Part shown: in pieces, positions 1-64,000 of the stretch
Numbering within the stretch: the first letter of the stretch is position 1
Layout of the letters: every line of letters begins with the position of its first letter
Assembly: GCA_921293015.1 (NCBI GenBank)
Contig: OV121091.1
Span: forward strand, 40,904,839 to 40,968,838
Length of the DNA: 64,000 nucleotides
Direction: 5' to 3'
From: Phorcus lineatus
Lineage: Eukaryota; Mollusca; Gastropoda; Trochida; Trochidae
Made by a program: the position numbers and the translations under genes
Notes under the pieces: generated by a model
What the model was told of the DNA's origin: nothing
Database searches by the model: none
What the model saw: only the letters and a program-made list of their open reading frames with translations

Positions 1-156
1 TGCATCAAATCCAGTAAAATCATGAAAAGCACTTCACGACACTACGAAATCCATCCATTGAAAGTTTTTGCACGCGCCACACTCTTTGATAGAAAAACAT
101 CATGTCATTGAAAGAGTGTGGTTATAAAACCTCGATGGTTAGTAACGATGACATAC

Positions 157-282
157 CCCAAAACCTATGTAGGCTCCGAGCACTGATCCTGCAATTGTAG
201 CGAATCCTCCAGTCATCACTGCATGGAGTTCCGACTCTGTCATCGTGTCTAAGAAAGGTTCTATCACCTGTGCCGCTGACGT
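157..282 (-). CDS. SLC28-like exon 6: TSAA motif and [11 protein letters not shown] helix
   Basis: 42 codons, phase 0 at both ends, acceptor ATTTCACAG, donor GTATGT. It opens [11 protein letters not shown], aligned without gaps to TE(A/S)PLLxRPYL of other CNTs, so the cation- and nucleoside-binding Glu is Ser. The rest ([20 protein letters not shown]) is almost perfectly conserved, so the exon looks selected rather than decayed. Confidence 0.9.
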
Positions 283-3200
283 CTGTGAAATAATTCCATG
301 GTGATGATTCTTTTATTTTTCTTGTGCTAGTTTAAAACATCGAAAATCTCCTGAGAAAAAATTTCACCAGCAAGTTTTAACAGTGCAATATAAAAAACTT
401 ATTCCTTATGTAATAAAAGTTATAGCGAGGTATATAACTGAAAAATGTCTTCATAACCTATCTATGTCTTTGTGCCTGCTGTAGATCAGTTTCCAAAATT
501 ACGTTTGAGTCATTTGCGCGCGCCAATGTCCGATTTTCGATCACAAATTACAACTAAGACCTGTTTATATTCTCTTTATTGAACTAAAAAGCTGTAAGAT
601 AGGGATTTTCTTAAACAACAACTACTTCTCGATTGATTAACATCATAAGTAAAGTTTGACATATTTGACTCCAATAACATACTCTGTGTCTCTTGTCGTC
701 TTATTGACCCAGAGGTCAGACTTTTCCATGTGGGAACCACAAAATGGCTATTTGATTAAGCTAAATCCGTTAATCTATAGTGATTGTTTAATGTGTTTGA
801 ATATGAATGCATTTATATAGAGTGATGACAGCTTACATGCTGAATGTTGAACACCTAGCACCTGAACAACTAGCTCTTATTCTTTGTTCTGACCCCATTC
901 ATCTAACATTCTTATGATGTTACCCTCTGGCAATTCCTCGGGCCGCTTTCTTTTGTTTTCAAATTAACACAAGCGATATTGCAACTAGCATGATCTGAGG
1001 GATCTATTGTTAACGCTTAAATCTTAGCTAATATTTCTTATGGCCTATATAATGTGAACTCTCACCAGACCCGCGAAGATGTTGGAAGCTGCGTTGAGCG
1101 ACTCCGCAGGCGTGGTACCGAGACAGAACCAGAGTAGTCTCCCCATGACGGATACAACGGCCTGGATGACTCCCAGATAGTAGAGGACGGAGATGATTGC
1201 GCTGAAGTACACAACCTGTGACATCACCTACAGAGGAGAGAAGGCACTTTAGTCAGTGCAATGAGAACTGAGAGATTCATTGTCTTTATATCAATACTAG
1301 GATGTTACCTCGCCACAACAATTCTTGAGACTATGATCACCTAGATTGAAATAAAGAAGGAGATGATCCAAAGGATTTTGTGTTGTTATATACACACTAT
1401 TTGGACATTATCTTTTAGCTATTTATTGAAACTGTTTTTGTGTTCTTTGAATATCGTTGCGAGTATCCTAAAAAGTCTTACAGAGATCTAGAACCTACAT
1501 ATGATCTATATAACATAAATGAAGTGCGACACGGCCGGGTTTGCTCCATGCAACTAAATCATAGAATCAGTCTACAAACTTTACAAAGCGTAATTGATAC
1601 AGGGAGCAGCGTTTATCATCAGAACAGGCCCGTCCGTGTCACTCTAATTTTGTATTTTATAACAATACAGCTAGGATACGTTTCTGATATATACATTTTA
1701 GGGTCTGGCAGTTTTAGATTTGCAGTCTGTGAAAACTACGTCAATCTAAGAAGAGTACATAAAATCCTACTTACAGTAAAAGCGAAGAAGTGGGCTCTAT
1801 GATCGTTGAAGACAAACTCAGCTCCTGCGTCCGAGTGCACCATGAACTCCGTGATGCGGTCCCCGAGCCACTTGAAGCTGAGAAAGCCCCACTCTGTCCT
1901 TAGTATGATATAGGCGAAGAAGAACTGTAGGACAAGACCCCAGTATACAGTGTGCCAGTTTACCTGAAACGTAATAATAGATTTTTCTTATGTTTTCAGT
2001 CAAGCATTACTGATGTCATGCATAGCGTATATACATGAGATATTTTATAATACTTACAAATGTTTTCAACGACTTTTAAAAATTTTACTATTGATTTGCA
2101 TATTACTAAATCTTAAGTTAACCTGTCTTCCTAAATCGAATTTTCATAATGGAAAGGGAATTCTATAAATAAAAAACCCACGTTGTTACACATTAGCCGA
2201 TCATTATCATTATGGCAACGAATGACAGACATGGACGCTATTTCTATTAGCTGTGTCTTACTGGCATGACCAGTAAAACCTTGTTCGAAGGCAAAAAGCA
2301 TCTGCATAGGTGTTAGGGTTACGTCTTCAACAGGAACTGTCTCATCGGTAAAGGCTCAAGAAACGGTGACACTAGATGACGTACCTTGCCCGGGTTGGTT
2401 GAAAACAGGAAGCATAGAATGATGAACCCTGACAGTCCAGCCAACGAAAGAAGATTCTGAGGTGTTTCCATGGCAACCTCCAAAACTAAGACCAGAATCA
2501 CGCCCACAAAGGACAAAATGTACATTGTCCTAAAATGGACATCAGAAGGATTAGGAATACTTCATTTTCAGCAGTGTTATAATGATAAGCAGTAGAATGT
2601 TTACTGTGCAGCAGTCATCTGAATTACCTCTAAATTTATTGAAAGGAATAAGTGAAATGAAACAGTTTTGGTCCAATTTCCGTTTTCCCATTATATTCGT
2701 GCTTATAGAATTGTATTCTGGTCACTCCATTGGACCGAAATGATACTTTGCAGCAACATTTAGAATTTCCAATTTATAACTTTTAGCGCGTATATAATTT
2801 AAACAACTCAAAGAGTGTATCTAAAATTACATCGTTTAGGATGAAGTGTCAGCCATATGTATGACTCTTAAATTTTTTGTTAAAACATTTTTATAATATG
2901 AAACTTAAATAGTTATATCAGATCCAATTAAGCGGTTGATATGGATAAGCATTTTATAACTCGGAGCTTAGAACCAATAACTCTTTGAATTGAAGATCTA
3001 CTGAATACGTACCAGCGCAATATTATCCGTTTCCTCTGAGCGTTCTTTGTGAAGATGGCATCGCCTATAGAGTGTATGCATGGCTGAACGATGTCCGTGA
3101 GTTTGATCACACTAATGAGCACTACCAACACCGTCACAACCAGAAGGCGTACTGAAGGTTCGTCCCCGAAACTGTAGTACATGGCGTAACCAAAGTAGGC

Positions 3201-3980
3201 AAAGTACAACAAAGCCAGGGCAATATAAATGCATGTCCTTACACCTGTTTCGTGTTTCTTGTATCTCCTGTGAACATTTGATCGTATTCGGTTTATGATT
3301 CCTTTGCAAGCGTCTTCTGTCCGGCTGGATGACTGATCACCCGACATTCTTCTATCTGGGGACAAAGACGTCGACAGGAACGTAAACGTGTGCAAGGGGA
3401 CAGAATAGACTATGGCCTTTAGGTGATCATATATACTATAGAGATATTTGTCAGGGCATGTTAATAGATACTGTTTTTTAAAAAGCGTCAATTTAAACCA
3501 ACCAATCTAACAATATTGATGATGATGCTGTAAGGAATAACGAGTATTTGTGTGAAATGTGTTGTTAACGATGCAATCTTATGAAAATTTATGTTATCAA
3601 TTAAAGAAATGAGTTATAGCATTGCACTAGGGACATGGTATTTCTAGTGAGTATTCTCATCCACGACGTCGTACAGATGTTTCGAGGCTGGCTGAAGTGT
3701 TCAGCCTCTTCAGATCTTCAAATGTCTATGTAAACGTCGTTAATTCGTCTGAAGTCGCTGACGCTGCATTATTTGTTTCTAACAATGGCCCAAGATATGT
3801 TTTTTCGGATTTCTGAAGAAGTGGTAATTTTAATGGGATGAAATAGAAGTTTGACAGTTCTCAAGAAATTGCTGTAAAAGTACATTTAGGTTAGAGTAAA
3901 TACTATAGCGACATGCTTCTCGACGTACCAGCATATAGCGTCTCCATTGTTTTCTCTTGTTGTCCGGGTGTCGCAGTCAT
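157..3980 (-). CDS. Concentrative nucleoside transporter (SLC28/CNT family), 5' part, six exons
   Basis: CNT proteins are plasma-membrane carriers that couple nucleoside uptake to Na+ or H+. The exons, in transcription order, are 3991-3929 (ATG at 3980), 3355-3013, 2529-2385, 1963-1775, 1227-1066 and 282-157. All introns are GT-AG, and the coding parts (52+343+145+189+162+126 nt) join into 339 codons without a stop. Seen: a hydrophilic N-terminus, then hydrophobic segments, WLGDR..EF, a (H/Y)SDAG-type motif, SVLYYLG, GTTPAES, SNIFAG and [21 protein letters not shown], in CNT order and spacing. Vertebrate CNTs are about 650-690 residues, so about half lies beyond the left edge, including the NEFVA region. 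Odd: the substrate and cation-site motif GQTE(A/S)P reads GLTSAA across the last junction. This suggests a paralogue with changed or lost nucleoside binding. Family call is firm; orthology to a given vertebrate CNT is not. Confidence 0.9.
466..700 (-). repeat. Dispersed repeat, intronic copy 1 of the TTGGCGCGCGCCAA family
   Basis: Its reverse complement matches about 45934-46160 by eye, including GAGTCATTnGCGCGCGCCAATG, TTTTGTGATCGAAAnCC, ATAAACAGG and TCAAATATGTCAAACTT. It lies in the intron between SLC28 exons 5 and 6. The palindrome is imperfect in this copy. Family unknown. Confidence 0.65.
1066..1227 (-). CDS. SLC28-like exon 5: first half of the core substrate motif
   Basis: 54 codons, phase 0 at both ends, acceptor CTGTAG, donor GTGAGA. 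It encodes [15 protein letters not shown], then [18 protein letters not shown]. The last codon is CTG (Leu) where CNTs carry Gln (CAG) of GQTE; a single A-to-T change would explain it. Confidence 0.9.
1775..1963 (-). CDS. SLC28-like exon 4: WLGDR / SDAG region
   Basis: 63 codons, phase 0 at both ends, acceptor TTTCAG, donor GTAAGT. It encodes [18 protein letters not shown], then the strongly conserved [12 protein letters not shown] and [10 protein letters not shown] motifs, and ends HFFAF, just as vertebrate CNTs do before the next exon. Confidence 0.92.
2385..2529 (-). CDS. SLC28-like exon 3: two membrane segments
   Basis: Phase 2 in, phase 0 out; donor GTACGT follows AAG at 2385. It encodes [17 protein letters not shown] and [18 protein letters not shown], ending at STNPGK. 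The SLAG...LCFLFS pattern is typical of CNTs. Confidence 0.85.
3013..3355 (-). CDS. SLC28-like exon 2: cytosolic N-terminus and first membrane segments
   Basis: Acceptor TTTGTCCCCAG before 3355; donor GTACGT after 3013. It encodes a polar, charged stretch ([16 protein letters not shown]), then a hydrophobic segment around [18 protein letters not shown] and a second around [14 protein letters not shown], ending in a basic run before the phase-2 join (TG+G = Trp). The layout matches the poorly conserved N-terminus and first helices of CNTs. Another possible start is the Met at 3347. Confidence 0.82.
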
Positions 3981-3991
3981 GTCGGGGAAAT
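3929..3991 (-). CDS. SLC28-like exon 1 of those seen, with start codon
   Basis: A small exon with acceptor TTTTTCAG before 3991 and donor GTACGT after 3929. Its ATG at 3980-3978 opens 17 codons ([17 protein letters not shown]) and leaves one base, which joins the next exon to make GAT (Asp). The presence of an acceptor means at least one non-coding upstream exon exists; it was not found. The in-frame join to the next exon supports this start over the internal Met at 3347. Confidence 0.7.
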
Positions 3992-4477
3992 CTGAAAAAT
4001 CCGGATGTAAGACATGACTATAAATTCCATTATCATGTTATGGAACCAGTATGACCCTGATTGGCTTAACACAGTGTCAATGCTTTATTTCTGTTTATAA
4101 ATTGTATCTAATAAATTCTATGGTTTGAGTTTAAGATTTAAGACGTTTTGAAAAGCAAGCGTTTCTTTTCTCCAACTTTAAGTCTCTCTGTCTTTTGATT
4201 ATGTATTTCTTTCCGTCTGACTGACAGGACCTGTCTGTTTCTCGCTCTCTGGGTGTCTCTATATATCCATTTACTCTCCCTGCTCGTTTTATATCAGTCG
4301 CTTTGCTCTCTCCCTGTCCCCTTTTCCATCTTTATAAACCTTGCAAAACAGGTGTCCGTCTTACCTCTGTCTTTCTATATGCCAATCATCAGCAGCCTGT
4401 CATTTTGAATCTGACTCCCTATCTGTGTCACAAGTTGATTGTTGTTGGACGTACAACCCGGATGTAAAACCGTCACA

Positions 4478-4511
<34 letters not shown>

Positions 4512-5432
4512 TGCCATCCCTCAAATTAAACTCTGACTTCACAAAAGGTCGCATATGTAATATCTATATCACGTGACTGAATGAGCACACGTCTTATCCG
4601 TGTGTCTCCGCTTCAGTAAAACGTGAATAAATGTTAAATAGATATATATCGTTTTTCCAAGAATCATATCTCCACATAAATAGCATGTTTCGCCCTATAT
4701 GTACATGACAACATAACGCCACGGGACTCACCTCATGTTAGATTAGATGAGAAAAATATCGTTTCAGTGTATGTTGTAAAAACTATATCCCACTGCAGAG
4801 AAGTTGACTTACATGTTTCAACCGAACATGCTTCTCGTGTCACTCACTTCGAGTCACTTGCCAACGTCTTTCTTATCTACTGCACTTATGGTCACGATAG
4901 TTAACTTAGAATTAACCATGTATGCTTTGAAATACTTTAGTGATATTGAAATGTGTGTTACATGTTCACAATGTGATCGTACCTGCTCGAAACTAAATCA
5001 TATTGTCTTCACGTTACTTCAACACTGCCGTGAAGCTTAGTTGTTTTATTGCTAAAATGGATCAATGAAATGAAAAAGAAATTATCAAAGACTCCTCATT
5101 CACTCGAAGTCTTACAATTTCCATTCACAAACATAACTATGATAACTATGATTTACTTGATAGATGTAGACAATCTGACAGTCAAAATTGACCTTCATAC
5201 AGAAATTCGACGTGTTCACACCGTCAGACGAAACGACAATGCCCACTTCATGCATACGGCAAATGAAGTGGTAGCCAGTGAAGCGTGGATTAAGATAAAA
5301 CAATACTCACTTATAATGGAAAGTATGAGGAAACAGATTTCAGGTGCAATCAATAAGACGCATGCGCAGCAGATGCGATAGCCGACCTTGAATGGGGAGC
5401 TGCCAAGGCCCAAACGCCCTATCTTAACTATT
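3992..5432. other. Upstream region of the SLC28-like gene, no confident exon
   Basis: AT-rich DNA between the first coding exon and the fold-back element. It should hold the promoter and any 5'-UTR exon. On the minus strand a splice-donor-like CATGAG/GTGAGT lies near 4730, which could end such an exon but cannot be proven here. It also contains the poly-C tract. Short ORFs at 4804-5040 and 5049-5381 have no recognisable features. Confidence 0.45.
4480..4511. repeat. Poly-C homopolymer, 32 bases
   Basis: An unbroken run of about 32 C in an otherwise AT-rich region. The length is liable to assembly error. Confidence 0.95.
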
Positions 5433-5440
5433 GCTAGAGG
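5433..5440. repeat. Left target-site duplication GCTAGAGG
   Basis: Identical to 13131-13138, directly abutting the first base of the left arm. Confidence 0.9.
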
Positions 5441-6884
5441 GGCGACCAGAATTTAGACTGTTATTCGCTGTTCGTCATTCGTCATTCGAATGGCGAATAG
5501 CAAATTTTTTTGCTTTTCGTCTTTCATATTTGATGATATCTGAATGATGAATAGCAAATTATTTTGCTGTTCGTCTTTCATATTTTGCTTATATCTGAAT
5601 GACGAAAAGCAAATTAATTTGCCATTCGACTTTCATTTTTGAGTGCAATATAAATGATCAACAGAAACAATGTTTTGCAAACAATATTCCTAATCTTCAA
5701 CAAAAGTCCGAGGATTTGCTCCTGGTGCTGTCCCTTTTAGTGGGAAAAATTTCCCCCTAAAATAGAGGTCTCTCGGAAGAACAAAAACCTCTTCTGGAAA
5801 AATATAAAGTGTGCAAAATTGAAAATACACACTTGCAATCCTTCAAACACATATTTACTTATGTAAAGCAATGATTATTCATAGAAATAATGTCTGTTTG
5901 ACTTTTCAAAATTTTTTTTGCCTTTCAAATTTGAATGACGAATAGCGATTTTTTTTGCTTTTCGCAGTTTGTCATTCGTCATTCGCCTTTCAATTCTTTA
6001 TGATTTAATGTAGACATTAATCTTTTAGTGTTTCCTGTGAGCTATACAACAAGTGTTGATGGAGTTTTCAAGCTTTGTAACCATTTAACTTTGATTGTAT
6101 CATCAATAAAAAGTCCGAGGATTTGCTCCTGGTGCTGTCCTTTTTAGTGAGAAAAATTTCCCCCTAGAATAGATGTCTCTCAGAAGAACAAAAACCTCTT
6201 CTGGAAAAATATGAGTAGTGCAAAATTGAAAATACACACTTGCAATCCTTCAAACACATATTTGCTTATGTAAAGCAATGATTATTGATAGAAATAATGT
6301 CTGTTTGACTTTTCAAAATGTTTTTTGCCTTTCAAATTTGAATGACGAATAGCGATTTATTTTTTGCTTTTCGCAGTTCGTCATTCGTCATTCGCCTTTC
6401 AATTCTTTATGATTTAATGTAGACATTAATCTTTTAGTGTTTCCTGTGAGCTATACAACAAGTGTTGATAGAGTTTTCAAGCTTTGTAACCATTTAACTT
6501 TGATTGTATCATCAATAAAAAGTCCGAGGATTTGCTCCTGGTGCTGTCCTTTTTAGTGGGAAAAATTTCCCTCTAGAATATAGGTCTCTCGGAGAAACAA
6601 AAACCTCTTCTGGAAAAATATGAGTAGTGCAAAATTGAAAATACACACTTCCAATCCTTCAAACACATATTTACTTATGTAAAGCAATGATTATTGATAG
6701 AAATAATGTCTGTTTGACTTTTCAAAATGTTTTTTGCCTTTCAAATTTGAATGACGAATAGCGATTTTTTTTGCTTTTCGTAGTTCGTCATTCGTCATTC
6801 GCCTTTCAATTCTTTATGATTTAATGTAGACATTAATCTTTTAGTGTTTCCTGTGAGATATACAATAAGTGTTGATGGAGTTTT
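5441..6884 (+). repeat. Left terminal inverted repeat with three tandem units
   Basis: The tip (5441-5701) alternates TTCGTCATTCG and GAATGACGAATAGC, each followed by A/T-rich runs and CTTTTCG. Tandem units start with AAAAGTCCGAGGATTTGCTC at 5702, 6109 and 6518 (periods 407 and 409). A fourth start at about 6905 is cut off after 17 matching bases. Each unit again contains GAATGACGAATAGCGATTT and TTCGTCATTCGCC, so the tip motif recurs inside the array. No coding potential. Confidence 0.9.
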
Positions 6885-7460
6885 AAAAATTTGTGTCATC
6901 ACAAATTAGTCCGAGGATTTGCGAGCACACTTAATTATAACTGCGGTTCTCAGTAGCATTTTGACCATATGCACGCTTTCTTTTTTGCACGCCCTATGTT
7001 CTGAACCCTTGGGCGGATTTCAATATAAATGAAAAGAGAGAAAAAGATTGTCTTCAATTTGATGTAAAATACATAATGTGCGCCTCGTGAAAGAAAGATA
7101 CAGTAAAAAGGTGATTTTTATATATTTTTAGTTTTACACTGTTTTGTTGCACCAATTTTGGGCAAGTTTCGCATTTTGTATTTATGTAACCAAGTGGAGC
7201 GCTCAACAAAGTTTGGTATCAGCGTAAAGAGCCAAAAATTCTCTTCAATTTGATATACAATTTGTATATGCGCTCACAGAAATAAAGATTCAACAAGCAC
7301 CGCTAAAATGTTATAAATAAAATGTAAAAAGTGAAAAAACGATGAAGGAAACCCTGTTTCTTTAGTGTTCAATTATAGAGTTTTATAAACCATAAAAAAA
7401 TGAAAGGAGAAAAAAACTTTGAATATACATTCATAGAGTTATTGATGTCTTTTTTGAGTT
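6885..7460 (+). repeat. Internal direct repeats left of the transposase (two units, about 185 bp apart)
   Basis: Related stretches at about 7040-7095 and 7225-7280 share TCTTCAATTTGAT, then an AT spacer, then ATGCGC or GTGCGC. Degenerate copies of the same motif in the same orientation occur right of the transposase (10868-10915 and 11066-11120). 6885-6921 is the cut-off start of a fourth arm unit. Confidence 0.6.
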
Positions 7461-7735
7461 AGGGGATTTTTGCGTCGGGCACGGCCATCAGGTCACGGGA
7501 AATTGTCCAACGAAAATGATCGTGGTTGAAACACTGTATGTCGGGGATCTTCCGTCAGAAACTGCCATCAGCTCATGGCAAATTTGTCCAACAAAAATGT
7601 TTGTGGTTGAGGCACAGTATGTCGGGGATCTTCCTTAGGGAACCGCCATCAAGTCATGGGAAAATGTGTCCAAGGAAAATGTTCGTGTTTGAGACACATT
7701 ATTTCAGCGGCCTTCCGTTTCGGCACCGCCACCAG
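7450..7735 (+). repeat. Tandem repeat, about 80-bp unit, three to four degenerate copies
   Basis: Each copy carries the series GCCATCAGnTCATGGnAAA, TTGTCCAACnAAAATG, TGTGGTTGA and TATGTCGGGGATCTTCC. Starts near 7485, 7562, 7643 and 7725 (the last partial). The open frame at 7526-7810 is a by-product of the repeat. Confidence 0.7.
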
Positions 7736-8441
7736 GTAGTTGTTTTTTTCTTCCAAATATTTTTGGGTCGAGAAAACTCATTTTTGAAAATAAAGTTTGG
7801 TTTTAAATAGTTTGCTAAATATGTCGGGATGGCATGAGTTCCTTCGAGTGAACTAAAGACAAGGGGCCTGCTGCTCGTTGACTACGGACGTCCTGATGGA
7901 TAGGCCAGTGGAACCTATCATTCTCGGAAGAGAAGTCAAGAGTTGAAAAACTCTTGTAATCCACAACTGACAATCAGAACTTTCCTGACGTAGAAGGCAG
8001 TTGTTCGCGACTCGCCAGCTCGTTGCTTAGGAAGTCAGAAGGCGGAATCAGGGTTGATAATGTTGACACAACGTCGGCGGCCGTCGGTGCCATCGGCACC
8101 TTCGGCAGGATTGTGAAAAGTCGTCCGATAGTTAGAAAGTGCCCGGCAACAATAGAACTTGTTCGGTAAGTCTGTAAAAAGTTGTCTGAAAGTTAGAAAT
8201 TGTCCAGCAATGTTAGAATTTGTTCTGATTTGTTACTTTTTAAATCATGAAACATGGACAATTAGAAAATGTCTGGATTATTGATGGCCGCTGGCGCGCA
8301 ACAGCAAATTTTTTTCAATTACTTACAAAATGTGGCAATTGAATGTCCATGAAGCTCACATGGAATTTCTCTGTACAACAGGTCATGTGTTGATGTTATA
8401 TCTTGCGTGTGCCTAAATTATTTTCAATCAATTACAGAAAG
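7736..8441. other. Interior of the element upstream of the transposase
   Basis: Non-coding by eye. It includes a degenerate duplication (about 8112-8165 and 8166-8225) sharing AAAAGTnGTCnGAnAGTTAGAAA and GTTAGAATTTGTTC-like text. It is expected to hold the old transposase promoter; no clear TATA box was recognised. Confidence 0.4.
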
Positions 8442-10435
8442 ATGCTTAACGCCAGGAGGCCGCGAACCAGGAGTTGGGAAGGTCTGTCAACGTCTAGTGA
8501 CGACGACTTCATCAACGAGGTCCATGCCGATGAAGCTTCTGATATGGAATCAACTGATGAGAGTGATAGTAACAGTGACAATGATGATGAAAGTGACACT
8601 GATAGTGATGTAGAAATAAGAAACATTGCAAGAGACATATTAGCTGCTATGGGTGAAACTGCTACGGCTGGTACTTCCAGAGAGGAAGAGTTCAGTGGCT
8701 TTGACGAGCAATATAATGAAATGGACACACATTTTGATGACCAAGATAATTTTATGGATCGCTGGGAAGATGGGCCGAGGCAACGTGTCGAATTGCATTT
8801 TACTGGCGACAATGTATTAAGACGGTTCATAGAATTGCCTGATAATCCGCATTCTGTAGACTTTTTCAGACTATTTTTTCATGAAGATGATTATGGATCA
8901 TTGGCAGCAGAAACCAACAGACACTTTCACCAACAGGTCGATGATAAGGTTCTGAAACCCTGTTCACGGTTGAGGCAGTGGTATGAGACGAATGCTGAAG
9001 AAATGAAAGTATTCATAGCAATGACAATAACAATGTCTCTGGTTGTACAGAGAAACTTTTCTGAATATTCGTCAACAAGTGATGTGACGCCGACGCCCTT
9101 CTTTTCCAAATGCATGCCTCGCGACAGGTTCTGGCTACTGCTAACATACCTACATTTGAATGATAACAACCAAATGCCGGGACGAAACACTCCACATTTT
9201 TCACCAATGAATAAACTTGGCTATCTGTACCAACGCATCATGCATCGTTTTTCCAGAGTTAAAAAGCCGCATAAAAACATTTGTGTTGACGAAGGGTTGG
9301 TGCCTTGGAAAGTCAATCTGAGTTTCAAAGTATATTATCCCGACAAGCCGAAGAAGTATGGGATAAAGGCCTACATGTTGTGCGACTCAACAAATGGTTA
9401 TGTTTTCAAGTTCAAACTCTACACTGGAAAAACAAATGAAGCTGTTTCTGTTGGTGGGAAAACGTATGATCTCGTCTTTGACTTGGTGAAGGAATATGCT
9501 GGGAAAGGGTATCATGTGTTCATGGACAATTTCTATTCCTCTGTGGCATTGTACATAAACTTGTGGGAAATGGGAACTGGTGCGACGGGAACTTTGAGAG
9601 GAAATCGCAAAGGCATTCCTGAAAAGGTAAAGAAGGCACAGAAGAAACCGAAGAAAGGGGATATGATAGTCTATCACAATCAATCTATCACTATCACCTA
9701 CTCGTTTTGCGATATGAGGACATCGACAGGAAGTCAGTGTTGCTCTTGTCAACCCTAGAAGACGCCGAAATTGTAGAGACAGGAAGAACCGAGTGACTGG
9801 GGAAGCAAATACGAGACCACGTATTGTGCACGAATGCAACAAATATATGGGAGGTGTGGATCGGGCCGACCAGATGTTATCGTACACCCCGTTCAAAATG
9901 AAAACTCTTAAATGGTGGAAGCGCGTGTGGTTTCATGTGTTGAACGTTGCCATGTTGAATTCTTACATTCTCTATAAATAATTCTCAAAAGACAAACCCT
10001 TGAAAACAAGCTGTCAATTTAGAAAAGATTTGGTGCAGCATATGATCACCTTCGCCGAAACAGAAAAAGTTCCCTCCCTGCGCAGACGTCCTCGTGGCTG
10101 GCCGAGCATGAGCGACGATAGTGTGTTGCGACTCCATGGTCGTCACTTTCAATCAAAGATTCACCCTGTTGAAAGAAGAAAAACCTTTCACGCATGTGTG
10201 TTGTTTGCTCCAAAGCAAAAAGAGAACTTCGTCAAAGGGAAGTCGAAGAAACCATCAGCCAGTTCGAAAGTAAAAAAGGGTAGGCAAAGAATCTTCTTTC
10301 GAATGTAAGGAGTGTAGTGTCGCTCTGTGTGCAGCACCATGTTTCAGACTTTATCACACGTCACAAGATTACACTATAGCTTATATCAGTTTGACGACAG
10401 AGAACGACGAAGAGGGGGATCATGAAGAGAATTGA
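8442..10435 (+). pseudogene. piggyBac-type (PGBD, DDE_Tnp_1_7) transposase, broken
   Basis: piggyBac transposases cut and paste DNA at TTAA with a DDD catalytic triad. The first ATG (8442) opens an acidic, low-complexity N-terminus rich in S, D and E. The DDE core follows: first Asp in ICVDEGLVPWK (9288), second Asp in HVFMDNFYSS (9525), third Asp in MGGVDRADQM (9859). A Cys-rich C-terminal finger (CKECSVALC..PCFRLYH) lies near 10295-10360, ending at a TGA at 10433. Damage seen: a frameshift between about 9690 and 9712 leading to a stop at 9756; a compensating shift near 9785; an in-frame TAA at 9979 within otherwise conserved sequence; and another shift near 10280 before the finger. It cannot make a whole enzyme. 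Alternative: a spliced host PGBD gene, but no splice sites bridge the breaks. Confidence 0.9.
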
Positions 10436-10739
10436 AGAAAGAAGCAGAAGTGTGGATGAGAGTTACTCTCCTGATGCAGTTTGTACTTCACACCAAAAAG
10501 GTGAAAAGTGAATTCATTGTAACATATTGTGAATAAATATTCTTTTTTTTTATTTCGTAAAAGAGACAGAGAAAGTCAATGTGAGCTGTCACTGGAGGTT
10601 CAATACGAGCCGCAACGCGAACCTCCACCCGATCTTTCGCAATTTGTATCTTTAGAAACGGGTGGCGAAACTTTATAATTTTTACATAAGCGTAAAGGGA
10701 AAAGAAATGGCTTTTATTCAATATGAAATTTGGAAATGC

Positions 10740-11400
10740 GCAACACCAAATAAAGAAGCGGCAAACGATGCGACAAATGTCGCAATTATCAAAACAGTTT
10801 CACAAATGTCTGCGCTTCATATCTCTTGACCTATTTGACATTTTTATATATTTTTTCACCATTCTCAAGCACAAAGAATTGTCTTTAATTCAGTGTATAA
10901 AATGCATGTGCGCAGTCAATAATAAATATACTCCGAGTGATGTGACTGGTGTCGCAAATAGAAAAATTATCATAATCTGTTTTCAAATAGTTGAGGGTAT
11001 CCCTCTTTCGTATTTCATATCTTTTGAACGAGTTGGCACATTTTCAGTCTTTTTATTCACAGTCGTAAAGACAATAGATTTATCTTTAATTCCATGTATT
11101 ATTTGTACATGCGCAGCAGGAAATAACGATGCGGCGTGTGACTGCACGCGCCGAGACGATCGGTACAGCAGTAAGCAACGCTGATGCATAGAATACTGGC
11201 ACTCGCATGCTGGTGCTACGGGGGTGCCCAGGGGGTATAACGACACTAATGAGCTTACCGATGCCAGACTGCCCAAGGGAGAATTAGTTCTGGCTAATAA
11301 TCCTGTTATGTCGGAGCATACTCGGGGTACGCCCAACCATCTTTCGCGGCGTATATCTTTTGAACTGGATGGCATATTCTAATACTTTTTTTATCATACA
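10740..11400 (+). repeat. Internal direct repeats right of the transposase (three degenerate units, about 190 bp)
   Basis: Units share TTCATATCTnTTGAnC, a T-rich stretch, GACAAT/CAAAGAAT, TCTTTAATTC, TGTATnAnATGCATGTGCGCAG. Visible around 10815-10920, 11005-11120 and 11345-11405 (partial). They resemble the units left of the transposase and run in the same direction, so they are not transposon ends in the usual inverted sense. Confidence 0.6.
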
Positions 11401-11692
11401 TGTTTGCACGCTCAGAATTAGGGATTTTATTCAGCCGGGAAAAAAGACAATATTTAGATACTTGTAGATATCTAACTAGAGGTCGTATTATAAATAGAAA
11501 TATATCATTGTAAAGAGAAATAATGTATCTTAATTCCATATAAAAGTTTAATTGTGCGAAGATATTTAAGGATTTTCCGTATCTTTAAATAAAGACAATC
11601 TTCAGATTGTAATAGAAATCGTTCTAGGTGAGATAAAAAATTCATTCAAAGTATCAGATAAAGATCGTTCATTTGATTTCAATTTTCATTTG

Positions 11693-13130
11693 AAAACTCT
11701 ATCAACACTTGTTGTATAGCTCACAGGAAACACTAAAAGATTAATGTCTACATTAAATCATAAAGAATTGAAAGGCGAATGACGAATGACGAACTGCGAA
11801 AAGCAAAAAAAATCGCTATTCGTCATTCAAATTTGAAAGGCATAAAAACATTTTGAAAAGTCAGACATTATTTCTATGAATAATCATTGCTTTACATAAG
11901 TAAATATGTGTTTGAAGGATTGCAAGTGTGTATTTTCAATTTTGCACTACTCATATTTTTCCAGAAGAGGTTTTTGTTCTTCTGAGAGACCTCTATTCTA
12001 GGGGGAAATTTTTCTCACTAAAAAGGACAGCACCAGGAGCAAATCCTCGGACTTTTTATTGATGATACAATCAAAGTTAAATGGTTACAAAGCTTGAAAA
12101 CTCCATCAACACTTGTTGTATAGCTCACAGGAAACACTAAAAGATTAATGTCTACATTAAATCATAAAGAATTGAAAGGCGAATGACAAATGACTAACTG
12201 CGAAAAGCAAAAAAAATCGCTATTCGTCATTCAAATTTGAAAGGCAAAAAAACATTTTGAAAAGTCAGACATTATTTCTATGAATAACCATTGCTTTACA
12301 TAAGTAAATATGTGTTTGAAGGATTGCAAGTGTGTATTTTCAATTTTGCACATCTCATATTTTTCCAGAAGTTTTTTTTTGGTTCTTCCGAGAGACCTAT
12401 ATTCTAGGGGGAAATTTTTACCACTAAAAAGGACAGCACTAGGAGCAAATCCTCGGACTTTTTGTTGATGATACAATCAAAGTTAAATGGTTACAAAGCT
12501 TGAAAACTCTATCAACACTTGTTGTATAGCTCACAGGAAACACTAAAAGATTAATGTCTACATTAAATCATAAAGAATTGAAAGGCGAATGACAAATGAC
12601 GAACTGCGAAAAGCAAAAAAAATCGCTATTCGTCATTCAAATTTAAAGGCAAAAAAACATTTTGAAAAGTCAAACAGACATTATTTCTATGAATAATCAT
12701 TGCTTTACATAAAAGAGTATGTGTTTGAAGGATTGCAAGTGTGTATTTTCAATTTTGCACACTTGATATTTTTCCAGAAGAGGTTTTTGTTCTTCCGAGA
12801 GACCTCTATTTTAGGGGGAAATTTTTCCCACTAAAAGGGACAGCACCAGGAGCAAATCCTCGGACTTTTGTTGAAGATTAGGAATATTGTTTGCAAAACA
12901 TTGTTTCTGTTGATCATTTATATTGCACTCAAAAATGAAAGTCGAATGGCAAATTAATTTGCTTTTCGTCATTCAGATATAAGCAAAATATGAAAGACGA
13001 ACAGCAAAATAATTTGCTATTCGTCATTCAGATATCATCAAATATGAAAGACGAAAAGCAAAAAAATTTGCTATTCGTCATTCGAATGACGAATGACGAA
13101 CAGCGAATAACAGTCTAAATTCTGGTCGCC
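11693..13130 (-). repeat. Right terminal inverted repeat with three tandem units
   Basis: Reverse complement of 5441-6884 with few differences. Units end in GCAAATCCTCGGACTTTT near 12055, 12463 and 12868. The open frame at 12231-12476 lies wholly inside the repeat and is not a gene. Confidence 0.9.
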
Positions 13131-13138
13131 GCTAGAGG
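13131..13138. repeat. Right target-site duplication GCTAGAGG
   Basis: Identical to 5433-5440, directly abutting the last base of the right arm. The next bases differ (GACC against GGCG), so the duplication is exactly 8 bp. Confidence 0.9.
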
Positions 13139-16100
13139 GACCTGGGGTTACAATCTATCAAAAGAGTTTACGTCACTTCTGAATCAACCTACCCATTCAG
13201 TATCTCTCAAAATACATGATTTACTGGAAGTGGCGTTACAAATATAATCTCCTCAAATGTCTTCTGAAATTTTAAACATATCAAAATATTAGCAAAAATT
13301 TTAAGATATCTTTAACAAAATCTTTGGTTTCATTCAGCACTTAAGCGGAAAATCGTGAAGTCATAAAATGTGATGTGATGAGCTTTTTTCCCCTTAGCAC
13401 TGTGTCATGTCACATCAATGTCAGCTATGTTTTCAGTGGTGACACTTTAGCGATCCTGTTCAAACGGTATTTATTGTGTGAACATGTTATGCTTGACCAT
13501 ATTGAACTGAATATAGCAACTATATAACAATAACAACTAGAACAGTTATACGTTCGTTGACTATGAAATTATAAATATTGAATTAAATACTAGTAATTTT
13601 GGAAATTTCTTTTTTGCATGAGGGGCGACAGTGTAGCGCATTTTTACTGTTGTGGTGGGTACCGATCGAGCAAAGTTATAACACTAATACTTGTAAAGTC
13701 TTACAGCATGACACAGCTTAGCATCGACCCCGGCCTCATATTCCCGATGCTATGATTGTTTGTATACGACTACGATGTTTACATGTATTCAAATGGATCA
13801 AAGCAGGGTTCGGGACCACTTGAACTTTGTGTCACCCGTGTCCATGAATACGCTGCAGTAGCAGTAGTTACAGAAAATACACTAGTGAGCACAAAAGGAT
13901 AAACAATCGTTTATTCAAGAATGACAGATCTTAGGTTGTGTTGTCTATTTTTGATTATAGTAATGCGACAACTTTATAAAAAAAGTGCGTCATTTAAAAA
14001 AGAAGATATTTCTTAAAAAAAACACTCCGCTGGTGATCAAACGACCTGTATGAATAGAAATGATAAGTAAAGTTAAACCGAACTCATTTACATTACACTA
14101 TACATTCTGAAATTGATATTATGAATAAAAAAAAGCCAAATATTGTCAACAGTATGTTTTGTTAAAAAGACATGTAAATTTTATATGTAAACATTGCAAC
14201 CGTAAGGAATCATTAACATTCTTATATTTTAATTGCAAATATATCAAACGCTAAGCTCGCCAACTTCCTTGTTTCCAAAGACAAGTATGTCGCCGTTTAA
14301 ATTTATCACTGTAGGATGCAGTATGCAAATCGGTGATGGAGTTGATCTAAACTCTCACTTCAACACTTATTATCATCATTAGCAACGTCTTGTTCTTGAA
14401 TGCAATGTTTGTAATTTGCTGAAAATATCTTCACCCTAACCTCTATGCAAATAAAAATGCTATGAATTAAAGAATGAATTGAATATACCACATTTAACAT
14501 TTTAGCTTAGTTGAGTACTCTTTTGAAGAAGTGAATTATAAAATAATGTTCGTGTTTCTCAAAACACTCAAACGGTTGATATATGTTTCAGGGGGAAACT
14601 CACGGGTTTAAATATATCAAAAGCGAAATATGCCGTTGATAAGTATATATATGCAGCTGATTTACAAATCAGGACAGATAACCCAGACATACAATGATAA
14701 AGCTGTAAAGACGTTTTCAAAACACTGTCTAAGCAAGGTGAAACAAACATTCTTGAGTGTGATTTATGGGCATTTTCTCTTTGGTTTATGTTTGGCTTTG
14801 CCAGTGATAGTCTTAACCAAGAAAACGGTCTACTAGTCACAACATCAGCTGCAACTGCAGTCACATGCGTGTTGTTAACATACTGGAAATCAATGGAAGC
14901 ATGAAGTCAAGAGCAGCGACGTACTGAAATTAGATTCTGACATTGTTTAAAATTGAATGGTTTACCAGTTCTAATTTATTTAGTAAAATACAAGCCATTT
15001 AATAGTGAAGCATTGGGATATAAGTTGCTGGCTATTGGTGCCTGTGGTTCCGAAAACCAAATTGAAGTCGACCCCAAGGCGCGCATGCTTAGTCCTTGGT
15101 AGATACGTGTGGTACCGAAAATAATAATGATATGTCGATATTTCGACATCAGCTGATATTGGAAGAAAATAATAATATAATATAATAATTGACTTAATGA
15201 CAATGCATTATATAACTTGCTTAGTATTGGTCCAATGTGGAAATTGTCTGGGTGTCCAGGTGCCCCTTTCTGTTTAAAGATATCATGAGAAAGCTTAGTC
15301 TATTCTCGCATCCAGTGCGAGTCTCTGGTCATTTGAACCATGTACTATTGAATATATTGTAAACATATCTGCACGAGATAATTTCCACTCGATTTCATCT
15401 AATTTACTTATATTCATTGATGACACGTAAAAACCATGTATACCTCATTGCTATGTACATAACATCAAAATTGAGAGAGTTACTTAATGCGTACCCGTGT
15501 GTAACAATGTATACAGTTTCAAACTGCATAACATAACATCTGGTAAATAAACAGGATTATTCACACTTCTGTAGTGTTATGGTTGGTGTATCTTTTCTAG
15601 TAAAATTTACATATAATACTGTGTTAAACTCATTGGCAGTTGTGTCTTTATCGATGTTAAGGTTCCCCATTGAAATATACCAAATAATTCCATACTTCAT
15701 ATCTTTAGAATGATGACCAAGATGATTTCACCAAATACAGATGTTCAGTGTCAGATGAGCACCACAACTGCAGTTAGTTTTCAAGATGAACGTGTTTTGA
15801 GATGAAACCCAAATAAACCATCCATCTGTCTGTCTGTTATCCCAAACACCTGTTGTTTAAATCAGAACCATATATTCCAGCCTGTGCAGCAGTGCGGTTA
15901 ATTAAACCCCTGTTTCCAAGATTAACATGAATTATCTTGCTTAACTCACTGTGAGCTGAGGCGTCAAGCAACTGTCTACAGCTATCAAGAATACAGAGCC
16001 ATGCCAAATGTTGATTTATCTTATTTCCAAGTATAACCATAGTAATGATTGGTTGTTCATAATATAATCGATTATACTGTCTGTATTTCACATTTATCTA

Positions 16101-16619
16101 TTTCATTTAGCAATTTATCATATATCATTTTAGGCAAGTCTTACTAATTAAGATGTTTTCGAATAACAGTTTGTTGCACTCTCATAAAAACAAGATGATC
16201 AATTTTGCTGCAGTGCAATGTGCAGCGAAATTCTGACCTTAGATTATTGAACTTGGTTGTGCTCACGTTGACAATTCAAGATAAAATTCAGAGCTTCATG
16301 TGACCCAGCCGACAATGGCAATCACAGCCATTTTGAAATGTGTCTTTGATAAAACATAAAAACAAATGTGTCTCGTTGCTGACTGTTATATTCTACTCAA
16401 GTACAAGAACAGGTATCGAACTGTGCGTTTTATGGTATCGCTACATGGACTTATGTTTTAAGGATAATTTATTCCTACGCTTACTTTTGGTTTGGAGTTT
16501 CATCATATCCTTTTGTGAACTCATTGCTGAAATGATTTATTCTACACTAGTCAAAACTAGTAGCGGAATCACCTGATGTTCACGTACCAGATTGTGTAGC
16601 AAGCATTAACAGTGGAGAT
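13139..16619. other. Gene-poor AT-rich stretch
   Basis: No supported exon. Contains a short (AATA/TAATA)n-like run near 15166-15190. The small ORFs (14568-14864, 14976-15203, 15837-16091, 16340-16576) have no start context, conserved motif or splice partner that I recognise. Confidence 0.5.
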
Positions 16620-17059
16620 GATTGAAGGCGGGTATGTCAGAAGGTATGTAACACGTATTAACTTTGTAGGTGCGAGCAGGAGAACACGACGGTTCTGAAC
16701 GCTCTAACCCCTTTCACCGCTCATTACTTGAGAAAACATGCTGCACTGGCGAACAAATTGAAGCTTTACGATTCCATCTCCCATCGGAGGATAGCACACT
16801 CTGGCAATCTGTCGGCAGAGAACGGTGTAGTCTCTCTTCTCATTGACTAATGCGCCTGCGCACAAGGCAGACTAACACGGAAGTAGTGTATGCATAATGT
16901 GCGGTCTGCACTTCTCAAACTTTATTTCATATTTCTATACTTTGGTGTAAGAGACAGAATCTGATGACATAGCCTGGATATACCAGTGGAGGGGCATGCT
17001 TACCTGTGTCTGTCTGTCTGTCTAGAGGTGTGTCCGGTAGTCTGTGTGATGTCTTGGAC
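16620..17059 (+). promoter_or_regulatory. Putative promoter and 5'-UTR of the signal-peptide exon
   Basis: This stretch is less AT-rich than its surroundings (for example CTAATGCGCCTGCGCACAAGG near 16848) and directly precedes a signal-peptide exon with a strong donor. A (GTCT)n-like run lies at about 17003-17024. Neither a TATA box nor an initiator could be fixed. Inference from position only. Confidence 0.35.
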
Positions 17060-17159
17060 ATGTCGATCATTTCAAGAATTCCTACAACTTCTCATCTCCT
17101 GAATTCCTATTGGAAATGTTTACCTGTGCTTCTTATTCTGATGGTGACGTCACGTAGTG
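17060..17159 (+). CDS. Signal-peptide exon of a secreted or membrane protein, ends in phase 1
   Basis: ATG at 17060 opens 33 codons: a polar start (MSIISRIPTTSHLL), then the hydrophobic core CLPVLLILMV and a small/polar end (TSRS), one base short of the donor G/GTGAGT at 17160. This is the form of a secretory signal exon joined in phase 1 to extracellular modules. The first exon downstream on this strand that I can support begins in phase 1 at 60700 (LDLa), so they may belong together across an intron of about 43.5 kb. The mature N-terminus is unknown. Alternative: a chance ORF, made less likely by the donor placed just after the hydrophobic core. Confidence 0.6.
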
Positions 17160-20100
17160 GTGAGTTCGTCTATATAATATTAATGTTCATATATTTAGAG
17201 GTACTTTTACACGGGTTAACAGAGAATGGTGTAAACACGTTTATCATCTTATGTTTATGTGTATAAATGATTGTTTTAAGAATTTTCTTATCAAACGCTA
17301 TCTCATATCATCCACTTATGTGTTTTAACGATTTGATACATGGCGTAAAATGTGATTTGAATACCAATATCTTATCTTCATGTCAATTTATCTTTCATCA
17401 CATGAAAAAGTTCCAGTGTCGATTGCACGTATTCCAACGTGATTAAGTAATTATAGATAGTAAGAGATCAAGAACATGTCTATTTCCTTGAATACTGTTT
17501 TATGTATCATTAAATCTATGGATACTAATTAGAAAATATCAAAAGTGTAAGAGGGCAAAAGCTTCTTTCAGTTAAACATCCGTGGTTCAAACGTCACTAC
17601 GTAACGTGTTTCACGTTCAGGAGCTGGTAACTTGAACGTTCTGTAGTAAGGAAGTCGCGGATCGGGTTTGCCATTAATAATTATCTGACATATGTTGAAT
17701 TTTTTAAATTCAAAAAGATAAACCAACTATTTAGTTCATGGTTCAGACATAAATGTGACTTTCATTACGTTTCAAAATATGGTATATAAACCATTCCAAC
17801 GGTAAATGAGGCGAAAACGTCATTGCTTCTCCATGTATACAACCTTCACGAATATTACTTATATAAAAAAATAGCTCTAATTAAAAGTAATATCCTGTCA
17901 AGAGTTTTTGAGAAACGAATCAGATATCAGATGGAATTGTATTTTCTTGATGCATCATTCTGCATAAATGTTGATTAGGTCAGTACCAACTGCAATATTC
18001 TTCAACCCTTCAAAGTGGTAAAACATACTGACGCATATGTTCTTGATGTCGAAAACATTTATCATTCATTTCCATACACATTCATGGACTATGTATTTAA
18101 ATGAAGAGGATGTTCTTTAGCTTGCAACATAACCTACAGTTAATGCAAATGAGATCATTATTGAGAAACTAATTAACTTCGGCTTTTTTATTTGTGTGGT
18201 TCGCATAAGAAGCTAGATACAAAACTCATTTCATATCCATCGGTTCCAAAGCATTAAGAGTAAATTGAAGGGTATTGGCTCTCGTACATGTAACATTGGT
18301 ACATTACACCTAGAGCTCTGTTAATGAGGCCAGTATAAGAAAACATTATTCGCTTTATGAAGAACGAATAGCAATTATATAAGTTAATCATTAAACGTTG
18401 ATGGATTCATATATAGGCGTATTTTAAAGACGTTTACACTTTGATATGTGTTCTGAAGTATTTCCTTTCATTTTGTGTATGTTCTAAAATCGGTTTTGAA
18501 ACAAGAAAGACAACCAATATTTTAGGTAGACAAGGTCAGTCAGTATTAAGAAAACATCATTAGTTCCGGCCTCTTAAACCAGAAGACCATCTGTTGTGTG
18601 TTTATCCACCTGACACGCTCGTCAGCGTGTATCTGTATGTGATTACTCGCTTCCTACTCACCAAGCTACATGTTACAAATATTATCAACCATGGACTTCA
18701 TTGGATATGTTAATTTGATGGATCACTGGATTTGTGTTACTGGAGAAATGTGATTATGACACATTTACTATCAATGTTTGGTTGTTTGATAACGTAGAAC
18801 ATTATCCTACAGACGCCGAAATGAGGACTCGTAACTTGTTGATGCATGAACTTAATAGTAACGCATTTCATATTTTAATGTTTAACATTTATCCTGAATT
18901 ATTGTTAACAATTCTTCATAATCATCATCATCAAATATTTCTGGCCGGTCCAAAGCGATGTAAACAGCCAGAGCAATCAAATTACTAAATCAACGAATTT
19001 TGACCAAAACAATATTTGTTAGAAAATCAAGGTTTTAAACATAAAACATAATTTATGTTATGAATGAGGTATCCATCTCTAATGATTTGGGAAAAATGCC
19101 CCTCATACTATAAACATACTATATATTTTAGTATCTTAGTCTTTATGCAATCACTGAGAGATAAGGTAACCAACATACAGGAAGAGGCGAATCAGCAATT
19201 GTAATTACCTGGAACAGATGTAGCGTATCGAGCAGGGGGAGATAATTCGGCTGTGTTTACTCCCGGTGAGAGAACACTGAGCTTATTACCCTCCAATAAT
19301 GAGGTTTTACCTGTGTTTCGTACCTGATAATGAGGTTTTACCTGAGTAAGTTGCCTTAAGATAATGAGACGCTGCCTGCATCTTGGCAATCAGTTTCATT
19401 ACCTGGTCGTGCGTTTGATCTATTTGTTAACCTTCCAGCACGTACTCATTAAGACATAACCTGTTCTGAAGATGGTTAGGAATGTAAGAAATAGATGTGT
19501 AACCTCGAATAGCTTCTGTCATGTTAAATGATGTATTAGAGAAGAATTAAAACTCGCTGCGCTTAATCTTTTCAATTAAGTTTGTAAGCTCAAGAAAACA
19601 AACAAAGCTTAAAGCACCTGTGAATATTGAGTTGTTTAACCAGCTCGGGGTGTGTGGATTCGTGTGAGGTTGATATATATAGTTCTTCCAGTAGATATAT
19701 ACAATGATTTTTCTTCAAACATGTTTTATTTTCTTAACTATGTAGTCATCATTTGTCTATCGAATGATACAGATATCTGAAGTGTGTTTATGTATATAAA
19801 AGAAGCAACCCAGGGCTTGACGATAGGGCATTCTAATCACTAAATGGCATTGTACTCACTGTTGATGAATTATACGTAAGATTTACATGTCAAGTTCCAT
19901 TTGACTTAATCTGCCTAGACTACACACCGGCATGTAATATATCTGTCCTTAACATTTCTCAATGCAAGTTTGACCAAATACAAGTACATTCAACTGATAG
20001 ATTAAAGATTTATATAGCCATAGAACTGGTTCTCTGATCTTATTCACTTGAATACGTGAATAGAGTTTGTTGAACGTGTTAGATATGATCGTTATATTTG

Positions 20101-22300
20101 TTTTAGGTAAAAAAACCAAAATCATGCACCTATCAGCCAATGATCAATTGCTTAATCTCCACCGATCCTGGTGTTCTGAACTGGTATTCGTTAAGCACGT
20201 AACTTGAGCCCAACCAGTGGGAACAGGGCAACATGAACCATACAGGTTCTCGTGTCTCTAAATGATTGATAATTAAAATGGACTAAAATACTTTTGATTT
20301 ACTCCCTTACTAGTCACTTACAAAATATGTCATAGGTAATTTGATTTTATTCGAGTGTTTCTTTACTACCTGGTGAATGTTACCTTCAATGTTAAGTTAA
20401 CGGCGAGCAAATCAATCTCTCCCAATTAAGAGCTTGAGAAGTATTTACTTACCTTATTATTAACTTAACTATATATGAATATCGTTAAAAAAAATGTATG
20501 TGCACGCATCGTCACTCATTCCTAAGCAACCATAAGGTAAGGAGAGGATGCCTCAGCTAATGATTTAATGTTATGAAAATGATATGAATACATAACAATA
20601 TGTATCTATGTGAATACATAGGTACCGAGTTCTAGAGTTTTATATGGTATAACTTTCTTTGACGACGGCGTCTGTATTCGCAAACAAACATAACAATGAT
20701 GCAATAAAGAAGTTGTCAATCAATAGAACTCAAAAGATTTACGCGACATGATTTTCCTTTAAACTTACAAGGGATTATTTTTATAACTCCATTACAAATC
20801 AAATTGGAAGTGCTTAGCGTTTGTGAGACAATTTAAAGTTCCAGACACCATGAAACAGAAATGAGGTAATCTAAACTATCCCGGTACATATTTTACCAGA
20901 ACGCAGCCAAATATACATAAGGCCATTAAGTCATATGAGGAAATTGTTTAAACAGACCGACATTGCTTTCGGGCCAAGTATAAAGGTAGCTTTTGGTTAA
21001 ACGATAATTTGCTCAAGTATGTTTGACATATTTTCAAAAATGAATTTAAAATATGTACAGAAATACCTCTAGAGTGTTCATGTTTTAGAGAGCTCTTTGT
21101 TTTTCGAATCAGTATTATGACCACAAAATGAAATTAAAACTGATCGAATGGATAACTTTTTAAAAATTCTCTATAAACTGTCTCTCTAAGAAGTGAAGTA
21201 ACTATTGATATATTAGAATACATTTTCGGCAGGACATATATATGTCAGAGGCGATTCCAGGGGCGACTCCGCGTTTGAAGAGTTCTTAAACGTTAGCCTG
21301 GTGAACCCCAAGATCATTTTAATGATTGTTCCTGGTTGAGTAATACAGACACTGACACAATTTTTGACTTTTGTGTTTTTAAGATTTCAAACTTGCCAAT
21401 GTCAAATAAGTGAAAGCAAGCATTTTCATGGCAATTAAATCTTTTTCATCATCACTGCAGTATATGAACAACATGCTTCTTTCAAAATTATTAATAATAG
21501 TTTTGTTTCATTATTAGTTGCTTGGACATTGTCAATTTATTTGCATACATTCGTTATGATTTACATGCACTCGAATAAGACGTATTTCAATTTCAAGGTT
21601 TGCTTTTCTATTTCCTTTTTAATGAACCCATGTCAAACTGTCGTTCACGCATAAAAAATAGAACATCCGCGTGTTTCCTTGATAGGGAAATACAAACTGG
21701 CGTGTTTCTGTTACATAGATCAGTGTTGCTATCTTCAAAACGGCATAAAACTATGTAAGTTGGCACGCACACTTGGAAGTAAGGCAAGTGTTAGACATGT
21801 CAATGTGTCACTGTCAGCTATATTCAAGAACAATTATTTCTCACTATACCTGTCAAAGGGTCAGAGTTATACCAAACTATTGTTAAAATTAGAGTCCAAA
21901 TGATGCAAACAGTACCTAATGTTGTTTACACAAGAACAAGACCTCTGTGTTCTGGCGTATCGATCAGCTGTACCAACTTACACAAGGATCTATATGCGGC
22001 TACTAAGATACATAAGGTGATACATATCGCTTTTCAGTTTGAATTGATTGGGTTTAAAATCTTTCACATACATGTCCATTATAACGTGAAGTTGAAAAAA
22101 AAAAGATCACATGCATAATATTGGTCATTTTGATCAGATGGCAGTAAATGAAACTGTCAGTATGCTTTATATTGATAAACCTTTGGTATAGTTGCTCAAT
22201 TTTCAATAGGAAATTGGGCGTTGGTTTTTGAGATAAGATACCATCAGCAAGAACCCGTTCGGTTTTTATGAAAATAGTAAAACGTTGAAGATCCATTCAT
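17160..22300. other. Presumed intron, no exon recognised
   Basis: AT-rich with scattered short ORFs lacking recognisable features. A small local duplication of ATAATGAGGTTTTACCTG lies near 19299-19345. No mobile element fragment identified. Confidence 0.5.
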
Positions 22301-22311
22301 ACCACTAACCT

Positions 22312-22486
22312 CCCCAAGAAGCAAAAGTACGGTGTTCTGTATGACAGTGTTGCTGCTGTGTTTACATTTTTGCATGTTTTATCCCATGTCGAGGATGCTA
22401 TAGTGGTGCAGGTGCCAGGAACATAACTTCCCTTATCACATAGACCGCTGTAGCACAGCTTCCAGGCACACAGGACATACCAATCT
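22312..22486 (-). other. Cys-rich open frame, possible orphan exon
   Basis: Read on the minus strand, an open frame just after a stop runs WKLCYSGLCDKGSYVPGTC, TTIASSTWDKTC and later TPYFCFLGR, followed by a donor-like GAG/GTTAGT at about 22310. The spaced cysteines and GSYVPGTC resemble TNFR- or EGF-like modules, but I cannot name a family. No clear acceptor or neighbouring exons are visible. It may be an exon relic carried by a repeat. Confidence 0.3.
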
Positions 22487-23013
22487 CATGATGACGTCCT
22501 GATGTATTCTAAAGTATATTGCCCTTATCTCTTGGTGTACCAAAGGTATAAACAAGGGAAATGTTGAAACATGTTTCACATCAGATGTGCTATGTTAAGT
22601 TCTCTTAATTTTTGTATTTGTTGCTTACAAGAATGAAAAGCAAAGAAACTTTAGTTAGTTTATTTCACAATTTGAAACTAGAATCTCATGACGATTTAAT
22701 CTTTTAACAATTATTGTGTTATAAATCAATGATAATAATTAGTGTTTTCAATTTCTCAAATGTATTCATTTCAGTCACCAAGTAAATGCTATACAAGTGG
22801 TAATTCAATTTTGAACAACTGATAAACTTTTTGTAATAATTGTATATGTCTGTGTAATATGTGCACCATTGTGGTTTTACTTCGGTAGATTAAAAAAAAA
22901 AAAAGTTGAGAACTTAGTTGCTAGAGTATTTTCCTTTACTATGTTCGTAGTCTTCCGTCTTAGGGTAATGAATATTATCAATGTTTCTTTTTATAATTTG
23001 CATTTCGAAGTAT
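22487..23013. other. AT-rich spacer with a short poly-A run
   Basis: A run of 13 A lies at about 22892-22904. It is on the strand opposite to the L1-like fragment that follows, so it is not obviously that element's tail. Confidence 0.4.
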
Positions 23014-24030
23014 CTATGTATCTATAGTATCAGGATGTCTTGAACAGAAATCACATAGGTCAGACTTCAAATATCCAATTTTGTAAAGTCGAGTATTTGT
23101 TGGTAGGATATGGTGTAGAATTTTGTATTGAAACCATTGTATATTTGTATGGGTGGTGCATCTGAAAGGTATCTTGTTGTATTTGTTCCATGCTATATCA
23201 GGAATGTTATCTTGTAATTCGATATTCCACTTGTTGACATGATGATTTTTTATGCATTGACTCTGAATAAGGATTGAATAATAGTGTCTGGATCCTTTGT
23301 TTTCTTTGCAGAGATGTTTTATATTAAGAGGAAAAGTTGGTAGTTCTAACTTTTTTACTTGCGTAAATCCCCTTGATTTTATGTATGCTTTTATTGCTTG
23401 AATCAAGCCATAATAGAGAATAAAGTTTGTATTAATATCATATATTTTCTTAAATTCTATAAAGTCTAGAAAACAGTCGTTCTCATCCAAAAGGTCATTT
23501 ATAAAGTGAATTCCCTTGGAGTTCCAGTCTGGGTAATAGATAGTTTGTTTACCAATCATAATGTTTGAGTTGTGCCATATTGTTTCATTAGGAATGTCTG
23601 TAACTGCTTGGGATGAGATATTTTTTACAAAGTCAAGCCAAGATGATACTAAGTCTATGTAGAACGGATTTCTAATATTTTTCGTGATTTCGTTCTTTAA
23701 ATGATGACAATTAAGTTCTAAAATGTCCATTGAATTGATTTTGGGCAGGTTCATTTCAATTAAATTAGACCAAGATGTTGGTTTCTTATAGTAACGTCTA
23801 AGGACGGATAGCTTTTGCGCTTGGATAATTTCTTTTATCTTTGGAACATTGAAACCTCCGTCATCTGTATTGCAGATAACGTGGCCTCTTTTTATTTTAT
23901 CAGGTTTATTTTTCCAAATGAATTTGAAACATTTGCTTTGGAAATCTTTAATGACGTTTTCAGGTGGGTTTGGGATTGTTGTCCCACAGTGAGACACGAC
24001 TTGATAGACTTGGGTTATCCACTTGGGCAA
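23014..24030 (-). mobile_element. L1-like non-LTR retrotransposon ORF2 fragment, C-terminal domain
   Basis: Non-LTR ORF2 proteins carry endonuclease and reverse transcriptase, followed by a long C-terminal region. This 338-codon open frame starts at LLPKWITQVYQ, includes FIWKNKP (matching the LKFIWNxKxP motif of L1-type elements), DDGGFNVP, the WFQYKILHHILPTN and LYKIG motifs, and CDFCSRHPDTI, which begins the terminal CCHC-type finger. The frame meets a stop (TAA) just upstream of the first motif and a stop just after CDFC, where HLFxxC should follow, so both ends are truncated. The long intact reading frame means insertion or truncation was fairly recent. Confidence 0.85.
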
Positions 24031-24039
24031 GAGACGTAG

Positions 24040-25956
24040 ACAAAATACTTAGTCCAAAATGTGTTCACCAAACAGAAAATTAAAGCATTAACTATATTCA
24101 CATTATTATTATCAACATCAGAGTCGTCATGCTGTCACCGATAAACGAAATGTTTGTACACTACAGGAAAAAATGTGGAGGCACGTGACTGCGAGTGTTC
24201 CTTAATAACTGAAATATAAACAATGTAAATCCCATATTAAACTATTCATGCTGTGAGAAAGTATTTCATTTGGCTACATACAACTTCTTACTACCATGAT
24301 TTTACCGAAGTAATAACAATCTTACATTACAACCTATAGGGGAAAAAAGCTTCCGATAACACTAAACTATGGAAAAAATCAATACAAGGTTAAAGGAAAT
24401 CCAAACTTAACAACACAACGTTATGAACAGGTTCAAGAATATCAACTCTAGTTGAAAAAATTCATAAAGTGCAACTATCTTGATGATAGAGAAAATTAAA
24501 TGCAAAGAAAACAAATATTGATATCAAAGCATTGCCTTATCCTTGAGAAAGTAGATCCTTTACCATCTGTAAGTAAAACACATTAGGAGCCATGTGTACA
24601 GTCTAGATTTCTAGTTTAAAGTACCAGCCAAATATAGTGAACAGCAGTAAAGAGGACAAATGAAATAAAGTATTTTTTACTAACCCTACCTTTAGTTTAT
24701 AACTTTCTAAAAATGAAAATGTGGTTGTTGTGTTATGCTAAACTTAACACGAAGAAATTTGCAGGTAACCAAAGATTACAAAGAACATTAGGTTATGAGG
24801 AAACATTTATCTACATCAAAGCAGTAACCTTGCCCTAAGTTCATGAGGAGATTCCATGGAAATAACATGCTGTTTTCTCCCTATGTGTCTAATCTAAGTC
24901 AGACTCTCTTCTCACACTACATGCCTTATAGCCAGCACTATTCCTTATCCAATTAACCGAATATTTCATAAGGTAGCTAAGGTAAAGCCTTGTAAGTACA
25001 CATATTTCATAAAAAGACTTATTTTGTACGTGAAAAGATGGATATATGGAAATAAAGGTCGTCAATGTTTTTGTTGTGATTTCATTATTCCTAACAAAAG
25101 AGATTGTTTTATGATTAAGAATCATATCTAATTGATGATTTCACTTCAAAGAGATATCTTTAGATGGAACATAATTAAATACATCGTAGGTCTTTGATGC
25201 AACACAGAATTAAGTCAGGAATATTTCAATTTCAACTGGCACGTTAATAACCTAGTACTTAGTAACAACTGATATGTTTCTCCTCCTGTATATTTTTCGG
25301 TAGCAGCCTTGAATATGTTCAAGGAATAGGATGTGCGATTGGGCTTATCAGAATAAATTACCTGAAATATCAACATACTTGGGATAACTTTTAGTTAGTT
25401 CTCGAAATAAAGTAGTTAAGTTACGTTCAGTGGCAAACCATTAATCACAATACCATTGTTTATTCAGACATCTTGCTTCAGATTTATGAATTTGCAGACA
25501 CAAACTATAACTTGCAACATTAAAGACTTATTTGATAAGACATGTTTTTTTAAATATTTGGAGATTTGTTAAGTTAAGATTTATTTATATTTCAAAATTA
25601 TCAAGTTGCTTGAATTTAAGTATTGACATTTTTATTAAAAAGGAAAAAAATATGAATAAAAGATAATTTGTATCTTTTGATAATTTTGAATCTAAAATTG
25701 TTAATTATCATAACAAAACCATTCAATACTTTATTTTTCGACTATGAAATATTGCTCCTAAATGAAAAACCGGTTATTCCTCTTGATATATTCATGAAAG
25801 TCCTTAGTTATCAACTGTTGATAGTAAGACTTGTTATACGTGTAACCATTCATTTTCCTTTGAATATCATATGTCGTGAAGAAACATATGTTCATGTTAC
25901 TATCTGGTATATAATCTACCATCAGCAAAAAAAGTGTTAATTAATACCTCGAGGGA
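24040..25956. other. Intron-like AT-rich DNA
   Basis: No exon, repeat family or element end recognised. Confidence 0.45.
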
Positions 25957-26216
25957 TTGAAAACACAAAAAGACACAGACATGTTTAATCTTACAAATGA
26001 TATTCTGAAAGACAGGAACATATTGCGTTATCCAAAGGATAAACTGAGGGATGTTATCAGGTCTGCCTCCTGCATTTGCAAGATAACAAGTGTTATCTGT
26101 TCCAGTTATTTCACTTTTTGCATGTTTTCATGTTTGATGTTTGCTTCAGAAACACCACCACAGAGAATGTCGACAGGAGTTGCACTGCTTTATCAACACC
26201 TAACGAAGTGATCCCA
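25957..26216 (-). repeat. Dispersed repeat family A, copy 1 (minus orientation)
   Basis: Shares GATAACAAGTGTTATCTGTT, TCTGGAATAAACATxAACACG-type text and a GTTGATAAxGCAGTGCAAC end with copies at 30996, 35100 and 35331. About 250 bp. A short palindrome (AAGATAACACTTGTTATCTT-like) lies at its centre. No coding content; class unknown (SINE or MITE relic). Confidence 0.7.
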
Positions 26217-29200
26217 GGGTAGTGTTACATGCACGTCCGATGTCATAGCATACAGCATTAGGTTATTACATTATCCGAAACTGTCTAGCTACGGTATGTG
26301 TACATGGAATTACTCTCGTCTCTTGATAAATATGTGTTTTAGAAATCAGTGGGTAGTGTTATATTCATTTCTGGTTCCTTACCATACAACAATCTGTATG
26401 AATACAATCATAACCTTTGATACTACATGGTATGAAGGTGAGCACAAAAATGCTTAGGATTGGTTTAACCAACGACCAGAATGCGTCATAAGCAAACATA
26501 GCATATGAATAAAACACGTGAGTCTGTCTGAGGTATTCTGACCTGCCCATTTGACAGATGATTGAGTGCAGATCTTTCAGAACAGTGTTACTGTTGAATT
26601 GCTGAATAACTGTCTTCTCTTAACCTTGCTTTACCATTTGGTTATTTTGAATATTGTATCTCTTATTTATTTTGAACTCAGCTGATTGTTGTTGATCGAT
26701 TATGTGTCAGTTATGCTCACCTGTTTGTTGCAACATGTTTATGGTTATTTCTTTTCACGAATCTAAAATATACACATTGAATAGAACGAATTAAAAGAGG
26801 AAACGTAATTCGTTTATTCGTTTTTGATATAGCCGAAGATGACATCACATGTCATTAGCATGCGCTTCTCGTTGAAGTAGGTATCTTTACAACATGATTA
26901 CATCTTCTTGTGATTTTCCCTTCTTTGTAAAGGAATTTATTTTTCAAACGTGAAACACTTTTACTTTGTCCTTAAACCTCCCAAACGTTATGTATAGGTT
27001 TTAAATTTCAGGAAGAGTCATCATCATTTCTCTATTACTGTCACATTTTGGAACAAATTAAGAAATAGAGAATAAAGTTTGTTTCTTTTTAAAAAAAACC
27101 CCCAAATAATTTGAGGTATTTTGGCTAGTTTCTAGATTAAAAAAAATTGATTACAAAGCGGATAGATGCTACTTTCATTTTTTGTAAGTTGGTCCTAAAT
27201 CTTTGGTAAAATTGTAATACATGAGTATTCATGAATTTGGATTTTTAAGCGAGTCTAACATCAAGATGGACAATGATGTGTTGAGATTCAGATAACCTCG
27301 AGGCATTTAAAATATTTGAATTCTCTCAATTGTTGCAATCCTTAAAAAATCTCCATTATGCTACATTGTGCCTTTGTGAATAGTTGTTAAATCCAATGAT
27401 TCATTTCAAACTATGAAAACGTCAGATTGCTTTACTAAAAGTTTTTATTAGGTTTTAACACTGAATATGAACAAGTTGAGAAGAAAAACAACTTTAAATA
27501 TGAGTCTGACTGGTTCCATATTGTTGACGTTTAATCATCCCATTTTAATTTTCTTACCAATCAGTTTTGTATGAATAAACGGACGGTTTATGCAGAAAGT
27601 GCTAGTTACCTGGTATTTATCGCATCTTCATGGACACTAAATGGTGCTTGTAAAGACGTTTTGCGCTTACTCGTTTACTTTGGAATGTTCGAGAAGCAGT
27701 TGGTATGTGGAAAGAATACTTCAACGCACATGGTTTCATAGAAATATGTTGCAAATTGATCATTATGAGTCACACCAACCTTATTCCAAATAAATACTGG
27801 TAGGAAGCTTATATTTTAACTATGAAAAGTATGAAAACACGAATGTTATCAATGAGTGATTCAATCATTTTGAAAATTTATTTCAGATGTCTTATTAAAT
27901 GGGGAATGATCTTATTGATTTGGAATAAGTATTTATGTGTATGCTTACCACAGGGTAGGGTTACAACATACCATTGCAATAATTGTAGGTTGCTATGAAA
28001 TCTTTGACGTTATATTGTAACAGAAGTTAGTTTTCACAATTCATGTATAGATAGCTCACCTCATTCTCGTTCATCTATGGGTTTTAGTCTATTTTGTCTT
28101 ATGGAAGGCAAACTTTACTACAGTTAATCTAACTGTGTTAAATACGCTCGTCAAAATAACATTCATAAATCTCATACAACACTGTGGTTTTCCCTGTGAA
28201 AATTGTCAAAATATATCCCATTCCTAATGTTCAGGTTTTATAACACCTTTCTTGGGATTATAACAAACTCTAGTGATTAAAAACGTATTAATCTATCTGT
28301 TTTGTGATTCAAGCCGGCAGACAAGAGAAATTAATATCCAAGAATATGAAGTTTCTTGAATTACACTTTATCATACAATGTACAACTGCATGCCAAAAGT
28401 TTGTTCACAACCTGAATATACTAGTGCAAATATCATGTAATTTGAGATGCCTTTGAGGTATCGTAGCGTTGCGAAAAAGAAACGTAAATTATTGAAATTT
28501 CAATACACATATTAAGAGGCATTCTTCTTTAAGGCAAATGTTTATCGTACCCCAAAATTACCCGTAACAGTTTAGGCAGGTCCAGGGGTGACCAGAGGTC
28601 AAAATTCTGAAAACACTTATTTTTATTTTTATCCATAAAATCCTTTATGAGATATCAACTTCTTTAAGATTTAGTCACGTTTGTTCCTTAACACAAAGTC
28701 AATGTGATTATGTTGGTTTTTAATCTCAGAGAGTCGATATGGAACATTTTATTTGACATTTCACGAAATCGAAATTTATCAATATGCCAAAATTCCTAAT
28801 TTTGCACTAGAGACCAGACGATCCCAAAATTAGTTCAAGAATGCCTATTTCACACATGGACAGTGGGTGATTCATTATCAGTTTTGCTGAAGTTATTCTA
28901 TCGAAACCAAAATTACATGATATTTGCACCACGATTCAGCGGTAAGTGAACAAACTTTCGGTATGCAGCTGTATATATAAGAGTACAATCCTAGATATAT
29001 TTCCTTATTAAACTTTCCAAAGTAAGCATGTTTTCCTAAAACGCCAACATTAGTCCTCGTAAGTATCGTATAATGTCTATGTCGACGCGATTTAAGACAA
29101 GTCACAAGTTTTAGTGCTAGACCACACATGCACTTTTCTTTTATGTACCCATAAACTGACTGGTGAAGGAAACGATAGAAGAAAACAGATAAAAAATAGA

Positions 29201-30995
29201 CCTAAAATTAGGAATTTCTGCAAAAGTAAAATTTATTAAGTAAGATCTTAGAAAATAATTGTACTCGGCTTACTGACTGCAGGACTATTTCTAGTATACA
29301 ATTTTGAAAAAATAACGTTATACCAGCGTTCTCTTTCTATAATTAGTAGTGCTAAAATAATGATTTTGAATAGCATTAAGATGGTAATGGATAAATAATT
29401 CTACACAAAATTGTTTTTCAAATTGTGACGTCAGTTCGCCAAGACAATGTAAGATAATTATATTTGAACAATCATTGGCGTTGTCATGAAGAGTTGCGTT
29501 TACAAAGGCTTCAAATGACATAATTGAGACTAGTGGATGAAAGACTATAAGGAATCTATAAATAATCTATTTCATGCCTCAAAGTTGTATAGCCTCCCCC
29601 CTTCGTCAATCATTTTCCTTAGCTATTCCGTTGAAGATACTCTTAAAGTTCTTAAAACGTTTTCAGAAAGCCCAATCCTCCCTGAAATAAACAGCTCTGT
29701 ATTAAATAAACTGATGGCCATTAACACCACAGTTTAAGATTTTGTTCTAAATTTATTTAGAAACAATTTTCTTTATACTGAACTGATGTCCGAATTAATC
29801 ACCCCTTCTGAAATATAAAAACTTTATTATTCAACCTTTGAAGGACAAAGTAAAATGTTTCTCCATTAAGACTTGATTTCTCTTTAGGGTAGGATCTAAG
29901 AAAGTAATTTCGCTCAGTGCAAGTGCATAATTTGCCAAGAATGCCTCAGGGGTATTGCGGGCCACATGCGGAAATGACTTACACAGACCAATAAGGTTTG
30001 CCAAGAGAATAAACAAAATAGACCAACTATCTGGATATACTCTTTAATTTTGCAGCGAGCAATAACAACTTCAAGGTTATCACGTTTATGGCAGGATGTT
30101 TATGGAATATGTGCGACTGTTGAAACAATTTTATAGTTTAAGTAGTTATTACGCTGAAAATATCAAATCTTTAATCAACTGGAATTTTCGAGGGTCATAA
30201 ATGAAAGCATTTTTAAAAAAGACATAGATATTGATAACGTCACTAATGTGTTGGTCATTATACTATGAGACAGGTTTTGTCATCAAGGCGAGATGATCCC
30301 TTCCTCAAATCACCAATTTCATATGGAAGAGAAAATAGAGAAATCCACATTCTATCAGAAACAGCGATACTCAAGTTTAATTCTCATGAAATATTATGGT
30401 GTGTGGTTTAAAACTAAAAACAAACTTTAAAAAGTAAGTGTGATCTTCAAAACATATGTCGAGTCAGACAAGCGTGACATGCAGGTGTATCTGCTGGAAA
30501 AAAATCAAGCATGTCAAAGTCTCCACGATAAATAATAATATATATTGAGATATGGTGTGCATTTTTAGCTATCGCGCTTTCAAGCATTACAAGCATCGAT
30601 GTCAAGATTATCAACCGTTCTTGACAAATTAAGCTGATGAATATATCAAGCTGTGTACTGTGTGCTGGTAAAGAGGATCCTGTCTTCCGGTTCTCTATCT
30701 TGCTTTTTTGCATAAAGCAAACACCTCTGTTTACTAATCTTTACAATATCTTCCAATGGTACGATATTTGTATTGACAAAGTGTTCACACATTTACAAAT
30801 GAATAGTGATAAGACTATCAGGTAAAACCATGACAGGCCGTGGCAAGGCTTTCAACAATTTCATCACTGGTATTCGGTTTTTTTGGAGCGAATGCCCTTT
30901 CACCAAAATTACAAAGCCTGTGATACGTTTAAAGGTAGATCTTCAGTCGATTGAATTACATCAGCCATTAATGTAACTTGACCCATGGATAACTT
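26217..30995. other. Intron-like AT-rich DNA
   Basis: No supported exon or element. The ORFs at 28893-29129, 29537-29737 and 30447-30713 were read and show no domain, signal or splice pattern. Confidence 0.45.
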
Positions 30996-31200
30996 CGAAA
31001 GGTGTTGATAAAGCAGCGCAACTTCTATTGACATACTCTATGGTGCTGGTTCTGGAATAAACATCAACACGAGAACATGCAAAAAGCTAAATAACTCGAA
31101 CAGATAAGCCTTCTTCCCTTGCACATGCAGGGGACTGACCTGCAAACTTCCTGCAGTTTATTCTTTCTTAGCGCCACGAGTTCCTGTCTTTCAATACCTA
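30996..31200 (+). repeat. Dispersed repeat family A, copy 2
   Basis: Starts AAGGTGTTGATAAAGCAGCG and carries TTCTGGAATAAACATCAACA and CGAGAACATGCAAAAAGCTA, then ends in a CTGTCTTTCAATACCTATG-like tail shared with copies 3 and 4. It is more diverged in the central palindrome. Confidence 0.7.
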
Positions 31201-31563
31201 TGTGTAACGATTTAAACATCTGTGTCGTTTTGTGTGTTCTATCTCCGTTGGAATTGACTTAGCTTTGTTTGTAAAAGGTAGAAAATGTAAGATATTATCA
31301 CGAACATAATATTATGTGATTCATTGGAAAAGTATTTCGAAATATCTATATATTGTTAAAACAAATTCACAAATGTGCCTGATATTGATAAATGTTGATG
31401 AACATGAAACTGCGTATACAGTCATAAGTTCAAAACCATGTAATAGTTTATAATATTTTTTATATAATAACACTTTAAATAAAACCCGTTGAACATTGGA
31501 TATATTTATTTTAATCATACAAAATTGTTTCAACTATGATTCATTTGTTCAATGATAGATACA

Positions 31564-31643
<80 letters not shown>
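31564..31643. repeat. (ATT)n microsatellite
   Basis: About 80 bp of near-perfect ATT. On the minus strand it gives a poly-isoleucine frame that is not a gene. Confidence 0.97.
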
Positions 31644-31644
<1 letters not shown>

Positions 31645-31659
31645 TGGTATTACTGCTAG

Positions 31660-33160
31660 CCAATTGATCATACCACAAAATATAAACTCAATTAGGTAAC
31701 CTTTAAAACGAACACCAGATATGTTACTAAACTGCTGCAGCGAAGATAGATAAAGGCAAAGCAACTTGCAATTGATATAAACAATTTCATGGAGCAATAA
31801 AAGCCTGGAGAGCTGCCAGATCCAGACAGGACAATTTATCGAAACACATTTAAGTTGCAGAAGTCTGTTAAAGCTTTCCAGATTGCTTCAAATGGATGAG
31901 GATGAAGTAATCTTGGTTATTTGTAAACCATATAAGATATACCTGTCTGATGATGAGACGTTGATAATCACTTTTATTTGCAGTTACAATGCTTCTTTCA
32001 AAGAATTTACAGATTTCAAAAGAAAAATCCTTATTTTAAGCTGTAACTTAGTTTTTATTTCAACTCGTCAATTTTCCACAGTACTTTTTCAACGTCTAAT
32101 TTTGAATAGATTAAAAATATCGTTTTTACTCCTTATGATGAAGCTATTTGCAATTTTCTATTCCTTTGGAGGACCATACTTCTGAACAAACAGGAAATGA
32201 TTCCGTATAATTTATTCAATTGAATAAAAGTAATATCTTAGTGTTGCAGTGTGGCTTCTTCTGTTTTCAGTTTCTAGTAATTCACACTAAGCTGCATCTT
32301 CACTGTAATCACAAACTAGTACCTACATGTATATGATCAAATTATGATATTTTGCACGTTGCTGTTTCAGATATCATCCATCATGAAATGTTGCAGTGTT
32401 ACGACTGCTAGCACAACCTTAGAGCATATAGTTATTCTTAAAAATACAATATTTTTTATAATGATAGTCCTCTTAGAAATCACGTAGCTTCGCTGCCCTA
32501 TGCAACCTCGAAGTGTAAACGAAAATTAAGTACACTGTGAAGGTCTTAGCTTTCAAAAAGAAGTAAAACATGCTATAGTTTTGGTAAAGTAAAATGTCTT
32601 CCAGCCATCAATTCTTGTGGCTACTGATAACCTGTCCATAACACAACACTGCCGCCATTCACATAATAAAAAGATAAATGAGTAAATACATTAGAGTGAG
32701 ATCAGATCAACATCAAGGTTAGCTCTGGATAAAAATCAACTATTACAACGTCGTGCTATCATAACATACACAGACAGAAAAAATGTATTACCAGAGCGTA
32801 CAATATTTCATAAAGTGGAGATGTTGAACAACATTCAATTATGGAGAAACACATATCGACATCTAAGCACAGAACTTCCTGCGAGCTAATGAAGAGATTC
32901 ATAGTATTAACCAAGCTATTTGCACCGACAGTGTCTAATCTAGCTATAGGCTTATTATTTTCGTAACATACAGTAGATTGGGTAATCCTTGACTGAGCAT
33001 AGAGAGATGTTTCTTCAACATATGATTAGATATATGAAACTCATTCGAAAAACATAATGAGTAATATTCATCAAAACATTGATAGGAAATTTTTTGTTAT
33101 CATATAATTTTAGATATGTCAAGCACAGTGCAAAGTCCGTGTTATCAACATCCTTATACA
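31660..33160. other. Intron-like AT-rich DNA
   Basis: Read for exons on both strands; nothing supported. Confidence 0.45.
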
Positions 33161-33164
33161 TCAG

Positions 33165-33225
33165 CCACGCCGCTAATGGCTGAAATATTGCCCTAGCGGC
33201 GTTAAACAATAACTCACTCACTATA
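33165..33225 (+). repeat. SINE-like tail (GCGGCGTTAAACAATAACTC)
   Basis: GGCTGAAATATTGCCCTAGC is followed by GCGGCGTTAAACAATAACTC and ACTCACTA. I recall this conserved 3' segment, ending in (ACTC)n, as abundant in gastropod genomic DNA. The 5' part is not recognisable, so the copy is truncated or old. Confidence 0.6.
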
Positions 33226-33921
33226 CAGCAGCATATCGGTATCCACAAAGCTCTTACAATACCCTGATGTTTATAAGGGAGGATGCCTAATGTAAATCTA
33301 AATAAACAGCCAATGGCATGAGTTAAACTTTTTCTGCAGGCTACTTGAATTATGACATTTCATTTGCTGGAGAAATACATACTATATACTTGTATAGTCA
33401 TGAATATCCCGCTATCATACGAGGTAGTGGCCATGGTATATATCAGGGTATTGTATGATCTTCGCAGATACAAAAGAGCTCATGTAGCACGGTAATCATT
33501 TACTTGAGATCATTGCAAAACCAAAATGTTTCTACTCTCTTCTACTCTACTATTACGAACGATAATCTCATAGCAGCATGAAAGTAATTTCACACAGTAC
33601 AAAAGTGAAAACATGCTCAAAGGAATTTCAGGATATCAAGGAATATCACATTAACTGACATGTCAAATTGTTAAACAATTATTTACTAACTATGAGAATA
33701 TTATTTTAAAAATGTGTAAATTTTGTAGCGAAAAATAAAATTTCAAGAACATAAAATTTATCACATGTCGTTTGTGCAAGTTCAACATATAACGTATTGG
33801 GTTACATGTAATATTGATACAGATTTCAAAATGAGAAAGGGGAAAATAACCAACTGTAAAGCCATTCATTTCTTTCAAACCAAAGACATTTTTTCAAGTG
33901 GCATCCATACATCACCCAAGT

Positions 33922-34166
33922 CAGGTAGATTTAAGATTCTCTTCTTATAGAAGAATAGATAAAGATAATTCAGGTAGATTTAAGATCCCCTTCTTATAGA
34001 AGTAAAGGTAAAGATAATTCAGGTAGATTTAAGATTATCTTCTTATAGAAGTAAAGGTAAAGATAATTCAGGTAGATTTAAGATCCTCTACTTATAGAAG
34101 TAAAGGTAAAGATAATTCAGGTAGATTTAAGACCCTCTTCTAACAGAAGTAAAGGTAAATATAGTT
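33922..34166 (+). repeat. Tandem repeat, 49-bp unit, five copies
   Basis: CAGGTAGATTTAAGATnnnC starts at 33922, 33971, 34020, 34069 and 34118. Each unit also holds TTCTTATAGAAGTAAAGGTA and AAGATAATT. Copies are adjacent with no unique spacers. Confidence 0.93.
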
Positions 34167-34169
34167 AAT

Positions 34170-35095
34170 GTTCAGGTATATTTTGTGGTTTCATGAGTTG
34201 TGAACGTCTTTATCTTCATCTCAGGACAGGATATATTAGTAAGAAGTGCGCTGTTCTGATTGTCAACTGATTGTCGGCGACTTACCTTTCTTGTAAGGAA
34301 GACTATGAATTCTACTGATTATGAACTTCTTTATTACAATGATAGAAATGTTTCCGTCTAGGTTCTTATACCGTTTTCAGCATCATATACCGAAAAAATC
34401 ACTATCATTATAATAAAGAAGTTGATTAGCCATAAAATCTCTCGTCTTTCTAAAACTGCCAACTTCTAAAATGTCCCTCAAACAGATTACCTTTCTCATG
34501 TTTCCCGGTAACTGCTAATTTGTCAAAGTTTGCTGATAGATGCTAAACCTTGATATCTTCATATTTAACTCATTTGTTTATTTATTCACCAAAAAAGCAA
34601 GAAACAACACTACAGTACTGTCGGCTTCCTCTATTGAAACATCATATAAAAACGATCGTCCAAAAACAGCAAAATTCACAAGCAGCACAATCATTTTTGT
34701 TTTCTTTATTAAAACTCACATAAAAAGATACATATCATCATTAGTAATTTTGAATGGTTTTTAATGTTATCGCCCGTTCTACGAATGTCCACGAACCCAT
34801 CGTCAAATTCTACACGACGAAACTTCTGTCGACGAATCCACATGTCTACGTAAACACTTATATCCGAAACATGTAATAAACATCTTTTAAGATAAGGTTT
34901 GTCTAACTAGATTGTGATAATATCCAGACATGTTATGGAATTATTCAGTTATGTAGTAAATTTAAGTTTGATTTATCTGCTACATGCATTTCAACACAAC
35001 ACACTTTACCGCGTAGCAGCACAGGTTCTGTTAATATTGGACACAGTGCTGTGTGGCAAGACATCAGACATGGATGCGGCACTACCCAGTGATTT
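34170..35095. other. Intron-like AT-rich DNA
   Basis: Nothing supported; the ORF at 34540-34764 has no recognisable feature. Confidence 0.4.
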
Positions 35096-35099
35096 CTTT

Positions 35100-35330
35100 T
35101 GTAGGTGTTGATAAGGCAGTGCAACCCCTGTAGACGTACAGTGATGATGTTTCTGGAATAAACATTAACACGCGAACATGCACGGAGTGAAATAGTTGAA
35201 ACAGATAACACTTGTTATCTTGCATATGCACGGATAAGACCAGATAAGATCCCTCAATTTATCCTTGGAAAACGCCACGTGTTTATGTCTTCCGACTTCC
35301 ATATGTAACGCAGTGATGCTCTGCTCTGTG
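35100..35330 (+). repeat. Dispersed repeat family A, copy 3
   Basis: GTAGGTGTTGATAAGGCAGT starts the copy; TTTCTGGAATAAACATTAAC, then GAAACAGATAACACTTGTTA and a TTTATCCTTGGAAAACGCCA segment follow. It leads directly into copy 4 in the same orientation. Confidence 0.75.
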
Positions 35331-35525
35331 GAGATGTTTCTAGAGTAAACATTCATACGAGAACATGCAATGAGTGAAAAAGCTGAAACAGATAACACTT
35401 GCTATCTTGCTGATGTTTGGAATAGATCCTCAGTTTATCCTTGAATTAAGCCAAGTGATCATGTCTTTCAAATTTCGTGCGTAAGGCTCAACACATCTGG
35501 GTCATTGTGTGTTCTATACCTTTAG
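35331..35525 (+). repeat. Dispersed repeat family A, copy 4 (tandem with copy 3)
   Basis: Repeats the same order: GTTTCTAGAGTAAACATTCA, GAAACAGATAACACTTGCTA, TCAGTTTATCCTTGAATTAA, then CATGTCTTTCAAATTTCGTG. The 5' part is missing. Confidence 0.7.
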
Positions 35526-35529
35526 GATT

Positions 35530-36985
35530 TTATTTAGTTTCGTATATAAAAAGGAGAAACTATCGATATAGATATTCTTTTGAAAAAAGATATGTGACAA
35601 ATAATAAAAGAAGATTATAGGGTGAAATATTTAAACATTAGTATGTAAATATTAATTATTTTCACAAGGCGGACATAAAGAAAGGACAGTGGAACAACTG
35701 AAATTTTTCAAAACATAGCTTTGGTTAAAAGTGTACGTCTAAACAGTTTAGAATAAAATGTGAATATCTCATTAGTCAGGTCTCCTTTGCTATATTAAAC
35801 TAGCTCATCATTTATGTAAATATTGGTAACTTTAGGTTACGTAGACATCTTGACAGTTGGCATTGCATTGAATATCATTTACACTCAGGTGAATAATGAT
35901 AATGAATTTATAATTTGGGTCATCACAGCACTATGAATTATATTGTAATTTGTAATTATATCTCTATCCAAACCCAAAGTCTTTTTAGCAGTAATATGCT
36001 TTGATAACAAAACTAGATTAATATGATACTTGATAAGCTATCCATGGAAGGATTTATTGAAAGTGATATCATTTCAAAATCAGCCATTATGATCTCAAAC
36101 ATTTTGTCTTTAATCAAACGTAAGTGTCCGATTGTTGATGTCCTGGAATGCAAATGCCGCTGTTTCAAATTCATGACATTGAATTTGTATTTGAAGTCTG
36201 GAAGAACATTGTAAGAAAAAATAAGATCCCAAATCGATGCGCTAAATTTTTATCGATGTGGGTTACTGTGTTTATATCAAATGACAGAGTGTGTGATTCA
36301 ATCACATTTAGCTGCAAAGAAAATAGTGCATAAATCATGATATTTTGATCATTTATGAACTAATTGCCCCTGGTTTCCGTGCGAATTATGATAACCCATA
36401 ACCCTTCTTAACATGTTCATTTTTGATGGCAGTTGAATTGTATAGAATGATAAGTTTTTCATTAAACCCATAGAAACCTAAAATGATATCTCCTCAAACA
36501 ACGTAAAGTAGCTAATTTGAGGATGAAAATACGCGCCATAGTGCCTTTAAAACATTTTCGTCTGCTTCATTGCCAGAATTTCTTATACAATTTGTTATAT
36601 CTCTCCCCTCCTATTTTTTTCTCCTATTCGTTAGGGGCTGTATATGTGATAACAGACATAACGTTATTCTTTTAAGCACGTGCTGCAGGTATCGCGTTAT
36701 ACATTCAGGACAAATCGGCAGATACAGACACTTAAAATCAGGACTGTGCTTCTATAGTGTAAGATAATTACAAAAATCAGTACATACATAGAAACTCTGT
36801 GTTCAAATGAATACTATGTTAACCATCTGTTAAAATCATGTTCATCGGTGCATCATTTTATTGAATGATCACAATGACTTGCAGTGGGGCTTCTTTGTGG
36901 GTTTCCTTTGAATTTGAAATTGTAAATTATTATCATTAAAATATTTCAAAAAGTTTCAATTTCAAAACTGCAGTATGACGAAATG
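35530..36985. other. Intron-like AT-rich DNA
   Basis: No exon or element recognised. Confidence 0.4.
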
Positions 36986-36989
36986 TTAA

Positions 36990-38765
36990 CGTAAAATTTC
37001 TGGATAGGGTATTCTTGTTTCCAAACAACGGCGTATATTTCTGTTTCCAGAAACGTAATTAGTAAACCGCATGACTCTCCGGCAGGACCCATTGAATCTT
37101 GTTTTGTTTTCTGTATACATAGTACACGCCGCAGTCCACACAAACATACACATAAATGGGATAGTGTATCAAACGTAGCGAGAGGAATCATGCTTCACAG
37201 AGGCAAGGTAAACAAGCCGAGGTGTGATCAGGTAGAGGAGAGTATCCATCTAGCAGCTCTCTTCAAAGTGTGCCACCGACACGAACAATGCGACACAACT
37301 TCTGCTGCTGCTTCTTAAATTATCTGATAGCACTTTGAAATTTGTGTTAGCTATAATTATAGATTAATTATTTCGACAAAAAGACAAATCAACCTGAATT
37401 TTGACACCTTTGTCTGTCTATCCTCCAATGTATAATGATTGAATATAGAAAAAAAATAACAATAATAAATAACGTGTATATTAAAAAGGCGCTGACTAGT
37501 GCTTACTCAAGGCGCTACCAACATTTCTACCCTGGTCTTACCCAAGCTGTCATATTTGTCGCTAGAAAGACACCATCAACACACTGCTTCACCAGGTACC
37601 CATTTCCTGCTGGGTGAACAGAGCCACATTTTGACCTAAGTCTTTCGCAAAAGTAGACGCAACAAGTCTTGTAACTCTTGTCTCAGTGTGGGGCAGGGAA
37701 TCAACCCTTCAAACTCTCAGTTTACCAAGTAATGACTGGTTAACACATAAATAAAAATATATGCTGTTATCTAATTGGCCTTGAAAGGAATCTTTTTAGA
37801 ATTTTGAAGATCAACAGAGCGCTAATGCTCTCGTCAACTTGACAGTTCATAGTAAACTTGACAATGATCCAAACATTCCTCTCTCCTCGTTTACGTTTGT
37901 GCCATATGACCTAAGCGTAACAGCAGGGTTATTTTTTTATTTTCATATTTTTCGTATTTTACAATAGATCAATTTGACAAAAAGTGCGTGCAAAATACAA
38001 TGAAGAAAAACAAGGGAAAATAGTTGCTCCATAGAAAGAAATACATATAACATACATTCATTATGTAAGTGACCGTTAGCATGTTATGGACAGAGTGATA
38101 ATTAGCGTTACTTAAACAAAGACATTATTGAAAGTTGACTTCTATAAATCAATGTCTCAGTATATATGTATCTCAGTATGTGCTGGTGACAGACATGCAG
38201 GGTTTTAGTGGCCTTGATTATAAGCACTTTACAGACATAGTAATAAGTGTTATACTAATATAGACAATGTTGAAAGTTAACTATTATGAATAAATTTCTC
38301 AGTATAGTATTTATACTGACATATATGCAGGATTTTAAGTTACTTTTAGCACTTTACAGACATAATAATAATCGTTTCTTTGACAACGACAATGTTAAAA
38401 TCAAATTCAAATATAAATCAATTCTCAGTATAGTATGAGTACCAGAACTTGACAAATAAATCATTCTCACCAGAAACTAAATAAATGCATTTTGTTATGT
38501 CGTAGTACTGCTTAATTTGGCCCTGTATATAATCAAAGTTGCGTATATTAATTTTTTAGCGCTTGTGAAAATTATTTCTTTTACCAGCAGAATAATTGCG
38601 TTAATGGGACTGTTGTTTTCCCCCTTTGATTCCGAGTATTATATATCAGGGTTATGGATGTGGTTGGGTAAGTTGAACAACTTTTAATAGTTTCTAGATT
38701 CATAATAAATGTTTGTTTTTTGATGTATTAAAATCAAAGAAAGATATTGTTATGAAATTTGAAAC
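36990..38765 (+). repeat. Degenerate segmental duplication block, copy 1
   Basis: In order it shares with the 43280 and 52740 blocks: CAGAAACGTAATTAGTAAAC; TTTTCTGTATACA with TAGTAC; GGGATAGTGTATCAAAC; CACAGAGGCAAGGTAAA; AAAGGAATC with AATTTTGAAGATCAA; AAACTTGACAATGATCCAAA; and, with copy 2 only, AGATTCATAATAAATGTTTG (38698). Inside lies a separate repeat-like stretch (CCAGGTACCCATTTCCTGCT, near 37590) of a type common in mollusc DNA. Confidence 0.65.
38085..38455 (+). repeat. Tandem repeat, about 125-140-bp unit, three copies
   Basis: Units carry GACAATGTTGAAAGTTAACT-like text, ATAAATnnnTCTCAGTATAG, GACATATATGCAGGATTTTA and GCACTTTACAGACATAATAA. Anchor starts near 38122, 38264 and 38388. 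Confidence 0.75.
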
Positions 38766-38929
38766 TTCTAAAATTATTTAACAGTTTCATTAATCGTTTA
38801 ATTTGGTTTAATTATTCATTTATTATTTGTTATCCCTTAATCTAGACTTGGTGTATTTGAAGTTACAATAAATGACTTCAGCTAGAGAAACATTTTAAGG
38901 TTTTCTTTAAAAATCCATATCAAACGATA

Positions 38930-39270
38930 TCCACTTATTAGAGTCCTCATCAGTTTACGACTCTATACACAAGATATTAGCTTGTAGGACTTTAGCTTCT
39001 GGAAAAGAAGCTGAAATAGGTTTTTAGAGTGTGGCCACCAGAGACCCTTATCAGGGGTCAACTAATGAGTCTCTATTCAAGATTTCGGCATTGTAGGCCA
39101 CTTGCTACCAAATCTATAAATTAGAATTGCAGACAGGAATTAAAAAAGAACAGCTTTCTAGGCCTCTTACTACTGGGGAAGAAGATGAAAATAGGTTTTA
39201 AAGGCTTGGTCCCTGTGCCCCTTCTTTCGGGTCACTGGGTCAACAAATCTACAAACAAGAATCCCAACGG
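38930..39270. repeat. Degenerate repeat stretch with paired GAAGAAGctgaAAATAGGTTTT motifs
   Basis: Two similar sub-units (about 38975-39060 and 39155-39245) share CTTCTGGAAAAGAAGCTGAA-like text, AATAGGTTTT and a GGTCAnC..GTCAAC segment. Reverse-complement similarity to 50320-50530 is suspected but weak. Confidence 0.45.
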
Positions 39271-40049
39271 ACTTCGGACAACATGCCTTGCCATAAGCCC
39301 ATCTACATTCGGTATACACTGATCTCATCACTTCAATGGTCTGTCTAAGAACTAAAGTCTTAAATTGAGAATTAAGCTATGGTAATAAATATGGAAACAA
39401 ATGAAAAGCCTCTTTGATTTCTGTATTCTCTAATTCAATCTTCTATATTTGCTTCTACACTTGCTTTAGCTTTTCTTTGATAAGCACAGAGGAGCAATAC
39501 AGTAATTGGCTACACCGTTCGGGGAGTAGATGTTCTTGTCAATGTGCACCATGCTAACCATTACTCCTCATTTCCTGAAATAGTCCAAATAACTTGTATT
39601 TGGTTTGTTGATTATCGATAAACTTTGTATGAATAAACAAACCCAACTCATTGTAATTGTCTCGTTTAAAGAAAGCAACTTTATATTTTTTCCAAATTTG
39701 GACATACATGTGGTGGACATTGATAACTCCGTTTTAAGAATGATAATAAACATATATATATATTTCGTTGTCAAAATACTTTTATTCCATAGTACCCGTT
39801 AAGATTTAGATTCTTTTATTTGAATTACAACAAGACTTGCATTTATCACGACTTTAACCTCAATGCCCCTCAAAGGTACAGTATGTTATGTGCTGCTGTT
39901 ATACAGCAAACATCTTCAAAGGGTCCGATTTCAGGATACAATATCAAACTTAAGAAAATAAGCGTGTGTTGAATAATAAAACATATGATGTAGGTGCCTG
40001 TGCCTCTCAGTCTCTCTGATTAGATAACCACCCTTGTATACGACGGATG

Positions 40050-40105
40050 TCTACTTTACTGCGCTTGAAAGCGGCGTTAAACACCAACTCACTCACTACT
40101 TTTCT
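40050..40105 (+). repeat. SINE-like tail, second copy
   Basis: GCGCTTGAAAGCGGCGTTAA, then ACACCAACTCACTCACTAC. Same family as 33165-33225. It follows a stretch (39960-40020) resembling 48205-48300. Confidence 0.6.
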
Positions 40106-40846
40106 GCTGGGGACGTTATTGTTGTAGATTGTAACTTCTAATTGTGATATACTCGACTGAAAAATACAAACAATAAAGAGTTGCTCCAGCAGGAGGGATA
40201 TCCTTAAGAACGCGTGTTATTCTAACTACAGGATGCTAGGCATATAAGTGAAGCAGTTCCTGAATGAACAATTTCTTTTTTACTGGACAATCTTTTAAAA
40301 ATAAAATCTAATTTTTTGCTCCACTACGTTACACAAAGTAGTAGTGCATTTTAGATTTCATTTAAATGTCACTGATTTAGTTGACCCAATGGGGTTTTCA
40401 TGTCTCCGGCTGATTTACTTGAAGTTTAAACTTTTGTTTATGACGTATTCTAATGGTACCAAACTCATCATTTAGTAATTTTAGAAATAGACATTTTAAT
40501 AATGTCCATTAGAATAAAGAAATCTCCACCCGTCTCTCAAATTCGATATTTTATTATAGAGCATGTGTATGGAAAAAAATCATTGTTTACACTAAAGTCG
40601 ACATGCTACATTTTCAAAATATTTGAAATGTTAACTCCTTCACTTGTCTCTGTTTAGCCATAGCCTATTCTTAGTTTAAACGCACTAGTGCACTCCAGTA
40701 TATTTCGTAAACACAACGAATGCACAGATACTGCATATCTATCGATATTACTCACTAACCTCACTCAAGTAATCTACATCGTAGGTTATTTAACAAATAT
40801 TTACGTATTCAGGTAGTAAAGTGGATTTTTAAAGACCGGAAGTATT

Positions 40847-41300
40847 TAATGTTACGTTACATTAAATCCGCATGGACTACGATATCGGAAATATTAAAAT
40901 TTTGCTCATAACCAGAAAAGCGGAAACGGCAGCCCCTATGGTGAATCTAATAACAATGCTAATACTGTGTTATTAAATCGGGTAATTTACAACATTGCTT
41001 TCATAAAACATATTTCATGATTTGTTCTCAGTTCAGAGTTTAGGTAAATTCAATAGCTGCACACAGTACTAGTTCAGCCGTTTCCAAGTGTCAATAATTT
41101 ATCCGTTTTGTGCACAGCTAACCATAGATTTTTATATGTTCAAGCCGACAGCGGCTTTCTTAACGTTTTCATTGTTGATTGCAGGTAAATTGTAAAGAAT
41201 GTTTAGTATTTCATTACATCGATAGGAAGTTTAAGTGAATGCATAAGTCCTCGTAAACCTTAGAATATCCAATTTAAACCGTAAAAGCGTGCACTATTGG
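40847..41300 (+). repeat. Left arm of a 450-bp inverted repeat pair
   Basis: Reverse-complement match to 47358-47820 along its whole length, from TTACGTTACATTAAATCCG to GGTTTAAATTGG-complementary text and GTGCAC. Shared landmarks: AAAGCGGAAACGGCAGCC, AGCCGACAGCGGCTTTCTTA and GAATGCATAAGTCCTCGT. No TSD was seen at the outer ends. Confidence 0.85.
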
Positions 41301-41359
41301 CTTTACTTTGAGTAAGAGGATTGGTAGTGGGCCTTTACTCTTCCTCTCATTCTGGCATT

Positions 41360-41361
<2 letters not shown>

Positions 41362-41421
<60 letters not shown>
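41362..41421. repeat. (CT)n microsatellite
   Basis: About 60 bp of CT dinucleotide in a pyrimidine-rich region. It produces a Ser-Leu repeat frame that is not a gene. Confidence 0.97.
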
Positions 41422-41423
<2 letters not shown>

Positions 41424-41429
41424 TTACCT

Positions 41430-43275
41430 CTTCCCTTGACATCTCCATACATCAATCCATCAGTCTCTATATCTTAGTAGTTGTATCATTCACTTTCTCT
41501 CATTTCTTTATCTATTTCTGTCCGCCCCTCCCTTTCATTCAAAATGGATAACAAGTCCTGCCATGTTGAATCTCTCACGTCTCCCCCCTTTCTCTTTCTC
41601 TTATCCTCTTAACCTTCCCTTAAACTTCTGGCAATTGGACAGCAGACAATGTGTTATTCCAACACTGTAAGTAAGATCTCTTGTATCGTATTAATCATTT
41701 GTTACAGGAGCAACGATCCACGTGTTCCTTGTAATTCCAATGAATTAGTTGTTTATCGCAAAATGTATTTCTGGAAACAATCTAATCAGAAACATGTAAT
41801 TACAATCTCTACGGAAATATTTATATGGCATGGACCAAAACCATAGCTATTTAGTTAGATACTATAAAACGCAAATAACTTAACATCTAATGTTAAGACA
41901 AAAAGACCTTTCGGTGGTAATATAACTTCTAATATCAAATTGTCTAAAAACATAAAGGGTACATCTTTTTTTCCTTATATAAAGTAAAGTCCCATGAAGT
42001 GAGAAAAAAAGCATGCACAATATTTGTAAAATATTTAACTTTCTACCTCACCAGATGAGATACAGATGGTAATTGTGAAGAATTGACATAAATTATATTC
42101 ATATCTTTTATGTTTATGAAAAACAGCATCATTTTTCATGTCGAGTGACGACTAGGCAGATTCCGTCGCCTCGGTATGTTGTGACGTGAGATAATACATA
42201 TGTCAGACAAATATTCAACATCAAACTGTTGAAAGTACAACTTTTCGCTCTACTCAGTGAAAATAACATGTTCTCACTTCTATAGACTGATGGCGTGATT
42301 TTGTCACTGAAAGATTAACATATTCTAGTCTACGTCATTTGTAATATAAAGTTTTATAACACTGTTTGGTCAACAATTTTCGATGAATGACATGTGTCGA
42401 CATAATTACTTCTATTACATTCACAGCTAAATTCTTGATAAGGGGATGTATCCTAAGATATAAGCGAAATTAAAAAACCCCTTCTTTCTCTAAATACATG
42501 GGATATGTAAAGGTTATCAACAAATTTGGAGGTGTGAATGAATTGGAGCACCTAGGCGCGTGCGAATTGTGATCCCGAGACGTGGAGCGTTAAGGTATAT
42601 AGCTTATATAGGTGTTCAAATTCATTCACTCCGATACCGAGGTTGGTAACTGTCTTATCATCTAACCATCGAACGATATGAAACAGCAGTAGATTATAAC
42701 TCAAAAGCACTTTATGAAAAATATTAGTTCTTTTGTTTCTTGGTGTGATATCAATGACATCTCCAAAAAAAACCGCATGTGAATTTGATGTGTGAAACAC
42801 GGGCGATTCGTGCTGCACGTGCAACATGCTGAAATGTACATGTATTCAAACAGAAAGTGAAACCAGTGTTAGCATGGGCATTTAAACATAAAACTCAATT
42901 TCAAGATGTGAGGGAGTTGTTTTGCTCAGACGTTTGAGATCTTAAACTTTAATTTGTATTACTGGCATTATTTGTATCAACTGGAACCCCATCACTAAAT
43001 TATTGTGTCATCATGTCAGTGTCCGTCGATAACGTTACTGTAGCGATTGGTTTAAAGACGAAAAAGGGTCAGAATCATCAGGTCACGGGTTCCACATAAA
43101 GAATTGTAAATTCTTCTTATTTTACAAATAAATAGTATTACTAAATCACTGGTAACGTGTAATGAGTAAGTTACTTAAATATCTGTGTTCATTAAACTTA
43201 TTATCCGTGCACGTGCAAAATACTATGATCAACTTTGGCTTCTGTTTTATACCCACTTCTATGAACTAATTGATT
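41430..43275. other. Intron-like DNA between inverted-repeat arms
   Basis: No exon recognised; pyrimidine-rich at the left end. Confidence 0.4.
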
Positions 43276-43279
43276 TCCC

Positions 43280-44720
43280 CTCGTATTTCTGGACCAAGAA
43301 ACGTAATTAGTAAATCACATATGGAAGAACAAAGAATGGCTCCTCTGCAATATCCATTGCCCTCGGTTTTCTTTTCTGTGCACACAGTACCCGCTACAAA
43401 ACACACAAAAATACACACACACACGGGGTTGTGTATCAAACTCAGTAAATGTAACATGATTCACAGAGGCAAGGTAAATACGCTTGGGGCAGAGGAGACA
43501 AGTTGTTGTAGGTACCTGGCGCGTCTCTCTGCCCGTCTCTCATCAATTGTAATACTTAGAACCATGTACCGCCGATATGAACTACGCAAACAATCTTAAC
43601 GACATGAACAATACTGGCTTACTTAGGATGCTAGACAGTGCAATTACAATATCGTTGATTTGACTATGTAACATAGTACCATTAACATGTACACTACCTT
43701 TTCTTCATAAATACATATCAACCAACATATTTCTGCAAGTACAACCACGCTTGAGACCTGTATCCAATGGCACTTAACCTTAAACCTGGCAGGTTGATTC
43801 ACGGGTTTCTCATTGACACAGAAAGGAATCTTGGTTATAGTTTTGGAATTTTAAGATCAATGGAGCGCTTATGTTTTTACTACAGCACCGTTAAGAGTAA
43901 ACTTGACAACACCAACCATTCCCCTTATTACCGTTCATTAGTCATCTGCACATAGCGCAACAGCATATTAGTGTTATCCATGCAACAAGGGATGGCAAGG
44001 AACTTCTAATTGTTTCAAGATTCATAATAAATCTTTGTTTTCCAGGCGTGTAGATCAGAGAAAGAGAAAGATCCGCGGTTGTTATAATGGAATTTACGAT
44101 TAGCGGCTGGAGAACGAGGGTTGTTTTTGTGCATATGAGTGTCTATTTTTGACATAATTCAAAACCAGTTCTGCCGAAATAATAACTTTATATTCCAAAG
44201 TATATTGACATATGCTATTTAATAGATATGAATTGATAATACTGTCAGAGAAGTAAAACGATGGATCTGTTCATTTCGAATTGCAAACCATATACTGTAT
44301 TAATCTTAAAAGCTCTTTCTGTCATGCTGTGATAAATAAATTCCTCTCTGTCACTATTTAAACAATACAAAGATAAATAATGATTGGTATTCCATTCTTG
44401 ATTGTTTTAGTGTAAGAAGAGAGAAATTGAGTACCATTCTTGTAAGGCTGAAAACATTCTCGTGGCGTCCACTTTAAAAACCTTTAAGTAGTCGACAACT
44501 CGGAGATTGGCTTGATATCACCGCTTGTTAGCAGTGATAGATTCCGAAATATGTCAGACATATCTGGATGTGCATCTTAAACCGCATTACTCCAAGAAAT
44601 GGAGAAGACAATTGAAAGGGATAGTATGAAGTATGAAGGGAGGTGGTCTGTGTGGTATGCTTCTACTTGATAGATCTCAGTGATCATTTCCACACTGCAA
44701 TCTCAGTCTCAGAATTGTAA
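43280..44720 (+). repeat. Degenerate segmental duplication block, copy 2
   Basis: Landmarks in the same order as the 36990 and 52740 blocks: AGAAACGTAATTAGTAAATC, CACACAGTACCC, GGTTGTGTATCAAACTC, CACAGAGGCAAGGTAAATAC (43456), GGAATCTTGGTTATAGTTTT (43825), AGATTCATAATAAATCTTTG (44028), then GGAGATTGGCTTGATATCAC (44502) and CAGTGATCATTTCCACACTG (44676). The last two recur at 54135/54300 and 57570/57745. Confidence 0.7.
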
Positions 44721-45347
44721 TTAAAGAAAAAATAGTTGCAGAGAAGTAAAAACAGAAGAAATATTCACTCAAAAAAATGAAAAAAATGGAAAGAAATGAT
44801 AGTGAGTCTCAGCTCATCAATGGCCCCTCAAGAGTGAATGATGTCCCTGAAATTAAGTTTACAACCAGCCAGACATAGTCGGTTATATCCCCAACCAAGT
44901 TGTCAAAATTTTGATATTTATTGAACAATAGTTAGGAAGCTGTATTATTGAATAAACCCTTAATAACTCAATTTTTTTTATCCTAAGCAGATCCTTGCTA
45001 ATGGGTATATCCCCCAGAATGATTGTTTAAGAGCTTTATTGTTCTTAAACGTACAGGTTTGAAGGTTCTACCCTAAAAAAAAACAGTATAGAACTTGTAT
45101 TTACATGGAAACAGACAAATAAAATTCTGAAATGGTCGAAAACCCAAAAGTCAATACTGCTCATGATGAGTGTTCTACATACCAAGTTTCAATGAGTTAG
45201 ACCTAACGAAACCTTACGAGTTCTGGTTCGGGAACCAAATTGAAACTAATGTCTTTATGTAAACTGCCAAAAGTAAAGTAGGAAGAAGTTAAAAATCTTG
45301 TCTGGGTGAGAGACTGGCCTGGCAGCAATACAGCATGTGGCTGGAAG

Positions 45348-45356
45348 AATTGGAGG
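45348..45356. repeat. Target-site duplication AATTGGAGG, left
   Basis: Nine bases identical to 45803-45811, abutting the first base of the MITE. Confidence 0.88.
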
Positions 45357-45802
45357 CAGTCTGATTAAAATCGACCGTGTTCCGAGGAGTAAAAGTTTCA
45401 AAATATTTACTCTATCGAGTTTCGAACTCTATCTGTCTAGGCTATCCTCTCCGCATCAGTCTGACCGCAGCCTACTGTAGTGCACGTTCTCACGTAAACT
45501 CAGCTAACCAATCACAATGCGTGCGGCAAAAGCATTCGGTATCAGTAGCTAGGGGCAAGTAACTCCCATTTACCATTCGTTAATCTTGATCGCCGCTATC
45601 CTTATTTCAAACGCAATGATGTGATTGGTTCGCTGATGACTAGGTTTTGTCTGGGCTAAACTGGTGTCAGCACGTGCGAGCAGTGAGGCTGCCTTCGGAC
45701 CGATGTGGAGAGGATAGCCTAGACAGATAGAGTTCGAATCTCGATAGAGTCAATATTTTGAAACTTTTATTCCTCGGAACACGGTCGATTTTAATCAGAC
45801 TG
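45357..45802. mobile_element. 446-bp MITE with about 115-bp terminal inverted repeats and 9-bp target duplication
   Basis: Both ends read CAGTCTGATTAAAATCGACC inward. The arms stay alignable for about 115 bp to a GCAGCC (about eight mismatches by eye) through TCTGTCTAGGCTATCCTCTC. The centre has no ORF of note; the frames at 45377-45562 and 45667-45858 read from the arms. A 9-bp duplication is usual for Mutator-like elements and also found in Merlin, so the mobilising transposase is not decided. Confidence 0.88.
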
Positions 45803-45811
45803 AATTGGAGG
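45803..45811. repeat. Target-site duplication AATTGGAGG, right
   Basis: Matches 45348-45356 exactly, directly after the last base of the MITE. Confidence 0.88.
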
Positions 45812-45933
45812 AACCAAAGGGATGTCCTTTTTCTCTGTGTAAAACTGAAGTACTTCAATTACCTTTAAAGTAAAGACAGCTTGATTTATCGACCTTTCTA
45901 TGAAAGAATTATCAGAATTAGGTTGAATTAAAG

Positions 45934-46160
45934 GGCCACAGAGTTTCTTATGAAATCAAATATGTCAAACTTATTAAATGGTGTTGTTTTATCGGAGGAA
46001 GTGGTTGTTTCTGAAAATCAGTACCTTAGTGCTTAGAGCTTAGTTTAGTATAGTGACAATAAACAGGTTAAAATAGTTTTTTTGTGATCGAAATCCTTAC
46101 ATTGGCGCGCGCCAATGACTCAAACATGATTTTGGAAACTAATTTACACCAGATACAAAG
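45934..46160 (+). repeat. Dispersed repeat, copy 2 of the TTGGCGCGCGCCAA family
   Basis: Plus-strand homologue of the SLC28 intron copy at 466-700, with a perfect palindrome TTGGCGCGCGCCAA at about 46104. Also TCAAATATGTCAAACTTATT and TTTGTGATCGAAATCC. Confidence 0.65.
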
Positions 46161-47130
46161 ACAAATAACTATTGGTAGTGTTAAGTAGGTCCTTTAACTA
46201 ATATCAATGTAAATTGGACGCAGAAGTTTGACTTCTTAATAATTATAAGGCTGGTTTTTTTTTATAAAGCATTGAAAATAAGACAATCTCATTATTTTGA
46301 AATTTTAGAGATAAAGATGCAAGTTCAAAACGGCAATTTGTGTACTTCACTTACGTCATATGGTATTTTGACTCTTATGAAAGCCACATAAAAAATCATA
46401 AAACATACCCTGTGTCACTTAATAATTTCCATTTTTCGTAACGATGGTCAACGAGCCTTCTACATGCACAATTTGGATTTAAATAATTGGCTTCTCTTGG
46501 AGATCTTAACGTTTTTACATTACTATAGTTTAAGCCTTGTACGACGTTGCCCAAAAATGACACTAATTATGTTTGGGGTCAAATATGACCCCAGGTTTTT
46601 GTTTCATATTTCTGGCACATGACAGCCTTAATAATCAGCTTGAACGGTTCCGGAACACACTTTCTTAGACATAGTTGCTTTTTACCCTTTCCAAAATGTT
46701 AATTAACAAACTGGGGTCATATATGATAAAAACATATCAAGTGCATTTTTTCGGCATTATTTCACCACCTATACAGTTTTATCATTTAAGGTACAAAATA
46801 TATTGCATTAAAACAGACGTTAGGAGTATCCAAAAGGGAAATTTCTATTTAGGTCATAATAACCCCAGACATGAGATATTTAAAGTACAATAATATCCTC
46901 AAAGAAAGAAAAACATATTTTTTATTTAAGGGAAATAAAAAATCTTACAAAAATCTTCAAAGATAGACCTGCATTATCAAGCTATAGAAAATAAATGATA
47001 TGTGAAAACAGATGCTATTGATGAATCTTTTTTTCAACCCCCTCCTTTTATCGGCCTTGCAAAATACAGGTGTTTACTTTTCCTAGTTTATATAGGTTTA
47101 TAGTTTATACAGATTTGAAACAGAATTGTT
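46161..47130. other. AT-rich DNA with short GGGGTCATATATGA/TGACCCCA palindromic motifs
   Basis: GGGGTCAAATATGACCCC (46575) and related half-sites near 46713 and 46855 recur. No gene recognised. Confidence 0.4.
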
Positions 47131-47136
47131 ATATAC

Positions 47137-47225
47137 TCGACCTGGAGGTAGAAGCACTGGGGAGAGTATGATGCAGATTGGTGCCTTTAATCGGGTTATT
47201 CTTGAGTGTGAGGTAAAAACAGTCC
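47137..47225 (+). repeat. Solitary unit of the CTCGACTGAGAGGTAGAAGC family
   Basis: TACTCGACCTGGAGGTAGAA, GCACTGGGGAG, GATGCAGATTGG. Matches the tandem copies at 48290-48550 and the copy at 55826-55925. Confidence 0.55.
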
Positions 47226-47357
47226 TTAGTTGCTTTATCACTATCTCTTCTATCACAAGAGTGATCTAATGCAAGCATGTCACTCTCGGTATGTGAGCCA
47301 ATACGTTTTCCATGTTTCCCTGAGTGGAACCATTATCTACTTCTTGTAAGAACCTTA

Positions 47358-47820
47358 AAGACACTAGTGCACGCTTTTACGGTTTAAATTGGCTATTTTA
47401 AGGTTGACGAGGACTTATGCATTCACTTAAACTTTCTGTCGATGCAATGAAATACTAAACATTCTTAACAATTGACCTGCAATCAACAATGAAAACGTTA
47501 AGAAAGCCGCTGTCGGCTTGGACATATAAAAATCTATGGTTAGCTGGATAAATTATTGACAAAACGGATAAATTATTGACACTTGGAAACGGCTGAACTA
47601 GTACTGTGTGCAGATATTGAATTCACCTAAACTCTGAACTGAGAACAAATTATGAAATATTTTTTATGAAAGCAATGTTGTAAATTAACCGATTTGATAA
47701 CACAGTATTAGCATTGTTATTAGATTGACCATAGCGGCTGCCGTTTCCGCTTTTCTTGTTATGAGCAAAATCTTAATATTTCTGATATCGTAGTTCATAC
47801 GGATTTAATGTAACGTAAGA
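47358..47820 (-). repeat. Right arm of the 450-bp inverted repeat pair
   Basis: Reverse complement of 40847-41300. It carries an extra 22-bp tandem duplication (GGATAAATTATTGACA twice, near 47548-47580) missing from the left arm. Confidence 0.85.
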
Positions 47821-48289
47821 AATCTAGTTTTGCCAAATAATCTTTTAAATTTCTTATATACTTAAAATCATAGCATATGAAATGCATGTATGCAAATAGA
47901 ATTACATACATAATTATGATGCAAATTTTACTGACCATCCAACGTTTGTGAGACCAGGGAGAGGGGGTGGGGGTAGGGGCTGGATTGGATGAGTTGGAAA
48001 GCCATCCTCTCATGATTTACGCTGATGGTTTAAATCTAAATAAATTATAAATATATATCTAACATTGTGTTGAATCATGTTATTTAAATTGGATAGAACA
48101 GAACACTCCTTCAACACTCTTTAAAGGTGCAGTAGGTTATTAACCTCTAACATAAACCTTTTGAAAGGAGGCGATCTCAGGAATGTAAAAGCGAAAGAAT
48201 TGAGCGTTTGCTAAATGATAAAACATATGCTGAAGATGCACGTGTGCTTAATCTCCCTGACTAGATACTCGACTTGCATAAGACAGGTG

Positions 48290-48550
48290 TCTACTCCTGC
48301 CCGGGAGGATATGTTTGCAGATTGAGACTTCTTCGTCCTTGTGTGCTGAGCTCGACTGAGAGGTAGAAGTACTCTTCTGAGTATTGTTGCAGATTGGCAC
48401 TCTAACGTGATATGTAAGACTGAGTGGTAGAAGCACTCGGGAGTGTATTGTTGCAGAATGGGCCTTGTTATTATGAAATTCTCGACTGAGAGGTACATGT
48501 AGAAGCACTCGGCTAGGTATTATTGCAGAATGGCACTTGTGCTAAACTGG
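48290..48550 (+). repeat. Tandem repeat, about 65-85-bp unit, about four copies
   Basis: Units carry CTCGACTGAGAGGTA(CATGT)AGAAGC, ACTCGGGAGxGTATTnTTGC and AGAATGGCACTTGT. The array continues leftward into 48205-48290, which resembles 39960-40020. Confidence 0.75.
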
Positions 48551-48735
48551 AAGGGAGAAACACAACTACGTTTCTGTAGCAATGGCCCTTCCATCACACG
48601 ATTTACCTCCTATTACACAAGTATCACGCTAGGTAGGAGGAGCTGATAGGTTTTCTGTGATTCCTTAATGGGTGAAGTACTTGAGTAGGAAGTTGAATGA
48701 AGGGAAGGACGACGATAATTCTATTGACCTATCGA

Positions 48736-48870
48736 TTTGTCTACTGAAGTTTTATGTTCTTTAAGTCTGATGTTGAGGGGTTGGCAGGTTTCACCAATAA
48801 AGTTGTTGCCACAATTACAACTGATTTTGTAAACACTCCCTCTTGGATTTAGTTTAGCCTGTTCACTTCC
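48736..48870 (-). mobile_element. Penelope-like element fragment: GIY-YIG endonuclease N-part
   Basis: Penelope-like retroelements end in a GIY-YIG endonuclease. On the minus strand an open frame reads GSVYKISCNCGNNFIGETCQ, then PLNIRLKEHKTSVDK. This matches the VYxIxCxCGxxYIGETxxxxxxRLKEH pattern of the domain, with Phe for the second Tyr. No reverse transcriptase is attached, so it is a truncated relic, placed head to head with the next feature. Confidence 0.75.
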
Positions 48871-48935
48871 CCCCTCTCCCATTCGCTCTCAGGATATATA
48901 GTTTTCAGAGTTTTGTCCGAGTGAAAAGTGACATC

Positions 48936-49178
48936 AACGCTCAGACTTTTAGAATATAAAACTTCAGTAGACAAATTGGACCTCACATCTGCCCTTTCAG
49001 AAACCATCGTCACAATCCAAACCATTCAATAAACTGGCAAAACACCGAAATCCTGGCTTCAAACATCACTGATTGGCGAAAAAGGAAACATCTAGAAGCA
49101 ATCAATCTGATACGATTAGCTCCCGAGATTAATCGAGATCGAGGGGTTGATGCCTGGTGCATCACAAAGCATTCATAA
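48936..49178 (+). mobile_element. Penelope-like element fragment: endonuclease C-part, frameshifted
   Basis: Starts with text homologous to the last part of the facing fragment (ATAAAACTTCAGTAGACAAA), then continues the domain: HNPNHSINWQNTEILASN, TDWRKRKHLEAINLIR, LAPEINRDRGVDAW, stop at 49176. The W..(R/K)xxxEAI...(L/I)NRDxG order is that of PLE endonucleases. A frameshift lies between about 48985 and 49010. Confidence 0.75.
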
Positions 49179-49350
49179 ACTCACTCTGCTACGTACACAA
49201 TTTATCTGCCCAGTGTCTTTTGCGCTTTCATCTCACTACTGTGTTTGTACATACCTAATTAATTCGCTGTCTTCCCCACAATGCTTATACCTAATTACCT
49301 ATCTGGTTTCATGTAATCAATGTATATATACAATACTTGTATCATATCAA

Positions 49351-49396
49351 CAGTCACCTGAAGAAGGGGCAAGAAGTAGCCCTGAAACGTCGTGAG
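49351..49396 (+). ncRNA. Hammerhead-ribozyme-like motif at a Penelope-like 3' end
   Basis: CTGAAGA (49358) and GAAAC (49384) flank a hairpin (AGGGGC / GCCCT around an 8-base loop), the CUGAnGA - stem II - GAAA core order. PLEs are known to carry small hammerhead motifs near their termini. Stems I and III and the cleavage site are not convincing, so it may be inactive. Confidence 0.45.
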
Positions 49397-49559
49397 AAAT
49401 CAAATAAGAATTGTCTAGTATTAAGGATTTATTCTTTGAACAGACAAAAGTAGCCACTACAAGTATACATGTAAGTGTTCTGGTGAATATGTTTATCATT
49501 GCCTTAATTCATTCTAGAAAACATCTGAAATTCTATATGTTAAAAATCTTGAAAGAACA

Positions 49560-50850
49560 ACCAAACACATCCACAGGAGTAGTATGATACGTACAGTTAA
49601 AAACAGCTCATTGATCAGAGCGCGAGCTTCTTATCTGCAACTGGAAAGAGGTAAAGTTGACAACACCCTGTCTCTCTTAATTGGTTAGTCAATCCACATT
49701 TCTGTCTTGCAGGATTTCTGTTTACTTTTCTTATGCATCCCTGCATTAACTAACTACTTTTTCTTACCTTTGCAGGACCTTGACATTCGAATATCTAAGA
49801 AGTCAAAGTAGAGAAAGTTTGCTGATTATTTAGATAAAGGCTTAAGTAATAGTATCTGTGTTAGGACGCTGTTTGAATAGTTCTTCTTTCCTGGGGTAAA
49901 GCACTTTTACTCTTAGTTGCAATTTAAAACAAAATCAAAAGTTGTGAACGTTAATAAAGGAAACACATCGGACTAACATAGTAGTTTTGGAACAAACAAT
50001 ATCAAATGTCTGTAATACTATCATAAAAGAAGACGACACCTTTCGTTATTTCAATAACATTGGTGAAATCTTCTGTTTTGTGTAACCACACAATACTTCA
50101 TGGAAAACAACGTAAATCTTATAGGTCCTTAAACCAAGTACATTTGGTCTCAATGATTGACTATCTCTTCCATCTGGCATGATGGGCTTATGGCATTGCA
50201 TGGCGTCCGGCGTGCGGCGTCCGTCCATCCATCCATCCGTCTGTAAACTTTTCTCTATTTCAATTTCTTCTCAAGGACCATTGACTCCTTGACTAATAGT
50301 TTTTAATTTTATAGATTTAGTAACCCTGTGACACCTTGAAAACCTATTTCTATCTTCTGCCCGAGAAGCAAGAGACCAATGAAGCTGAAACCTTGAAACT
50401 ACAAACTCCTTAGCTATTGGGGATTGTAATTTATGAACTTTGTGACTCTGTGACCCCCTTTGAAGGTCATCGGTGCCACGCCCTAAAAACATGTTTTCAT
50501 CTTCTTCTCCAAAAGAAGAGGCCTAAAAAGCTGAAACCTTTTGACTCCAAAACTGATGGTGATTCTTATTTGTAGATAGTTAACCCTGTAACCCTTCTGA
50601 AGGTCATTTGTGCCACGCGCTCAAAACATGTTTTCAAAATCCCAGCATGTGGCTATGAGTAGACTAAGGGAAATGTTCTTGTCTGTCAGCACCTTGTCAA
50701 ACATTAGTCCAATACTAATTTTCAAGTGAAGTTAAGCATCAACCTTTTTCGATAAAATTAATATCAGAATGTGTGTTCCATCAAAGGTTTGATATTCCAA
50801 GCTATTTCAAACTATCTTGTTTTGTTAAAAAACCCCATTTAAAGTAATCT
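49560..50850 (+). repeat. Partial duplication block, copy 5
   Basis: 49560-49910 matches 57045-57395 (AGGAGTAGTAT; GACAACACCCTGTCTCTCTT; CCACATTTCTGTCTTGC; TTTGCTGATTATTTAGATAA; TTCTTTCCTGGGGTAAA). 50640-50830 matches 54795-54990 (CAGCATGTGGCTATGAG; TTAGCATCAACCTTTTT-like). A different repeat (50160-50640) interrupts it. Confidence 0.65.
50160..50640 (-). repeat. Dispersed mollusc-type repeat with GGCGTCCGxCGTxCGGCGTCCGTCC and tandem sub-units
   Basis: Begins near GGCATTGCATGGCGTCCGGC, with a (CCAT)n run, then three degenerate units built on GACCCnnTTGAAGGTCATxxGTGCCACG, AAAACATGTTTTCATCTTCT and AAAGAAGAGGCCTAAAAAGC. No coding content. Confidence 0.6.
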
Positions 50851-51344
50851 TTTAAAATGAAATATATGAAGAAAAATGCATTAACTATCCGTTATATACA
50901 CACACACACTTATTTTTGATTGGTAACCCTATAATCCTTATTGAGGGCCATTGGTGCCACAAGTACTTACGCCCTCCATAACACATTAACATAGAGCTCA
51001 CTTAAATTTTGCAAAATTAAAACATTAAGTAGGGGCTGTGTGAGATAATAGGTACCACTTCATTCATAAACTCACGCGCTGCTCCTATTGTTTGTCAACG
51101 AAACAAGAAATAATGTATCTTTTTACCTCATTTATGTCGTTACTGAGACACTAACGATATGTAACAAAAGCGGTTTCTCAAAGGTATTTTGTAATGCAGT
51201 GTAAAACGCTTAATTTTTAAAACTATTCTATATTGATAAACGATTCTGAATTTGAAGCAATGACGTTTTTGCAAACACCTTCTCCTTTTCTGGAAGAAGT
51301 ACCCACTTTTGACCCAATAGATTACTGATAAAAGACATGCGTTT

Positions 51345-51870
51345 TAAATTACAAACTATACACTGTAGGACAGGACAAAAAATATGAAAAATCTTTCCTT
51401 CCAGATACGATTAAATTGTGGAATTCGTTACCCGACGAAGTAACCAATGCTGAAACAATTGGCGAATTCAAATCTCTTTCAACAAAGTCTGAATCAAAAA
51501 ATTACGGCAGTCGATTTTGTCAAATTGTACACAGTCGTCTCAAGCTCGGATGCATTGATCTTAACGCTGATAAGGTCAATAGATATATTTCAAGTAATGC
51601 CGAATGCGCTTGTGGATATCCCGATGAAAATATTTCCCATTATCTATTTATAAAATTATATGCAAGCTCTATACGGATTTAAGAAATGATGCCTACTTCT
51701 ATATAAATGGCCACAGCCATCAAACTGTGTTATATGGAATACCACCTATGAACAATGAACATTGAAATATGATAGAATCCTTACACCAATTTATACGTAA
51801 GAGTAAGCAATTTGACAAAACAATGTACATTGTAAACGAAACATTACCTAGTGAAAATAACTGAATGTGT
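51345..51870 (+). mobile_element. Non-LTR retrotransposon fragment, C-terminal tail of ORF2 (Jockey/CR1-like)
   Basis: An open frame reads SFLPDTIKLWNSLPDEV, later RLKLGCIDLNADKVNRYI, then ECACGYPDENISHYLF, matching the FLPxTIxxWNxLP and CxCGxxxEdxxHYLFxC tail of many ORF2 proteins. Near 51655 a shift leads to KLYTDLRNDAYFYI in another frame, and the end reaches about 51860. Only the last part of the protein is present. Not alignable with the L1-like fragment at 23014. Confidence 0.75.
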
Positions 51871-52735
51871 TATGCTACTTAGTCTAAATTTGTAGATACT
51901 CAATTCATGTAATGATATGTTTACGGTGCTGTTTTTTGTTTCTTGTCTAGTTCTTGCGCACTATATTTATCATTTTTGTACTGGTGCAGTAATAATATAT
52001 TAAGCAAAGCTTTGCTTGTTTACTAAACTAGATTCGCTTTTTGAATACAAATATGTTTAAACCATACGGCTTTCCTAAAACATGTTAATGGCATTTTGGA
52101 TTCTGAAGAGCATGACATTTCCGAACGATAATGTTTCTGGGACAACCACACATTCACAATTTAAATACAAAACCTTCAAGTCCACCGAACTCATGCTTAT
52201 AAAGGCGTGAACAAATGCACTGTAAAATTACATCGTCTAATGAAAGGACGTTGCCACATGATGAAAGGGATTGGAAGAAGCGAAAGGATATTACTCCGTT
52301 GATAATGCATGAATCTTTTAAAAAATCCTTTAAAATGTTTTCAATGATAACATAAACGGCACATCAATCTTTTATATACAATGTATGATTAGAGATATAT
52401 TTTTTATTTTAATAGCTTTCTTGGTTTAAATACAATATTTTCAACGGTGACAGTAAAATAACACATTAAAAGTCTTTCAATTTTTCCAATGACTAGGCTC
52501 CTTTTCCATTGACATTTGTGTCCTTCAAAGACTAAAGTAATATTCAGTTTTAGAAATTATAACAACTCTTTTAATTTCATTGTAGGGTGTACTGCAAATG
52601 TTGGGTAGTTCTTAAGGATATACAATTTCTTTATTCTTCTAGAGGAAATTTTTGTCATGTCAAGCAAATGGTTCACAGAGCATATTTCAAATATGAAATT
52701 ATTAATGATAACAAATTATTTACTCCCCCCACCCT
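51870..52735. other. Intron-like AT-rich DNA
   Basis: Nothing supported. Confidence 0.4.
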
Positions 52736-52739
52736 CAAT

Positions 52740-54990
52740 TATACACCTTTATATTTTGATAACGTCTACGGGTAAACCACATGTAATAGAACGAAGCATG
52801 GCACTCCTGCAGGTTCCATTGACCCCGGTTGTGTTTTCTGTATACACAAAGTACGTCACAGTGCACCACAAACCTCCATACAAACGGGATAGTGTATCAG
52901 ACTTAGCATAAAGAAGCAAAATACACAGAGCAAAGTAAATAAACCGAAAAATGATTAAGGTATAGAAGACAGGTGATTGAAGCTACCTTGTGCGTGTTCA
53001 TACTCGTGTCTCACCAGGGCGCGATGCTTGGAAAAGAACCACTCATATTATCTGACTACATAAAGCCCTGCGTTTATCTGAGGTGGTACATTGACATTGT
53101 CAATGGTAAAGATACATAGTGAAGATAACTTTGCAGGAAGTCTACCTTGTCTACTGTCTACTAATGTCATATCCAGATGCATTTCCACAGTTTTCTCAAA
53201 TTGTCAATTCTTTCAGACTAATTTGAATATATTGTTTACATCTGTGGAAATACATATGACAAAAAATATTTGTTTCTGTTCGTTTAAATTTTTCGTTTAA
53301 TTGCCAGTAATTTTTATCTTGAAATCGTTTAGGTACAGGCACACTTAGAATTATATTCAACCTTCAGGAGTCTAGTTGAAAGAAGCAGATTTTCACTGAG
53401 AGTGACAAGGATCTTTGTTATGGTTTTGAATTTTAAGATCAAGTAACAATGAACTTGACAATGCTTCAAACATTCCTATGTCCTTGTTTGCAATAATCAG
53501 CGATCTGCAAATGATGTAGCAGCAAATCAGGGTTATCTTAGTAGAAGATGAACAAACAACTATTAACTTGTGACTAATTACATTTAAAGAATTTTATGAT
53601 TGGCTTGGTTTTTTATTCGTGTCGATCAAACATAATACTGTTATGAATGTGAAATTGTTGATATGAATTTAACCGATAGATGGAAGAACACTTGCGCTGA
53701 TATAACAAAAATTACAATTTACAACTGGAGAATGATTGATGTATTTGGGCATCGGCTTTTATGAACAGTGCTGTCGGTCCTCAACCCATTCAACAAATGT
53801 TTGCCCAGAAGAAAGAAGTTGGAAATTTTGATTAAAAAGATGAAACGTAATCAGTATAAATTAGTAATGCTATCTTCACATACTATGATCGTTCACTTTC
53901 AATTACAGAGGCCACATGCTCCTCAAAAAGTCACTGTGACACTGTTGAAGATGAACTACAGAAGCTTGTTCCCATGGACCAAAACAAATGATAAAAGATC
54001 TTATACATTCCTCGATAATTGTTATGCACATGAAGAAAGGAGGAAGTGAGTGCATGTGTGCAACAATGAAAACATTCTTATGGCTGGAACGTAATATTAT
54101 ATATCATATATGTTCACAGTCTGCATTCCTGGGAGAGTGGCTTGATAACGTCGCTTATTACCAATGAGAGATCCCGTAAAATGTCAGATATTTTATACCT
54201 GAGCATATCCATCTTGACGTGCATCTTCAATCAAATTGCTCCAGGATAAAGATAAGTCCATTGAATGTGATATAAATTGGGAAGTGGTTCTACTTTATAG
54301 ATGTAGGTGATAATTTCAACACTGCAAAAGCCTGTCAGAAGAGTACGTCTAATCTCTTATATAAAAAGTTAAATTCAAAAGGGAGGTGAATAAAATGTTA
54401 GAAAAGGGATTTAAATGAATTTGTCTTGTCTGTTAATTCCTGATACGAGTGGCCTTTAGAGGGTTATTTTTTCAATTTTCCCCTGTTAAACATCTGTTCA
54501 GGTATAATTAATTTTCTTCAGAGGGTAAAACATCTCATTACTCAACCCGATTATCCGATCATTTCAACTAGCGTAATTGAAGCTCGGTACGTTTGTTTCA
54601 GAAATCCTCGTATTGCCTATATATAGAATAAAAATGATTTCTGGCAAATGGTATCATTTGTTACCCTTGACTTGGGATCACTTTATTTCTAGAAGAAATA
54701 GTGCTTCACTGCCTTTAAGTGATACACTTGCTCCGACTTCTACTTGAGATAAGGGTCTGGGTTGCAGACTAGACTTGTCGAGAGACAGAACCCCCCACAG
54801 CATGTGGCTATGAGATGGAAAAGGAGAAGACAAAGGGAAAGGTTCTTGTTTGTCAGCACCAAGTCAAACATTAATTCTCATATACTCATTTCAGTGAAGT
54901 TTAGCATCAACCTTTTTGGTAAAAATAGTATCAGAATGTTTTTCTATGAAACGTTTGATATTTTAAGCGATATTAAACTACCTTGCTATG
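52740..54990 (+). repeat. Degenerate segmental duplication block, copy 3 (longest)
   Basis: Order: TTTTCTGTATACACAAAGTA (52833), GGGATAGTGTATCAGACTTA, GATCTTTGTTATGGTTTTGA (53408), AACTTGACAATGCTTCAAAC, CCTCGATAATTGTTATGCAC (54010), GTGGCTTGATAACGTCGCTT (54137), GATAATTTCAACACTGCAAA (54308), CTTGGGATCACTTTATTTCT (54671), CACCAAGTCAAACATTAATT (54858). The second half matches 57450-58100 closely. Confidence 0.7.
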
Positions 54991-54999
54991 ATATAAATT

Positions 55000-55820
55000 T
55001 CCATTAAAAGTAAAGTTTTAAAAGAAACATTTGGTAACTAAAATTAATAAACTATCTATAATACTCAAACAGTTTGTTGTATTGGTAATGTTTGTTGACC
55101 AAGCAATTATCCTCGTTTTTAAAATCATTAGTGAATATGATATGAAATAATTTTAAATCAGCTTTTTTATCAATTATGTTTGCTTGAAATCTAGAAAACG
55201 CTTATATTGTTACTTATTCACGACAGGTGCAGACGAAACAGCCTGTTAATAATGATGTTGAATATGTAATAAACCATTCATGTCATAATGGTGTGTACAC
55301 TTTTCAGTTGACTTCTCATATACTCTACAGTTTTGCCAGTTCTTCATTGGATAAGTGTGATTCTGACACTTAAACATTTTTATATTGCAAAAATGATTCT
55401 GACACTTTTCCTATTTTTAAATCACAAAATATTTATCTCACAATTGCATGTAATTTAAAAAAGTAATAAGCAACCGGAAACCAAACTTATTTTCGATTTT
55501 CTTCTCTCTAACAGATTTTCTGAAAACGTACGTGCATCTCAATGAACAGATGTTGAGTTTTACCTACAAGTTGTTCTGAAAGCATCTGGCCGCAAGTAGT
55601 GTTGATAACAAAGCTACGGCATTCATGAAACTGAAATATATTAAGCGAAACTACTACATTAATTTTAGACTAATGCCAAGTCAACATTTCAAAGTGCAGT
55701 AATTCGGGGACTACTTATATAAAGTCTAAGTTCTAGTTTTAAATTGCACGAGCCTCTATCACTTGCTAATTCAAAACTTGCTGCAAACCAGTCAAAATTC
55801 GTTTTTTGAGTGCAGCGCCC
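55000..55820. other. Intron-like AT-rich DNA
   Basis: No exon or known element recognised. Confidence 0.4.
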
Positions 55821-55825
55821 CCTTC

Positions 55826-55925
55826 GGAATGGCACTTGTTATTATGTTATTTTCGACTGAGAGGTACATGAAGAAGCATTCGGGAGGGTATTATTGCAGA
55901 ATTATATTTATGCTCGACTGAGAAG
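55826..55925 (+). repeat. CTCGACTGAGAGGTA family, outlying copy
   Basis: GGAATGGCACTTGTTATTAT, TCGACTGAGAGGTACATGAA, GGGAGGGTATTATTGCAGAA, then GCTCGACTGAGAAG. Corresponds to 48455-48540. Confidence 0.7.
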
Positions 55926-56399
55926 AAAAAAACCTGCCACATTTCTGTATCAGTAGCTCTTTATTCATAAGTTTGACATCCCTATAACGCTAGGTAGATG
56001 GAGCCCATATGTTTCCTTTATGAGTAAATTACTTGACGTTCATATGTTGAATATTGAAAAAAATGGCTAATAAGATGTTCATATTTTAGTGTTAGGATCC
56101 GAGACACTAATTTACTTGATTCATTTAAATATTCTATTTGATGGTGAAATTTAACTAAATAATAACAATGAAATTCTTCTTAGTAGCCATGTTAAAATCT
56201 TACAAATTATCACAAACATAGTCTTGTCTTTGCCACAAAACTATTTTCAGTTTTATCATGTTAAGAAGCGACGGTAAATAAAAGTGCAGTGTAATAGAAA
56301 TAGGGGATTTTTCATACGAGAATTGGCTGCTTGGGTGGTCGCTGCAGTTAACGAGGCTGCATCTTGAATGACTCATTTTACATCCTTACTTTAAACGTC

Positions 56400-56640
56400 T
56401 TCCTCATTCTTACTCCCCCCCTCTTTCTCTCCCTCTCTCTCTCCCCCCTCTTTCTCTCCCTCTCTCTGACGCTCCATCTCTTTGTGTTGCTTCTTGCCTT
56501 CTTGCATTAAGATCTCTTTCTATCTTCCTGTCACATCATTTACTTGTCCTTTCTCTCACTTTCTCTATCGCCTTCTCTTTCCCACTCTCTTTCATGATAT
56601 AATATAATATAATATAATAAATATGTCGTGTGCAAGTTGA
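56400..56640. repeat. Pyrimidine-rich tract and (ATAAT)n
   Basis: CTCTCTCTCCCCCCTCTTTC-type low complexity at about 56410-56600, then GATATAATATAATATAATAT at about 56596-56620. Confidence 0.8.
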
Positions 56641-57039
56641 TATTTCGTACACATATCTATATATATGATCCTCTCTCTTTTTTCAACGGATATCATACTT
56701 CTCTCTATTTCGTCTGTTGTACTCTGAGAATTAGAGCTGAATAAAGTGAATAAAGCTGACTATGTGAAACTCGTTGGTAATTAGTAATGATATGCAGGAT
56801 TTTAACAACTTAAGAGGGAATGAATCAACATCATCGTCATCATTATATTAGAGCGCCAACATTCTACTATGCTTCTCAAAGGAATTCAACAAGTGTCTTG
56901 AGGTGCATTTTACTTAAATGATTATTTCAGTGTACAATGATACGATGACTTATCCTAATCAAAAAATGGTGTGGCGAACATGTTTCATGTTCTGTCTTTA
57001 TTTATTCTCGAAAAGAACTATAATTTTATATGGTAAACA

Positions 57040-58110
57040 TCTGGATAGGATAAGCAAACGCATCCTCAGGAGTAGTATTTCCATAATTACCGTTTAACAT
57101 GGCATATTGTTCAGTGTGAGAGGTTGTTATCTGCAACGAACATGAGGCAACTGTGGTAACACCTTGTCTCTCTTGGTTAATCCCTCCACATTTCTGTCTT
57201 GCCAGGATCCGTGTTTACTTTTCTTGTGCAATCCGCATATAAAATAAATATTTTTTTCTTACCTTGACATGACCCAGACATTCGAATGCCTAAGATGTCA
57301 AAGTATAGTGAAGTGAACGTTTGCTGATTATTTGGATAAAAACTCAAGTAATAGGATCTGTGTTAGATTATAGTTCTCCTTTCCTGGGGTAAACGACAGA
57401 ATGTTGTCTAACTATGGAACATTGCAAAGAAAATAAGAATAAATTATTAAACATTCCTCGATAAAATTTATGTAATTGGGGAAGTGAGTACCTGCCTGTT
57501 ACGCTGGAACATTCTTGAAGGTTCCACGTAATGCAATAAGATATATTAGCAGTCGACATTCCTCAGAGATTGGCTTGATAACGTCGCTTCTTACCAATGA
57601 GCGATCCGGTAAATGTCAGACGTTTTATATCTGAGCATACGGTTCTTGACGTGCATCGTCAATCAAATCATAATCAAACCGTTCCAGGAAATAGGAGAGT
57701 CCATTAAAAGAGGTATAAAGTGTTAAGCGTTTCTGCTTTAAGATCTTAGTGATCACTTCAACACTACATTAGCCTGTCAAAAGACTACATTTAGTCTCTT
57801 AAATAAAAAATGAAATTTGTAAGAATGGTGAATAAAATTTACAAAATAATTCTTGTAAATGGTAACATCTGTTTCCCTTTTCTTGGGATCACTTTATTAC
57901 CAGGAGAAATAGTGCTGCAGTGCCTTTAAGTGATACACTTGTTCGACATCTACTTTACATAAGGGTCATGGTTGCAGAATAGTTTGCCTAGAGACAAAAC
58001 CCCAACATGTGTCTATGAGAAGGAGGAAGAGTAAACACAGGGAGATGTTCTTGTCTATCAGCACCAAGTCAAACATTAATTCTCATTTACTGAAAAAGTC
58101 AAATACTTTT
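57040..58110 (+). repeat. Degenerate segmental duplication block, copy 4
   Basis: 57045-57395 pairs with 49560-49910. 57450-58110 pairs with 54010-54890 (CCTCGATAAAATTTATGTAA; GAGATTGGCTTGATAACGTC; GTGATCACTTCAACACTACA; CTTGGGATCACTTTATTACC; GCACCAAGTCAAACATTAAT). Here the two segments are adjacent, so this copy shows they belong to one ancestral block. Confidence 0.75.
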
Positions 58111-58220
58111 TTCAGTATAATTTATATCATTTACATTAGGACAACCTTTAACTTGTTATCGTTATTACACACACTACTGAAAGCGTTGAACTCTGCTATT
58201 CTTATGGTCAGAGAGATTCA

Positions 58221-58357
58221 GAGGAACTTGATATCGTGAATAAAACGTAGGTAAAGCGCAGATGTAAAATACCTACACCCTGTATACTGTATAGAGATTG
58301 TAGGTTTCTTCATATAGGTTTCTTTACCTACGTTCTACCTACGATATCGAGTTCCTC
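58221..58357. repeat. 137-bp hairpin (MITE-like inverted repeat)
   Basis: GAGGAACTTGATATCGTGAA at one end and its near complement, ending CGATATCGAGTTCCTC, at the other; ACGTAGGTAAAG/CTTTACCTACGT extends the stem to about 35 bp. No target duplication was seen. Confidence 0.7.
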
Positions 58358-58359
58358 TT

Positions 58360-60699
58360 GGGAGATTCTATAACCTAGAAATTAGAAAATTATCTTCAAA
58401 TATTATAATCATGTTAACTAGATTTCAAGCCACAAGAGGTTTGCGAAATAAACATTTCATTAATAATTAGTATTCTTATAAAAAAGAGAGTGAAACAAGT
58501 GATATTATCTTTAAGTTTGTATACAGTGAAACCGCAGCCAAAAGATGTGTATGTATGCAGGCCCGTAGCACAAATTATAGAAATGAGGGGGGCTTTAGTG
58601 TAGTGTAGGTATGTTGCATTTTCAGAACACGCGATGGCGGTCTAACAAACTGTCAGCATATATCAACATTCACTTGACTCTGTTTAACCTGCCACAAAAC
58701 CATTTTCAGTTTTATTATGTTGAAATGCATGGGTAATATTTAAGAGCAGTGTAATGCACATACGTGATGCTCCGTGTAAAAAGTGTCTATGTTGGGGGTC
58801 GCTTATGTTAACGTTGGAACTGACTCATGATAAAATCGTCTTAATTTCTCTTCTCTCACCAACTCTTGATAAAATCCGTTTAATTTTTCTTCTCTCTTTG
58901 CAAAAGCGTCTTGCCCTTTCGCCTAGTTTTCTCTTTCTCTTTCAATATCTCGAAATATGTCTTCCTTCTTGATTCCTTTCTCTCGCTTTCTCTTCGGCTC
59001 CTTCATTTTCTCCTTTTGTTTTGTTAATGGCCCTCTCTCTTAGATTGTGTTCTGTGCCTCTCTTTGTCTGTTCCAACAAATTTCATTATCATGTTACTTT
59101 GTCTCTCTTGTAAACATTTTTCTCTGTAACTTATACCGCACTATCTCTAACCTACCTGGTACACTCTTTCTTCTATAAGACACAGGGCTAATTTCACGCT
59201 CAGCACTTACATATGTTAAATGCATCACAATTTGTCTTTCTTTGAAACAAATATTTATTCTTAGATCAGCTTCGGCACAGATTTTAAGCACTTTGTTCTT
59301 CCTTAATATCCTTAGACGGATAACCATGTGGTTATCACATGCCTTTTACATGTTACCATGAAACTTCATGTAGGCACATCGGCTTCCTTCCACTGAAGTT
59401 GAACTACCTTAAAGCATTGAATCATTCTTAAATACTGCATTCGCTTTGCTTAACGATCACATTTCTGCTTTGTGAAGCTCTTCAATTTGATTTTTATACT
59501 GTAAATGGGACTATCTATTTTAGTCTCACATAACGAGTTAAACTTACAACAATTGACCAAAAAGGACCCGCTGTTGCTACGAAATATTATTGTATGCCTT
59601 ATCGGTTATTTTCACTGACAACATGAAGGTACAGTATCAGTTGCGATTACTCTCGAAAACCGGACAATGACGATGTCAATCAGTCAAAAGTAATTTTGTA
59701 AACGTATTTAAAACAGCCAGAAGGACAGTAAGGAGTTGATATATGATATAACTAGTATCCGTGTAAACTGTATATGTGATCCCGGCTTCTCAACTTGTTT
59801 GAAGCTGTTTTTAGATTTCCATGGATTTCGCACGTATTTTATTATGTATTTCTTATATATTCTTTTTCATTTGGGAATAAAGATGTTTTATATCACATTC
59901 CATGGTATTATATAGGGTCTGTATCAAAGCCAAATAATTTGTCAAGAAAATTACTGAGTGGCCCTTTTGGTTTGTTTGATATTTCAATTAACAATTAAGA
60001 GTAACAAGGAATATCCAAATTTAACCATTTATGTTTTTAAAACATTTTTTAAAAGAAAGAAGCATTTCAACTAAGTAAATAATCTTTCCAAACAATCGCT
60101 GTCGCCAATTGACATAGAAAAGATGTATAAGGAGGTTATAGACTGACAACACAAAAGCTTTCTAACTGTTTGTTCCTGTCAACAGTGTACGGAAATATTT
60201 GTTGTTGTTTATATCGTGATTCATCAACTGATAACGAGGTAAAACAGATAAAAGACAATTTGATATTCACAAACCTATCGATTCTCAAATGTACATGTAT
60301 TTAGCTAGAAAGAGGAGTAAAATAAGTGGGATTGTCGAGTGATTGACCAGGCGCTTCACTTACTGTTATATAGAAACACTATTAAGAACAGAGTATGATT
60401 TGGGCATTTGAGGGTCTAATGTATTTTTGAATTCATCAATAAAGAGAAGTGTGAGAAGTGTGATAATAAATCGCTAAAATAATGGCACATTATTCAAGAT
60501 AGTCACTATAGCTTTCAATTGACATATCTATATAATTTGATCACTGTTTCTGTATAATGAACAAGACGTTTGATGATACTTTGACTTTAAGCGTTAACAT
60601 TTTCATTTCAGGAAGAGCAGGCAATACATAGAAATGTGTTTCTTCTCAAAAGTTATTATGAAGAAACATCACATGAAATTGGTTTATTTCTATTTTCAG
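58360..60699. other. Presumed end of the long intron, no exon recognised
   Basis: Pyrimidine-rich around 58840-59100. An acceptor-like CATTTTCATTTCAG occurs at about 60611 but the text that follows is soon stopped in all useful frames. Confidence 0.4.
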
Positions 60700-60810
60700 T
60701 GTTCTCCTTTTGTCAAATTGGTGAATCTCGATGTCCAAATGGAAGATGTTTACCAAAGTCTCGTATAAAGAATGGCGTGAATGATTGTGAGGATGGAAAA
60801 TATGATGAAA
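60700..60810 (+). CDS. LDLa exon 1 (111 nt)
   Basis: Acceptor TATTTTCAG, donor GTAAGT. Reads [18 protein letters not shown], then [13 protein letters not shown]. The usual Cys-4 site is Lys in this unit, and the DGSDE box is degenerate (DGKYDE), so calcium binding is least certain here. Confidence 0.85.
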
Positions 60811-63773
60811 GTAAGTTTTTTTTATGTTGATGTAAATAGAAACAGCATCTGATATGACATTTTTTTCTTATAAAGTAATAATATAGTTTATAATACATAT
60901 AGTTTATAATATAATAGTGATATAATGTAAAGGTCTCATTGTCCGCACCATAGATGATACATAATGATAGTTAAAGTAGAGAACTCCCATGAGTTATTAT
61001 TCTACGGGAGCTGCTGATCGACGTGCTAGTTATTGAAGAAAAGGGTTACCGATGTTGATGGACGATTTTTGGTTCTTTGAAATTTAGGTGTTTCGGATTT
61101 TAAAAGTTCTTCAATCTTTCCCCAGCGGGACCAATCTGTAATCTTGAGACGGAGCTACAATGCGCTAATGGACGCTGTCTCCCCCGGGACAAGTTCAACA
61201 ACTCCGTCAACGACTGTGGGGACAACTCCGACGAGGGTAGGGTATAATAATGTCTTGTAGGAAGATCCAGACACACTATCTCTTCATCCTCGAAACCTGT
61301 TATTCATTTATCTATTTCCTATAAAACGATTAGGAATCTTCTATTGTGTACAACAAAATGAAGTTCAGATCAGGAATTGGATAGAAATTGGCAGAGATCA
61401 GTTTCCAGTTCTGGTGGAAAGAGGATTTTGTTTTGGATATGATTTATTTATGAGCCTCTCGCAGAGGTATTCCAAGAATAATATAATTATCTATTTACCA
61501 AATCAGCTAATGTATGATAATTGGAAAATAATCTTACTTTGCTATATTATGAGAAGATAACTACGTTTCAAATCAATCTGGAGTGTTAAGGGCAAGTTTG
61601 ATTAACGATTTCGAGTATATCTCGTAGCTGTATTTTAAGTTTATAAACATGTGTATATGAATAGAATATTTAAAATTCACGTTCAAATTTAATTATATTT
61701 TACGCATGCGTTCATATTCATGCGAAAAAGCTTCACTATTGCAGTTCACACACTAGTACCACGCTTTGAGAGCGTCACATCACTTTTGTTTCACAAAATT
61801 TCCACTTCTAAAGAATTTCATATCACTGTAAGAACATCTAAATAGTTTTGCATCACATCACATAATTGAAAGCACGGTTTTGTATGTATGCACGCTTTGT
61901 TTTGTTCATTTGAAGTTGGCACTCCTTGTCCTGTCGGACAGTTCACGTGCAGCACGCCCAACACGTGCATCAACCTTACGCAAGTTCTGGATGACGTCAG
62001 TGATTGTCCGGACGGAAGTGACGAAGGTTTGTTTTCACAATCACTCACCATTCTTAAACTCTTTATTATTAACCAATATGGATCAGTGATTGTTGGTGTC
62101 ATAACGTTGTGATGTTGAGTGGTTGTTTTTTGGCTAACATTTCTCTCGCGCTAAATGTTATTTAACGCTTCCTCTCTGTAGCTAAACACAATACCATGAC
62201 GACCCCAAACACTTGACGGACCGGCTGTTAGTTTAGCTGTGTAAGTTGGATCAAATGTCATGGATCATTCCTGATGTACATATTCGCCTCTCTTACACCT
62301 CCATAATCCCACACTTCATCAAGTCTATATGCCATGCTCTGCATCCACTTGTACCTACTGAACGTGCTTGGTTCAGTCCTGATTCTTCCGTGGAGGGAGC
62401 AGAGTGCACGTGTATCTGTATATTCGTTATGTTCAATAAATTTATCCCAACAAATGATACACCCACTCACCTACCTTCCAATCTTTACAACTCACTTATA
62501 CTTATACTAGCAAAACATCACCCATCAGCTACCTAGATTTCTAACTCTACCACTCAACCTTCTACAACAGCATGCGCCAGTCACCACATCGTTCAATACT
62601 ACAAAAGACGTGTTTCAGTAGAGGGGTTGTGTCATGACGCTGTGACCGTCCACATTTAACACAACCCCTCCACCCGCCTTCAACATACATCTGTCGTAGG
62701 TGATAACAAACCTCTGCACCCACCAATTATAACGTTTGGTTTCTGCAACAGTATTACCTAGCGGCTTTAACATCCATCGTCATCGCCACAAGCCTCTATA
62801 TCACCCAGTTGTAAAGGTTCTTTCAAATGGCCTAGTTAGTCATACCTCGCACTAAGCACTCACGGTCCTCCATTCACCTGTCACACAGCCCAGGAAGAGC
62901 ACCTCAGTCACCTCACGTAAACTGATAAGACAGTGCAAGACCTATTTCAGTGACACGACCCTGCAAGGCTGGAGAGTTCTCCTGTCATAACAGGAGATGC
63001 ATCAGAACGTCCTGGGTTCTCGACCACCAGGACGACTGTGGTGACGGGTCGGACGAAGGTGAGAGGTCAAGGTCACATAGATTCCATAGTCATGGCAAAG
63101 TCGATTTCTTTGAGAATAACACTGTTTGAAATGTTCATGTTTACCAAACGTTTGATTCTATGCTCGTGCCCAGTGTTGGACGGTCAAGATAGTTTAATCA
63201 TCAAGTTATCTTTCAGCTAAAAGGTCACAATACCAAACTGTTGAAAATATCTAATCCTTTAAACACGACTCTTCAGTAATCTTCATTTTCGGTTGTTTGT
63301 GTGTATGAAAAACACATTTCCTTAACCTTATCCCCTTGATAACTTTCTGTTATGATTAAATGCATTTCTCATTAGTGTTCTTCTGTTGAATTGAAATAAT
63401 ACATACGTTTGTTACCCTCTGTTAAAGAAATTCTTCAGTCCTTTTGTAACATTTAATGATATTGAAGACACCAGTTTGATTTAATCAAACCATATGATAG
63501 CTACGATAGGATTTAAACTTTAAACTTGAAAGTCATTCATAACAGCAGCTTATTCATACAATTTCTATAACTATCAATCCTCTTGATATGATAGGTAAAT
63601 TTCACATTCACATTTTCTCATCGCTGCAGCTAAACGTATCGGAATGTCCTGCCGACCCGAGCCCCAGTGTTGCGACTGTTCCCAGTACGTCCAGCATTCT
63701 GAGTGTCGCAGAGGGGCGTGTCAGTGTTTGTCGGGCTTCTTCGCTAATGATCTGGGAACCACGTGTACAAAAC
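60700..63773 (+). CDS. LDLa-repeat / EB-module protein, internal exons (gene continues both ways)
   Basis: Five exons: 60700-60810, 61126-61236, 61916-62026, 62951-63058 and 63630-63773, all phase 1 at both ends with AG/GT borders, joining without a stop. The first four each encode one LDL-receptor class A unit ending in (D/Y)DE or SDE; the fifth encodes a Cys-dense EB/EGF-like unit. LDLa modules are calcium-stabilised extracellular ligand-binding folds. Odd: every LDLa unit has four cysteines, lacking the fourth and sixth of the usual six, which pair with each other. The signal-peptide exon at 17060 has the matching phase and strand. No membrane or intracellular part is in view, so receptor versus secreted protein cannot be said. 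Confidence 0.85.
61126..61236 (+). CDS. LDLa exon 2 (111 nt)
   Basis: Acceptor CTTTCCCCAG, donor GTAGGG. Reads [20 protein letters not shown], then [14 protein letters not shown]. Asn stands at the Cys-4 site. Confidence 0.88.
61916..62026 (+). CDS. LDLa exon 3 (111 nt)
   Basis: Acceptor ATTTGAAG (weak pyrimidine tract), donor GTTTGT. Reads [20 protein letters not shown], then [14 protein letters not shown]. Leu stands at the Cys-4 site; the DCxDGSDE box is intact. Confidence 0.85.
62027..62950. other. Intron, 924 bp
   Basis: Checked for a further LDLa unit; none seen. The open frame at 62246-62536 has no LDLa spacing. Confidence 0.6.
62951..63058 (+). CDS. LDLa exon 4 (108 nt)
   Basis: Acceptor CTATTTCAG, donor GTGAGA. 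Reads [20 protein letters not shown], then [24 protein letters not shown] is a textbook W-x-C-D-x-x-x-D-C with Cys-4 changed to Leu. One codon shorter than the other three. Confidence 0.87.
63630..63773 (+). CDS. EB/EGF-like exon (144 nt)
   Basis: Acceptor ATCGCTGCAG, donor GTAAGT. Reads [34 protein letters not shown] and GTTCTK: ten cysteines, with the CxxGxCxCxxGF core of EB and EGF-like modules. Confidence 0.8.
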
Positions 63774-64000
63774 GTAAGTCAAGTCTTATCTATATTTTTT
63801 CCCCATTTCTATTGGAACGTAAGATTCAAAGTTATATTGCAGCATCTTTGAAGACAAGGTTTAACGGCAAGGTTAATTTGTGGTTCAGTGTTGTAACCTT
63901 TAGTATTTACAATGGAGAGTGCCGAAGCTCAACAGTCCTTATCATTTGACTATGTAATATATTGTCTAATCTCGATCTCCGGTTTTCCGTCCGAATTACT
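63774..64000. other. Start of the next intron
   Basis: No exon seen before the window ends. Confidence 0.5.

Follow-up and report, generated by a model that had tools for sequence, protein, structure and literature searches.

A piggyBac-type gene in the genome of the gastropod Phorcus lineatus lies between two long inverted arms, and the question raised by this locus is which transposase moved the armed unit. The locus is part of a 64,000-nucleotide stretch of contig OV121091.1 (the window). A preliminary description of the window had seen a fold-back-like element with tandem-unit arms and an 8-bp target duplication, named hAT or P/Foldback-like elements as fitting that length and Foldback/Galileo elements as having such arms, and proposed either an undescribed family with an unknown mover or a captured transposase. 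With a probability of roughly three in four, we read the element as belonging to an apparently non-autonomous family of fold-back DNA transposons, in which this copy holds a trapped, dead piggyBac and was moved in trans by a Mutator-type (MULE) transposase.

The element has two 1.44-kb arms around the interior gene (Table 1). These match as inverted repeats (5441-6894 against 11690-13130) at 96% identity over ~1.45 kb, and each comprises one 252-bp terminal domain (T) and three units (U) of ~408 bp. Tandem Repeats Finder reported a period of 409 in 2.9 copies in the left arm (5702-6884), a period of 404 in 2.9 copies in the right arm (11690-12878) and ~55-bp sub-repeats in 2.8-2.9 copies close to both element ends. 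The termini are GGCGACCAG...CTGGTCGCC, and the 8-bp direct repeat GCTAGAGG does stand on both flanks, as first described.

Table 1. Features of the fold-back element, in window coordinates
Feature	Position	Strand	Basis
Left target-site duplication GCTAGAGG, 8 bp	5433..5440	.	flank comparison
Entire fold-back element, GGCGACCAG...CTGGTCGCC	5441..13130	.	inverted-repeat arms
Left terminal domain T, 252 bp, ~55-bp sub-repeats at 5488-5642	5441..5692	+	
Arm unit U copy 1, left arm	5693..6100	+	tandem repeat
Arm unit U copy 2, left arm	6099..6509	+	tandem repeat
Arm unit U copy 3, left arm (unit positions 1-386)	6508..6894	+	tandem repeat
Degraded passenger piggyBac	6956..11620	+	homology to free copy in L029
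piggyBac transposase gene remains	8439..10432	+	match to 665-aa protein of free copy
Arm unit U, right arm, inner copy (unit positions 1-379)	11690..12066	-	tandem repeat
Arm unit U, right arm, middle copy	12065..12472	-	tandem repeat
Arm unit U, right arm, outer copy	12471..12878	-	tandem repeat
Right terminal domain T, ~55-bp sub-repeats at 12929-13083	12879..13130	-	
Right target-site duplication GCTAGAGG, 8 bp	13131..13138	.	flank comparison

Genome-wide, the 27-bp arm end (up to three mismatches) occurs 107 times (49 + 58) and the reversed pattern, used as a control, 0 + 0 times, so the arm-end matches are not due to chance. The fold-back-like form with tandem-unit arms is confirmed. The family shows the structure of the fold-back class, namely long inverted arms with tandem repeats that vary in number among copies, and in several copies the two arms of one element have unequal unit numbers. 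Terminal domains within one element are 97.2-99.2% identical (nine copies measured).

The copies are dispersed over many contigs. Exact target duplications were found in 14 of the 23 two-ended insertions compared; eight of them measure 9 bp and six, including that of the window copy, 8 bp. They differ in sequence from copy to copy, and among mismatched flank pairs 0 of 506 shared 5 bp or more. These exact direct repeats of differing sequence show that the insertions are delimited by the arm ends and that the whole armed unit moved. Reading GCTAGAGG in the window as a 9-bp GCTAGAGGG minus one G was dropped as unnecessary, given six copies with exactly 8 bp. The other nine copies compared have no exact duplication: L025 and L046/47 have near matches, the flanks of L037, L040, L044 and L045 match poorly or not at all, and inverted repeats flank L009, L013 and L032. 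Two copies that carry the passenger (L010 and L022) have one end or flank outside the fetched stretch and were excluded from these 23 and from the 24 interiors considered below. Three loci (L015, L026 and L027) have a single end each, with no partner and no piggyBac within the ~10 kb read. Five loci with divergent or complex ends were opened in search of a relative that is longer and autonomous. Of these, L040 proved to be an older copy bearing piggyBac and L044 a small old copy, while L041-L043 show pieces of T or U with no complete partner end.

With two duplication lengths present, 8 and 9 bp, the best match is no longer hAT or P/Galileo but fold-backs of the Mutator type; the likeness to fold-backs stands. 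The lengths lie within the 8-11 bp of the Mutator superfamily, a range given for MULEs in PMC6446971; the reports on Tm1 (PMC3169594) and Tetris (PMC4079207) give 8-10 bp for both. The duplications fit Mutator-type fold-backs such as these best. In such a mechanism, a MULE transposase supplied in trans would recognize the GGCGACCAG ends, and perhaps also the motif that recurs in T and U, and would cut and paste the element with duplication of 8-9 bp. Unequal exchange may let the number of arm units grow and shrink, and deletion between the arms would remove central sequence.

The one resident MULE family examined (L048/L049) encodes FLYWCH and MULE domains and has an 8-bp duplication in L048, read by eye; its ends start with GG but beyond that differ from GGCGACCAG and do not match it. 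No MULE gene was found inside a known fold-back copy among 150 scored of 521 candidates, and none of these scored matches lay within 72 kb of the 104 typed ends (7 of the 107 ends were outside the listing). No transposase for the GGCGACCAG ends was found inside a known copy among the 150 scored of 521 MULE candidates or the 74 of 74 Merlin candidates.

An unlikely but serious alternative is that the mover is no MULE but another transposase that duplicates 8-9 bp, be it of P/Galileo, hAT, Merlin or some undescribed type, and that the fold-back form evolved separately. Elements of the hAT and P types make a fixed 8-bp target duplication; the range for the P superfamily with Galileo is 7-8 bp, and Galileo itself duplicates 7 bp. 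The six copies with exactly 8 bp would agree with such a mover, but exact 9 bp in eight others misfits both the fixed 8 bp and the 7 bp of Galileo. The 8 bp of the preliminary description does not generalize: these eight copies, a majority of the 14 with exact duplications, rule out a strict 8-bp family and depart from the constant 8 bp of hAT. Galileo, of the P superfamily, does have Foldback-like, internally repetitive arms (PMC3573991, PMC3688188). The P-element model PF12017 was silent everywhere, but so were its controls. Merlin (IS1595-type) genes with open frames are present and could act in trans. However, none of the 64 genome-wide Merlin matches (74 of 74 candidates scored) lies inside a known fold-back copy, and the two nearest to fold-back ends are 4.2 kb and 16 kb away, both on the outer side.

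The interior gene is of piggyBac type, as had been proposed, and matches DDE_Tnp_1_7 at 1.7e-63. Aligned with the 665-aa protein encoded by a free copy, it matches in five pieces that are spread across all three frames, and it contains internal stops. The window piggyBac has lost both of its own ends and carries an internal deletion, with blocks homologous to the free copy in L029 at 6956-7159, 7153-11116 and 11501-11620. Directly to its left, a short stub common to L009 was noticed by eye. The parent also occurs free as a 6.4-kb element with TTAA, CCCTT ends and the 665-aa gene, and the genome holds 688 of its left ends; the passenger's domain and the TTAA and CCCTT ends of this parent place it in the piggyBac superfamily. 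The gene is a dead passenger, nested in the fold-back and descended from a TTAA element of high copy number. What had been posed as a choice between an undescribed family and a captured transposase holds on both sides at once: the window element is a member of a new fold-back family of known kind, unusual in that the same passenger was captured repeatedly. Literature searches gave no match to this family in work on fold-back, MULE, Rehavkus, Galileo, mollusc or piggyBac-carrying fold-back elements, with most subscription journals and Repbase outside the scope of that search.

Could a piggyBac-type transposase that switched its target from TTAA to 8-9 bp be the mover? PiggyBac-derived sequence is present in 17 of the 24 two-ended copies with interior read (only weak remnants in L033), which would agree with this. 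Nevertheless, the reading is highly improbable and we reject it. The free element keeps TTAA and CCCTT ends, the three free copies read have no fold-back arms, and the armed element has no TTAA duplication. The other seven of the 24 copies have no piggyBac, and exact duplications occur in copies of this kind (9 bp in L023, L028 and L035; 8 bp in L036 and L038). The piggyBac of L021, near-identical to that of L029, lies between two TTAAs within an arm unit. Moreover, variable sites inside the fold-back lineage number 36/23/24 at codon positions 1/2/3, showing that the passenger gene of the window's lineage is without codon constraint. The same positions differ between L029 and near-identical copies by 0/0/4 (L030) and 0/0/3 (L031) for free copies and by 0/1/5 (L011) and 0/0/3 (L021) for nested ones. 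The window gene differs from the free gene with a mild third-position excess (33/26/46), which we read as constraint before capture. With no codon constraint in its lineage and a broken reading frame in the window, the passenger gene is very unlikely to move the fold-back.

In the unrooted "mid" tree, the window piggyBac groups with those of L009, L010, L012, L013, L016, L018, L019, L020, L022 and L024; the split that sets this group apart from L039 and the near-identical copies has a support of 0.999. The left arm-piggyBac junction of the window is 95% identical to that of L045 over 64 bp, and L032 has the same spacing at this junction as L009 and L013. The window passenger thus shares ancestry with those of at least 10 other copies and was therefore copied along with the fold-back. 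A single ancestral capture would be compatible with the trees alone, because these are unrooted and the root may be placed on the branch leading to the near-identical copies. L021, and C29:162694-169172 from its junction coordinates only, point instead to later, separate insertions, and hence to more than one capture of piggyBac by fold-backs, frequently at a single TTAA within the arm unit. It is rather doubtful that one TTAA in the arms (unit position 325, or 313) is a preferred homing site of the piggyBac family, perhaps via a hairpin or cruciform formed by the palindrome, and that the family is spread by the fold-back it repeatedly colonizes, in a standing two-layer parasite relationship beyond chance nesting. 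No empty palindrome joined at TTAA-325 was found in the loci examined, with one mismatch allowed.

That the palindrome is a product of recombination or segmental duplication and no transposon is barely credible: unit numbers are unequal in several copies and, as the preliminary description had considered for the flanks, four copies lie within or beside a further inverted repeat (on both sides for L009, L013 and L032 and on the left for L018; none was seen for the window copy), but the exact duplications of dispersed copies, set against the mismatched pairs, refute such an origin for the family as a whole.

A fold-back moved in trans by a MULE transposase remains our preferred reading. With arm units as long as ~408 bp, many copies and passengers of several ages, all in one assembled genome, this family makes arm growth and the identity of the moving transposase testable. 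The locus also illustrates how an internal transposase gene can lead classification astray: here that gene is cargo, and the length of the duplication points in another direction. A TTAA preference in fold-back arms, if true, would inform on piggyBac target choice.

Among known systems, Foldback/FB-NOF of Drosophila and TU of sea urchin have tandem-repeat arms and duplications of 9 bp (FB) or 8 bp (TU), as here, but short repeat units in place of ~408 bp; the likeness is one of described structure. Galileo shares the long, internally repetitive arms but differs in its 7-bp duplications and P-type transposase, for which the model was silent here, as were its controls. PiggyBac and piggyBat (PDB 6x67, 9c0f) resemble the passenger and its free parent in DDE_Tnp_1_7, TTAA and CCCTT ends, unlike the armed element with its 8-9 bp duplication. 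The report on Tm1, a Mutator/Foldback element of root-knot nematodes (PMC3169594), describes units of 13-15 bp, asymmetric 7-bp end motifs and a copy encoding a MULE (Phantom-like) transposase, all unlike here; like here are the composite arms with variable tandem-repeat number, the duplications, mostly of 9 bp, and the largely MITE-like copies without transposase. Tetris, a fold-back of Drosophila virilis, differs (PMC4079207) in its ~220-bp units, which also form satellite arrays, and in a middle domain without apparent coding capacity. It resembles the present family in its duplication lengths, in that an autonomous copy was not found, in its long arms of an external flanking domain and a variable number of tandem units of a few hundred bp, and in a stretch common to terminal domain and unit.

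The window, at C17:40904839-40968838 of the 957.8-Mb host genome (74 contigs), carries a fold-back element whose two inverted arms, ~1.44 kb each, are 96% complementary. Each arm begins with a 252-bp terminal domain (T) that contains ~55-bp sub-repeats; three units (U) of ~408 bp come after it. T and U have in common a ~36-bp motif at 78-89% identity, which we infer to be a candidate repeated binding site. The element ends in GGCGACCAG...CTGGTCGCC and is flanked on both sides by GCTAGAGG.

A query with the arm's outermost 260 bp gave 152 candidate places in the genome, of which 40 were scored. The terminal 27 bp occurred at 49 + 58 places at ≤3 mismatches (100 of the 107 listed), and the reversed 27-bp control pattern at 0 + 0. 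Flanks were compared for 23 copies: the window copy, 21 two-ended copies (in one locus or two paired loci) and L046/47, whose ends were retrieved separately; L018 and L024, which lack terminal bases at one end, were excluded. An exact 9-bp duplication flanks 8/23 (L011/12, L014, L019, L020/21, L023, L028, L034, L035) and an exact 8-bp duplication 6/23 (the window copy, L016/17, L033, L036, L038, L039). Near matches were seen for L025 (7/8) and L046/47 (7/9), 6/8 bases match for L037 and L044, and the two sides of L040 and L045 do not match. When left and right flanks were paired across different copies, no common run of ≥5 bp occurred in 506 pairs, and no consensus among the duplications was apparent by eye. 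The T domains of one copy are 97.2-99.2% identical (nine copies measured) and those of other copies match the window's left end at 91.6-98.4%, identities that make the copies recent to moderately old. In the remaining three copies compared (L009, L013, L032) the flanks form an inverted repeat. These copies are enclosed by a further inverted repeat, which for L018 lies on the left side, and the stretch upstream of one enclosed copy itself consists of tandem, overlapping repeats; the enclosing sequence probably represents another palindromic family, in the middle of which the fold-back family lies.

The gene inside the window element belongs to the DDE_Tnp_1_7 family, with piggyBat (8.5e-72) and piggyBac (3.7e-42) transposases as the nearest solved structures to the piggyBac product. 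It has 1619 candidate places genome-wide, 96 of them scored and many with an open 665-aa frame. Three free copies without arms (L029-L031) have ~6.44 kb in common at ≥99%, bounded by TTAA and then CCCTT... and ...AAGGG; the left end plus TTAA occurs at 688 places at ≤1 mismatch, nested copies counted. These near-identical ends and the many copies with an open gene are signs of a very recent burst of this piggyBac, to which L029, L030 and L031 belong. Among 24 two-ended fold-backs with the interior read, a non-random set that started from the best arm matches, 17 contain piggyBac-derived sequence (in L033 weak remnants only) and seven do not (L023, L028, L035, L036, L037, L038, L044).

The window's piggyBac, at 88-89%, groups with those of L009, L010, L012, L013, L016, L018, L019, L020, L022 and L024. 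Most of this group have one left truncation and several deletions in common; the window copy has the group's left junction (direct comparison with L009, L013 and L045) and retains more of the gene. The fold-back and its passenger thus moved as one unit after capture. Differences from L029 at codon positions 1/2/3 are 0/0/4 and 0/0/3 in free L030 and L031, and 0/1/5 and 0/0/3 in nested L011 and L021. Variable sites in the fold-back lineage number 36/23/24 (~414 each; window copy excluded), and the window differs from L010 at 14/10/13. Against L029 it shows a mild third-position excess (33/26/46), which we assign to the time before capture. The window gene aligns to the free protein in five pieces only, in all three frames and with internal stops; it is dead cargo, a passenger and very unlikely to be the mover.

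Three TTAA sites occur in the arm unit, at positions 313, 325 and 393. The near-identical piggyBac of L021 is inserted at 325, with TTAA on either side. The ends of piggyBac also fall at 325 in L025, L034 and L040 and at 313 in L014, whereas in L039 the left junction is at 313 and the right one at 325. Genome-wide, in small numbers throughout, the outer-side 325 junction occurs at 6 places (≤1 mismatch), the inner-side at 2, the 313 junction at 7 (≤2 mismatches) or 3 (≤1) vs 1 control match, and the 393 junction at 0 vs 1 control match. The surplus of outer junctions is compatible with a piggyBac between left and right arms, the inner parts of both units lost; it may have entered a palindrome centre, or two arm insertions may have collapsed by recombination. 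Separately, a 1.41-kb insert occurs twice at unit position 325 in adjacent arm units; the two copies are 99.7-99.9% alike, and one is interrupted by a full-length, near-identical piggyBac.

Coordinates of features in the window and at compared loci
Feature	Position	Strand	Remark
Fold-back element	window 5441-13130		
Inverted repeat pair	window 40852-41305 / 47818-47356		~92% identity
Inverted repeat pair	window 45357-45477 / 45802-45681		~92% identity
344-aa stop-to-stop open frame	window 23014-24048	-	by eye; looks like C-terminal part of non-LTR reverse transcriptase
1.41-kb insert, first copy	L011:1180-2582		
1.41-kb insert, second copy	L011:2985-4023 with L012:1997-2358		
Tandem, overlapping repeats	L006:1-1500		
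High-copy MULE family	L048:1245-3457		470 aa; 32-bp inverted repeat near ends

MULE genes are abundant in this genome (521 candidates; 150 scored, 150/150 matching). One resident family combines FLYWCH and MULE domains and has ends that start with GG and beyond it differ from those of the fold-back; by eye, its copy L048 has an exact 8-bp duplication, GTACTGAA, and L049 one of 7/8. Over 2070 bp the two copies show 100% identity. Around 104 typed fold-back ends, no member of the 150 scored MULE matches was found at a distance of 72 kb or less (100 ends from the terminal 27-bp search, 4 from the 260-bp arm search), and none of 64 Merlin matches (74/74 candidates scored) lies inside a known fold-back copy; as far as seen, the family is therefore non-autonomous. 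MULEs in general make target duplications of 8-11 bp (PMC6446971). From duplication length and structure, we infer that the mover is probably a MULE, and Mutator is the probable, though not proven, superfamily.

No described family matching the element was seen in the literature listings searched, which did not include Repbase. Compared by description, the closest in working and likeness are Tetris and Tm1. Tm1 has composite arms and duplications of 8-10 bp, mostly 9, with one copy known to code for a MULE transposase (PMC3169594), and Tetris, likewise with 8-10 bp duplications and composite arms, is placed with Mutator on such grounds (PMC4079207). The window family shares with both the mixed 8- and 9-bp duplications and composite arms, but its unit length differs and, unlike either, it has captured an entire foreign transposon on more than one occasion; by these descriptions it is classed as a new fold-back family.
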